From Panopea generosa (Eukaryota > Mollusca > Bivalvia > Adapedonta > Hiatellidae): a DNA stretch of 64,000 nt. A program made the translations under genes and the position numbers. The notes under the pieces were generated by a model. That model was not told where the DNA came from, made no database searches, and saw only the letters and a program-made list of their open reading frames with translations. The stretch spans positions 11,492,987 to 11,556,986 of the forward strand of contig CM055896.1 of assembly GCA_029582155.1 (NCBI GenBank), written 5' to 3'. Below are positions 1 to 64,000 of the stretch, in pieces (the stretch's first letter is position 1; each line of letters opens with the position of its first letter).

Positions 1-149
1 CTTTTTATATTATTACATATATATTTTATCATTGCATGTTGTGCATTTTTATTATATTACATATGTATTCTATTATTGCATATTTATTACATTGTATTAC
101 TGTACCATTATCCATAGTGCATTCATTATTGAATTCCACATGGTATAAT

Positions 150-2395
150 TAAGAACATACATATCACAATGATAATCTTACATACTATAATAAAGAATAT
201 ATACATACCAAAATGATAATTCTACATAGTGTTATAAAGAATATATACACCAAAATGATAATCCTACATAGTGTAATAAAGAAAATACATACCAAAATGA
301 TAATTCAACATAGTGTAATAAAGAATATACATACCAAAATGATAATTCTACATAGTATAATAAAAAATATATACACCAAAATGATAATCCTACATAGTGT
401 AATAAAGAAAATACATACCAAAATGATAATTCTACATAGTGTAATAAAGAATATACATACCAAAATGATAATTCTACATAGTATAATAAAGAATATATAC
501 ACCAAAATGATAATTCTACATAGTATAATAAAGAACGTATACACCAAAATGATAATTCTACATAGTATACTAAAAATATATATACACCAAAATGATAATT
601 CTACAAAGTATAATAAAGAATATATACACGAAAATGATTATTCTAAATAGTGTGATAAAGAATATATACATACCAAAATGATAATCCTATATAGTATAAT
701 AAAGTATATATACACCAAAATGATTATTCTACATAATGTAATAAAAATATAAATACCAAAATGATGTTTCTACATAGTATAATAAAGAATATACACATCA
801 AAATGATAATTCTGCATAGTATTATAAAGAATATATACATACCAAAATGATAATCCTATATAGTATAATAAAGTATATATACACCAAAATGATAATCCTA
901 CATAGTGTAATAAAGAAAATACATACCAAAATGATAATTCTGCATAGTATTATAAAGAATATACATACCAAAATGATAATTCTACAAAGTATAATAAAGA
1001 ATATACACACCAAAATGATAATCCTACATAGTGTAATAAGGAATATATACACCAAAATGATAATCCTACATAGTGTGATAAAGAATGTATACACCAAAAT
1101 GATAATCCTACATAGTGTAATAAAGAATATACACACCAAAATGATAATCCTACACAGTGTGATAAAGAATATACACATAAAAATGATAATTCTGCATAGT
1201 ATTATAAAGAATGTACACCAAAATGATAATCCTACATAGTGTAATAAAGAAAATACATACCAAAATGATAATTCTGCATAGTATTATAAAGAATATACAT
1301 ACCAAAATGATAATCCTACATAGTGTAATAAAGAAAATACATACCAAAATGATAATTCTGCATAGTATTATAAAGAATATACACATCAAAATGATAATCC
1401 TACATAGTGTGATAAAGAATATACATACCAAAATGATAATCCTACATAGTGTAATAAAGAAAATACATACCAAAATGATAATTCTGCATAGTATTATAAA
1501 GAATATACACACCAAAATGATAATCCTACATAGTGTAATAAAGAATATACATACCAATCCTACATAGCGTGATAAAGAATATATACACCAAAATGATAAT
1601 CCTACAGAGTGTAATAAAGAATATACACACCAAAATGATAATCCTACACAGTGTGATAAAGAATATACACATAAAAATGATAATTTTACATAGTATAATA
1701 AAAAAGATATACACCGAAATGATAATTTTACGTAGTATAATAAATAATATATACACCAACATGATAATTCTACATAGTATAATAAAGATTATACATACCA
1801 AAATGATAATTCTACATAGTGTAGTAAAGAATATATACACCGAAATGATAATTCTACATAGTATAATAAAGAATATATACACCAAAATGATAATTCTACA
1901 TAGTATAATAAAGAATATATACACCGAAATGATAATTCTACATAGTATAATAAAGAATATATACACCAAAATGATAATTCTACATAGTATAATAAAGAAT
2001 ATATACACCGAAATGATAATTCTACATAGTATAATAAAGAATATATACACCAAAATGATAATTCTACATAGTATAATAAAGAATATATACACCAAAATGA
2101 TAATTCTACATAGTATAATAAAGAATATATACACCGAAATGATAATTTTACATAGTATAATAAATAATATACATACCAAATGATGATTTTACATAATGTA
2201 ATAAAAATTATGCATACCAAAGTGATAATTCTACATAGTATAATAAAGAAATATACATACCAAAATGATAATTCTACATAGTATTGAAAATAATATACAC
2301 ATCAAAATGATAATTCTACATAGTATAAAAAGAATGTACACTTCAAAATGATAATTCTACATAGTAATAAAGAATGTACAGCACATAATGATAAA
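150..2395. repeat. 42-bp minisatellite array
   Basis: About 2.2 kb of near-perfect head-to-tail repeats built on a 42-bp AT-rich unit containing CAAAATGATAATTCTACATA, then a GTATAATAAAGAATATATAC-like half. Units differ by a few substitutions, such as CACCAAAATG versus CACCGAAATG. From about 1800 to 2150 the units alternate almost regularly between these two variants. Because 42 is divisible by three and the unit has no stop in some frames, long reading frames of 14-residue repeats open on both strands. These are by-products of the period and not genes. Flanking bases 1-150 are AT-rich and unassigned. Confidence 0.95.
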
Positions 2396-3052
2396 TATCC
2401 GGTTCCGCCCTTCCATTAGATTCAATTGTTTATTAATGTTATTTCATTACATACAAGGTCTTTCGCACTTGGCTGACTTTTAATTACTACCTGACTTACT
2501 TCTCTCATTGAGAACACCTATGCAACAGATACGCTTTTTCTAGTTCTTAATATTAACATTTTATCTACCATTTAATTTTTTAACGTTTACCGTTCAGGTA
2601 ACTCTGCTACCCCAAACAACCGACCGCGTACATATGTTGTACTATTTTGTTATCAAAGTGGAGTATGTGTGTTTGTGTATTTGAAGCGTAAATACAAATT
2701 AAACAAATAAACCTCTAAATACCAACTGATACCATATCTCATTCTTTTAAAAATGGAATGATTTAATTCGATGACCCGTCCTGAAATGTTTGATTTTCAT
2801 TATCAGCGTGTATGTAAAGTCAATCAAGTATATAGCAACATGTATAAGTAGGAACTGCGGAGTTTCATTCTCTGTTTATGATTACTAGTGTATAACTGCT
2901 TCAGACTGGTTGATGTTTTTTTTGTAATACTTTTATTCAAAATAAAACTCTTGGTTCTTAATATGCACTGCTGTAGTTTGATATGGCCGTTTAAATGAGC
3001 GTAAAGAATTACGACTACCGAAGTTTTGTATGTTTATTAAACCGGACATAAA
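2396..3052. other. Upstream flank of the CNBD2-like gene
   Basis: AT-rich sequence between the minisatellite and the first start codon. No coding exon, clear core promoter or repeat was recognised. The transcription start of the downstream gene probably lies here, but nothing in the sequence fixes it. Confidence 0.4.
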
Positions 3053-6000
3053 ATGGCTTCATTAAGAACAACGCTGCCGTCTGTGCCAGAAATGAGGATT
3101 GTCGAAAGTCACTCTTTACAGATGCCACTACTTCCGGATCCGGGAAAGATGGACGATAGTTTTGTTCCAGGAGAAAAACTTGACTTTTCTGTACGACTTG
3201 GCTCTTCATTGGCACGAGGTCATGAAACAGACGATCGAAATGTGAGAAAAACTCTGAAACTGACTCTAAAACCTCCCGTCCTTGACGAGAACGGAAAAAC
3301 TCCGAGTCCGCGAGATCTTTCCCCTAAAAATGGAGTAAAGGTTTTTCGAAACAGACGTGAAATGAGACGCGCAAGTACTTCACGATCGATAAGTTTGGAG
3401 AGTACATGTATGGTGGACAAGGAATCAGTGAGTATCTTATTCTACGTTCCGTTATATTATATGGTTTTATTTTGAGTAATTTTACAATCTTGAGCACAGA
3501 GGATCTTTGATGTTACTTTTTCAAATACTTTTTTTCCCGGCAAATTGCTAAAATAGGGATATATACATAACAAAAGAAACTCATCTTCTATATCACTGGC
3601 ATTGCAACATAAACAATATTTTTACTTGTTTTATCTTTCTATCTGTTCTACATTTTTTTAGTCCAGTTTGTGTTCTAACTTCTAAGAGGATGAACAGATA
3701 GTCTTAATATAACTTGTAAAGCAATATCAGATTACAGGTTAACATATCGCGATAGTTCTAATACTTAAGCTGATTTTTGATAGGTTTATAATTTTCGATC
3801 ATGATTTCGATACACTGCTTTGTCGGTAAGTGAACGCACTTCGAGGATACTATCATCGTTTGAAATTTGGACATCTTTATATATTACACATTGTATGAAA
3901 TATGAATATATATATTTGTTATTCATACAGGCTGTAGCAAAGTTGAAACGAATTTTGAAGACCGTGAGGATTATTTCGGGAGTTTGCCTGGCTCTTAAAC
4001 GGTAGTATAATTATTTTGTTTCAGTTTCCCTTACTCTATCCTAGAACCTGATATCTCCCGATTAGAGCTGGGTCCGTGCTACAGACTAGTTTTCTCTTGC
4101 AACACTGATATCATCGATGGTGGTACTCGTGAAACAACTGTAGTAAGGCAGAAGTATTTCTGGAAATAATGAAGTTATGTCATAGGGATGGTACTAGTTA
4201 ATCATCAATCTTATTATAACATCATAGGGGGTGGGAGGGGGTTTTACTGCCTGCGGATCTATGCTTACTTGTATGCTTTTTTTTCAAAAACAATAATGTA
4301 CACACTCATGGACATAACTGTATGCTAGAAAGAATGTCGAAGGACGGTAATTATACTCAGATTAAGACTGAAGTCTTCTTCTACCTGTAAAAACTGGATA
4401 TGACATATGATATTGAAAATGACGTTAAAATCCCATTCATACCGATTCCGTTCGCATTACATCTATAGATTGATTCGTTATGTACACTGTACATGATTGT
4501 AGTATAATCTTTTGTATTGACATTAACTACTTAAGTTTGATATTTGCTAGTTTGGTGTAAGTTCTGTCATTAGTGCGGTTAAAGGTCTCACACAACAATT
4601 AATTTTATACTGTTCTACATAGAGAGAAATGCTCTTCTGGAACACTGTACACATTGCCAATGGTTCTAGAAGTGTCTCCTTTCCATAAAATGTTCTCTTT
4701 TGCTCCAAATATGCAGGAAAACATGGAATTGACAAGGTTGCTTTTTCACAATATCCATAGTTTGAGAAAACCCTTCATTTTTGACAATTCTGTCCATTTC
4801 TTGCAGTGTATCACTACGCATCTTCGAACTGTTATGTGTTTATCAAACAGCACCCAGTGTCAGCCAAACTTGGCACTACTCATGACAATGTTCCATTTTT
4901 CCTTATATGTAGAAAAAACTGGAACATTTTAAGCATTTTCCAAAAAAAATATGCCCAACCAATTTATACAGCTCTAATTCCTCGAGCATAATAATCTTTC
5001 TACCGTCATGTAAGGAAGGTAATTTTTAAGTTATGCCTTATATTTATCAGTTACGTGCAGGCCTGCCAGACAAAGACGTGGTCCTTCATGGAGATGTACT
5101 TACACGTGAAGGAAGATCTAAACCAACTCGTCGCCTTCAACCCTCACAGTTATGCCAGAGTGGAGCCAGTATGTACCGATTAATGTTCACCTGCTTAAAC
5201 TCGTATTTATATTTACTTTCTTTAAACTAATTAATTTACATCAGATGTTAATATAATAGGATTGATAATAGCCAGTGCCTAAATGCATCAACAATTTGAG
5301 TCTGAGAATTGTAAAACACTGTAAACATACAACAGTTATGAGTAAGACGCATATATTACATAAGCGGCTACTACGCGCATTTACGGATAGCTACACACGA
5401 TAAACCGGTACTTCCTGTTATATTTGTGTACGCTGTTGGGCAGTGAGGTTGAAAAATCCCTTTATTTTCGTATTATTATTTCGTTTTTAAAGTCAAAGAT
5501 ATAGCCGATACGAGAGGCATTATATTTCTGTTTCAAGTAAGCATCTGTTCATGACCGTTTCCGCAAACATTCGAGAAAAGTGACGGGATGAACAACTTTC
5601 AGATTGAAAACACGTAATTTACACTTCGGAAGCAATTCTGGGACAATTTTATGTGTTTTATATGTCTTTTATATATCAATACACCAAATTATATTTCCCA
5701 TAGGGCTTAATTATAACAGTTATGTTCAAAACACAGCGAAAAAAATTGCAGCATGTGTCTTGGCTCAACTATGATTTCTTCTCTGCTTCAAAATCTGTAA
5801 TTATAAAGGAAAAACAGCAAATAAAGCTTATTTTCTAACTTCTGTCTGTCTGTGCGACATATAACGTTACCACAGAGCGATCTACCCTAGCAACAGTGTT
5901 GTTTAATACAATACTCATTGTTTTTTAAAATCATTGTTGTCTTATATTCATGGATGTAAGAGCGTTTCGATTATTTGGGTGAGTGGAGAGACAGTCTGAG

Positions 6001-8257
6001 AAGAAAGTGTATGAAGATATATGAGAAAGTATTTGGTGGCCCACCTAACCTGATAACGGGTCACTATTTCGGTCGAAATCAAGCGATAGGAAAGAAATAT
6101 GGACAATTTTGTATAAGAGGAAGTATATAGAACATGAGTAAAGCACACTCCAGAGGAAAAGATAGTCAATTAAGAAAAACAGACTAATACGGAAATGTAC
6201 AGAATAAAAAGCTTTAGGATGAAGAACAAAGGTTTTAGAAGACAAATATGAAACCAGAACGGAGTTCGAATAGTGTTTTAAAAAACAGTTATCAAATATG
6301 ATATCCATATTAATTATGGACTCAAACCAGTTTATTCAAACACAAGAAAAGAAGATAGAGAGAAAACAGTAAAAGGCGCTCAATCCTCCACGACCAGTGA
6401 TTGTAGCAATTGTAAGACAACCACATCTCACTGGATGGGTTGACCCCAGATCAATGAGGATTTTAAAATAAGACAACCACATCCCACTAGATGGGTCGAC
6501 CTCAAGTCAATGAGGATTTCAAATTTTGACTATTCGCAGGACTAGCAAACCGTCGAAACGTTTGGATACAAAAAACACATTCTCGGGTTATTTTATATTC
6601 ATCAGCAAAAACTTTTAGTCGGTTACAACGATTTGCATAACATAAAACGTATATCAAACGTATGAATTAATTCTAGTTCCGGTCAACTAGAATGACACCC
6701 CTTTCAAGACCTCACAACTATAAAAGGTGTTAACTTTTACACTATTATTAGGCTCCAAAGTGGTCTAATGGTGTACGTCTTTGACTGTCAATCCAGATGT
6801 CGTATGTTCAAACCGCGGTAAATGCTTAGGAAAATACAAAAATAATAATACATTTATTTTATACTTTTTTTATCTTTTTTTTTATTGAAACCGTTACCGG
6901 ATTTCAACTAACACACTTGAAAAAAATATGTCAACTTAAAGCAACGACAATATCACAATCTCTCGCAATCCTGTGATGTAGAAGTATACATGTTGTGTTT
7001 GTATGAACAGCGATATTATTTTGCTGAGGTATCGGACATGTTAAACTAGTATCATTCTATTATATCGCCCTGTTTGGTTTTACAGGTGGTACAAACACAA
7101 CTTTGCTAGGTGTCCGGGGGCATGCTGCCACAAAAAGATATTTAACTTGTGGCATGCATTTCCTGTATTTTTCTGATATTTCAGACATATTAAGCCGCTT
7201 AAATGTAAAACACAAACTGCATTTTATACAATTGCCCATTTTTACACTATTATCTTGAATACACATTGGTGGCTTTTTAGACCCGACAAAACAGTACATA
7301 TCAACTCATAGTAATACACTATAAGACAAGTAATTGCTTGGTATTATGATACATTCATATTGTATATATTATATGTATATATATTTAATTTAAGGAAAGA
7401 TACAAACTTAAGAAATTGCTACGAATATCTGGTCCCGACCGAACAGCGTCAGACGTAAAGGTGGTGAGTAGTGATACATTCATTTGGTGAGAAAACAAAT
7501 AGTTCACTGTGTGTATGTATATATGTGTGTTTAGATTTGGTATTTTTGAGTGCGAAAGAATAATCAATTGATGATTTTAGCCCGACTTTACGACAGGTAT
7601 TGCCCTGCTCATGTCGGAGTGATTAAGCTTTACAGACATGACCATCATCACCACGTTCATTCGTGGGAGGGACTTCTTTTTATTCTTCGAATCTCATTTT
7701 ATTTTTATATAATTTATAGATGCTTCATATCAAACAATGGCAATATGCTGTGAACATTGAATTATATCATTTAAAAAAATATGCATGAAATAAACCAAAC
7801 GCTGCAAGGCGTATGCATATTTATTAAAACTGACCATTAGTACCTGAAGTACTTCGATTAAACGAAATACATACATTAAAACAAACAAGAAGTACACATA
7901 TATTTCGTATATCTCAGTGAAAGTGAATGCGACTGTGCTAAAACTTTTGTGAAACTATTTTTTTCAGATTTTGGCACTGATGCGCGGGAATTCGTCCTTC
8001 CAAGATTACCCGGTCCACATACAAATGCAGCTAGCAAAATGTATGACGTATCAAAGGTAATACAGATATTATTGTAGGTGGGGTACGTGTTACCATGGAG
8101 GATTAAATATAGAGAGTAGCACAGCTAACACAGTCGTGTTGAACAGCCACCATGAATAATTTACCCAATATAGTTCCACTGTTGGGCTTATTGACTCTTC
8201 TTCTTCTTCTTCTTTTTCTTCTTCTGGTGGTGGTGGTGGTGGTTGTGGTTTTGGTGG

Positions 8258-8291
<34 letters not shown>

Positions 8292-8336
8292 AATAATAAT
8301 AATAAAAATAATAGTAATTATATAATAATAATAATG

Positions 8337-8385
<49 letters not shown>

Positions 8386-9756
8386 GTAAGTCTTAATTAA
8401 ATGAGACAACTCATTTAATTAAACATGTAAATCTTCCATGCGGTCTTCAAACATATATATTCTAACAAAGACATAACATGATGTTATTGTAAGAAAAGCC
8501 GGGTACTAAATCAATATTGAAGCGGGTAGAGATGCATCGTATATGTATTTAGAAATATACAAAAGGGTTCACTTAAAAACAGTCATGGTGTTGTCAGATG
8601 AACAGTTAATAAATTACAGCTATGAAGCACGGAGAGTCATTCTGAAGCAGGGGCACAGACCCGAGGCTTTTTATATTCTGCTGGCGGGCCAAGTGATTGC
8701 AAACGTCGAAGACAAGAGCCCCACCACCGGCAAACCTTTCGTTAAAACAGTGAAGGAAATGGGACCGGGAGATACTTTTGGCGTACGTTAAATACATTAT
8801 GGTTTTTGTTTTAGCGTTTGAATGTATAAATAAATATACAAGTTAAAGCAATACCAATTTAAACACAGATTAATCAGGTACTATCTGATATGTAGTAAAC
8901 GTGTTTAAAAAAAAGTGGATATCCTAGTATATAAAATTATAAAAAAAATAACTTCGACTGAATAACCATAATTCCTTTTCATTATAATATTTTAGTAGCA
9001 TCAACCGTTTATTTTAAGTATAGTTTATTTCATTCTAATGTCCATATGCAAGAGTTTGTGTGCATAACGTATTCCAGCTTACCAAAGAAATAAGAAAGTC
9101 ATCGTGTTTTTTGTTTCAATGGTTGCTGTTTGTTGGTGTATTCGTTAGATGTTTGCATTTTCTATTATTTCGCTACTGAAAAATCAACTTAGATTTGTCC
9201 CCCACCCCCACACGCACCTTACACCCCCTACATCACCACCCTTCCCTTTGATATATTGTCAAATAATGCCTGGTCAGTGACAGATCCAGGATTTCATTTT
9301 AGAGATGGCACAATACAAACTTTGAACGAGCACACATGTTTTTCAGTAGAAATACAGTAGATATTAATAAAATAAGAGAGTGATGATGGTGAGGGGGTGT
9401 CGGTGTAGATCCGCCATTGTTGATGATGGTATAAACTCTTCGGGTTTACCCTTGACTACAGGGTAGTTCATACTTTACGATTGTTCTGTTATATTTACAG
9501 GAGCTGGCACTGATAGAGGGTGGAAGGAGGACGGCAAGCATCGTGTGTAAAACCAACGTCGAGCTCCTTGTCATACTGAAAGATGTGCGTCATATCTCTG
9601 TTTTTTTAATAAATGATAAATACCTAGTAAACAATAAATAAGTGAGTGAGTGAGTGAGTGAGTGAGTGAGTGAGTGAGTGAGTGAGTGAGTGAGTGAGTG
9701 AGTGAGTGAGTGAGTGAGTGAGTGAGTGAGTGAGTGAGTGAGTGAGTGAGTGAGTG

Positions 9757-9844
<88 letters not shown>

Positions 9845-12800
9845 TTTTTTTTCTATTTTACATATGATATGCATTACCATGTTTGCAAAAAACTTCAATT
9901 ATTAATTCAAAATATATGTGCCAACTGCAGTTTATGTTTTCGAAGCCATTTTAATATAATGGTCCATGATAGCAGTATCATTATCTTTTGAGGTGTTGTA
10001 TTTATTTTCAGGATTTCGATTCCATTATTAAGTCCCCATTACTTCACCAGATCGACGAACATGTTGAGTTTTGCAGGTAACGTTAACAACAGCGTTTTTA
10101 AACTTATTCATTTTACTCCGATTGCGAAACAAGTTATTACAACACATAATATGCAAATCACGCTCGACGTTTTCCTGGGTAAAACCAGTATTTTAGCATA
10201 TGTGAGAAAAGTGCCTTGCTTAAGGACACCACACATAGCCGTGGGGGAGGACCGAACCCACGACCTCACCATCGATTCTCGGTCCGATACTCCACAACTG
10301 GACCACCGTGCCCTCCAGATCAGCGTTATTGGTGTACCAGAGTATTTATTACATACTGGTGGCCATCTTGGAAATATGTCGAATAATGACCCAGCTGATA
10401 ATATACCTTGTCGGGTATTCGGAAGAGAATATTCAGCTAATGGTTCCAATGTCCCAATGGACACTTTTCATGTGACATGAATTATACATGTCTTATTTAC
10501 GTTTCAAAAGGACTTGTTTCATTTATTCCAGGTCAATGGCTTTGTTTCAAGATTTCCCCTGTGACAAATTGGCGGAGAATCCATCACAGTTCTTCTACCA
10601 CTTTTTTAAGTAAGTACTATGCTATTACACGTGTAAGAGTTTTAATGGCTTCCTCTGACTGATGTACGTATGAATATTTCATAACACTGGGACGTAAATT
10701 ACACGTAAATAACGTGCGCTGTCATCATTCACTCCCAGGGTGCATTGCGTTACGGTACATTAACCTTTGTCAGCGTCTCACGCAGAATCAAATATACCCG
10801 CCGAATTGAACAAAATCATGACATGGCAATTTTACAATGACTATATTTGTTCATACCAAATTTATTCTTCCATATTCACTTAAATATGATTTTTTTTCAA
10901 ACTAGATTTATGCGATGGATTATTTTGCATGAAAGTAAATGTAAGTAAACTGAGGCAAGTTTAAAACAAAATACACACACACTAAAAAATGCATATAATT
11001 TGAATGGAATATCTTAAAATCGCCATGTTTTAATGTTGTCTGGTGGTGATTGAGTGCAGGTTTAATAGCGTAATAATCTTACAAACATTGAAACATCGAG
11101 GCAGAGTACCACCATTTGAAAAAGGAAGTGCTTCCGTGGGGTTGTCGCATAATGGCGGTTATAAATAATCCTCGTTTTTTCTTTATAAAGTATTTTCCTT
11201 ATTTTAATGCTCATTTTATTTATTTGAATGGTATTTTAGATGTATTTTGAACATTTTGACAGCATTGTCAATTTTGAATTATGAATTTAGAAAAAAATGA
11301 TGTTTGGAAATTGGGGTATGAATACATGATTTCGGCAGTCTTCTTTCACTTTGCCAACAGTGTACACACTGAGCAGAAAAAAATCTCTTATATGACACAT
11401 GACCCCTACTTTTTATCATGTTTTGGTAGTGCAGAGGCTGACAAACAGTAAAATGTAAGTTTCACTTCTTTCATTTGTACCTCTCTTTGAATGACAAACA
11501 CTTGATATTTACTATAGAATAAGGGAAACATTAATCAACGGTGGGCTTAAACCTTGAGAGAGGTTAATGCAGCGTAGCGCAGTGCACCCTGGGAAATATT
11601 GACGTTGCCATGTTTGTGTGTTTGATGTTGCAGTTGTATAATCAAGGACTTATCAAACAAGGATAGGAAACTTGCATCTCCTGATTAAATGCTGATAAAA
11701 TAGAACACGAAGGAGTAATTGTTTTGACAAATTAATCATTCAGAATTAAAAAACAACTGCTTTCTTGTACATAGAATATAAGTTGTAAGTAATCTGAGAT
11801 GTTTTGATATCACGAAAAATGATCTTGAATTAAATATACTGAAATATATACAGTCAAACCTTTGTAAGCGGTCACCTCTTTTAAGCAGCCACTTGTCTTA
11901 ATCAGTCACATTTGCTATTTCCCATTTCTATGCTTTCTGAGCAAATTCACCTGTATTAAGCAACAACCTGTCTTAAAAGGCCACTTTTCTTAATTCCCTT
12001 GACTGGCTGCTTAAAATAGGTTTGTCTGTATATGCATTTTGTGCCAAAACACTAAAACTGTACGAGGAGCATTCAATTAAATTCTATCACTAGCAATAGC
12101 AAAAAAGCAGTTGTGCCGTATATGTTTTCACATTAAATCCTCAAATTATTTCCTTTTAAAAGAAACGCCATTTTGAATCCGAACCGTCACCGAGTGTTAA
12201 TGCTGCAAAGAAAAGTAATCTTGCTCTGCTGTTGTGACACACTGGACAATTACGCTGCTGAACACTCTAGAAGCAGGGTGCACCGTCACCGAGTTGTCTA
12301 AGGCGCCGTCACATGATCACTTACCTCTCACCGCTAAGGCCGTAGGTTCGAGTTCCGCTCGGACCAAAAACTTTATGTGAGATAGTTTGCCATTTACTTG
12401 CGGGAGGACGGTGTTACACTCAGATTCATTCTTAGGTCTTCCTACACTATTAAAATTGTATATGCCATATATAACTTGAAATGTGTGCTGAAAATGGCGT
12501 TAAACCCCATTAAGACACTCTTCAATTAAAGCATAATGTTTCCAAAGAATATTTCTTTAAACGAGCGAACTCTGTCTTGCTTAAAGTACGAGTAAACAAT
12601 TTGTTTTTGTGAAATTATTACAAGATATCTTGTGGTACCTAGTTTCTTTTTATTTGAATCACCTTCTATTAATGCTTCAGTGTTTAACCTCATTTGACAA
12701 CCAATGAAATCGCTTAATTTTCAAAATTATGTCACTCTTTTTTGTTAAAACAGCCTACAAAATAATTTAATTATTAAGTTCGTTCTTAGTTATTAAGACG

Positions 12801-15800
12801 TTCGTCATCACTGCGCGTGAATGACATTGCATATATATAAGACTTCTCCCTTGATTCAATTATAAACGAGTCATGTACAAACTACAAAGCCGCGCGAGCT
12901 GTGCTTAGAAACGACCTTAGCAAACATAAACTTTCAAACGTCAATCATTTCAGATTTCATCGTAACTCTGCCCAGAGCCAGCCAAATGACGTCAAACTGT
13001 CAGTCAAATGACGTTAACACTAAGCCAGTTAGTGTTCATTAAGAAAACATTTAACAATTAAGAAACCCAAAGGGAGCGACCACACTAAATACAATTAGGT
13101 CACTGATGCAGCAAATACCAAGTTTTACTGAATGAACACTAACTATTTCGTATTATTTATTTTGCAAATTTCAATTTCAATTATTTCGACTCTTTTTTCA
13201 ATGTAGGATTTCATTAATCAGCTATGTTAATTGGATAATACACATTTTTCTTTTATTCTCTGTATTGGATTTGTTCTTGGTGAGTTTGAATCAGTTGTCA
13301 AGTTTGCAAAACGTAGTCTAGAACAAGTCCCATCGACCGTTCATTTGTATAGAGATCGTTTGGTTAAAATAAAATATAAAATGTAATTTTTTTTGCCGTT
13401 TTCTGCAACACAGGTTTGAGAGTCTCTTGGAATATTGACTTATCAAAATAAATGCCTCGTTAAATAAAAACTTAATTTTCCATGAAGTTGAGGTCCTCAT
13501 TTATTATAACAAATAAAGTGTACGTGCATATTTCTCCCATCCTCAGGAAAGGAGACATAGTTGTAAAGAACAGTAAAGAATCGAAGTATATCATCGCAAT
13601 TAAAGCCGTAAGTATCTATGTCTTTAAACAGTTTATTTACTTTGAAAACCTTACTAGTTATTCTTAGATGTCGTCCAACTTTCTCAGCCAATAAAATCGC
13701 TTATATTTTTCAAATTAGAACATTCTATTTTTACATGGAACATTTTGGCCGTCATTATGACCTGTGCCTTCAGCCAATAGAATCGCTCCAGGAATGAGAA
13801 AGAAGATCAACGTCTGCTGGCGTAGAAAATACCATATAACTATAGGTTAGAAGTTATATGAACTTTTCTGCTGGCGTAGAAAATACCATATAATTATAGG
13901 TTAGAAGTTATATGAACTTTTCTGCTGGCGTAGAAAATACCATATAACTATAGGTTAGAAGTTATATGAACTTTGTTGCTGGCGTAGAAAATACCATATA
14001 ACTATAGGTTAGAAGTTATATGAACTTTTCTGCTGGCGTAGAAAATACCATATAACTATAGGTTAGAAGTTATATGAACTTTTCTGCTGGCGTAGAAAAT
14101 ACCATATAACTATAGGTTAGAAGTTACATGGAACTTCAAGCCCCCGTGTGTATAAAATAACTCTTCTAAAAGGTTCACAGTTTTTCTGTGTTGTTTTGTT
14201 GAGTTTTTTTTTTTAATACATCTAATGTTTTCTGGTCCCTTTAATATATCTGATCTCACTAAACAATCCAACATTTCCCTTGTCCATTACAACGTACAGA
14301 GCTTTTTACATAAAAAAGACATACTCTATGCTGATCTAAAACACTTTGATATTTTAGCATTTACAGAAACGTGGCTTAGTCCAACTACTGATACAAATGA
14401 CATTATCTACGACAACTACCATATATCGTTTCGTAATGACAGACGTTTTGACGCTCATGGGGGAATTCTTGTATATATAAGTAACAGACTACATGCGATA
14501 AGAAGATATGATCTAGAGATACCTGGTATTGAATGCATTTGGTTAGAAATTCGCCTAAAAAATAAAATCATTTTGTTTGGTACATTTTATAGACCACCGA
14601 ACTCGTCTGCCGCTATTCTTTCATCTATAGACGATTCTATTGGTCTTGCATACGACACTACCATATCCGACATAATAATAACCGGTGACTTCAATTTGAA
14701 TACACTCAACCAACAATCAAACAGTAAAATAATAAACATATCACAACAGTATAATTTAACTCAAATGGTTACTGAACCCACCCATTTTACCGAAAATGCA
14801 TCTTCACTTATTGATTTATTCCTTTTATCAAATCCGATTTGCGTTATCCACTGCGGTGTAGGTGAACCTTTTTTAGACCAGAATGTACGTTATCATTGTC
14901 CAGTATTTTGTATTTTAAAGTATACTAAATCAAATACCTATTGCTTTAAGCGTAAAATATGGAAATATAAGGAAGGAAATTACCCTCTGTTAAAACAAAA
15001 TGCATCACTTTATGATTGGAACTCCATCTTTGATAGTGATATTGATATTTATGCCCTAAACATGTCTAATACCATAAAATCATTAGCTGAAGAAACGATA
15101 CCGTCAAAAATTGTGAATATTAGACCGTCTGACCCTCCATGGCTTCATAATGAAATAAGAAAGAAAATGCGACTGAGAAAACGAATTTATGACAAAGCAA
15201 AAAAGACAAACATAGAAAATAATTGGCTAATTTACAGAAAAATATGCAACGAAGTCACATTATTAGTACGAAATAGTAAAAACGAATATTTTAACAAACT
15301 TGCACACAAACTCAAAACTCAAAATATCTCAAGCTCAGACTGGTGGAAAACACTAAAAACTTTTATCAAACCAAAAAACCAATCAAATTCAATCCCAACA
15401 TTAAAAAGAAACGACATATTATACACTGACGACTACGAAAAGGCTAACATTTTAAACGAGTTCTTCACATCCCAAACTTTTCTTAACGATGAACACAAAG
15501 CCTTACCTGATATTCCTATTTGTCAAACAAGACCTCAATTAAATACTATTAAAATTACACCATTAGAGGTTAAATCTACTCTTCAAATGCTAAAACTGGG
15601 AAAAGCATCTGGCCCAGACTCTATAAATAATTATATACTCAAAGAGCTTTCACATGAATTATCTGTTCCGCTTTGTAATCTTTTCAACAGATCCATTAAA
15701 ACATGTACTGTTCCAAAATTATGGAAAACTGCAAATGTTAGTGCAATTTTTAAAAAAAACGACCCTTCCGATGTATCAAATTATCGTCCTATTTCTCTTC

Positions 15801-18800
15801 TTTGTTGCATTGAAAAGGTTATGGAAAAAATTATTCATAAACATATATTTAACTTTTTCACTAGACATAACATTATAACAGCACTTCAGTCTGGCTTTGT
15901 CCCGAACGATTCAACTGTTAACCAGTTAGTTGATATATACAATACCTTTTGTAAGGCCCTGGATGAAGGTAAAGAAATACGTACAGTCTTTTGTGATATA
16001 TCTAAAGCTTTTGACAGGGTTTGGCACAAGGGACTCCTTATTAAACTAAATGCTGTTGGAATAACAGGAACTCTCCTATCATGGTTAACTAATTACCTAG
16101 AAAATCGTAATCAATGTGTTGTCGTATCCGGCAGTACATCCGATATGTCTAGTTTGAAAGCCGGGGTACCCCAGGGATCTATCCTAGGGCCTCTGTTGTT
16201 CCTTGTCTATATAAATGATATTGTAGAAAATATAAGCTCATCCATAAAATTATTTGCTGATGATACTAGTCTTTTTGTTATAGTAGAATCACCAGATCTT
16301 GCCGCTTCTATGTTAAATTCTGATCTCAGAAAAATTCACAACTGGGCTGATAGATGGCTTGTTAATTTTAATCCAAATAAAACAGAATCGATGGTTATTA
16401 CCCGTAAAATCAACAAACCGATACATCCAAATATTTCTATGAATCAAACTGTTATACAAGAAGTTGTTACTCATAAACATCTGGGCCTTACTTTTTCAAA
16501 TAATGGATCATGGCATGAACACATTCAATACATAAAAGAAAAGGCATGGAAAAGAATAAACATTATGCGACTTTTAAAATTTCAATTAGATAGAAAATCA
16601 CTTGAGATTATATATACTACTTTTATACGTCCAATTCTAGAATATGCTAACATTGTCTGGGATAATTGCACTTTGTATGAAGTTAATGAAATAGAAAAGA
16701 TTCAGTTGGAAGCAGCAAGAATAGTAACGGGAGCAACAAAACTTGTTTCTATATCAGCTCTGTACAAAGAGACATGTTGGGAATCCTTAAAAACAAGAAG
16801 ACAAAAACACAAACTTATACTTTATTACAAAATGCATAATGGACTATCTCCTTCGTACCTATGTTCACTCTTACCTGAAAATGTTGGGAATCTTGTTGGC
16901 TATAACATTCGAAATGCACAAGACCTTAGGACGTTTTCATGTAATACTCAATTATATTTTAACTCATTCTTACCGTCTTCTGTGCGTGAATGGAATTCTC
17001 TTCCTCACCTCATAAGAGAGTCGCCTTCCCTTAATATATTCAAATCAAATATCAATGCTAATAAACAAAAGGTTCCAAATCATTATTATACAGGAAACCG
17101 AACTGCCCAAATATATCATACACGACTTCGTACAAATTGCAGTAACTTGAATCAACATTTATTCAATAAAAACATAGTTGCAAGTCCAAATTGTCTTTGT
17201 GGTGAAATTGAGGACACATATCATTATTTATTCAGGTGCAGACTATTTCACCAATATAGACAAAGAATGATGACTGAAATAAAATTAGCTTATCCACATG
17301 ATCCTTCCTTGAACGATCTTCTGTATGGTAATGAAAATCTTACATTAACTGACAACAACTCGATTTTCATGACAGTTCAAAATTATATTATAAAGACCAA
17401 ACGTTTTGAATATCGCACACAGTTAAATAGATAATGACTTGTTATGTTTTGTACCTACTTAATTATAACAACAAGCCTCTATTTGATCTTGGATAGTAAG
17501 AAACAATGGCTAATGAATGGATTGGATTGATAAACATAAACTTGGAAAATACCTATCCCCTGTATCGGAATGAACCGATAAAGAAAATAAAATCAGTGGA
17601 GTCTCTTTCTTTCTTTCCTTCTCTTCAACCAATACTCTCTTTATTAGTTTTTGAAATATTCTGAATAAACCATTATTTCTTTAATCAATTTTTGCACATT
17701 TGGCCAAACTGAAATTATTTCGGAACAATATGATAAAGTTTATAAGAACTGTAAAATAACTGTTATGGAAGCAGATTTACACAAGCTTCGAAAGCTTTTT
17801 TCTGTATCCTTTCCACATAATTCGTTAAACGTATGACTTTATTGTTAAATGTATGCTAAATATATGTACTTATGTGAATAAAATATTGTTTAAACTAATG
17901 TTTTATAAATTTCGACCATAGAAGTCAATATTTCTCTCATTAATGCAGATATTTAATTAATGATGATAAATGTGTTTTGTTTTGATTTTTCCTTTTTTTG
18001 TTTTTAACCTATTTATTTCGCATCGATTGTCAAAGAAGTTCTTACAACTTAGACAAATCCCGCTCGATGTCTTCCTAGGTAGAACCAGTACCAAAAATAT
18101 GCCGCGTATAAGGTGTCTGGCCACAAATAGCCGTGGTGGATGATCGAACCCACGACCCTTAAATTTTGGATCAGATGCTCTGCATTTTGACACGCGCTTC
18201 ACACCGAAGTCGTTCTGTCTGTGATATGTTCTTTCTATCTGACTGCAGGGTAAATGTACGGTAATCAGCTCATATACGGACGCAACAAAATCAAGATCAA
18301 AACTGACGTCGGCGTCGTCAAGGAAAGATTTAGACGCTGCCTTTCCAAACTATGATGACATGAAAAAAATAACGGCATTTCATCGTAAACCGAGTAAGTT
18401 TTATTTTTTGTTTGCAAATACAGCAAGCTATCTATGACAAGTAATAATTCTTTACGTTCAGGTATTTCATCTTTTAAGTATATACGTCGGCTCAAGTGTT
18501 AGTACAATATGACTATGTATAATACCATATGTCTGCTCCATGATGCCCCAGCGTGGCAACGCTTAGAACAATGTCTCAAGCAATTGTTGAAAGCGAAGCT
18601 AAATAACATACAACAACAACTACAATTGCCATCTTTACTATCAAAATCGGCGTCGTCATCTTCATTATAACTTCCATCACAATCGCCATAATCATTGCAA
18701 TCTTCCTTATTGTTTTAAATTTTTACAACGTAATCGTCGTCATCACCTTCATCATTATAGCTGGGACTATCAATACAGAGGTCGTGAGTTCGAATCTTCC

Positions 18801-21800
18801 GTCCGGCCACAGTATAATAAATTTATACGATATTGCATCTCATTAACATTCGTTTCTCACCGCTGATTCAAATGGGAAAGCTATCAATTACTTACGGAGA
18901 TGGATATGCTAGAATACTGGTAAACCTTCCATTATCCCAGGAAAGAGTGTCTAGGTTATCGGATTGGCTGCTAACCCTCGATGGCATAAAGTTACGCTGA
19001 CTATTCAAACAAATAAATGGTTGTTGCCGCTTACTGGTTGGGAATGCTGTAAAAAAAACAACTATACTACATAAAAATCGGGATTACCATCCTAAAAATC
19101 ATCGCAATATTTATGTGCGCGGATATATTGAGATGTTGAGAAAATAACCTGTCTTAAACAGCCAGTAATCATAGACATGGGAAAAAGCAAATATGGCTGC
19201 TTAAAAAAGTGGGTGCCCAATAGAGGTGATCATTTATGCTTGTTTCACTGTATGTTATATGTATTTTAAGAAGATCTATAGATGGTATTATGTGTGTTTT
19301 GTTTTGTTAGGATCGGAAGCAGATAAAATGAAGGACACCATCTGTCTGGGACTGTTAACCGGAACTATTGACAGGACAAGACTGGCTGACCATGGGCCAG
19401 ATGTACAAAGACCGAAATCATCAGTAAGCGCGTCTTATTTGGGTTGAAACTTATTCATTTTAGCGGCTCGGTCGTGAAATAAGCTCGACGTTTTGTGAAT
19501 CGAATATCTCATACTGACGGTAATAATGTTTCGGGCCCGGTTAGGTCGGTCGGTAGCGCGTCTGATTATCAATCCAGGTGTCGTGAGTTCGAATACCCGC
19601 CCGGCAACGGTCTCCGTGATGACTGATATACGACATTATGTCTGATTCGTCTCTCATGGCTGATTCAAGTGGGAAAGTTATCTACGTGCGGAGATAAGGA
19701 TGTGTTCGACTACTGATTAACCTTATAGGATCCCAGGAAACAGTTGTAAGGTTAACTGATTGTCTATTAGCCCTCGATGGCATATAAATAACACTAAATG
19801 TTCAATCAATCAATCATATCTCACGGTTGGCGATTTACAGTATGCCAATGCACTATTATGGTAATGAATTGGAGTAACTGATGCACGTGCGTAAATAAAG
19901 TATCTCTTCTTACAGATAACACCAGCCGAGCACGAGAAACGCAGACATCCTCCACCTCTAAAGAAGAGCAAAACACTGAGTAGTTTCTTCGAAGAAGTTT
20001 CTAAAGATAGACAGGAAGCCGTTGTAAGTATTCTGCACAAGCAGGCCACGCGGTCTGACAGTTGGTTTTTGATTGTTGTCCATTGGTACAGGCTTGCCAT
20101 ATCGTCCTATTAGTGCAATATGGCAGTAAGTATATATGAAATAAGAAGGCACTTGGTACCTTATTGCACGAATGGAGCGATATGCCCCAGGAAACATAAG
20201 TTTACCTGCTTCTTCTCCAACCATGGGCCCAGTTGTTCAAAGCTTGGTTAGTTTAACCCGGGGTTAAGTAAAATTTTGTTATTTCAATATTTTCTATACT
20301 TAATGATCGTAAAGCAATTTAAATGCATTTTTAGAAACAATATGGCATATTTTCATAATGTTCAATAAAATTATAACCTAAAAAGTTGTAAATCTTAAAA
20401 TATTGTGATTTGAAAATTTCGCTTAACCCAGGGTTAAGCTAACCAAGCTTTGAACAACTGGGCCCCGCGGATGTGAGTATTTATCCTGGTTTAGTAACTC
20501 AAAGCAACATTTATACCAGTCCTGAGTTAAAATCAAATCTCTGAATTAATTATTGTTTTTGAATTGTTTAATTTTATTTATTTTTCTTTGGTGGGTGAAG
20601 TAAGTCTTTTTTCTGTTCAAGTGTATTCGACCTTTAGATGCATCACCTATAACTTTCTGTTCTGTAAATGTTGAAACGTTTATTAAATCACAAAGATTAA
20701 GGTTCAGTTGGTAGATCAGAGTCGATTCCGTCCTTGTAGTTTATCTTATTTATGAGAAATTCGTTAATACACAGGTCAGCATTTTCCGTTTTATTCGTCA
20801 ATGTTTTAGCATAACCTGATACTTGCCAATGAGTGACATTATCGCGGGCATTTGGTCAACAAAAATAAAGTATTTTGCACTACAGAGACAAAATACAATA
20901 TAAGTTATTAAACGGAATATTCACAATAAATGATATTTTATATAAATGTGTAAGATCGAAAATCGAAAAAAATATCGGCGATATTCAAATAAAAGTTTCA
21001 TGTAAAAAAATGATATCTGAAGGCAATATTTGAATGTTAGAAGTTCACACTTTCTTTTGTAAATGATTTTACAACTCGTATACATTCCCTTTTAATTTCA
21101 TTCTCAAAATATATATCGCAGTTCCGTCGCATGTTTTGGGGATTTCAATATCATTCCAATAATAACTATGTTACATGAACATATGAAGTAGCTGTATACT
21201 TGCCAGTTATAGTATGTCATATGATATCATCAGGTGCATAGTCTTGATCATATGCGACGCTTGTCTATCTAAAATACACTTGATTCTAATGGTATTTGTA
21301 TATTGAAAGGGGAGGGCCGTAACTAATGTTGCTAGAACTTGTGGCCCAACCCGTTTGCTATGTGAATGATATAATAAAATATGTTTAAACCATCTAAAAT
21401 ACAAACGGTCTGTCTTTTAGAAAAGCAAGCGTCGCATATGATCAAGATTAGGAATACTATGGAAATCTCCGAGGTAGTCCGATTGTTTGAATCAACCAAT
21501 CAAACGTAATTCTATTTTCGCTAAATAAAAATGATTTTTATTTTCGGCCAAACTTGTCAAGACGTTGGTCTTTTAGAAAAGAAAGCATCGCATATGATCA
21601 AGACTAGTGTATGCACCATGTCAAATATAACTCTATCGTAATACACTTCCAGCACACTGACGGCGATCTACAAGCGGACGTGGACGGAAATTTTTGGGAA
21701 CTACGTCTGTGTTACTGTACAAAGTCAAAGAGGAAAGGGACAGCTTCGTCAGGTACACAATAATAAATATTGTTCCAATGTATTAAGTTAACAGCTGTTG

Positions 21801-24800
21801 CTTTGTTTCCACTATATGTGTATCTCTTTTTTTTTTGTTATTATTTCAACTTAAAAGGTAAGATGACTCGATACATACACATACAATAATATATTTTTTT
21901 TAAATTACAGCTAAAGTTTATCCTGAAAACGATTTAAGTAATAACGCATAACAGCATTAAATTCATATGTTTTATGTTATCAGGTGCAATTTTAAATATT
22001 TGCCTGAATATAAAAGTGAGTAAGTGTATGTGTGTGTGCGGGCGAGCGCCGTGTGTGCGTGTCTGCCACGGTGTGAGAACATTTCACGTGTATAATGAAT
22101 TTGTAAATATGTATATATTTCGACGAGATACTGTATGTGTAATTCTAATAACATATATGTTCAGTTCTGTTCATATAAGTTTCCTGTCTCTTTTAATAAT
22201 TGCATTTATAGATAACAAAAAAAAAACAAAAAAAAAAACAACATTATTAAAGTGGTACAAACAAATTACTTATATATTTTATTAACTTTAACAGTATTTA
22301 GCTTTACATCAATATAAAATCAGTAATATGAAATTTTATTTCGTTATCTTCAGGCATGGCGTTATTTTCATTTTTAACTTATCTGCAGCTAGGTACAGTT
22401 CGTCAAGTCGATGTTCTTCAACTAGAAGTTTCCGGAAAAAATCAAACAACCCATTCTACAAGACAGATCACCAAACATTCGCCCAGATAGCCGAGCTCCA
22501 GACCGGAACCGTGTTTGTGAGTAATCGTCATCTCAACACATAGTTCCAAAATAACGTCAACGTGTGTTAGTTGCAATTACTAAGTATATCATTAAAAAAT
22601 TTGCAAAAATATCACGAAAATATTTCCAAAAGACATACTTAACCATTCATTTTAACAACTTTAACAGTAAAGCAGAAAAGTTCACAATCGCGTTCATACA
22701 GGTAGCCACGTGGTTTATTAGACCGGCAAATCGCTACACTTCATATGACCTATAATTACGTTGCCAAATACACTCCGTCCAACGTATACATTACATAAGC
22801 GGCACTATGCCGCATTTTCGGTGATAACTACATACGTTTAACCGGTACGTCTTGTTATTTTTGTGCACGCGGTTGGGCAGTGAGGTGGGAAAACCCCTTT
22901 ATTTTCGTATTATTATTTCGTTTTTAAATCAAAGATATAGCCGATACGAGCGGCATTATATCTGAGTTTCAAGCGAGCATGTCTGTTTGAACGGGAACAT
23001 GACCGTTTCCTCAAACATTCGGGAAAATGACGGAATTAACCACTTTCAGATTGAAAACATGTAAGTAACAGATCAATTTGTCACTTCGTAAGCAATTCTG
23101 AAACAACTTTATGTGTTTTATATTTATTTTATAAAGCCCGTGTAACGAAAGGAAAGTGTCCGGTTTCAAGTAACATTTTTTGCAGATAACTTTCTTAATA
23201 TTTCATGAAAAATCACAAATCAAAGACGAGCGTCGTCTCTGTATATAGATGAACCATCGCTGCTATCAACTGGCCACTCGTGTTTTGTTGCAAATTGTAC
23301 AACGGCGTATTTTCAGAAATTGCACCACTCCATACCATTTTTATTCAACTGAGCAATATACTGAAATGAAATGGTATAACTGTGACACGCAATTGTGAAT
23401 ATCAGCATTACAACACGGGTCTGGTTCATTTAACACGCTTCCAGAGCATTTGTACGTCTGTTAAAGCAGGTATAGTAAGGGGTCAACTTAAAGCACAGTT
23501 ACTTCCACCGTCTTTGGGAGATACAAATGACAAACTAAAACTAAGTTTCTTTTCCTTAGACGAAAATTGTTTGCAAAAAGTATACCATACGGTATTTTTG
23601 CTAATTATGTCCAAATGATGAACATGGGTTTAAATTTCGTCTAACCAAGCCCGTGTGGTTCCGGCTAAGAATAGAATCACTGTCAATCTCTACAGATGGG
23701 TAGGAATCTTCCGAATGGGTGTCATGTACATTTTATCATTTTTGTCATGTTCATTAGTGTGGTTAAATGTTCAACCCCTGTGCGGTTCCAGGGAGCCATA
23801 TGAGGGATGGCAAGAATAGGATCACTGTGGCTCATGCATGTCGTAAGAAACAACAGTTTGAGTAATACGATATAATTTGCTGAAACTCTGCAGTTCTGCA
23901 GGTATCAATGTTCTAGGTTCATACTCTGCATATTCATTTGTTGATGTATTCTTTAAATATGTATGTAATTTGTTGTTTTTGTACATGAAGAGTGAACCTG
24001 GAATCTTCCTTCATGTTGGTGTCGAATAACCAACGTGTTGGTAAGCCGTAAAACCATATCCATTCATTCTACAGTCATTCATTGTTTTATATATCAATAC
24101 ACCAAGTTATATAGTTAAAAAATACAAGTTGATGTTAAATGGCTGCTTGCTAAACGCCAAAAGTTGCTTACCACAGAGTGGTCAACCCCAACACTCATTA
24201 TTTTATTATTCGTTGTGATCATATGTTCAATGGTGTAGGATCGTTTCAAATATTGGGATGGGACGGTAACCCTGTGTTGAAAGTATATGCTGACGCACCT
24301 AATCTGAACATCTAATGGCAATCGTGAAACATCGGGTATTTCCGTATCCTCCGTAGAATATACCTCGTGTATAGCTCTAGAATACACCAACGCGAATCGC
24401 CTGTGTTACAAGTCTGTGTTCATTCGCGTGAAAGTAACAAATAATGTATCCGTCATTAAGTTGATTATATATGGCGTTGTTATATCGATTTTATTATTTA
24501 TAAATTTGACATGGGTCATATTTATAGCGAAATTTAAAATATCAGTCTTGATTAACAAATGTTTATATTTTCAACGGACATGTATATAAACAGGTGGCAT
24601 AAGGGGGCCGCCATTTTGCTTTATCATGTGACTGAAAGTATTTCCAAAATGGCGCCTTATTATGTCAGAGGTCTATTGCGTAGCATAAAGGCCGAGGTGA
24701 TCAGATTGCATCTACTGGGTCACTATATTGGCCACCTGTACCGAAAAACAAGCGAAAGGTAAGACATATGGACGGGTTTGTATCGGAGAAAGTATATAGA

Positions 24801-27800
24801 ACATGAGTAAGCACACTCGAGAATGATATATAGACAACTTAGAGAAACAGACTGATACGGGAATGTACAGATTAAAAAGTTTCAGCAGACAAATCTGAAG
24901 GCTGAACGGAGCAATTTTAGTATTTGAAAAACCAGTTAACAAATATGATATCCATATCAAATATGGACTCAAACCGGTTATTCAAACACAAGAAAAAAGA
25001 AAGTAATGTTATTTTACATAAGAAAGATAGAGAAAAAGACAGTAAAAGGCGCCCAATCCTCCACGACCGGTGATTGTAGCAATTGTAAGATAACCACATC
25101 CCACTGGATGGGTTAACCCCAAATCAATGAGGATTTCAAAATGAGGCTATTCGCAGTACTTGCAAACCGCCGGAACGTGTGGATGGATTTGTACACATTT
25201 CGAGGAATTATATATTCAACAGCAAAAACTTTTAGTCGGTCACAACGATTTGCATAACATAAAACGTATATCAAACGTATGAATTAATTCTAGTTCCGGT
25301 CAACTGGAATGACGCCCCTTTCAAGACTTAACAGCTTTAAAAGGTGTTAAGTCTTACTCTATTATTAGGCTCCAAAGTGGTCTAATGGTGTACGCGTTTG
25401 ACTGTCAATCCGGATGTCGTATGTTCAAACCGTGGTAAATGCTAAAAAAATAATAATACATATTTTTTTTATTCTTTTTTATATTTTTTTATTGAAAATG
25501 TTACCGGTTTTCAAATAACACTTAAAAATATGTCAACTGTTAAAGCAACGACAATATCACAATATCTCTCGCAATCCTGTGATGTAGAAGTATACATGTT
25601 GTGTTTGTATGAAAAGCGATATTATAAAGCTGAGGTATCGGACATGTTGAAGTAGTTATTCTATTATATTATCCTGTTTGATTTTACAGGAGGCACAATA
25701 ATTAATTAAATTATTTATTTATAATCTTCTGCTCTTAACAGCTAAAAGAAAAATCGTTAGAACAATGTTTTGCTTGAACATTTAGCGTCAGTTTATGAAA
25801 TCAAGGGCTAATAGACGAATAATACAATGTAAATATTGTACATGAATTACATGGAGAACAGGTATTGGTCTTCTGGTCTGAAACAGCTACGATATGCCAT
25901 ACAAAATAGTGAGATGGACGATAATGTCCTAAAACGGAAACAAATGCTTAGTTTGCTTGTGAAAATGTAAACAACGATACAACTTCAAAACAACCCTGAA
26001 ATAGTTGGATAGTAGTATTATTCCATGTTATTAGAATACCGCTAAATGACACAATACACTTATGCAGTGTACAATATACTTATACTACGTACTAAGCAAA
26101 TTTTGGCGTTTAGCAGCCTTATAACATCTACTTGTAATTTTACTGATATAATTTGGTATATTGATACATAATACAAATGTAAAACATATAAAGTAGTCCC
26201 ATCAATGCTTCCAAAATAATAAATTGAGCTGTTTTCAATCTGAAAAAGGTTCAATCAGTCACGTTTCTCGAATGTTTGAGGAAACGGTCAATATCCTATT
26301 CAAAAACACATGTCCGCTTTAAACTTAAATAGAATGCCGCTCGTATCGGCTATATCTTTGATTTAAAAACGAAATAATAATATGAAAATAGGGATTTTCT
26401 TACCTCACTGTCCGACCGCGTGGACAAAAATAACAGGAAGTACCGGTTTATCGTTTGTGGTTATCACCGTAAATGCGGCGTAGTAGCCGTTTATGTAACA
26501 TATACGTTGGACGGGGTGATATACTAGTATGAAATAATGACCCAAAACATGCACAAATGCGCAAGTCGTATTATATCTTTGCAGTTATTGTATGGATGTA
26601 TGCATTCAGCCTGCTCACTGATATATGTTATATATGTATTATTTCAGGGCTTGGAATCATTGGTCCAAAAACCTACAACCACCCTGAGTTTGGTGAGCGA
26701 GGGTGCGGAGTGCATTTTTATTTCCAAACGCCTCTTTCTCAACCTGGCCAACATCAAAGTCCTCAGGGTGGTAACAGACATGGTATGACGTATAAATTTT
26801 ATCTTTCTATCTCAAATTAATATTTTAGTAACATCGATTGTGAAACAAATTTTTCCTACAACTTAAACAAAATCAGGTTCGAATACTTCCTGGGTTGAAC
26901 AACTTAATACGCATATGTGGTTAAAGTGTCTTGCTCAAGAACACATACATAGCCGTGGTGGAGGATCGAAACCACGGCAACCGATCCTAGGTCCAATCCT
27001 CTACCACCAGACCAAGCACTCCATTTTTCTTTCTCTTTACAACAAGCTAATGTCGTAGGTTCGAGTCCCACTCGCTCCAAAAACTTTATGTGAGAAAGTT
27101 TGCCAGTTACTTGCGAAAGCACGGTGGTTCTACACAGTCTGAGGTCTTCCTCCACCAGTAAAACGGGATATGCCAGATATAACCTGAAATGTGTTGAAAA
27201 TGGTGTTTAACACCATTCTGTACAACAACGTGTGTATTTTACTGTATCACATCAGATATAGGGAAGACCTGGGTCATATTCGCCAATCATTCTTAAGAAT
27301 ATTCTTAGACTTAAGCTTGAAAATCCAATTTCAACATTAGGTATCTAGTTTACCATAACATATAAAATAGTTATGGGAGTTTAATTGACTATATATTAAG
27401 TGTCCCTACATGCTTGCAAATTTTGGTCTCAAAAATGGTATCTAAGTGTGTTTTTCAAAATGCATTCTTTAGTTCAAGTCTAAGACTATTCTTAAGAATG
27501 GTTGGTGAATACCACCTCTGTTTATACTAGGTAGTGAGATTAAAATGAGTATTTGACTTTGAGCAGTGAATTACTCTATATCTTTAATAAAAAAAAATAC
27601 GCATATTCTAACATGTTTCACTTTATCGTGCTCGTTATATCAAAGTTTTATAAAAAGCAGGTATATAAAGAACTATCCGCGTATTTCACAATTGGTGCAT
27701 GAAATGGAGTTGCATTTCTATTTACAGGTACAGACATACCCGTCACAGGAATTCATTGAAGAACAAGTTCGTCACTACAGAAACTGGCAAAAATACAAAT

Positions 27801-27838
27801 CTGGACTAGTTCAAGGCGTTCTTAACAGACACAAATAA
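3053..27838 (+). CDS. CNBD2: CNBD2-like cyclic nucleotide-binding domain protein, complete, 17 exons
   Basis: Exons: 3053-3427, 3931-4001, 5051-5168, 7395-7463, 7968-8056, 8620-8782, 9501-9584, 10012-10076, 10532-10609, 13547-13607, 18249-18393, 19311-19423, 19916-20023, 21653-21752, 22389-22516, 26648-26782, 27728-27838. They sum to 2013 nt (670 aa plus stop); every junction has GT/AG and matching phase. The N-terminus (1-125) is Ser/Arg/Pro-rich, followed by a basic helical stretch (about 126-150). CNB domain 1 spans about 241-330. Its phosphate-binding cassette reads FGELALIEGGRRTAS, with Glu296 and Arg305 where PKA-type domains contact the ribose and phosphate, so ligand binding is plausible. 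A second, diverged CNB begins near 371 (KKGDIVVKNSKESKYIIAIK), is interrupted by about 170 Ser/Lys/Arg-rich residues, and resumes near 586 (GTVFGLESL) without the cassette arginine. CNBD2 in mammals is linked to sperm function. The family call is firm; orthology rests on architecture recalled without a search. Confidence 0.88.
4002..5050 (+). other. Intron 2 of the CNBD2-like gene, with SINE C tail remnant
   Basis: Bases about 4360-4440 match the 3' part of SINE family C (CTTCTTCTACCTGTAAAAAC, then a GGATATGACATAT-like segment). The rest of the intron is unassigned. The acceptor used is the AG ending at 5050: it is the only one that restores the codon split after base 4001 and opens a frame through 5168. 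Confidence 0.5.
5270..5345. repeat. Fragment of the GAGTCTGAG repeat
   Basis: The piece ATTTGAGTCTGAGAATTG followed by TGTAAAACACTGTAAACATA resembles the inner part of the inverted-repeat element at about 31575-31838. Confidence 0.45.
5345..7085 (+). mobile_element. Truncated copy of the long-TIR DNA element
   Basis: The left end (ATTACATAAGCGGCTACTAC, then ACCGGTACTTCCTGTTAT) matches the left terminal repeat of the element at 22772-26518. The stretch from about 6110 to 7085 matches about 24780-25690, including a tRNA-like segment near 6750-6830 (CTCCAAAGTGGTCTAATGG and ATGTTCAAACCG). The right terminal repeat is missing. It lies in intron 3 of the CNBD2-like gene. No transposase is recognisable. 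Confidence 0.7.
8190..8390. repeat. Compound trinucleotide microsatellite
   Basis: Successive CTT, GGT, GAT and AAT triplet runs lie in intron 5 of the CNBD2-like gene, 230 bp upstream of exon 6. The low-complexity reading frame across it is not a gene. Confidence 0.95.
9641..9844. repeat. GTGA/GACA compound tetranucleotide microsatellite
   Basis: About 118 bp of GTGA repeats pass directly into about 87 bp of GACA repeats, just 57 bp after the exon 7 donor. The transition needs only one T-to-C-type change per unit, which suggests that a variant unit arose within the array and expanded. Confidence 0.97.
10165..10325 (-). mobile_element. SINE family B copy
   Basis: Read on the minus strand: a tRNA-like head (GTGGTCCAGTTGTGGAG as A-box region, GTGGGTTCGGTCCTCCCC as B-box region), then a body with GTGTCCTTAAGCAAGGCAC. 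It lies in intron 8. Related copies are at 17990-18200, 26830-27020, 36200-36410 and 43175-43370. Confidence 0.75.
10732..11600. mobile_element. Non-autonomous TIR element, about 870 bp
   Basis: The left end CCCAGGGTGCATTGCGTTAC and the right end, read in reverse complement as CCCAGGGTGCACTGCGCTAC, form imperfect terminal inverted repeats extending about 35 bp. No coding capacity is seen inside. It lies in intron 9 of the CNBD2-like gene. Confidence 0.75.
11848..12033. mobile_element. MITE with GCAGCCAC/TCTTAA core
   Basis: About 185 bp with ends TATACAGTCAAACCT and AGGTTTGTCTGTATA, which are near-perfect inverted repeats bounded by TA. The inner motif is AAGCAGCCACTTGTCTTAA. Further copies lie at 19133-19250, 27975-28160 and 42850-43035. 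Confidence 0.8.
12290..12535 (+). mobile_element. SINE family C copy
   Basis: The tRNA-like head has an A-box region GTTGTCTAAGGCGCCG and a B box GTAGGTTCGAGTTCC, resembling a leucine-type tRNA. The body contains AAAAACTTTATGTGAGATAG and CTTCCTACACTATTAAAATT. It lies in intron 9, downstream of the TIR element and the MITE. Confidence 0.8.
12536..13546. other. 3' part of intron 9, mostly unassigned
   Basis: AT-rich. Two direct copies of CAAATGACGT lie at about 12985-13015, one within the palindrome TGACGTCA (a CRE-type octamer). No coding exon was found before exon 10 at 13547. Confidence 0.4.
13813..14135 (+). repeat. Six 54-bp tandem repeats upstream of the retrotransposon ORF
   Basis: The element CTGGCGTAGAAAATACCATA recurs at 13817, 13871, 13925, 13979, 14033 and 14087, exactly every 54 bp, with only a few substitutions. 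Every unit carries the inverted pair CATATAAC / GTTATATG around a 12-base loop (one unit has a single change in the spacer). The array ends about 90 bp before the ORF start and is probably the 5' UTR monomer array of the retrotransposon. Confidence 0.95.
14225..17434 (+). CDS. Retrotransposon endonuclease/reverse transcriptase polyprotein (ORF2), intact
   Basis: 1069 codons without stop or frameshift. The N-terminal APE-type endonuclease (about 15-230) shows Asn23, FTETWL with Glu48, YRPP at 122-125, GDFN at 154-157 and a terminal histidine in RYHCPV (His224, in place of the usual SDH). The reverse transcriptase (about 440-740) shows GKASGPDSI, NYRPISLL, FCDISKAFDRVWH (catalytic Asp591), GVPQGSILGPLLF, FADDTSLF (Asp679/Asp680) and HKHLG. 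The C-terminus has a Cys-X-Cys...His...Cys motif at about 990-1005, as in many Jockey/CR1-group elements. Such proteins nick the target and copy element RNA in place. The clade within the Jockey/CR1 group is undecided. All visible catalytic residues are retained, so the copy may be young and active. Confidence 0.95.
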   Translation: MFSGPFNISDLTKQSNISLVHYNVQSFLHKKDILYADLKHFDILAFTETWLSPTTDTNDIIYDNYHISFRNDRRFDAHGGILVYISNRLHAIRRYDLEIPGIECIWLEIRLKNKIILFGTFYRPPNSSAAILSSIDDSIGLAYDTTISDIIITGDFNLNTLNQQSNSKIINISQQYNLTQMVTEPTHFTENASSLIDLFLLSNPICVIHCGVGEPFLDQNVRYHCPVFCILKYTKSNTYCFKRKIWKYKEGNYPLLKQNASLYDWNSIFDSDIDIYALNMSNTIKSLAEETIPSKIVNIRPSDPPWLHNEIRKKMRLRKRIYDKAKKTNIENNWLIYRKICNEVTLLVRNSKNEYFNKLAHKLKTQNISSSDWWKTLKTFIKPKNQSNSIPTLKRNDILYTDDYEKANILNEFFTSQTFLNDEHKALPDIPICQTRPQLNTIKITPLEVKSTLQMLKLGKASGPDSINNYILKELSHELSVPLCNLFNRSIKTCTVPKLWKTANVSAIFKKNDPSDVSNYRPISLLCCIEKVMEKIIHKHIFNFFTRHNIITALQSGFVPNDSTVNQLVDIYNTFCKALDEGKEIRTVFCDISKAFDRVWHKGLLIKLNAVGITGTLLSWLTNYLENRNQCVVVSGSTSDMSSLKAGVPQGSILGPLLFLVYINDIVENISSSIKLFADDTSLFVIVESPDLAASMLNSDLRKIHNWADRWLVNFNPNKTESMVITRKINKPIHPNISMNQTVIQEVVTHKHLGLTFSNNGSWHEHIQYIKEKAWKRINIMRLLKFQLDRKSLEIIYTTFIRPILEYANIVWDNCTLYEVNEIEKIQLEAARIVTGATKLVSISALYKETCWESLKTRRQKHKLILYYKMHNGLSPSYLCSLLPENVGNLVGYNIRNAQDLRTFSCNTQLYFNSFLPSSVREWNSLPHLIRESPSLNIFKSNINANKQKVPNHYYTGNRTAQIYHTRLRTNCSNLNQHLFNKNIVASPNCLCGEIEDTYHYLFRCRLFHQYRQRMMTEIKLAYPHDPSLNDLLYGNENLTLTDNNSIFMTVQNYIIKTKRFEYRTQLNR
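17990..18205 (-). mobile_element. SINE family B copy
   Basis: On the minus strand the head includes GTGGGTTCGATCATCC (B-box region) and the body contains TTCTACCTAGGAAGACATCG and a TTGTAAGAACTTC-like segment shared with the copy at 36200-36410. It ends about 45 bp before exon 11. Confidence 0.75.
18508..18625 (+). mobile_element. SINE family D, 3' fragment
   Basis: Matches the 3' half of the full copy at 47171-47460 (ATACCATATGTCTGCTCCAT ... ATGTCTCAAGCAATTGTTG) and ends in the same CAACAACAAC tail. Confidence 0.7.
18770..19015 (+). mobile_element. SINE family A copy
   Basis: The tRNA-like B box GTCGTGAGTTCGAATCTTCC is followed by the family body (ATTGCATCTCATTAACATTC, GATTCAAATGGGAAAGCTAT, CCCAGGAAAGAGTG, CTAACCCTCGATGGCATAAA). 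Confidence 0.8.
19133..19250. mobile_element. MITE copy, diverged
   Basis: AACCTGTCTTAAACAGCCAG and TATGGCTGCTTAAAAAAGTG form the inverted ends of the same family as 11848-12033. It lies 60 bp upstream of exon 12. Confidence 0.6.
19525..19820 (+). mobile_element. SINE family A, full-length copy
   Basis: Complete head (GGTCGGTAGCGCGTCTGATT, then GTCGTGAGTTCGAATACCCG), body, and a TCAATCAATCAATCA tail. It lies in intron 12 of the CNBD2-like gene. Confidence 0.85.
20225..20465. mobile_element. Palindromic MITE, GGGCCCAGTTGTTCAAAG family
   Basis: Near-perfect terminal inverted repeats: GGGCCCAGTTGTTCAAAGCT at the left and its complement AGCTTTGAACAACTGGGCCC at the right, with a second inner palindrome around TTAACCCGGGGTTAA / TTAACCCAGGGTTAA. 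The element is 241 bp and non-coding. Confidence 0.9.
20466..21214. other. Intron 13, unassigned
   Basis: AT-rich. No coding exon, RNA gene or repeat was recognised. Confidence 0.4.
21215..21625. mobile_element. Inverted-repeat element around GATCATATGCGACGC
   Basis: The left end (GTGCATAGTCTTGATCATAT, then GCGACGCTTG) recurs inverted at the right (CGCATATGATCAAGACTAGT, then GTATGCAC). A third, inner copy of the arm (GCAAGCGTCGCATATGATCA) lies at 21425-21445. It is probably a foldback element, ending about 30 bp before exon 14. Confidence 0.6.
22772..26518. mobile_element. 3.75-kb DNA element with terminal inverted repeats of about 290 bp
   Basis: The left arm (22772-23062) opens CCGTCCAACGTATACATTAC. 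The right arm (26240-26518) reads the same in reverse complement (CCGTCCAACGTATATGTTAC). Similarity continues through ACCGGTAC, GATATAGCCGATACGAGCGG and CGTTTCCTCAAACATTCG to CAGATTGAAAAC. The interior has no convincing transposase, carries a nested repeat at about 23640-24060 and a tRNA-like segment near 25360-25440. A truncated relative is at 5345-7085. It fills most of intron 15 of the CNBD2-like gene. Confidence 0.82.
23640..24060 (+). repeat. Dispersed repeat nested in the long-TIR element
   Basis: Contains two related blocks: CCGTGTGGTTCCGGCTAAGA and CTGTGCGGTTCCAGGGAGCC, each followed by AGAATAGRATCACTGT. The same blocks occur inverted at about 49410-49630. Confidence 0.7.
26830..27020 (-). 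mobile_element. SINE family B copy
   Basis: On the minus strand: GTGGTTTCGATCCTCCACCA (B-box region) and TCTTGAGCAAGACAC body. It lies in intron 16 of the CNBD2-like gene, with SINE C immediately downstream in the opposite orientation. Confidence 0.75.
27035..27220 (+). mobile_element. SINE family C copy, 5'-truncated head
   Basis: B box GTAGGTTCGAGTCCCACTCG, then AAAAACTTTATGTGAGAAAG and CTTCCTCCACCAGTAAAAC. It matches the copy at 12290-12535. Confidence 0.75.
27265..27517. mobile_element. MITE with TTCTTAAGAATATTCTTAGAC ends
   Basis: Inverted ends: ATTCTTAAGAATATTCTTAG at the left and CTAAGACTATTCTTAAGAAT at the right, 250 bp long, non-coding. A second copy in inverse orientation lies at 33240-33487. 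Confidence 0.8.
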
Positions 27839-27845
27839 TGTATTT

Positions 27846-27851
27846 AATAAA
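27846..27851 (+). promoter_or_regulatory. Polyadenylation signal AATAAA of the CNBD2-like gene
   Basis: A canonical hexamer 8 bp after the stop codon at 27836-27838, which implies a very short 3' UTR. Confidence 0.6.
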
Positions 27852-27974
27852 ACACTTACTCTGAGTTTTAAAGACATACATAGTGTAGGGTAAATCATCT
27901 CTATTATAATGAAAGAGTTCAATACATTAATTGAAACCAAATGTTCTGACAACTTCTGACACGTTTCACTTATT

Positions 27975-28160
27975 ACAGTAAAACCTGTTTATGCGGTCAA
28001 CTCTGCTAAGCAGCCACTTGTTTTAAGCAGCCACAATAACTATTTCACATTTATATACGTTTACAGCTAATTAACCTGCATTCAGCAACCGCCGTGTCTT
28101 AAAGGGTCACAGTTGCTCCTTCCATTGACTAGCTGCTTAAAACAGGCTTGGCTGTTATGC
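27975..28160. mobile_element. MITE copy (AAGCAGCCAC family)
   Basis: Begins TTACAGTAAAACCTGTTTAT and ends CTGCTTAAAACAGGCTTGGC. Same family as 11848-12033. Confidence 0.7.
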
Positions 28161-30519
28161 ATTCTAGGCACACCTGACTATAGTGCTGTACCCTGTATAC
28201 ACAACACATCTTAACTCGACTATGGACTCATGCTCTTATTTACAATGCTGTTCATAAGCTTTTTATGACATTTTAAATTTTAAAAAAAATGTCATGAATC
28301 AACTTCTTGGGTTAATTCATACTGAGATGATTGGTTAATACGTGACTAGTTCTCCGAACGCTGCCTCCAAAGTCCATTAGAACAAGTTTTATTCAAATCT
28401 GTGCGATATTTTAGGGTATGCCCTAAATAAGAAGCATGTAACATCAACACAGATCAAGTGGTAAAAGGGAGGCAACTCCGGGTCAATATATATTTGTGTT
28501 ACTACGACATTCTTGATTGGCCGTGTGGATAGTGCATTCATTACATATAATTAAAACAGCTTCATCTACACCAGCTCTACTCCAAAGTAATGCGTGGATA
28601 TCACTAAGTACCTTTTTAACTAAATGTCAGAAAGGTGACCTATAGGATCTGAAGTCATGTTGCAATTATATCTTCACGGCCAAGTATGATTTAGCGAATT
28701 GACGTGCTTGACAGCTATTCTTCTACAGCAAGCAAACAATTTTGACGAGAAAGTACAGCATAAACAATGAGTAAATGTCCGCCCCAACAGTGCATAAAGT
28801 ATGTCGAGCATTTATATTGGCTAATTGGACCGCACCAGCTTGTGCCGAAACTGACTTTTCTGACTCTTTGTCCTAAAATGCACCTACGTTAGAAACTCAT
28901 GAATATATGCATTTCATTTTTGTCTCTGTTGATGTATACAAACGACTCATGATTGTAGAGCATTTTTTCAAGTTTCAAACTTTCTGCTCCTACACCACAC
29001 CCCACCCACTGGGAGACATAAAATGAGGTAAGTTATACATGACGCATACACATTCTTACTAGTATTCATGTCAGCCAGTTTATATTATATTTTATAAAAA
29101 AAAGAAAAAAAAAGAAACTTGTGATATTTTACAGAATTTGATTTTTCTACACCTTGACAATTGACCTTTTAACCTAAACAACAAACCTCAGCCCGCAATT
29201 AGGACAAAAATCCACTACAGAAGAATGAGATAACTGGTAAAACTTCTTACATAAAATGTTTAACCCAGTTACGTGCCAACCCACAACCTCAGTGGTGAGA
29301 GACAAGTGATCTTGAGAAGACATATTGGACCATTTCGATCCTTGGCAAAGGTTTCCAGCCTCAGCACACAGTTCGTCTATGTTCTATATGAAATAAGGTT
29401 TAGAACTTCCACGCTTAAAATCCACATAGAAAAGTTATTAAAGAGGCTTCACCTACATCGACGATATGTTTTCGATTTTGTCAGTAAAACTGCACATTTA
29501 TATCAAACATTATATATTATGGATATTCTGTTCAATAACTTATATTGTATTTTGTCTCTGTAGTATAACATTCTTTAATTGTGTTGACCAAATATTAAAT
29601 CGCGGCCCGCGATAAAGTCATTCATTGGCCAATATCGGGTTATGCTAAAACATTGACAAATAAAACGGACAATGCCGACCTGTGTTTTAACGAATTTCGC
29701 ATAGATAAGATAAACTACAAGGATGGAATCAACCATTATTTTCGAATGGGACAGTCCTCTTTGTGATTCGATAAACTTTTCATCATTTACTGAGCTAAAC
29801 GTTTTAGGTGATCCATCTTTAAAGTATATTTCCATAGCAGGAATGTATCCATTCATAAACATTCACAATAAATGGCGGATTGTTAACCAGCTTGTTTTTT
29901 TGCAAAAGACAGCGCATACGCAGTGACAGCCTTATGGTTGTAATTTTTAAAATAAATCCTCAGATGCAATAAAGCACATCCATCTGTAAAAATCCAATAC
30001 AAATATTGTTTTGACACCAGTGACATCTTATTGCAATATGTGCTACTGGTGTTGCTCTACTCTGACATCTGCATCAGAAATCACAGTCTCTATGAATTAT
30101 TTGAAAGTATTTCGAACTAAATAACGTAGGACTTTTTAGCCCAAGAATTGTGTTACCGTCATAAAAAGGGGATACAATAGTGTAATGAGTCCATTAACCC
30201 ACGTTTGGTTTAATCATCGCTGTACAGATCGGCAACTTCCGGTTTTCAATACAATACGCTCCCACACTGTGATTGTTACACTAACGGTTACCACAATAGC
30301 TGCAACTAGACCGGTAACCAAGCTTTGTTTTATGTTACATTCTTATGGTTTCGGCAGTTTCAATTTATTTATTAATATTTCACTTTTAATCCATTAACAG
30401 TCTTTTAGAACCACCATACAACTTTTCAAGCACTCATAGCTGAAAATACAATCTGTGTGGCGGTAACCATGGAAACCAAAATGAATTAATTAATTTCTCT
30501 TTCCAGAGGCGTATATCGT
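28161..30519. other. Intergenic stretch, largely unassigned
   Basis: A fragment of SINE C (inverted; CCCACAACCTCAGTGGTGAG) is at about 29278-29330. A 67-codon ORF at 29723-29926 starts ATGGAATCAACC but has no recognisable similarity and is not claimed as a gene. The rest is AT-rich and featureless to the eye. Confidence 0.45.
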
Positions 30520-30745
30520 GCAACTGTTCGATCACACTCTCTTTCTTTCAATTCCCGGTCTGTTTCACCAACATACTGTTCTGTATTTTGTGCAAATATT
30601 TACCGTCATACATTAATGTTCTGTCATTTGTCGGCATTTAAATTCAATTACACGGTGGAAGCTGTGGTGGTCGGATGTTTCTTGAAGTAACGTGCTTGAA
30701 ATTATGTTGCACATTTCACATCCTGTTGAGCACTCTCCCCCACCA

Positions 30746-30750
<5 letters not shown>
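30520..30750 (-). pseudogene. Possible degenerate retroelement C-terminus (GIY-YIG-like)
   Basis: On the minus strand one frame reads CEMCNIISSTLLQETSDHHS and continues with a CRQMTEH segment. Another frame continues with LMYDGKYLHKIQNSMLVKQT. The spacing of C-X2-C, a later cysteine and a YxxKxQ...T block resembles the GIY-YIG endonuclease tail of Penelope-like elements, but broken by a stop and a frame change. This is pattern memory only. Confidence 0.3.

Positions 30751-30795
<45 letters not shown>
30747..30795. repeat. CT dinucleotide microsatellite
   Basis: A run of about 23 CT repeats followed by CTCCTCTCCT. Confidence 0.97.
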
Positions 30796-30797
<2 letters not shown>

Positions 30798-31129
30798 CCT
30801 CTCCTTTAACAGACGACTGGTCTTGCTTTGAACCAAAATGTCGCAAAGTTTATTTTATCTCTTCGGAGGTCCACAGGCGGTGGCTCTTTAAACATTTGCT
30901 TCATTCTATCTGACCAGTGTAAGACAGTCATGTACTATATACAATACCGTGTGCTTGAATATGGAAGCACAAGCGGTACACGCTCGTTCGTTTTATATTT
31001 AGACACGTTTCTTTAGCAGCACAGATATGTCCAATGCAGCTGTGATTGAAAACTGACATTTAAAAGTTGCATTATTAACTCCTGTCTATGGCGCTTATTG
31101 TTTTCTTTGTCTTTGTCACATATTCTCTT

Positions 31130-31412
31130 AAGTCACGTGTCTGACTATCAATCCAGGGGTCATGAGTTCGATTCTGGGCCCCGCCCGGCAACAGTCTCCG
31201 TGGTGATTGATATACGGCATTGTGTCTCATTACCGTTCGTTTCTTACCGCTGATTCAAGTGGGAAAGTTAGCAGTTACTTGCGGAGAGTGTGTGTGCTCG
31301 AGTACTGGTTAACCTTTCATGACCCCAGGAAACAGCGGTTAGGTTAACTAATCGTCTGTTAACCCTCAATGGAATAAAAATGTCGCTAAATATTTAATCA
31401 ATCAATCATCTC
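31130..31412 (+). mobile_element. SINE family A copy
   Basis: GTCATGAGTTCGATTCTGGG (B-box region), the body CATTGTGTCTCATTACC ... GATTCAAGTGGGAAAGTTAG, and an ATCAATCAATCATC tail. Confidence 0.85.
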
Positions 31413-31574
31413 TAACGTCTTATGACTAGTCCGTAAGTCAACCCTTACTTTAGTGAGATGGGCGACATCAGTGTTTTCTAAGATATACTGCTTGTCTCGT
31501 CTCTTTTTTCTTTCTTCGCTATGTGGTCTAAAAATTAATTCTAGTATGTTCTATGCCTTAATTCTACTATAATA

Positions 31575-31838
31575 CTGGGCCTAGATTCACAAATAGGCTG
31601 AGGCTGAGAATTGAACTCAGACTCAAATTTTACACATGTTTTCTGTAAAACCCTGTAAACATACAATTAAGAGTAAAACATGTGATGCTTTAACATTTTC
31701 TGTTAGATGAGTGTTACAACTGCTTGTTTCTGGAAATCAATATAGTAATTTACTTGTTTGATAGATGTTATTTTTTTGACATTTTGAGTCTGAGTCTAAC
31801 TTGCAGGCTCAAAATATTGATGAATATAGCTCCTGTTA
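31575..31838. mobile_element. Imperfect inverted-repeat element (GACTCAGACTCAAA)
   Basis: The left end has CTGAGAATTGAACTCAGACT. The right end has TTTTGAGTCTGAGTCTAACT, its inverse. About 260 bp, non-coding; a fragment of the interior is at 5270-5345. Confidence 0.6.
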
Positions 31839-32640
31839 TAAATGGCGCGGGCGTGTCATACACAACCCTCAAGCTTATCTACATCTGCCAATCCAAATTC
31901 TGAAACTATCATGGCGTCAATAAATATATTATAGACAAAACAGAGTCTTCACTGTAGACAGCAATTGCGCATCCAATTCCCCCAAGTATGCAAACGCTAA
32001 TTAGGTTTTGTTGAAGATAAGTTGGCAATGAAATATGGTTTATCCTAAACGTGAACCAATCGCCACACGTTCTTTTGTTTATAGAGTGTTGCCAAGACAA
32101 CACGAGCTGTCCTTTCTCTCCCAGGGTCCATTGTGCTGGCGGGAGAGACTGCGAATTGTTATCAAGAACAGTTCCAATTAATTTTTTTAACATGGATGCT
32201 AATCGGATCTGACCTTGACAATAGAGCTTCTCTACATGCATTCAAACCTTCATTTCGAGCTGTAACTATTACCTCTCTTTGTTTGAATACTACATTAGAA
32301 ACTAAATGTGATACTACAGTCGCAAGTAATCATTAACAAGACTTGTCTATAATTCCTTGGTATTAATGATCAGTAATTGAGTTTGTATGCTTTTGCAATA
32401 AGATTTGGCGAATAAATAGTCAGAACTATGGTGGAGCGAGAGGAGGGAGAAATGTTCTGGAACTGCTGAGGTTTCCAAAATATAAAAATACGTACCTATT
32501 TCAGTATGAATGGAAAGACAAATACGCTTGGTCCCTCCTGGGGTTTACAGACCGCACCCCTCTCCAACCCCAGTGTGCAAAGCATTGCAAAAAATACACG
32601 TTTGTTTGAAAGTGATGAAAAACACGTTAAAGACACATTG
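31839..32640. other. Intergenic stretch, unassigned
   Basis: A 110-codon minus-strand ORF at 31909-32241 has no recognisable domain and no flanking splice pattern, so no gene is called. Nothing else was recognised. Confidence 0.4.
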
Positions 32641-32644
32641 GCTA

Positions 32645-32646
32645 TA

Positions 32647-32682
<36 letters not shown>

Positions 32683-32880
32683 TTTAGCGTCATTCTTATG
32701 CCATCGAGGGCTAACAGACGATCATTTTACTTAACCACTGTTTCCTTGGATTAACCAGTACTCGAGCACACCCCGTCTCCGCAAGTAACTGATAACTTTC
32801 CCACTTGAATCAGTGGTGAGAGACGAATGATAATGAGACACAATGTCGTATATCAATCATCACGGAGACTGTTGCCGTGG
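32645..32880 (-). mobile_element. SINE family A copy
   Basis: Inverse copy starting with a TGATTGATTGATTGATTGAT tail complement, then CCATCGAGGGCTAACAGACG and the reverse body. It ends at ACGGAGACTGTTGCC, where the tRNA-like head is lost. Confidence 0.85.
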
Positions 32881-32944
32881 CTATATTTGATTATATGTAC
32901 TGTTCCGAGATTGCTCCTTGTAATATGATTTTTTGTAAACTAGT

Positions 32945-33178
32945 AATTACACTGTGAAACCATATTATATAGAGCAGGAAAGGCAACTGATGAGATTGTG
33001 TGAACACTCGCGTATTCACGCAAAATTACGCAGTATCTCGTTTTTAATTATCTTAACTTCCATTCATCTCAGGAATACAAATCAAAATTCTTACACTGCA
33101 GAAAGAAATTGTTATCAAGAGAATACCATTCCCAGACATTTGTGTTTAAAATTGTTGAAGTACTTGTGATTATAAAAT
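32945..33178. repeat. Dispersed repeat E
   Basis: Shares GTGAAC/ATRCTCGC, TATTCACGCAAAATT and TTCCATTCATCTCAGGAA with 53950-54190 over about 230 bp in the same orientation. Confidence 0.8.
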
Positions 33179-33239
33179 TTGTATACTGCAGCAAACTATT
33201 ATACGTTTGAAACCTATCACATAGGCCCCATGCCTTAGA

Positions 33240-33487
33240 ACAGGGTTGGTATTAATCAACCATTCTCAAGAATATTCTTAGACTTGAACTGAAGAATGAA
33301 TTTTGAAAATCACATTTAGAGACCATTATTAGGCCAAAATTTGTAAGCATGCAGGGACACCTAATATATAGTAAGATAAACTCTTATAATTATTCTATAT
33401 GTCATGGTAAACTAGATATCTAAGGTTGAAATTTGGATATTCAAGCTCAAGTTTATGAATATTCTCAAGAATGGCCGGTGAATAGAG
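33240..33487. mobile_element. MITE copy (TTCTTAGAC family), inverse of 27265-27517
   Basis: CAACCATTCTCAAGAATATT at the left and AATATTCTCAAGAATGGCCG at the right. The interior matches the other copy in reverse. Confidence 0.75.
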
Positions 33488-33726
33488 ATCTAGACTATAT
33501 GTTTGGCGGGGAAAAAATGATTTTAAGTTGGCAAAATCAATCTAATGATCGGCAGATTCAGTATTACCAAAAACTGTCATTTTGTTTTCAGTTTTTTTTT
33601 CTGATTAAGATTAACGTTGCAGGTTCTATTTTGTTTTAAAACTCAATCCCAAATTAAATTAGCACATTTTTTGTTTTAATTATGGAGTGTGATTTTACCG
33701 GTGTTTTGCTTCCGACAGCTTCTCCC

Positions 33727-33748
33727 GCGCCAAAATTTGACCGGAAGT
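33727..33748 (+). promoter_or_regulatory. E2F-like and ETS-like sites upstream of a candidate first exon
   Basis: GCGCCAAAA (an E2F site read on the opposite strand) is followed 4 bp later by ACCGGAAGT (ETS core), 77-98 bp upstream of the ATG at 33825. They sit in a locally GC-richer patch, as expected of a housekeeping-type promoter. Confidence 0.4.
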
Positions 33749-33824
33749 ATCGCTCACGTAATCATAACAAAAAATCGAATATTTTCAGAAGGTGAAGTCT
33801 GCGTTAAATTCGTTGAACTAAACG

Positions 33825-33923
33825 ATGTCTGCCCAACAGATAGCAGCGTTGAAAGCAAGGGCTCGTGGGCGAGGTATATCGTCTATGAATGCACTGTCGG
33901 TGGCATTCAGCTCGCAGAAAAAG
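33825..33923 (+). CDS. Candidate first coding exon of the cysteine-motif gene
   Basis: The ATG opens a 33-codon basic N-terminus (MSAQQIAALKARARGRGISS and onward) ending at AAG|GTCAAG in phase 0, which matches the phase-0 start of the exon at 36776. A second possible donor (GTAATT at 33929) would leave phase 2 and require another exon. The link to 36776-37417 is inferred from strand, distance and phase only. Confidence 0.35.
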
Positions 33924-34134
33924 GTCAAGTAATTTTCAGTGTTCTGGGTAGATGTCTCAAAAGTTCCATAAGAAAGTTAGTGTAACCAGTGTGCCCAAGG
34001 TACACATTATAAAACATATGAATGTATCGTATTGACTAATGATAATTTGGGTTTTTGATCCCATTTTGATGATCAAAATGAATACCAGTCTGATTAATCT
34101 CCGACAAAGCCACTGAACATAATTTTAACTAAAC

Positions 34135-34745
34135 TTTGCAGGAAGGGTCATTTGATGGTCCTCTGACAAGTTTGTGTTTTTGGTCCGGTTTCAATATACA
34201 ATATGGCTGCCAGTCTGAATGGTATTTCCGGGCTTATTTTAAAAGATTTCTCCAAAACAAGAGAACAAAATTTAACCGAACTTTGCAGGAATATTTTCTG
34301 ATTATTTACCCTATACCAAGTTTTCGTTTTTGACTCCATTCCAATATTCAATATGTTTGCTTATGTGAACAATAGCTGAACCCATTGAACAGAATTTCCC
34401 TAACTTGTCAGGTTTTAATTTTGACATGTTCCTTTTATGGTCCTCTTCAAAGTTTGTATTTTAGGTGTGTTCCTCTTCAATATGGCTTCCAGTGTGAATT
34501 ATAATTTCTGATTGGCCAATGTTTGAAGTTTTTCTCTGAAACCCATTGGCCAAATATACCTTGCAGGAATATTCCTTAGTTGCTTTTCTGCCAAGTTTGT
34601 GTTTTTAGTCCCTGTTCCAATATTCACTATGGCCACATACCAGGTTAATTTCTGATTTCTGATTGGTCTATTTTAAAAACATTTCCACTCTGAAAAAATA
34701 TAAATTAACCAAATTTTGCAGAAATGTTTCTTGGGCGGTGAGTTA
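34135..34745 (+). repeat. Decayed tandem repeats of about 180-200 bp
   Basis: Phrases such as TTTGCAGGAA, CCAAGTTTG/CGTTTTTGGTCC and CAATATTCAATATG recur about four times in order. The vocabulary resembles the dispersed family at 38046-38655, but the copies are heavily diverged. Confidence 0.55.
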
Positions 34746-34966
34746 CTCTGCATAACACACCTGTACTGATTGATATCTTCATTGCATATACTAAGATTCA
34801 AACATTTCCAGGATTTTTTTTACCTTATTAAACAGACCAAAATTCATTTGACTTAGTATTTTCCAATTAAAAAATCATGTTTTTTTTCCCCCAATTGATG
34901 CAAAAAAATCACAAAATGAAAAGAAATTTTTCAGAGAAATTTGCTTAAGTTATAAACATTAAGGGA

Positions 34967-35219
34967 TTAACCCTTTACTTCATATAGATGCCTTTCGATA
35001 CCTCTAATATAGACGCCTTTTGACACCTCTTTGGACACCTTATATAGTAGGCTTTTGAATTATTGGGTGAATTATGTTTATATTAACTGACAGAGTGGAA
35101 AACAGTGCAGGAAGTGTTCAGATTGCTCGTTATGGGCAATCTGGACTCTTCCTGCACTGTTTTCAAAGGACTTCTGTGATTGGTGCAGGAAAACACGTAT
35201 CTATGGAGTAAAGGGTTAA
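34967..35219. mobile_element. piggyBac-like MITE with internal hairpin
   Basis: Ends TTAACCCTTTACTTCATATA and the inverse CTATGGAGTAAAGGGTTAA, so the boundaries carry TTAA. The interior has a strong palindrome: AACAGTGCAGGAAGTGTTCA ... TCTTCCTGCACTGTT around ATTGCTCGTTATGGGCAAT. An inverted second copy is at 45087-45330. Confidence 0.8.
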
Positions 35220-35379
35220 AACACACCACTTGATGTTAAGTATTATTGTAATATCTGATAATTAATGGTTAGAACATGATTTTTAAAGTGTTGTACACTT
35301 TATTTAGGGTTGTCAATATGTTTGAAGGAGCGAAAGAGAGATTAAGGTGTTGCTTTTCCATCGATGGCAGCGTCAAACA

Positions 35380-35680
35380 TTTATATTTAGCTCCAGCGTT
35401 AAGTTTTCGTTTTTACACTATTTCTCAACAAGTGCTAGGACACTCATACTTGGATCATAGTTACAACTTACACCCTGCATCACATTAAATACTGCAGATG
35501 CTGAGTGTGACCTACATTTCATGGTCCATTGATATTGCTTGATGCTGAATTTTGAATTTACATCCAACGTTAAGTTTTCATTTTTACACTATTTCTCAAC
35601 AAGTACTAGGACACTCATACTTGGATCATAATTACAACTAACACCCTGCATTACATAATATAATGCAGTTGCTGAATACT
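35380..35680 (+). repeat. Direct duplication of about 110 bp
   Basis: ACACTATTTCTCAACAAGTR and GGACACTCATACTTGGATCA occur twice, about 170 bp apart, with the same following sequence (ACACCCTGCAT). Confidence 0.85.
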
Positions 35681-36199
35681 TTATTTTTTAATTTATTGAA
35701 AAAAAAAAAATTCTTTTTTTTTATTTTTAATTTTTATTTTTTTTTTAAATATGTTGTACTACTGGTTAAAGTTTTGTGTGCAACTACCATTATGTTCATA
35801 TCTCAAAATCACCAAATGTATTTGACAGAAACTTCACACAATAATCCACACAATATTTCTTACCGGTAGTCATTAAACTTACTACATTAACCAAGATAAT
35901 TCTTGCATGAATATAATGTTTTAATTTTTTTCTCTCCCATGTGTGTATAAACGGTAAAGCAGAAACAGCGAGACATATCATTCCACAGAATTCTTGTTTT
36001 ACCTGAGAAAAAAGCCAATCTCAGCTTTATTCCAGTCTTAAATTATGAATGAGTTTTCGCTGTTTTACCTGAAAAAGTCAGCAAGGTTTGAAATATAACT
36101 TCTGAATTAGGGCGTACACAAACAAGACATATTGGCGATTTGAAACATGTATGGGACATAAAATTATAGTAGATTGTATTCCCCCTCCCCCCCCCAAAA

Positions 36200-36410
36200 A
36201 AAGCCCAAAGTGCATGGTCCAGTGGTAGAGCACCGATACCATGATCGGAGGTTCGTGGGTTCGATCCTCCACTACGACTGTGTGGTGTCCTTGAGCAAGG
36301 CACTTTTTCCGCATATGCTTTTTACTGGTTCTACCCAGGAAGACTTCAAGCGTGATTTGTCTAAGTTGTAAGAACTTGTTTCACCAAAGTAAAATAAATA
36401 AGTTTAAAAA
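36200..36410 (+). mobile_element. SINE family B, best-preserved copy
   Basis: The tRNA-like head has GTGCATGGTCCAGTGGTAGA (A-box region) and GTGGGTTCGATCCTCCACTA (B box). The body has GTGTCCTTGAGCAAGGCACT, GGTTCTACCCAGGAAGAC and a 3' end in A-rich sequence. It lies in the likely intron before the exon at 36776. Confidence 0.85.
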
Positions 36411-36775
36411 AACAAAAAAACAAACAAAAAGTGGACGTTGCCAAATTCAAAGTAGACATTGCCAGCGACGGCTCATTTTGACAACCCTGTTTATTTCCCA
36501 ATAATTCATCTTGTTCGCTCGCCACGACAAAAAAAAACATTTGGATTTAAGAAACTGACCTTAATATTTCTTTGATTTTGAGCATTCGATAAAAAGTTGT
36601 TGGAAAGGGAGAATGAGTAGCTTTTATAAGAAAATTCAAGCCCTGATACACTAGGTATGCATTTATTTATCTAGTTTAAATATCTTCTTCCAACAATGTA
36701 CAGTGTACAATGTACATGCAAATATTGTTATTTTGTCCAAACTTATTTATATTAGACATTATTTTTTATTTGTAG

Positions 36776-37417
36776 TTTGAGCCAGGAGATTCTCCCCAGT
36801 CCCCAGGAAACAGGCCAACCCAGTGTATCTGTAATCGCGAGCTGCAGGACATCCTCTGTCGCTCCTGTGGGTACTGCTTTGTTGGACGTGTCCGAAAGAA
36901 ATGTCTTGTGCACCCCAATGAGATTCTACTGATGGACTCATCATGCTGCCCGCAATGTAAGACGGTGTACCTGCTAGAGATCAAGTCCAGTGATACACCG
37001 GTGAAGAAACAGTTGGATGAACTTGATACAGAGTTAATCAGTTTACGAGAGCGTAGGGACAGTGGAGATAGAGAGAGAAGAGGCAGCGGAGATCAGTGGT
37101 TAGAAAGTGGTGTCGCTGCTGGAAGAAAGAAGAGAAGAGGGAGCTCGAGTGACCTGTTGGTGGGGGATGATACTCTGACCTGTGGTGAGCCTGGACAGGG
37201 AATACTACAGCCAATAGGAAGATTGTTTAACAAGGATTCCAAAGACTCCGCCTCGGTCTTGAAAATGGGAACAGTTGCAGAATCTGGGTCAAAGACAAAA
37301 TTAACAGAGTCTCCTGGAAGAAGTGTTCTAGAGAATGCTTTGAAGAGGAACGGGATGCAAGACTGGGAGAATGGAATGGAAAAAATGAACGAGCTGTGCA
37401 TTGGAGAGAAGAGATAG
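36776..37417 (+). CDS. Last coding exon of a cysteine-rich (zinc-ribbon-like) protein
   Basis: Open in phase 0 from an AG acceptor (TTATTTGTAG) to a TAG stop, 213 residues. Near its start is a dense cysteine motif: CIC at 17-19, CRSCGYC at 28-34, KKC at 41-43 followed by HP, and CCPQC at 57-61. The pattern C-X-C, C-X2-C, C-X2-H, C-X2-C fits a small zinc-binding module. It is followed by a charged helical stretch (KKQLDELDTELISLRERRDS) and a low-complexity Ser/Gly/Lys-rich tail. Codon use and conserved-looking cysteines mark it as a real exon. I do not recognise a named family with confidence and give no function. Confidence 0.72.
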   Translation, partial: FEPGDSPQSPGNRPTQCICNRELQDILCRSCGYCFVGRVRKKCLVHPNEILLMDSSCCPQCKTVYLLEIKSSDTPVKKQLDELDTELISLRERRDSGDRERRGSGDQWLESGVAAGRKKRRGSSSDLLVGDDTLTCGEPGQGILQPIGRLFNKDSKDSASVLKMGTVAESGSKTKLTESPGRSVLENALKRNGMQDWENGMEKMNELCIGEKR

Positions 37418-37964
37418 TAAACTTTCAACTATTAGATCTTTTGATGGTTGCTGCTGACATAAGTAAGTAGTTGATCAGGCTCAAGACTTGAAGTGTTACA
37501 GTTATCCCAGAAGGTGTTCGACTTCATCTTTTGGTAGAAGGGCCTTTCTCTGATTCCAAATCTCAAATGTAGCATATACTGGAAAGTCACTTTTTGGAAA
37601 CAATTCGAGTAAGTGATTATTTTATGGAAATGGACACAAGACAGTTAAAACATCCTTTTCCTAATAGAAAAACATGAGTTCTTTTTCTAAAATGTTTCTC
37701 TAGTTTTAACCAGTTTCATTGATTTACTCAGATTTATGTCCAACTGAGGTATTCCATCACCAGTAAACACCCTGAAAACTGTATGCTATTGATAAATGAA
37801 TATATATGTTATATTGTTTAATTGTTGTTCTCGAAAGAACTAAGGAAGTTTGTAGTTTCTGAAGGCAAAGTGAGCTGTCAGAGGAAGTATGTTTTTGTTT
37901 TTGGCATCAAAGTCAGCATTTGTTGTTATAACTCAGGAAAATTGTATTTTTATTTATACTTTTA
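37418..37964 (+). other. Probable 3' UTR of the cysteine-motif gene
   Basis: No reading frame or repeat was recognised. No AATAAA lies close behind the stop, so the transcript end is unknown. Confidence 0.4.
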
Positions 37965-38945
37965 TTTATAACTCAAAGTGAGCTTTTGTGGTCATTTAGC
38001 TGTCAGTTAATATTTGTTTAAGGCTCAGTGAACTCAAAATTCATTTTTAGCTCTACTGGCCAAAGGCCAGAAGTGCTTATGCGATGGTGCGTTGTCTGTC
38101 GTCCGTCGTCTGTCGTCTGTTAACAGCACTTTCTCTGAAACCACTAGGCCAATTAAACTGAAACTTCACATGCATGTTTCTGTTGCATAGGAGACTATAC
38201 AGAAGATATTTTTTTTTTCGATATGAAATTCAAGATGGCCGCCGTTACTAAAAATATTCCAAAACTTAAAAAATCTTCTTCTCATGAACGGCCCAACAGA
38301 TTTTCAAAATACTTATGTAGTAATGATAACCAACTATAGTATTATTAGATTTGTTCAAATGGTGTCCCTAGGGTTAAATATGACCCCACTGCGAGGGTTC
38401 AATTAGGGGACACGTCATTATAATATATATATTTTTTTTTTTTTTAAATGGAAATGATTTTGCCTATATCTTCACAGAAGCATTGTTTGGTGAAGGAGGT
38501 TCAGATATAGTTTTGTTACATTTGTTCAAATCTTGTCCCTAGGGTTAAAAATGACCCCGCCCCGATATTTCTATTGCATAGGAGAATTTCAAAAAGTGCT
38601 ATGGCCACTATGAGTCAGTAGAGCGTCCTCAGGCCCTCTTGGGCCTCTTGTTCTTTTAGGCTCAAAGTGAGCTTTTGTGATCATATAACTGTCAGGGAAA
38701 GAGTATTTTTGTTTAAGGTTCAAAATGAGCTTTTTGTGATCATATTGCTGTCATTTTAAGTGTATTTTTGTTTGAGGCTAAAAGTGAGCTTTTGTGATAA
38801 TTTAGCTGTCAGTTAAAGTGTGTTTTTGTTAAAAACTGAAATGGAGCTTTTGCGATCATATAACTGTCAAAATTAATTTTTGTTAAAGGCTCAAAGTGAG
38901 CTTTTGTGGTCATATAACTGTCCGGGAAAGAAGGACCCATAAACT
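37965..38945 (+). repeat. Tandem repeats of about 58 bp interrupted by a dispersed element
   Basis: GGCTCAAAGTGAGCTTTTGT with a following ATAACTGTCAGGGAAAG-like half occurs at about 37970, 38658, 38715, 38770, 38830 and 38885. The run is split by the dispersed repeat at 38046-38655, which seems to have inserted into the array. Confidence 0.8.
38046..38655 (+). repeat. Dispersed repeat F1 (GCTCTACTGGCCAAAGGC family), plus copy
   Basis: Starts TTTTAGCTCTACTGGCCAAA, passes through AATTCAAGATGGCCGCC and CCCTAGGGTTAAA, and ends CAGGCCCTCTTGGGCCTCTT. Inverted copies lie at 46440-47590 and 50575-52395. I recall similar sequence as common in mollusc introns and UTRs. Confidence 0.8.
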
Positions 38946-39139
38946 TCCAAAATCAATAATTACGTATGTTGAAACAGTTACTGAGTAGTATTTGTTTAAG
39001 TATTGAAATCTAATCTACGGACCCAGATTACAACACTAAAATGTTTCTTCCAATATTAACCATTCATACATACAAGGACTTTGTTTGCATTGCCATTCAG
39101 CTACTTGTCTTCATAGTGTATTGACAGACAGTCTCTTTG

Positions 39140-39370
39140 ATGATTTATATTTGACATTGCATCTCATTGTCATATTTCCTGTAATTGTATCTTGTAAATG
39201 GTCAAAGGCATTATTATATTTGCTAATATACTTGAACTTTTCATTTGTCTCTCACCCTGATTCAAGTGGGAAAGTTGTCAGTTATTTGTGGAGATGGGAA
39301 AAGAGTGGTTAGGTGAAATGATTGTCTGTAAACCCTCAATGGCATGGAAAAAAAGCTAAGCATTGAAACA
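39140..39370 (+). mobile_element. SINE family A, headless diverged copy
   Basis: CATTGCATCTCATTGTCATA, CTGATTCAAGTGGGAAAGTT and AACCCTCAATGGCATGGAAA match the family body; the tRNA-like head is absent. Confidence 0.65.
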
Positions 39371-39375
39371 GTACA

Positions 39376-40204
39376 AAAATATTGACAAATTTCAAGTATG
39401 TGATTGCTGAAGTCTTATTGGTGGCTTAACTTGCGCTTGATTTAAAATGATTCTAATTTCATTAAGAGCTTATAAAACTACGTTTGCCCGTTTCTAGTAT
39501 TTTGTTTACTACGTATGTGACAGATAATTCTAAAGTTTTAAATTGCTCTAGACTGTTACAGCTAAAAAGTGAGTCGGTCTTTAACAATCAAAAGGATGTT
39601 AATCATACTGGTGTGTAATGCTTGTTGGAACTCTGTCACATAATAAACCTCCTACTCCTAAAGCTGTAATGGGAGCCTTTGCTACATCCAAATATCATCA
39701 AATGATCAAGTTTACCAGTAACTTAGGGAAGAGTGTTGTTTTTAGCTTGGGATGCATATTTTTTTGTGCTGAAAAAGGTGTTGTTAATTTAGTCTTTTTG
39801 AACAATGTCTTTTAAAAGTTATTTCAGTAGTCTTGTAATAACTGAGGTGATTTAGTTTATGTTTATTTTTATTTTGTGTTTCATTTTCTTGTATCAGAAT
39901 GTAAATAACTGTTTTGTTATTTCTAATATGTGGTCAAGTAGGCTAACTTTCACCATGGTTATTATATTTGCTGATTGTAGGTAGTATATGTATTTCACCA
40001 TTTATTGTTTTACTGTAACTATGACTAATGAATTCACTCCAAATATGCCATTTAGCTAGTTCATTCACATCAGTCATCACTTATTTATGTGCTGGTCCCA
40101 GTTTCATTTAATGTCTCAATTGAGATTTTCCTCAAATGAAATGCTGTAACTTCAGTTACATTGATTATTGTGTTATCTATCCTTTACCAATGAGTTATGA
40201 GATA
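39376..40204. other. Intergenic stretch, unassigned
   Basis: AT-rich with no supported gene. A 65-codon ORF at 39618-39815 shows no recognisable domain. Confidence 0.4.
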
Positions 40205-41840
40205 ATAACTGAAGCATTCACTTAAACCAAGATTAGGTTATGTGCTGATCATAACTAACTAGCAATCACTCAAACCATTACTGTGTTATGTGCCAATCAT
40301 AACTAGCAATCACTCAAACCATTACTGTTTTATGTGTTAATCATAACTAACTAGCAATCACTCAATCCATTACTGTGTTATGTGCCAACATATAGCAATC
40401 ACTCAAACCATTACTGTAGTATGTGCTGACATAATGGTTAGGTTATGTGCTGATCATAACTAACTAGCAATCATTCAAACCATAACTGTATTATATGCTA
40501 ATCATAACTAACTAGCAATCACTCAAACCATTACTGTATTATGTGCTGACATAACGATTAGGTTATGTGCTGATCATAACTAACTAGCAATCACTCAAAT
40601 CATTACTGTATTATGTGCTAATCATAACTAAATAGTAATCATTCAAACCATTACTGTATTATGTGCTAATCATAACTTACTAGCAATCATTCAAACCATT
40701 ACTGTATTATGTGCTAATCATAATTAACTAGCAATCACTCAAACCATTACTGAGTTATGTGCTGATATATAGCAATCACTCAATCCATTAATGTTTTATG
40801 TACTGACGTATAGCAATCACTCAAACCATTACTGTATAATGTGCTGACATATAGCAATCACTCAAACCATTACTGTAAAATGTGCTGACATATAGCAATC
40901 ACTCAAACCATTAATGTTGTATGTGCTGACATATAGCAGTCACTCAAATCATTACTGTATGAAGTGCTGACATATAGCAATCACTCAAACCATTACTCTT
41001 TTATGTGCTGACATACAGCAATCACTCAAACTATTACTGAATTATGTGCTGACATATAGCAATCACTTAATCCATTACTCTTTTATGTGCTGACATATAG
41101 CAATCACTCAAACCATTAATGTTGTATGTGCTGACATATAGCAATCACTCAAACCATTAATGTTGTATGTGCTGACATCACTCAAATCATTACTGTATGA
41201 AGTGCTGACATATAGCAATCACTCAAACCATTACTCTTTTATGTGCTGACATACAGCAATCACTCAAACTATTACTGAATTATGTGCTGACATATAGCAA
41301 TCACTCAAACTATTACTGAATTATGTGCTGACATATAGCAATCACTCAATCCATTACTCTTTTATGTGCTGACATATAGCAATCACTCAAACCATTAATG
41401 TTGTATGTGCTGACATATAGCAATCACTCAAACCATTAATGTTGTATGTGCTGACATCACTCAAACCATTACTGTATAATGTGCTGACATATAGCAATCA
41501 CTCAATCCATTACTCTTTTATGTGCTGACAAAGCAATCACTCAAACTATTACTCTTTTATGTGCTGACATATAGCAATCACTCAAACTATTACTGTATAA
41601 TGTGCTGACATATAGCAATCACTCAAACCATTACTGTATTATGTGCTGACATATAGCAATCACTCAAACCATTAATGTTGTATGTGCTGACATATAGCAG
41701 TCATTCAAACCATTACTGTTTTATGTGCTGACATTTAGCAATCACTCAAACCATTTCTGTATTATGTGCTAACCATAGTTGTATGGTTTATGTGCTGACC
41801 ATATCTGTAGCAATCATACAAACCATTACTTAACCACATT
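40205..41840 (+). repeat. 41-bp minisatellite with higher-order structure
   Basis: The unit is approximately GACATATAGCAATCACTCAA, then ACCATTACTGTATTATGTGCT, repeated about 38 times. Early units carry ATCATAACTAACTAGC in place of GACATATAGC. Blocks of several distinguishable units recur: ATTACTGTATGAAGTG occurs at about 40951 and again at about 41189, with matching units around each. Confidence 0.95.
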
Positions 41841-42389
41841 CATTGCTGGTTTTCATGCTGACCATAATTGTTACATTCACTCAAGCCATTGCTACGTTAT
41901 GTAGAGTTTGAAACTCAAACATGGAAAATTAAAGAGAAACCTGCTGAAACTTGTCATTCATTGTCATGATAATAACTTAAACAGAAAGTCTCTAAACCTT
42001 AGAGAATAATTACTGTTGTCAGTGAAATATCCTTTTTATTCACTAAGTGAGCACTGGTGTGGTATGCTCACAAAGTGAGCTGCATGACAATTTTAGTTTA
42101 ATCTAAAAATGAATATATTGGCATTTAACTTGTATGTTGTCATAAAGAAACATTACCAGGTGTACATATAACTTTACCATTTATGCATCCGAAGTATATA
42201 ATTGTATTGCCACTTTATTATATGGGTTTTAGAAACTACATCATTACTTTTGATTCGTTTGTTTTTTCATATTTTGAATGAACAGTCCTTGGTATTCCTT
42301 TTCAGTAAAGTAGTATAGCGGAGACACTGGTGACATTTCTAGTTTCTCATTTTTCTTCCCCAGTTTAACTCATTAATGAGTAGGAGCCT

Positions 42390-42586
42390 GGGGTCAGTTT
42401 CACTAAACATCTTAAGCTAACAGTTTCCTCGACTCAGAAATTTTCAATTTTTCTAAACGATTACCGGAACTCATTCAGAGTTGAAGTTACTTATCTAAAA
42501 AAAATGGTAAAAAATACATGCAAAATGATTAGGGGGAAATTGGGGAAAATCTCAAGCTGAGATGTTCAGTGAAACTGGGGCCTGGG
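42390..42586. mobile_element. MITE, GGTCAGTTTCACTAAACATCTTAAGC family
   Basis: The left end GGTCAGTTTCACTAAACATC and the right end GATGTTCAGTGAAACTGGGG are inverse, 197 bp, non-coding. A fragment of a related end is at about 46143-46170. Confidence 0.7.
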
Positions 42587-42849
42587 TGTTCGTGGGTGGT
42601 TTAAACCGCATTCATTAGTAATTTCTAGAATAATATGCAGAATTCTGAATATTATTCAGTATTTATGTTTTCATTATTTAATTTGTATTTTAAAATATAC
42701 CTCTAGTCGAATCCTGTTCATTGCCCCATAAGGGTTAATTTTGTAATTCCTGTTAAACATTTTACTTTTGGTTGACAATTAAAAAAAATAACTTTATTAG
42801 CCTTGTGTCATTTTCTTTAAAGGCCTTGTATTGTTTATAAAATTTTAAC

Positions 42850-43035
42850 TTATATACAAACCTGTCTTAAGCAGCCAATCAAGAGAAAGAGCAAAAGTGA
42901 CTGTTTAAGACAGGGTGCTCCTTTATACAGGTTAATTTGCTCTGAAAGCATAGAAATGAGAAATAGCAAATGTGGCTGCTCTAGACTAGTGGCTGTTACA
43001 CAGAGGAGACCGTTTACACACGTTTGACTGTATTT
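42850..43035. mobile_element. MITE copy (AAGCAGCC family), inverse orientation
   Basis: AACCTGTCTTAAGCAGCCAA at the left and ACACGTTTGACTGTATTTTA at the right, matching 11848-12033 in reverse. Confidence 0.7.
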
Positions 43036-43174
43036 TATATCAAAGTAAAGAAAGCTGATGAAGAGTGATTATTGCTATGGCATGTTCCGTTTAGACAAGT
43101 TAAATGATTGTACTTGTCAGTAATGCAGTGACTCAGCTCTCTGTATGGCAACAAGTGTTTGCTGTTTTGGCAAC

Positions 43175-43370
43175 TTATTTATTTTACATTGATTGTGAAA
43201 CTGCAAGACCTTGAGTTGTAGACAAATCACAATGTTTTCCCTAGAACCAATACCAGGGATATGTAAAGTGTCTTATATTCCAAGATACATCACAAGCTCG
43301 TGGTCTGGGATCGAAAACCCTAAGATGATGGGTGTGACACTCGTACTAGACCATGTGGTCCATGCTTAGT
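43175..43370 (-). mobile_element. SINE family B, diverged copy
   Basis: Reverse copy with TTGATTGTGAAACTGCAAGA, CCCTAGAACCAATACCAG, GTGGTCTGGGATCGAAAACC and the head ACTAGACCATGTGGTCCATG. Confidence 0.65.
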
Positions 43371-43734
43371 AAATATTCAATTATTACAAATTTTATATTG
43401 CTCGGCCCAAAAATCCAGAGAATTGCTTTTAACATCTGAAAAATGAAATTACTTTTAAAATAAAAAATAAAATAGCTGGTAAAATTGAAATGAGCCCACT
43501 TTTCTAAAAATAAGTATCACATACACGTGTAGGCAAAGTCAGGGGACATCAATTCATCTCCTGGAAATGTCCCCAGAATGCAGGAAATACATCATAAAAA
43601 AATTATAGGTGGGGAGGGGGATGCCCTCAGACACCCTTAGAACCTGGTGGGCTTGCACATCATTTTAAGGTCAGCTTCACCACTGATTTTTGCCAGTTAA
43701 AATGCAACAAGGACTCGGTGTGTATTTGCTTGAT

Positions 43735-44748
43735 ATACTGTGAAATCATTTATTTTCATGGGTATTAAATTTTTGTGGTTTCCACTTCAAAGACATATTC
43801 GTGGGGACTTAAATTCGTTGAAAACCAAAATATTTTTTTTACACTTTCGACATTGCATAGTTCGTTTCAGTTATTAACCATTGCTGTAATACACACGTCA
43901 TGCGTCAGGGTTTATCGCACCCTGCTGTGCCAATAAGTGTTGACACATGCCAATAAGTACCCTAATAAACAAGTATGATATAGAACTAATTGTTATGCAA
44001 ACACCAGGTGAGGAAAGGAGAAGTACGACATCTAATCCAAAAAGGGTTTCAGAATGCAGGCCTGGTGTAAATAACAATAGTGCCACGTCACGTGACTGGA
44101 ATTGGGCAGTAAATTAATGTGCTGCGTATTTTAAGAGATTTGTTTGTTTTAATCATTAAAAATGTATCGCCATATAATTAATCATAAAGAGAAACAATTA
44201 TAGAACAGAATAGTAAAAAATACCACAAAATAAAAGATATTACTTCACTAGAAACTTATGTTGTAGTTTTCTTTGTACACACGCATACTGTCCTTTTACA
44301 ATGTTTTACACTTTTTTTACAATGTTTACCGCAGGCCTATACGCCACATTGTTTCAACCCGATAGCATTTTGTTGCAAAGTGACGGTCTATTTTTAGCAA
44401 CTCTGACATTTTATTAAAATACAATAAATTATAACACATCTCGCTATGTACACACACACGTCTATGAGTGGATGGATGTAGAATTAAAGATGATATGAGT
44501 AATAAATTTTTTTTACACTATTTACAAAATCATCAATGTAAATATTGATACAATATGACGAAAGAAAATATATAAATATAGGATGGATTTTTAACCACAA
44601 TGCGTTGCACGTAGGCATATGACAACAGAGGTAATTTATTTTGACAGCATTGCATTATTACGTAAACTTATTTTTTGGGTATTTGATTTCGTTGTCTAGG
44701 CTTCCCATGAAAATCAGTACCCCACGAAAATTAATGATTTCACAGTAT
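43735..44748. mobile_element. DNA element with ATACTGTGAAATCATT ends, about 1 kb
   Basis: The left end ATACTGTGAAATCATTTATT and the right end AATGATTTCACAGTAT are inverse. Similarity extends inward through the GTGGGGACTTAAATTCGTTG-type arm (left) and CCCCACGAAAATTAATGATT (right). The interior is non-coding. I associate this terminal sequence with mollusc genomes. Confidence 0.75.
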
Positions 44749-45086
44749 TGGAAAAAATGTTTTTGCCAATTCTAAAAAATCCTAATGCTTTCTTCAACTA
44801 ATCTTTAGAGATAATACAGTTTTTAGGTTTTTAATTAGTTATTGGACTGGTGCAATCTGACAATTTCTGTTTTGAGTCGTGACCCTTCATTGATTTAATT
44901 GAGTATAACAATACAATTCAGTAAAACTTGAGTATTTTCTTCCATAATTATATTTGTTAGTTTATCCACCTTTTCTTTGTTTTAAGTCAAGAGTGAGCCT
45001 GGAATATTTGACCCAATTTGTAAACACATTGTGTTGTATTGCCATATTGTATTATTATTACTAGTGACGAGACACAAATAAACTAA

Positions 45087-45330
45087 TTATCCCTTTACTC
45101 CATAGATACGCGTTTTCCCGCACCAATCACGGAAAGCCTTTGGAAACAGTGCAGGAAGAGTTCAGATTGCTCGTAACGAGCAATCTGAACACTTCCTGCA
45201 CTGTTACGAGCAATCTGAACACTTCCTGCACTGTTTTCCACTCTGTCAGTTAATATAAACATAATTCACCCAATAATTCAAAAGCCTTCTTTATTAGGTG
45301 TCCAAAGGCATCTATATGAAGTAAATGGTT
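45087..45330. mobile_element. piggyBac-like MITE, inverted second copy with extra hairpin arm
   Basis: Reverse of 34967-35219. The arm AGCAATCTGAACACTTCCTG (with CACTGTT) is present twice in direct tandem at 45179-45235, so this copy has one more arm than the first. The outer ends are partly decayed. Confidence 0.8.
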
Positions 45331-45504
45331 ATATATAAGTGAACAGTAAAACCTCATTCTTTTATTTTCTTAATGATGTCTCTTGTCATATCATCTAGCA
45401 TTTAACAGACAGAATTTTTTATCTAAAAATAAATTTTTACAAAACTAATGCAGCCACATGATGGAAAGTGTAAAGTGTTTGAGACAATTAACAATATAAA
45501 TGAT

Positions 45505-45705
45505 ATACAACATTGCATCTCATTGTCATTTGTCTCTCATTGCTGATTCAAGTGAGAAAGTTGTCAGTTTCTTGTGGAAATGGATATATGCTCAAGTACT
45601 GTTTAACCTTTCAGATCCCAGGAAAGAGTGGCTAGGTTAACTGATGGTCTGTTAGCCCTCAATGGCATGAAAAATATGATAAATAATCAACCAAGCAATC
45701 AAATA
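45505..45705 (+). mobile_element. SINE family A, headless copy
   Basis: CATTGCATCTCATTGTCATT through CTGATTCAAGTGAGAAAGTT, CCCAGGAAAGAGTGGCTAGG and CCCTCAATGGCATGAAAAAT. Confidence 0.75.
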
Positions 45706-46038
45706 GTGCTTATAGAAGTTTACACAATCAGAGCTGCTTGCAAACTCCACTGCTGCATATAAGCAACAATTTTCACATGTTTGGAGATTTTCAGAATTTG
45801 AATGGGATTAATTGATGACACAAAAACATTCACACTATGCACATGAATAAATATTTATACAAATATATGGAATGTAAAACTAAACATTGATTGATAATTG
45901 CACAGTCACTGCATGCGTATGTCACTGATTTGTACAGAACAGTGTACATTGTTTCTGTATAAAGTCTGTTCATGCATATTAAATTTTAATTTGGCACGGT
46001 AATTTCTTCCATTTCCATTGATAGCTTACTGCATAAGT

Positions 46039-49000
46039 TCAAGCTTTCAGTTGTACCAGAGTCTGAAAAAAAAAGAAAAAGGAAGACGTTATTGCATACA
46101 ATTCTATGAATGTAAAACAAACGCAAAGCAGATATAAAATATCTGGGGCCCTGTTTCACTAACCTTAGTAAATCTTAAAAATTTTGTATGAACAAATGTT
46201 TTATTTTCGCAGTATTTTTTCATATTTTAGAAAGAATACTTTTTATTAGGCTTACACAAGATCGTAAAATTGGTAAGTAGCACACTAAATGAATTTCATG
46301 ACTATTTTTCAAAACTTCAAATTCATACGAAGAAGTAAACTTGGGATATAAACCGGTATGATATTCTACACAAGAAAGTCTGTATGCTTTCTGTCTCGAG
46401 GTCATTACACATTCAGCCCTTAATTTAAATTTCAATTCCCTACTCATAAGGATAATTTATGACACAAATTTCACTGATTGGTTCATGAGAAAAAGATTTT
46501 TAAATATTCTCAACTTTTACATTTTGGGGTGATTTTAAATATTCTCAACTTTTACATTTTGGGGTGACCACTTAAGATAAAGGAACCCAGTTATTTAAAA
46601 ACAACAAATATGCATCTCTTTGGCCCAACAATGGTTCTGTAAAGATTAAGGCAAAATAATTGCCATCTTTGAAAAAAATCTCCGTTATGAGCATATTATC
46701 CCCTAACTGACCCTTAAACAGAGCATAATAGTTTATCAGGATAAAACAGTATAAATGCAATGTATCTTTAAAAATCAAATAATTATCGAAATGGATAAAA
46801 AGCATTTCATTATCATTAATAGATAAAATCTTAATAGTTTGGTATGTCAAATCTACCAGAACGTTACAAATGGATATTTAAATTGGAGTGGTAAACTTAA
46901 ATACTGTTTGTCCACAGTTGCGTCATCATTCAGACTCTCTCTAAAAATGAAGCAATGTTTACTATGTAACAGACAGATGAAATCAAAATGAAATCTCTAG
47001 GCTCATTTAATACGTCACAAAATATGTTTTCGACCAATATTAAAATTCTGAAAAATCCTGATAAGGGAATTCATCAGAAAATTGTGGGTTTAAGAGAAGA
47101 TTTTTAACTTTTTTTTACTATATTTAGTGATGGTGGTCATTTTGCATTTTAAATCTAGTCTCTTATACATGAGGACTGCGGCGTGGTCTAGTGGTTGAGC
47201 GTCCGCCTCACATATGGAAGGTCGTGGGTTCAACCCCCGGCCGGGTCATACCAAAGACTTTAAAAATGGTACCAGAAGCTTCCTCGCTTGACGCTCAGCA
47301 TTTAGAGGACAGTTCTAGGTCTGGTTGGCCCGGTGTTAGTATAATGTGACTGGGTGGGGTATCATACCATGTGTCTGTGGCATGATACTCCAGTGTGACA
47401 GTGCTTAGAATACTGTCTCTATTGTTGCAAGCGATGCTAAACACCATACAACAACAACAACAACTTGTACATGAGAAATATTCATTTGAATTTGTATAAC
47501 TGACTTGGTGATTTCAGACAAGTGCTGCTAACAGGCAACGATGGATGACAGACAATGCACTATCCCATAAGCCTTTTGGCCCCTAGAACTATAAATGGTA
47601 TTTTATATTGATTCTGTACAAAAAACTACATTGTATTATGTCTCTGTAATGTGAAACACGTGATCTTTATTTACAAAATATAAAATCACATCCTCATAAA
47701 ATATCACATATGGTTATTTACCATTTCTTATAAAATACTAAAACACTAACAAATTAAATGAGATAAAAGGGAAAATGCTGACCTATTCATTCATGGTTAT
47801 CTTACATGTAAGATGAGCTACAATAATTGACCTTGCGAGAGCTGTCAATCAACCAAGTGATCAATATTATTTCCGGAGTCGCCATTTTTCTTAGACAAGC
47901 GAATGGTCTTTAAGTAAACACTACATTGTATTACATAATTGTAATAACGTGAACACACAATGCCACATGGCTGAAGCGATATTCACTCTTGTGTCAGGTC
48001 AATTTAATGCTCCTATCAATAAATTAAAGATTAGCCTCTTTAAATATATGGAGTGAAAATTAATAAATACATGGAGTTATATGCGGATATTCACCTTATT
48101 AGCACCTTCTAAACTGGAGATGAGAGACTTTAGCTCTTCCCCATTTAGTTCCACTGAGACTGTTCGTCTGTCTGTGTCTGTGTGCACGTCCATATCTAGT
48201 GATAACACTGGTTCCTGGACAGAGGATATCTTGTCACTGGACATCACCAACTATGGAGGAATAACATGCAACAATTCAGTATGTGATACAAATTAATATA
48301 TATTTACACAGTATACATGTATGTCTATACATTATCTATAAAATATAATGTCCGTTGGGTTATCCAGAAGTTCTACACGTATTTTGTCTAATATAACTTC
48401 AAACAGTATGCAAAATATGAAGAAGATATATATCCAAACAAAATAGTTACATGTATTTCAAACATGTTCTGTACGCCTGTCTGCTGCAGGTCAGTTTTAC
48501 GTTACATTGTTGTGACGTCAACTAATTTCACAAGTAATTTCCCTACTCTTACTCGTTGCTCCACTCATACATTTGAGCAATCAAGAAACCCTGTGATCAC
48601 TCTAAAGACTTACATGTTATTCATTCTTAATTATCATGTGCACTGTACCGTAACCTATACAGCATAGTTCATGAATTGTATTACAGCAATCCTTATTGAG
48701 GCACCTTTTACCACGTTGATGTGACATTTTGTCACAAGGCGCTCATCCATTATTGTTTCTTGTTCCTCACTGTACCATTTGTGCCATTTATAGACTACAA
48801 TCACACTACAAATAACTTTCTCTGAGCTTTACTAAACATATATATCACCTGGATCAATGTTTTGCTATTAATATTGACACAAAACTTTATTTCCGCTGGT
48901 TGTATCACCTTTTCCTCGGACAGAAGTTTTGCTTATTAACGAGTTTGCCTTTTTTATGTAAGTTTGATAAAACTCCTAACACTTACGTGCCATACTACTA

Positions 49001-52000
49001 CTGGAATGACCAATATAGATATTGATGACGTGTCATCAATAATATATGATTTACCGCTTGTTTTACAGGGAAATTATTGTTATTTTTCACATATTTATCT
49101 GCCAAATTGTTCAGTACTTTGAGCTGCTGCACTAACCATGTATGCACGTTGCTATGGAGACCATAACATTATTATTAACATGAGAATTGCGCTAAAATAC
49201 TGTTCACCGATGACAAATGCACCAATACTTGTGCTGTGCAAAATAAAGCGATGTACTTGCATGAATATGAATTTTATTAATGCACTTCTGGATAACCCCT
49301 CTTATACAAAACAAATAAATTACAGATAAAATCAACAAATGAATATGCACAATGAGCCTAGAACCTTGATACCTGCAGAGCTGCAGAGATTTAGCAAATT
49401 CTATTGTATTACTCAATTGTCACCTCTTACGATATGCATAAGCCACAAAGATCCTATTCTTGCCATCACTCCTGGCTCCCTGGAACCACAGAGGGGTTGG
49501 TAATTTAACCACAATAATGAACATGACAAAAACGATAAAATGAACATGACACCCATTTTGAGGATCCTTACCCCTCTGCAGGGATCGACAATGATTCTAT
49601 TAGATGCCAGAACCACACGGGCTGTATGCAAAACAGATGAAATAACATGGTTAGTAGCATAGAATGTCCACTTTATTTTGGCGAGTGTAAAAAAAAAAAA
49701 ATGCAAGCCTTTGGTGATGGGTAATTCTCAGTGGCTTATTTTACTTATTTCATTGATTAAAAAAATTAAATTATAAATGGTAATTTCACCATTTTCAGTC
49801 ATAAAATAAAAAGTAAAAATTGTTTTTAATTAAGTTTCACTTGTGAGGACTGGAGCATGTTCACGCAAACCACTACATTAGGTATTTGGTGCCTCTGCCA
49901 TCATGTTAAGTTTGATTTTTTGTTTTTGAATGGGGTTTCAGCCATCTTCAACACATTTCAGGTTATATAGGACATGACCAGTTTTAACTGGCAAACTTTC
50001 TCACATTTATTTTTTGGAGCGAGCATGACAGTAACCTACAACCTCAGTGGTGAGAGGTCAGTGATCTTGAGATGGCGCCTTAAATGACTTGGCCACAGAA
50101 GACCTGTTAAGTTTGATGATGACAGGTCTAGCATTTCAACAGTATTTATAATTGTTGTTAAGGCTAACACCCATGCAGCTGACAATACTGCTAAAGACAA
50201 AAACGAGTTGTCACAAGACAACAAAGCTCGCCGATGGGATAAAACTCATCACCCATGCAAAGACAGAGATTGGAGGCAAACACCAAAATTTAAATGCAAC
50301 TAAACAAAAAAGTTTAACCTGGGTGGGTGTCTACAGATGATGCCAACGATGACACCAGGGTCATGGCAATAGAGTAATTAAAAAATATATAGTCAAAAAT
50401 GACCAAGAATCAGAAATGAACAAGAATCTGCAGAATGATATACATTTGTTACTTTAAACATGTTTTTACTGATTCAAATTTACATACAAAGAAATCAGTT
50501 TCAGCATCAATGTGAATTAGACTGGAAAATAAGAATCTTATAAAATTCTTCTGTGTTGTTGGTTAATGGTTTAAAGCAAAACAAGACGCCCAAAAGGGCC
50601 TGAGGATATTCTACTGACTCATAGTGGCCATAGCACTTTTTGAAATTCTCCTATGCAATAGAAACATCCGGGCGGGGTCATTTTTAACCCTAGGGACACC
50701 ATTTGAACAAACCTAAAACAAGAAAATATCGGTGGATGCTCCTCAAGTGAGTGTTTGACTATGTACCGGCTACTTGGTTGAAAAATACCAAACTATATAG
50801 CAGGAACAATATGTGGCTCTGCACTTCACAAAACTCATTTCCCAAATCATTGAACCGGAACAAAATGACAATATGCACAGATCCTAGCTAGTTTTACAAA
50901 ATAAAAACCGGAAGTTGTAGAGAAATAGCATCATGACGACAATAAGCACATCTCCACTTGGTAATGATGCATCCTAGCAAGTTTCAGAAAATTCCAATCA
51001 GAGGTTGTAGAGAAATAGAGCGGTGAAGAATTTGGTCACAGACAGAATGAAAGGGCCTTTACTAGATGAAAAATCATCGAACCAGAACACAACATAGCAA
51101 GTTTCATAAAACTTCAACCTGAGAATGTAGAGAAATAGCGCGGACAATAATTTGGTCAGACTCAATGAAAGGGCTATAACTACATGAAAAATCATCGAAC
51201 TAGAACACAAACATAGCAAGTTTCATAACATTCCAACCTGAGGTTCAAGAGAAATAGCGCGAACAAGAATTTAGTCACAGACTCAATGAAAGGGCCTATA
51301 TAACTCTGTGAAAAATCATTGAACCAGAACATAAAGACAATATGCACATCTCCACTTGGTAGTGATTCATCCTAGCAAGTTTCAGAAAATTCCAACATGG
51401 GGTTGTAAAGAAATAGCTCAGACAAAAATTTGTCGACTATTTGCTTTCCCCTTTGGGGGAGGCATAAAACCTATAGTTGGTCATCATTACTACATAAACA
51501 TTTTGAAAATATGTTGGCCGTTCATGAGAAGAAGATTTTTTAATTTTGGACTATTTTTAGTAAGGGCTGCCATCTTGAATTTCAGATTGAAATAAAATAT
51601 TTCTGTATAGTCTCCTATGCAATAATAACATCCATATGCAGTTTCAGTTTAAATGGCCTAGTGGTTTTAAAATAGATGAAAGAAAAAGAGAATTTCTGTT
51701 TTCCCATAGTATCCCTATGTAAAATTCTAAGTCCTCTTACAGGGCCCCTATAAATTTTAGCCCCTAAATTCCTATCTGCAATCAAACCCCTACACATAGG
51801 GATAATTTATGCCAAATATGAACAAATCTAACAAACTGGTTCTTAAGAAACCGATTTTAGTAATTCCCAATTTTAACTCTTTTGGGGCCCCTCCTGACCC
51901 TGAAAGTGGAACCCAGTCATTTTTGCAAATCTGAACCTCCTTCACCAAACAATGCTTCTGTGAAGATATAGGCAAAATCATTTCCATTTAAAAAAAAAAA

Positions 52001-55000
52001 AAAAAAAAAAAAAAATATTATAATGACATGTGTCCCCTAATTGAACCCTCTGGATGGGGTCATCTTTAACCCTACGTACACCATTTGAACTTATCTAACA
52101 AAACTATAGTTGGTCATTATTACTACATATACATTTTGAAAATCTGTTGGGCTGTTCATGAGAAGAAGATTTTTATGTTTTGGACTGTTTTTCGTAATTA
52201 CGGCTATCTTGAATTTCAGATCGAAAAAAACCAAAAAACTCTGTAAAGTCTCCTATGCAATAGAAACATCCATGTGAAGTTTCAATTTAATTGGCCTAGT
52301 GTTTTCAGAAAAAGTGCTGCTAACAGAAAACAGACGACAGACAACATGCCATCGCATAAGCACTTTTGGCCTTTGGCCAGTAGAGCTAAAAAACACAAAA
52401 AAAATTTCAAATACAATGTATCAAGCTTCCCTTACCATACAAATCTATCCACAAAATACATTTCTATTCTTCAGAAATTCTTAAAACAGTGCAATGTATT
52501 TATGTTGCTTTTTACAGGTATAAACTGTTTATAATTTTCAATAACATGCCTGTACCTTGAGTTTCCAGTCGAAGTCCTCTAACACTGCCTGGGATATTCC
52601 ATGACTGTCGGCAAGGAGCTGTTTTCTAATGTCAGCTCTACGACTATTGACTATGTCAAGTATAACACATTTGTATTCTTCATTCAAGCTACCAAGTTCT
52701 TGAAATAACTGAAATGTTTGGAATAACCTATTAAACTGACAAGTAAAACCAATATTTATATCAATTCTGGTGTAACATGGCAATTTAAAATTTGTATGTG
52801 TAAAACAAGATTGGAGAATCGGGTTGAAAGCTGTAATGTTAAGTCTATGGCTATCAGTTTTGTCTTCCTAGACTCATATTAACCCACAAGATGTCTCGTT
52901 GTGTCACTGTTCGTTACTGTCAAGATCAGCTCAAGTCTTCTTGAGCTGCGGACCCTTTTTTAATTTTATATAATGATCAATTAGCTTTCTAGCTGGGTTC
53001 ACTGAAGTTTCACATTATGGCTAAGAAGATGGCCCTGACATTTAAGAACACAATGGCACATCTGTACAAGTTTATATAAATGTCAAAGAAGGCTCGGACT
53101 ATAATATCAAGATGTTAGACTCAGAACAATTACAGTTTATATTTCAATTTTTGCTTTGGTAATTTTCTCACCTACATACAGGTAATAGTCAACTATATAT
53201 TTGTTATTCATGGTATAATCTTTATCCAACAACCTTGAATATCATATATACCCATGTATTGTTGATATTTGTTAAAAATAATTAATTATTATAAGACTTT
53301 CCAAATTTCAAAAGTCACAATTTTTAAAAGCATGAAAAAAGTCAAGATTGTCAATTTTCATTGCATGGTGTTCGATACATTTGCAGTATGTTAGTTTTGG
53401 ATGTATGTTGCTAAATGCTTCAATCTACCTGATCCTTTGTCCATGAATTTTTAACAGCATTCTTCAAGAGATCTGTGAGCGAGTCTGATACTTCCCACCA
53501 CTCTTGCAATGACCAGATTTTGGAGTAGTCATCATAGGAGGGTCGGGATCTATGACAAATACCATCCACAAGTCTGTGTAAAACCTGGGGAATAAAACAA
53601 ATACCATCCACAAATATGTGTAAAACCTGGAGAATAAAACAAATACCATCCACAAGCCTATGTAAAACCTGGAGATTAAAACAAATACCATCCACAAATC
53701 TGTTTAAAACATGGAAAATAAAACAAATACCACCAAAAGTCTGTGTAAAACCTGGAGATTAAAACAAATACCATCCACAAATCTGTTTAAAACATGGAGA
53801 ATAAAACAAATACCACCACAAGTCTGTGTAAAACCTTGAGAATAAAAAATGAAGTTTTGAATGCCATCACAATTATAGTTATAAACAATAAATAATTATC
53901 TACAAGTTGACACTGTATTAAGAAAGTACTTTATGGAATTTGTAGACCATAATGTTAAATCATGGAATGATATAGAGAAGGAAAGGCAAGTGAATGAGAT
54001 TTTGTGAATGCTCGCATATTCACGCAAAATCTCGCAATATCTTGTTTTCAATTACTTTACTTCCATTCATCTCAGGAACACAATTCAAAATTCTTACATT
54101 GCAGAACAAAATTCTTAAAACCATTCCAAGAAATTTGTGTTTGAAACTGTTGAAGTACTTTTGATTGCAAAATTTTATATCACAGAAAAAATTACAAGAA
54201 GTTTTCCTTTACACCTCAATATATCTTTAATTCAATATCATTTTGTGTGATCAAAACTTGTTTAAAGTTAAACATCTAGATTACATACAACTAACAGTTA
54301 ATGTATAAGAAATCAGTTGCCTGTGAATTATGAATTTGCCAAATAATTTATCATTTGTGTGCTATTTTATCAACATTGAGTCAAAACATGCAAGTTTCCT
54401 ATCCTTCTATACAAGACAAGATGTCCTTGGTTAAACTGTACAAACTTTTAGAATGCAAAATGTTTACTTGTATTAGGATCATGCTGATTAATATACATTA
54501 CATCTCATTGTTATCAAATATATTCATGCGTCTCACACCAGTGATTCAAGTGGGAATGTTATCAATTACTTATGGAGATGGATGTGCTCAAGTACTTAAC
54601 CTTGAGAATAAAACAGTGAAGTTTTGAATGCCATCACAATTATAGTTATAAACAATAACTAATTATCTACTAGTTGACACTGTATTAAGAAAGTATACTG
54701 GTCATACCTAATACGGCGAGTCTATTTTTTTCCAACCATGTTAAGAATGGCGTCAATAATAAACAGTTATAAGGTTACTCAAGTATGCTGAGTAATAAAC
54801 AGTTGCCGATACGAAATGCAAACAAATGCCGATGCTAACAGAAGTTGGAGTTTTGCGTATGTCTTCCTAAATTGTTTTTATTCGGGCATTCGCCGTAATA
54901 GGTATATCGCGGTATTATGTATACTGTATATACTTTGTATTAGGATCATTATATTTAATTGACATTTTTTTATGATGGCAATTGTTTGTTTATGTTGTAA

Positions 55001-55285
55001 AAACATAATAACAATGCTCTGCTTTATTCATTTTTTTACGTATATTTAAAATAAGGGCAACGCCTGTGGATCTGTGGGAGTTTTTCGTATAATTTTAAAA
55101 ATGAAGGAGCATACACCGGTACAATTTCAAAATAAAAGTTATTTTTGCTGTGGCAGTTATTTTTTCACATAGTTATTTATATGTTATTTGGTGTCGATGC
55201 AGTTTTTCTATGATTGCCTTACATTTACACATAGTTTTGAGTCACATTTCGTAAGCAGTTCAATGTTTTCATTTTTGTCAGCCAT
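46039..55285 (-). CDS. COMMD8: COMM domain-containing protein 8, complete, 5 exons
   Basis: Minus-strand exons in order: 55285-55223, 53584-53429, 52708-52556, 48250-48095, 46062-46039. Lengths 63, 156, 153, 156 and 24 nt give 183 residues plus stop; all introns are phase 0 with GT/AG. The N-terminal helical domain includes VLHRLVDGICHRSRPSYDDY and an SLQEWWEV segment, matching the DGIC...Y..EEW pattern of COMMD8. The C-terminal COMM domain starts around residue 119 with LEDFDWKLK, then SSDKIS and LISSLEGANK, ending VQLKA. The length equals my recollection of human COMMD8. COMMD proteins form the decameric Commander complex with CCDC22/CCDC93, which recycles endosomal cargo and affects NF-kB turnover. 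Head to head with the ATPase gene at 56110. A CCAAT box (minus strand) lies about 40 bp upstream of the start. Confidence 0.93.
46440..47590 (-). repeat. Dispersed repeat F1, inverted copy with nested SINE D
   Basis: Reads GGATAATTTATGACACAAAT, GGTTCTGTAAAGATTAAGGC, and after an interruption AAGTGCTGCTAACAGGCAAC to CATAAGCCTTTTGGCC. The order matches the reverse of the longer copy at 50575-52395. A 36-bp segment (TTTTAAATATTCTCAACTTT...) is tandemly duplicated at 46492-46565. A SINE interrupts it at 47171-47460. Confidence 0.7.
47171..47462 (+). mobile_element. SINE family D, full-length copy
   Basis: The tRNA-like head has CGTGGTCTAGTGGTTGAGCG (A-box region) and GTCGTGGGTTCAACCCCCGG (B box). 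The body has CGGTGTTAGTATAATGTGAC, and the tail is CAACAACAACAAC. It lies inside repeat F1 in intron 4 of COMMD8; a 3' fragment of the family is at 18508-18625. Confidence 0.85.
48300..49405. other. Intron 3 of COMMD8, unassigned part
   Basis: AT-rich. No exon, RNA gene or repeat was recognised between exon 4 and the repeat at 49410. Confidence 0.4.
49410..49630 (-). repeat. Dispersed repeat, inverse of 23640-24060
   Basis: AGATCCTATTCTTGCCATCA, CTCCCTGGAACCACAGAGGG and GATGCCAGAACCACACGGGC match the two blocks of the copy nested in the long-TIR element. Confidence 0.75.
49890..50110 (-). mobile_element. SINE family C copy
   Basis: Reverse copy with CACATTTCAGGTTATATAGG, TTTAACTGGCAAACTTTCTC, TTTTTTGGAGCGAGC and CCTACAACCTCAGTGGTGAG. 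It ends at the head CCTTAAATGACTTGGCC. Confidence 0.75.
50150..50370 (-). repeat. Dispersed repeat G (CTCACCGGGACAAATG family), inverted
   Basis: ACTCATCACCCATGCAAAGA, GATTGGAGGCAAACACCAAA and AACCTGGGTGGGTGTCTACA are the reverse of 63045-63215. The opening CTCACCGGG part is lost here. Confidence 0.75.
50575..52395 (-). repeat. Dispersed repeat F1, long inverted copy with internal tandem repeats
   Basis: Begins CCCAAAAGGGCCTGAGGATA and ends CTTTTGGCCTTTGGCCAGTA, the full reverse of the family at 38046. Between about 50840 and 51420 a unit of roughly 110-120 bp (CATAGCAAGTTTCATAAMAYT ... TGAAAGGGCCT) repeats about five times. A run of 27 A's lies at about 51990-52016. It occupies most of COMMD8 intron 3 upstream of exon 3. 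Confidence 0.8.
53562..53850 (-). repeat. 42-bp tandem repeats duplicating the COMMD8 exon 2 splice acceptor
   Basis: About seven 42-bp units (plus strand: AAATACCATCCACAAGTCTG, then TGTAAAACCTGGGGAATAAAAC). The first unit spans the real exon start: on the minus strand the junction is TTTTATTCCCCAG|GTTTTACACAGACTTG, and the exonic half encodes VLHRLVDGIC. At least three further units keep a CAG acceptor (boundaries at 53626, 53668 and 53752); in two units AG is lost. The first three extra units are open in the COMMD8 frame, so each would add 14 residues. Confidence 0.9.
53950..54190. repeat. Dispersed repeat E, second copy
   Basis: Matches 32945-33178 in the same orientation (TATTCACGCAAAATCTCGCA, TTCCATTCATCTCAGGAACA). 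Confidence 0.8.
54480..54605 (+). mobile_element. SINE family A fragment
   Basis: TACATTACATCTCATTGTTA and GTGATTCAAGTGGGAATGTT to GGATGTGCTCAAGTACTTAA; truncated at both ends. Confidence 0.6.
54703..54915. mobile_element. MITE with ATACCTAATACGGCGA ends
   Basis: The left end CATACCTAATACGGCGAG and the right end CGCCGTAATAGGTATATCGC are imperfect inverse repeats, about 210 bp. It lies in intron 1 of COMMD8. Confidence 0.6.
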
Positions 55286-56109
55286 TTTGATCAGGTGCCT
55301 CTTGTGAACTAAGAAATTATTTGATTGGGTTAAGTTTCGTTATTGTAGCCAATGAAATTTTGTTTAATAATTCGTATATGGAAAATTGGACTGGACGATG
55401 GGCCTGTTAAAAAGACAAAAATACAGTCTATAACATCTCGGGTGTGTTCCAGTTTGTTACGATCTATTTTATTGGATGTAAATGTATTTTTAACCAATGA
55501 AACGTGGGTTTACATAATCAGATCGTCACCAACGTCATTTTGTTTTTGTATGTTTACACGAACGAACATAGCAAAAAGCGAATATTTCGTAATCAATAAC
55601 GAAATGGTATATTGTTTAACACGTTTATTTTAATTATTTGGATAACAACTACAACAAAATGGTGGACTAAAAGTATAACCATGTCTTAGTTTCCACAGTA
55701 TACGGATAGGAGTAAAAGTAGGACAAGGAATTCGTGGGAAGTACAGGATAATAATTCGCAGCAAGAACTTTAGATAGCATGTGATGAGAGTTGTGTAAAT
55801 AGTGAATATTTGCCTGTCACCTGGTCGGATCATTCAGGGTGTCAAAAGTGTGCGTAACCAAATTTTAAAAAGTCTTACCAATGAAGAAATACAGAAAAGA
55901 CAGTGATACATAATATTCATAAAACCATTTTAACCAGATTTAACTAATTTGCAAACATTAACATGTTATTGTCATATTTTATAATTGAAACTAAATATTC
56001 ATGAGAACTGCATTGTAACATACATGTTATCAATATAGTATACATACTGTATATTGTGAAACCATATAATTTACTTGATTTTATCTGTGATATATATTAA
56101 ACACCAAAA
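55286..56109. promoter_or_regulatory. Divergent promoter region between COMMD8 and the P4-ATPase
   Basis: The two start codons point away from each other, 825 bp apart. An inverted CCAAT box (ATTGG near 55324) and a forward CCAAT near 55349 lie within 70 bp of the COMMD8 start. No TATA box or GC island is evident. A 93-codon plus-strand ORF at 55352-55633 has no recognised similarity. Confidence 0.45.
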
Positions 56110-59100
56110 ATGGGAAACACACTTCTTTGTAATCGTAGCAACAGATCAGGGCCGAAATACCGTATTGTGGTACCAAACCATAGTTGTGAGGTACAGGCCA
56201 AGACCAAAAACCATCCAAATCGAAACTCTGCATCAAATAGAATCAAAACAACAAAATATTCCATTTTGACATTTTTACCAAAAAACCTATTTGAACAATT
56301 TCATCGTTTTGCTAATTTATACTTTTTACTTGTTGTGGCATTAAATTGGGTCCCACAAGTACAAGCATTTGGAAAGGAGATTGCTATGGTACCTATTGTA
56401 TTTGTACTAACTGTCACTGCCGTCAAGGATGCATTTGAAGATTTCAGAAGATACAAGTCTGACAAGAAAGTAAATGGATCCAAATGCCGTATATATTCAG
56501 GCGAGGAGTAAGTATTATTTTCACCCAATCCTTGAAAAATAAATATATTGTTTTTACGATTGAAAATGTGGAGATTTTTGTTATTCTCTCGTAAGTCTGG
56601 ACAATTCAATGACCTTGCGTGATCACTGATAAATTGAAATGTATTGTTTGAGCGATTAAAAATGTGGAGGTTTTGTCATTTCCAGCAAAAGTCTGGACAA
56701 TTCATTTACCTCGCGTGACCTTATTTAAGATTGGATGCACTATTTAAATCTAACCACTGATGTCATGCATAGTTTAACTATGCAAAATGCAATGCTACAC
56801 AAATATAAACATCCGGTTCTTGAAAAATAAATTGCAATGTGTTGCTTTTGCGATTTAAATTGGGATATTTGTGTTATTCCCGCGTAAGTCTATTCAATCA
56901 ACGACCTCCAGGGCCTCCGCTGGGATTCGCCAATGTCGCCAAATGCGAAGGAAATTTTTTATTTGCGAAAGATTTTCCTCTTTTGCGAAAGTGGTTGCGA
57001 CAAGGAAATCAACAGCCGATTCTCGTATTCAAATTTTATAAAAAAAAAACTGACTGTAGAAATTATCTTGGCTAATCCATTTAACTGTCCCCTCATCCCA
57101 ATCAACAACCATGACAATTAACAGATTAATCAGCACCCAGCTGTGATATCTCCCTCAGGCCTTTGCACTGTCACAGATTATAAATTTCAACACATGTGTA
57201 AGATTACCCTTAGCTAAAAATAGCATATGCTAAATATAGTCACGTGGTCGCGTAGTGACAACCAGCATATTCGTATTTTTAATTATTATATATTATTTAC
57301 ATTTTTAAATCATATAGAAATTTGATATGTCTTAAAATATGCTAAACAGGTTTAGAAAAAATGTTTATGCCAATACACTGTCAACTATACTTTCTTGGGT
57401 AACCCCAATTTTTTGTCAACAAACAGTTAGTTTCAAAATGGCGGCTTCAGAGATAAAAACATTAAATGACTGTAGATTTTGTTTGTAAAATAATTTTGTT
57501 TATAATGTCAGCGATGACTGTTGGTTGTTTGATATCAATACCAAGGTTTTACATTAAGTAGATCTGTTTGATCTATATGCTCTGTTGTTATAATGCTAAT
57601 ATTTACCATATTTATAGCGAGTCTGTAGTGACAAAGTGGGTGGGGTAATAAAGTTATTTAGAAACTGTTGTGGAATGTTTTAACCAACGGCAATTTCAGT
57701 CAGTACGCTAGCTGGAAATCCATAATTTGTGTATTATAATTTTAAAATAAATTGATATATATAGATTTTAAATGATTATAAAATACACTGTATGGGGTTT
57801 TGTGAGAATAACATGCTGTAGAAAAAATAAAAGCAAAAAAAAAATAAGGCTCAAACAGCTGTTATTTATGTGCACAAACACACAAACATTGACAAAATCA
57901 AACAAGTAAGCTACCGTAAGTTACTGTAACTTATGAGTGGTTTGATAACGATTTAAAGAATGTTGATCGAGGTACGCAGTTTAGTTGGCTACAAAAATGG
58001 CTCTTAATTTGGCTCCATTTTTTTTAATTTGGCTCCAACTTTTCTAATATGGCGAAAGTAGTGGCGATAAGAAAAAAATAGCCAGAGGAGGCCCTGACCT
58101 CGTGTGGTAACTGATATGACACTATATACAAATAGACGCTATTTTTATTAAAGCTTTAAATAGTAACGATATGATGTCTTGCACAAATTAACTTTGTGAA
58201 ATGTTATGCTTCACGAATATAAACTAACTATCTCTGAAAAATAAATAGGCAAACCAGTCATGTTTTCACGAGTGCCCTTTTTACCGGAAAGGAATTTTTT
58301 AGCAAAAAGGGAAAATGACCGGTAAAGGGAATTTACCGGCCATGGCGTCTGCGATGGAAGGAAAAAACCCTTGGATAATATTAAAATGCATTTCAAATAC
58401 ATATAATTCAGTTCACACACTTGCATCAGATGGCAATTTAAAGTCACATTTGGTCAAGTAGGAATTTGTATATTTGTCTGACATAGCGAATATGTTTGTT
58501 TTGCTGTATAATTATCCCAATATATGAAGAAAAAAAAAGTAAAACAATCTAGCAGAATCAATTTATTCATGATGATGTGAAAGGGCAGACTGTTGCTCTT
58601 GTTATGTGTGTGACAATGATAAAAACAAAAACTAAACCATTTGAAGACAAATAAAATGAAATCATTAAACAATTTAAAACATTGATGAATAAAAATATTT
58701 CTCTGTAAACATACAGATTTCTGAGTTGTGTTGTGATTTTTCCTGTTTCCATGGATCTATACAATGCTTTTTCCGCTAATGAAGGGTTATTCATCATTCC
58801 TGGAATTGCTCCTCATCTTCCAAAAAAAACAAAACTGATTGAATGTAATCTTTGATGCTACAACATTTGTTAAATAATTGTTTTTAACTCGACTTTTGTA
58901 GAAATTGGAGCTATTGTACTCGCATTGATTAGCGTTTTTTTTTCTTTTCTTTTCATGTCTATATTTACTTCCAAAAATGGGACACAAGGGCCAAGTAAAA
59001 TGAATCATTTTTGATTTTCGGCAGAATTATTGCCTTTTCTACACAAATAAAATTGGCTGTGGGTTTTATTGCTGGATATCAGTATTAAGCTATATGTCTC

Positions 59101-61759
59101 ACTACACAGTTACACCCCTTTTTTGCCACGGTGGCAAGATTCTTACTCTTAAAAAATAGGCCTATGTACTTTGGTCATGAAATATTTTCAAAATGGTTCA
59201 TAGTGGCTGAGATTTCTTGCTGCAGATGAGTAGACCAAAAGTTGGCATAGCATATACTGCAATAAGACATCACTGATATTAAAAATGTGACTTTTATAGG
59301 ATTTCAACATATGCATGTATTTATGAGCATTTGAGGACTTTTTTTTTCAAAAAAGCTCAGGGTGTCACTGCACCCTCTTTAAAAAAAACCAGCATGGTCA
59401 ACCTACCAGTTATTGTGCATTTTTATGTGTGTATACATTCCTGCTATGAAAAAAAAATATTTTAAACAAAATTCTATGCGGAATTCATTTTTTACCAGTG
59501 AAATCCTAGACCTTATTTTATATAGAACAAAGAACAAAATTCAACTGTGTAGTAAGACCTTATACTCATACTTAATTATCTTTAAAAGTGCCTCAAGTGG
59601 AATAACAAATATCTCGATAACTGTACGGTACTACTTACCTTAGATGAAGACAATGTCATGCAAAGAACAGAACGGTTCTGTAATAGACCATTATTATAAA
59701 TTTGAAATGCTAAATTGAAATGAAATTGGAATAGCTGTTCATCTATCTATTTACATTGTTTCCCCCCAACCCCATATTTTCGGAACTCTCCCCAAATTCC
59801 CCAACAAACTGATCAAAATGCAGCCACTAAGGTTGTAGGTTCTATTCAGGTTCATTCTTCCTTCACCAATAAAACTGGATATATGCCATATATATATATA
59901 ATCTAAAAACCAAAAAAAAATTTCAACAACCAGATACTCATTTTTCGGTACAATGTCTTTTCCTAAAGTTAATACAGCTTTTTTGCAGCTGACAACTGTG
60001 GCTGGAGGGGGCAATAAATTAAAATAAAACGGTGGCTTCGATCACATGAGCCGGTGCTAATTTCGCATCCTAGTGACAGAAAAAAATGTTCAAAAGAAGT
60101 AAATCTATATAAAACATTGTCTTATTAATAATTTATCAATCATCAATTAAAATATGAATCTCTCAATAACGTCTTTGAAAGGGAAATCATAATAGCATAA
60201 TTAAAAACAAAAACTGTGTTCATTTTTAAAAAAAATATATATAAAATTTCAAAATTCATTGCACTGATGAATGCTCTTGAACTTTGTGTACAGTTTAAAC
60301 ATATTTTAGTAGAATGTTAATTGTCTTTTCGTGGGACATATTTGTTTACAAGAATGGGGTGCAAGAGTACTTTAAATCCTGTGATTTATTTCGCATTATA
60401 AAGATGAGAATCCTTAAAAATTCAAAAGAGTGTTAAAATCCATTGTGATTTATAGCACACATAATAATAGCGGCATAGCTTATAATTTATTGTTTTTCCC
60501 TACCAGCTGCATGGTCATCAGATAAATTCATGATGATGATGTCATAATGTTACTGGTGGTCCTGGACGGGCAAGGTGTGGCATTTAAATTCACTTATAAT
60601 TCATATCCTGGTGTATTAATTGTTAAAAGCCAGGTGAAATATTTATTATAATGTATAGATAAATTAATGTATATGGCAGAGACCTTTGCCAGGGCTTTTA
60701 TTAAATAGCCGGGTGTTCAAGTAAGAATAGTCGGGGGGAAACCCTGGCTTCTAATTACAGTCCTTTGCTTTTCGCTGTTAAACCATTATTTTACTCAAGT
60801 TAAAATTAAAATAAATTGAAAACTTCTTATTATCTCAGACAGAAATTTATTTTATTATACAGCCAACAATGTGATGATATAATATTGGAACATGGTTTAT
60901 ACCATCAAGTGGATGGGGACGGAAGTTGACCATTGCGTCAGGCGGCTAACCAGTTCTCACAAATGTTGCCCAGATTTAAATTCCCATATCAGCATTTTAA
61001 GTGATAGGTGTTGAACTGCATCTCACACCAATAACCAAGTGGCTATTACCTCAGTCCTGGGTGCTGTCTTTGATTCTCTACTCCTGGTCCCTCTCAGATC
61101 ATGCTCACAATAGTTTCTTCATACACACTAATGAGAGTCAGTGTTTTTTGACATTCTTAAACAGAGGCCTATATTTGACTACTTCCCAATTAAAAAATCA
61201 TGTGTTTTTTTTCAACGGAGGCAAAAAATATTCTGAAAATGGAATTTATTTTTTTTATTTTTCTTACATATTGGGATAAAAAAACTGGATATGAAATATT
61301 ATTGTAATATCTGGTAATTAATGAAAAGAACATGTGTAACAGTGTTACATTTTATTTTCCAGTTTGCTATATAAAGCTTTAAAAAAGTCGCACTTTCTCC
61401 TCAATCGCGCTGTTTCACCAAATCTCGAGATTCAGGTCGTAGGCCTCTCCAAATTTTCAGGGAAAATCTCTAAGAGTGATTTGTGTATGCTACGTAGATT
61501 GTATTGTATTTTTTTATCTTTCACACTTGTATACATTGTACTATATATATATTTCAGTGGACAAGGATTCCATCAGAAGGAGTGGTGTGAAATTCATGTT
61601 GGAGACATTATACATTTGTCATGCAATGACATCATTCCTGCTGACCTGTTATTGCTCAAGTCCTCCGATGCACTCGGAATATGTCACGTGGAGACCATGA
61701 ACCTTGATGGAGAGACAAACTTGAAACAACGACAATCTGTAGTTGGCATTGATTATGGG
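56110..61759 (+). CDS. Class V P4-ATPase (ATP10-like phospholipid flippase), first two coding exons, 3' incomplete
   Basis: Exons 56110-56507 (398 nt) and 61558-61759 (202 nt). Phase 2 closes as GGA|GTAAGT...CAG|TGG, and exon 2 ends in phase 0 at GTATGA. The first 199 codons show the family start: [16 protein letters not shown], membrane segment 1 (about 70-88), membrane segment 2 (about 91-108), then [10 protein letters not shown]. Exon 2 encodes the start of the actuator domain, with [20 protein letters not shown] and [13 protein letters not shown] performs dephosphorylation of the phosphoenzyme. These enzymes move phospholipids to the cytosolic leaflet, usually with a CDC50/TMEM30 partner. 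FEQFHR, VQAFGKE and the wording around [10 protein letters not shown] favour ATP10 over ATP8 or ATP9; the paralogue is not settled. The P-, N- and remaining membrane domains lie beyond the window. Confidence 0.88.
56512..61557 (+). other. Intron 1 of the P4-ATPase
   Basis: About 5 kb, mostly AT-rich and unassigned. A SINE C fragment (CTAAGGTTGTAGGTTCTATT ... CCAATAAAACTGGATATATG) lies at about 59824-59900. Related blocks of about 110 bp (TTGAAAAATAAAT ... AAGTCTGGACAATTCA) occur near 56530-56620 and 56630-56710, with a diverged third near 56820-56900. No further exon was recognised. Confidence 0.5.
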
Positions 61760-61834
61760 GTATGAAAGTCTTATGTAAACCTTTCCTAAACTATTTAAGT
61801 GCCTGCTATGTTTGGATCAAGTCATTCACTTTCT

Positions 61835-62115
61835 TACTCAATACATCTCAAGATCATTTCCCTCGTAACTTCCTCGTACAAAGTGAGTGACATTACCAGT
61901 TGCCTGCGGAAGGTTGGTCGTTCTACTTTGATAATGTGGTATTTGAGATTTTTGCCTATTGGTTAGATACTCATTGTCATGCAAAAAACTGAGCTTTTTT
62001 GAGCACGGTATGGTAACCAACTGTTACAGGTTAACCTTCTAGGATCTCAGGAAAGAGTGGTTAGGTTAACTGTTAGCCCTCGATGGCATAACATGATGCT
62101 CAATATCTAAACAAA
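61835..62115 (+). mobile_element. SINE family A, highly diverged or rearranged fragment
   Basis: Only the 3' part is clear: GGTTAACCTTCTAGGATCTC, AGGAAAGAGTGGTTAGGTTA and AGCCCTCGATGGCATAACAT. Confidence 0.6.
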
Positions 62116-62254
62116 TCCCCAACAATAAAATATTATTATTAAACAATAAAACCCAGAGTTTGTTATTTAAAATTAGAAATGCCGACAAGTCTGGTTGAAG
62201 GAAAAAATTGTGTTATTTAAATTGTTGACTACTAGCTTCAAGCTTTGAAGTCTG

Positions 62255-62537
62255 GTCTGATTAGCTCAGTAGGTAATGCGTCTGACTATTAATCCGGGTT
62301 TGTGAGTTCGAATTCCAGTCTGGAAACAGTCTCCGTGATGACTGATATACGACATTGTGTCTCATTATCATTTTGTCACTAATTGCTGATTCAAAAGAGA
62401 AAAATATCAATTACTTGCGGAGATAAGTTGTGCTAGAATATAAGTTAACCTTTCAGGATCCTAGGAAACAGTGGTTAGGTTAACTGGTCATCTGTTAGCC
62501 CTCGCTGGCATAAAATGACGATAAACATTCAATCAAG
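62255..62537 (+). mobile_element. SINE family A, full-length copy with best tRNA-like head
   Basis: The head GGTCTGATTAGCTCAGTAGG fits the A-box consensus, and GTTTGTGAGTTCGAATTCCA holds the B box. The body follows to CCCTCGCTGGCATAAAATGA and a short CAATCAA tail. It lies in intron 2 of the P4-ATPase. It is not called as a tRNA gene because the acceptor stem does not pair. Confidence 0.85.
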
Positions 62538-63044
62538 CTTTGACTGCCCAAGAGAAATAGTTAACATTGAAACAGAAAACGTTGCTCACAAACAAATAAT
62601 GTTACATAACAGTATAGCCTGAATTGTCAAATGATGAGGTGGATTTCATGTACAATCTATATACTGTTTTGTTTGGTAGCCATATGTCACTGTGACAAGT
62701 TAATCTGATTACATCTATCAAGGTTAGGTTTCTACTTCCCAGTGGATAACAATGGTTTCAATTGATTTTTACTACATTTTCAAACATACTTTGAAACATT
62801 GAAGCCAAAGTTTCAGTCGCTAGGGTGGCATTTCAGAGTTGAAAAAATGTATCTCAAATTATCCATTCATCAAGTTTGCTATTCTTGAGCATGTTGAGTA
62901 AAGTGAATAAATAAATAAATATATCCCATTGAACATATTATGAATAAAATTTTGTAACCTATTTTGTTCATAAAAATGTGCTTGTTTTTGTAATCAAAAG
63001 AAAAATGGTGACTTGTATTTGAAAAAATCATTGTTTACTTTTTA
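62538..63044 (+). other. P4-ATPase intron 2, unassigned
   Basis: AT-rich; nothing recognised. Confidence 0.4.
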
Positions 63045-63215
63045 GCTCACCGGGACAAATGTCCAGGAGAGCTATTGCCATGACCTCGGCGTCATCTGTA
63101 GACACCCAGGTTAAACTTTGTGTTGCGGTTAAGTTTTGGTGTTTGCCTCCAATCTCAATCTTTGCATGGGTGGTGAGTTTTATCCCATAGGCGAGCTTTG
63201 TTATCTTCTACCAAC
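63045..63215 (+). repeat. Dispersed repeat G (CTCACCGGGACAAATG family)
   Basis: TTTAGCTCACCGGGACAAAT, GGAGAGCTATTGCCATGACC, CCCAGGTTAAACTTTGTGTT and ATCTTTGCATGGGTGGTGAG. The inverse partner is at 50150-50370. Confidence 0.8.
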
Positions 63216-64000
63216 TCTTATTATCAATGAACAATAGCTGAGGAAAGTAAAAAAAAAAAAGAACACTGCTTCTGTGTAAAGTCAATATTTTAGTAAATTA
63301 CCTTACTTGAATACAGTTATCAGTATTTGCTTAGATGGTATACAGGTCTTCTACAATTTCAAAATGCAAAATGATCAAGGTTTTACTTACTGCTTTTAGA
63401 GTCACCTTTATGTTTTAAAAATAATTACTAAACCATCATATATATGACTATGCATACATGTACATGTATATGTGTATGTAACCACCCACCATGCATTTTA
63501 TCAGTTTGAGCTTAAAGAGAACTCTTGTATTGATTTTTCATGTCATCAGTGTTGAGTATACCTAAATATTTCTTTCATACTATTCATTTTAATTACTGAC
63601 ATCTTAATTATATATGTATTTGCCTTTAAGTAAAGTCGACCATTTTCGATCAATTTCATGCATAAAAATGGTTTCAGCAGTTAATTGGAAGTGTAACTAG
63701 TTTATACTGGACGTCGCATTGGTTCTCTGTTAGTCCGGGCCTAAATTAAAATATTGTTTGTTTGCCATTTCAGGCTGACCCAAAACAATCCCGCCAGTTG
63801 AGAATTTTTTTTAAGGGGGGGGGGGGGGGGGGGGGGGCAAAAAAAGAATATTTATTGAAAAAAGAAAATGTGGTGTTCATTCAAAATATTCTCAGTCTTA
63901 CTACATGTCTTTATTAAGATTTTCTGATTGATTAAAAAAAAAATAGAATGGTATGAGTTGGAAGTGGCAAACAAACTGTACCTCATTTAACATTTTGAAC
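63216..64000 (+). other. P4-ATPase intron 2 continuing to the window edge, with a G23 run
   Basis: Mostly AT-rich. A run of 23 G's lies at 63815-63837, followed by CAAAAAAAG. An AG at 63773 opens a short frame (ADPKQSRQLRIFFKG) in the right phase, but it does not match the P4-ATPase sequence expected after DGETNLK and is not called an exon. Confidence 0.5.

Follow-up and report, generated by a model that had tools for sequence, protein, structure and literature searches.

The 64-kb window, the whole stretch of DNA analyzed here, lies on contig 3 of the Panopea generosa assembly (positions 11,492,987-11,556,986) and carries on its minus strand a four-exon COMMD8 gene, with a 42-base minisatellite placed across the junction of intron 1 and exon 2 (Table 1). 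When joined with splicing at 53584, the exons encode a protein of 181 residues that matches human COMMD8 (8f2u_H) without gaps over residues 11-180 (E value, 6.2e-38). This protein contains both an N-terminal helical domain (Pfam COMMD8_HN, 1.4e-29, with profile positions 1-90 of 90 covered) and a COMM domain (COMM_domain, 2.7e-15), and its nearest solved relative is COMMD8. We take COMMD8 to be part of the Commander complex and its DGIC segment to be a helix in the N-terminal domain. Exon 1 is a probable assignment, picked by eye among the listed candidates running from an ATG to a phase-0 GT; its residues 11-21 are weakly alike those of human COMMD8, although they fall inside the gap-free match. 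A second gene copy or a retrocopy, which would serve as a fossil of real splice junctions, was sought with the COMMD8 protein as the query in the entire assembly (1,474,161,289 bases in 39 contigs) at E values of up to 10. Five candidates were scored, and no such copy was found, all four matches being the gene's own exons.

Table 1. Features of the COMMD8 locus and its surroundings (window coordinates)
Feature	Position	Strand	Remarks
COMMD8 exon 1, probable	55223..55285	-	MADKNENIELLTKCDSKLCVN; phase-0 donor gtaagg
COMMD8 exon 2	53429..53584	-	Innermost repeat unit formed by first 30 bases (53584-53555)
COMMD8 exon 3	52556..52708	-	Human COMMD8 match, exon joining
COMMD8 exon 4, with stop	48077..48250	-	Human COMMD8 match, exon joining
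42-base minisatellite, about 7 copies, across intron 1/exon 2 junction	53555..53847	-	TRF
Two 83-base dimer copies (53834-53752, 53751-53669)	53669..53834	-	2 mismatches of 83; TRF period-83 row
Extra acceptor CCAG/GTT, first exonic base 53626	53626..53628	-	In frame, +14 residues (VLHIFVDGICFIPQ)
Extra acceptor CCAG/GTT, first exonic base 53668	53668..53670	-	In frame, +28 residues
Internal ACAG, first exonic base 53740	53740..53742	-	Open to end, +52 residues; weak score, 4.7
Extra acceptor CCAG/GTT, first exonic base 53751	53751..53753	-	Frame-breaking, stop after 15 residues
Outermost acceptor CAAG/GTT, first exonic base 53834	53834..53836	-	Frame-breaking, stop after 15 residues
Upstream flank of the array (3' end of intron 1), with terminal CTCAAG	53835..53928	-	Second copy at 54601-54695
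P4-ATPase-like gene	56101-56508, 61340-61762	+	PhoLip_ATPase_N, 7.7e-25; second stretch only below Pfam cut-off

TRF describes the array as 7.0 copies of period 42 with 86% matches (score, 460) and adds a second row of period 83 (score, 495). In 200 dinucleotide shuffles of positions 52901-54500, the best TRF score was 59, three rows scored at least 50, and no row had a period of at least 20 with at least three copies. The array thus consists of tandem units within the range of about 10-100 bases, well above chance, in which each typical unit joins the first 30 bases of exon 2 to 12 bases of acceptor and so holds both an intron end and an exon start. The original prediction, which placed a minisatellite with a 42-bp unit at 53562..53850 and read it as a boundary duplication in a COMMD8 gene on this strand, was right in each of these respects, with limits adjusted to those in Table 1. 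Units resembling the start of exon 2 begin at 53834, 53793, 53751, 53710, 53668, 53626, and 53584, the last being the exon start itself, which encodes VLHRLVDGIC; from outer to inner, they are spaced 41, 42, 41, 42, 42, and 42 bases apart. The first 30 bases of the 53668 unit differ from the exon by two synonymous changes (CAC to CAT and AGA to AGG) and no others, and the 53626 unit has two amino acid changes (R to I and L to F). The outer units are decayed, two having lost the AG and two having lost one base in the exon part, the latter being the two units of 41 bases. The period, previously described as codon compatible, is therefore so for the 42-base inner units and not for these two.

The outer four units form two dimers of 83 bases, a length that breaks the reading frame. 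Growth by dimers whose length is not a multiple of three was probably the youngest step of the expansion, and the near identity of the two dimers hints at a recent change in copy number. The sequence comes from one assembly, in which near-identical dimers are the part most open to mis-sizing, and the copy number might accordingly be an artefact of assembly or a peculiarity of one haplotype. However, the units are set apart by substitutions and by losses of single bases, a pattern that simple stutter of one unit would not be expected to produce, and such an origin of the copy number is very improbable. The array was also considered as a dispersed repeat and rejected as such; the only match in a search of the 1.47-Gb genome was the array itself, a result that does not prove rarity because very common words were skipped. 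A structured RNA was rejected as well; no Rfam family reached its gathering score in 53400-55400, and RNA of the array folds no better than shuffled sequences (z, 1.11; equal or greater stability in 175 of 200 shuffles).

Five units keep AG at the acceptor position (53584, 53626, 53668, 53751, and 53834), and those at 53793 and 53710 carry CAT where the others have CAG. To define the reading frames, all 13 AGs located from 53540 to 53900 were individually joined to exon 1 and translated. Four remained open to the end, i.e., 53584, the two inner extra acceptors at 53626 and 53668, and the internal ACAG at 53740; the other nine, including 53751 and 53834, stopped early. The earlier claims that at least three extra units keep a usable AG and that the units nearest the exon are open in frame thus hold for four extra units and for the inner two, respectively, with the reservation that two of the four break the frame. 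One of these had been placed among the candidate acceptors at 53752; its true position is 53751, out of frame. Additions of 14 and 28 residues, foreseen together with longer ones before the DGIC motif, would indeed be read in frame, although the potential for isoforms is narrower than proposed and the inserts bring their own copies of DGIC, so that the motif would be repeated.

Acceptor strength was estimated for 74 AGs of intron 1 and exon 2 using a generic matrix not trained on P. generosa. The site at 53584 ranked first (11.2), followed by 53626 (10.9), 53751 and 53668 (8.6 each), and 53834 (8.5). With the same matrix, COMMD8's own acceptors of exons 3 and 4 scored 1.2 and 6.3, which indicates that these scores are poor predictors of use. 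The distance to the previous AG is 42 bases at 53584, 31 at each of 53626, 53668, and 53751, and 65, the longest, at 53834. Branch-point-like motifs were searched for 15-50 bases before the acceptors with a generic yUnAy pattern, likewise not trained on this species. The 53584 site has a TTTAC at -37, and no AG separates the two. Another lies at -37 of 53626 with an AG 4 bases after it, and a further yUnAy motif occurs there at -50; according to the published scanning model, an AG that close to a branch point can be passed over (PMC1431707). The 53834 site has two motifs, at -48 and -16, and none was found in this range before 53668 or 53751. Taken together, the score, the AG-free run among the in-frame sites, and the branch-point-like motif suggest that 53584 is probably the main acceptor, and the same three features make 53626 the likeliest minor one. 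Two points run counter to this ranking: the score of 53626 comes close to that of 53584, with a TTTAC at the same distance of -37, and a spliceosome scanning from upstream of the array would meet 53834 first. The unit at 53626-53585 has lost the internal ACAG and reads ACACATA there; as a result, 42 AG-free bases precede 53584, compared with 31 at three other acceptors. This loss possibly reflects selection favoring clean splicing at 53584, or it is due to chance. Pfam scores were tried as a judge of the isoforms and dropped, since they rise slightly with insert length (102.8, 104.9, and 107.2 bits for the +0, +14, and +28 forms) and do not discriminate. The COMMD8_HN profile is covered from position 1 by the +0 form alone and at 10-90 by the +14 and +28 forms.

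The array might be a functional ladder of acceptors, with 53584, 53626, and 53668 all substantially used, 0, 14, or 28 residues added to the N-terminal helical domain, and array length varying among individuals and tuning the mix. The open frames of both inner extra units, the small difference between the scores of 53626 and 53584, the purely synonymous changes at 53668, and the recent copy-number change implied by the dimers (2 mismatches of 83) are all consistent with such a ladder. Against these stand the two amino acid changes in the 53626 unit, the lack of a yUnAy motif in range of 53668, the solved human COMMD8 chain, which is without such an insert, and the outer units, which break the frame and show that growth of the array has not been held to a codon-compatible length. 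A functional ladder is considered unlikely. Alternatively, the array may lower COMMD8 output, if the outer acceptors at 53834 and 53751 compete for splicing and lead to premature stops and nonsense-mediated decay, in which case array length would set the amount of mRNA. These acceptors do retain an AG and a pyrimidine tract while stopping after 15 residues, and 53834 combines the longest AG-free run with its two branch-point-like motifs. Nevertheless, strong loss would be selected against in a gene whose protein is conserved and of which no second copy was found, and a role of this kind is distinctly unlikely.

The exon is the source of the array, because VLHRLVDGIC is conserved coding sequence that aligns with human LLHKIIDGIC; for the same reason, the opposite direction, with an intron minisatellite as the source and the exon derived from it, was rejected. 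The origin of the unit may be read from the intron just upstream of the array. The stretch of about 94 bases at 53835-53928 is 96% identical to 54601-54695; both copies lie in intron 1 and share the ending CTCAAGGTT. A genome search with this flank, in which very common words were skipped, returned two matches, the two intron 1 copies themselves, and no others; its candidacy as a dispersed element was rejected on this result, which does not prove rarity. The copy at 54601-54695 reads CACTGTTTTATTCTCAAGGTT, in which the TGT at -15 is 42 bases away from the one that encodes the Cys of DGIC, at +28. A slip between the two TGTs would therefore yield the unit, as judged from this one copy.

The explanation that best accommodates these features, to which we assign a probability of about 0.72, is that a boundary duplication expanded into the intron and is tolerated as a by-product, with 53584 mainly used. 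In this view, a segment made up of the final 12 bases of intron 1 and the initial 30 bases of exon 2 would have undergone tandem duplication, probably between breakpoints sharing TGT at intron position -15 and in the DGIC Cys codon, and the copies would then have spread into the intron. Each copy would have carried a pyrimidine tract and an acceptor, and some also the TTTAC branch-point-like motif, so that the end of intron 1 would now be a row of intact and decayed acceptor modules. The innermost acceptor at 53584 is probably still the one mainly used, which would keep the ancestral protein. Use of 53626, and perhaps of 53668, may give rise to low-level isoforms with 14 or 28 added residues, and use of 53751 and 53834 would lead to frameshifted, probably short-lived mRNA. 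Since the outer acceptors break the frame, there is no suggestion that the array is kept for making isoforms. To judge from the sequence, the array most likely arose as a by-product of the genome's richness in repeats, is tolerated, and is mostly spliced past.

Splicing choices reportedly arise from tandem arrays, as stated in the title of a 2007 PNAS paper. In human segmental-duplication genes, internal tandem repeats at exon-intron boundaries alter splicing or lengthen the protein, with 27 intron modifications reported and units of on average 30 bases repeated 4 times (De Grassi and Ciccarelli 2009, PMC2812944). The COMMD8 array is likewise a minisatellite across an exon-intron boundary. The human repeats, however, differ between paralogs of recent origin, are supported by transcripts in nearly all cases, and are presented as giving rise to novel introns (PMC2812944), whereas no paralog of COMMD8 was found, its intron existed before the array, the acceptor itself is repeated, and the case is known from genome sequence. 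Another similarity is with NAGNAG tandem 3' splice sites, which are alternative acceptors spaced by a multiple of three that add residues at the exon start (PMC3250501). Unlike in those sites, the spacing in COMMD8 is 42 bases rather than 3, and whole pyrimidine tracts have been copied.

Tandem genomic duplication of AGGT is a described route of intron gain, according to a review (PMC3443670) and a report on Drosophila cases (PMC2891723). The COMMD8 duplication is similar in that it carries splice signals, with AG/GT in the AG-bearing copies; these read AGGTTTTA and contain the AGGT proto-splice site given in those sources for introns arising by tandem duplication. Each such unit could in principle act as donor and acceptor at once, leading to intron gain or recursive splicing. 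By eye, however, GTTTTA is a poor donor compared with COMMD8's own GTAAGG, GTAGAT, and GTACAG. Moreover, the array joins an existing intron with a probable donor at exon 1; intron 1 extends from 55223, where that donor probably lies, to the array, and no new intron bounded by duplicated AGGT is seen. In the described route, duplication turns an exonic segment into an intron, whereas the segment duplicated in COMMD8 already held an intron end, and acceptors were multiplied. Intron gain or recursive splicing is hardly credible here.

A literature search with partial coverage, mostly at the level of listings, yielded no case recognized as exactly of the COMMD8 type. The array is a fresh example of a known phenomenon and differs in that the multiplied acceptor belongs to an already existing intron, within a conserved gene for which no second copy was found. 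It offers a clean natural test of how the spliceosome chooses within a row of several near-identical acceptors that includes two extending the frame and two others breaking it. In addition, it shows that a minisatellite-crowded genome can tolerate one such array where it sits at a conserved gene's splice junction. Should the inner acceptors be used, array length would be a heritable dial on protein structure. A polymorphic in-frame ladder of that kind, in which individuals would differ in unit number and the choice of inner unit would add multiples of 14 residues, repeating the DGIC helix, is decidedly doubtful.

The original prediction regarded such a boundary duplication as unusual, which is doubtful in this genome. 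In a sample of twenty 10-kb stretches taken at regular positions on three contigs (194.5 kb readable), 34 arrays with a period of at least 20 and at least three copies covered 17.5% of the readable bases. No such array was present in eight of the 20 stretches, and a single 8.9-kb array accounted for a quarter of the covered bases. By the same criteria, the 64-kb window contains 6 arrays covering 7.9%, or 94 per Mb. If the sample is typical, its density of about 175 per Mb corresponds to some 260,000 arrays in 1.47 Gb. Assuming about 400,000 splice sites, one would be straddled in roughly 1% of random 42-base duplications, and straddling arrays on the order of a thousand or more could have arisen, many of which selection would remove. 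With minisatellites covering 17.5% of the sample, an array straddling a junction somewhere is expected rather than surprising. The chance that a period is divisible by three is one in three, and here the property is true for only some of the units. A longer array in the window, at 132-2394, also has a period of 42, with a different unit, inner rows of period 21, and about 54 copies according to TRF.

Between the two copies of the array flank lies a copy of an abundant dispersed repeat with its core at about 53956-54415, for which at least 39 other long matches of 79-82% identity were found among the 40 scored of 8008 first-look candidates. At 54601, the junction has AAGGTT in common with a further repeat family (54524-54603), as if the two had been joined by short homology. 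Farther out, the P4-ATPase-like gene and COMMD8 are arranged head to head, with the first open frame of the former about 0.8 kb from exon 1 (55285). Human COMMD8 and ATP10D are neighbors as well, and the pairing of COMMD8 with a P4-ATPase-like gene may reflect old synteny and a shared promoter region.
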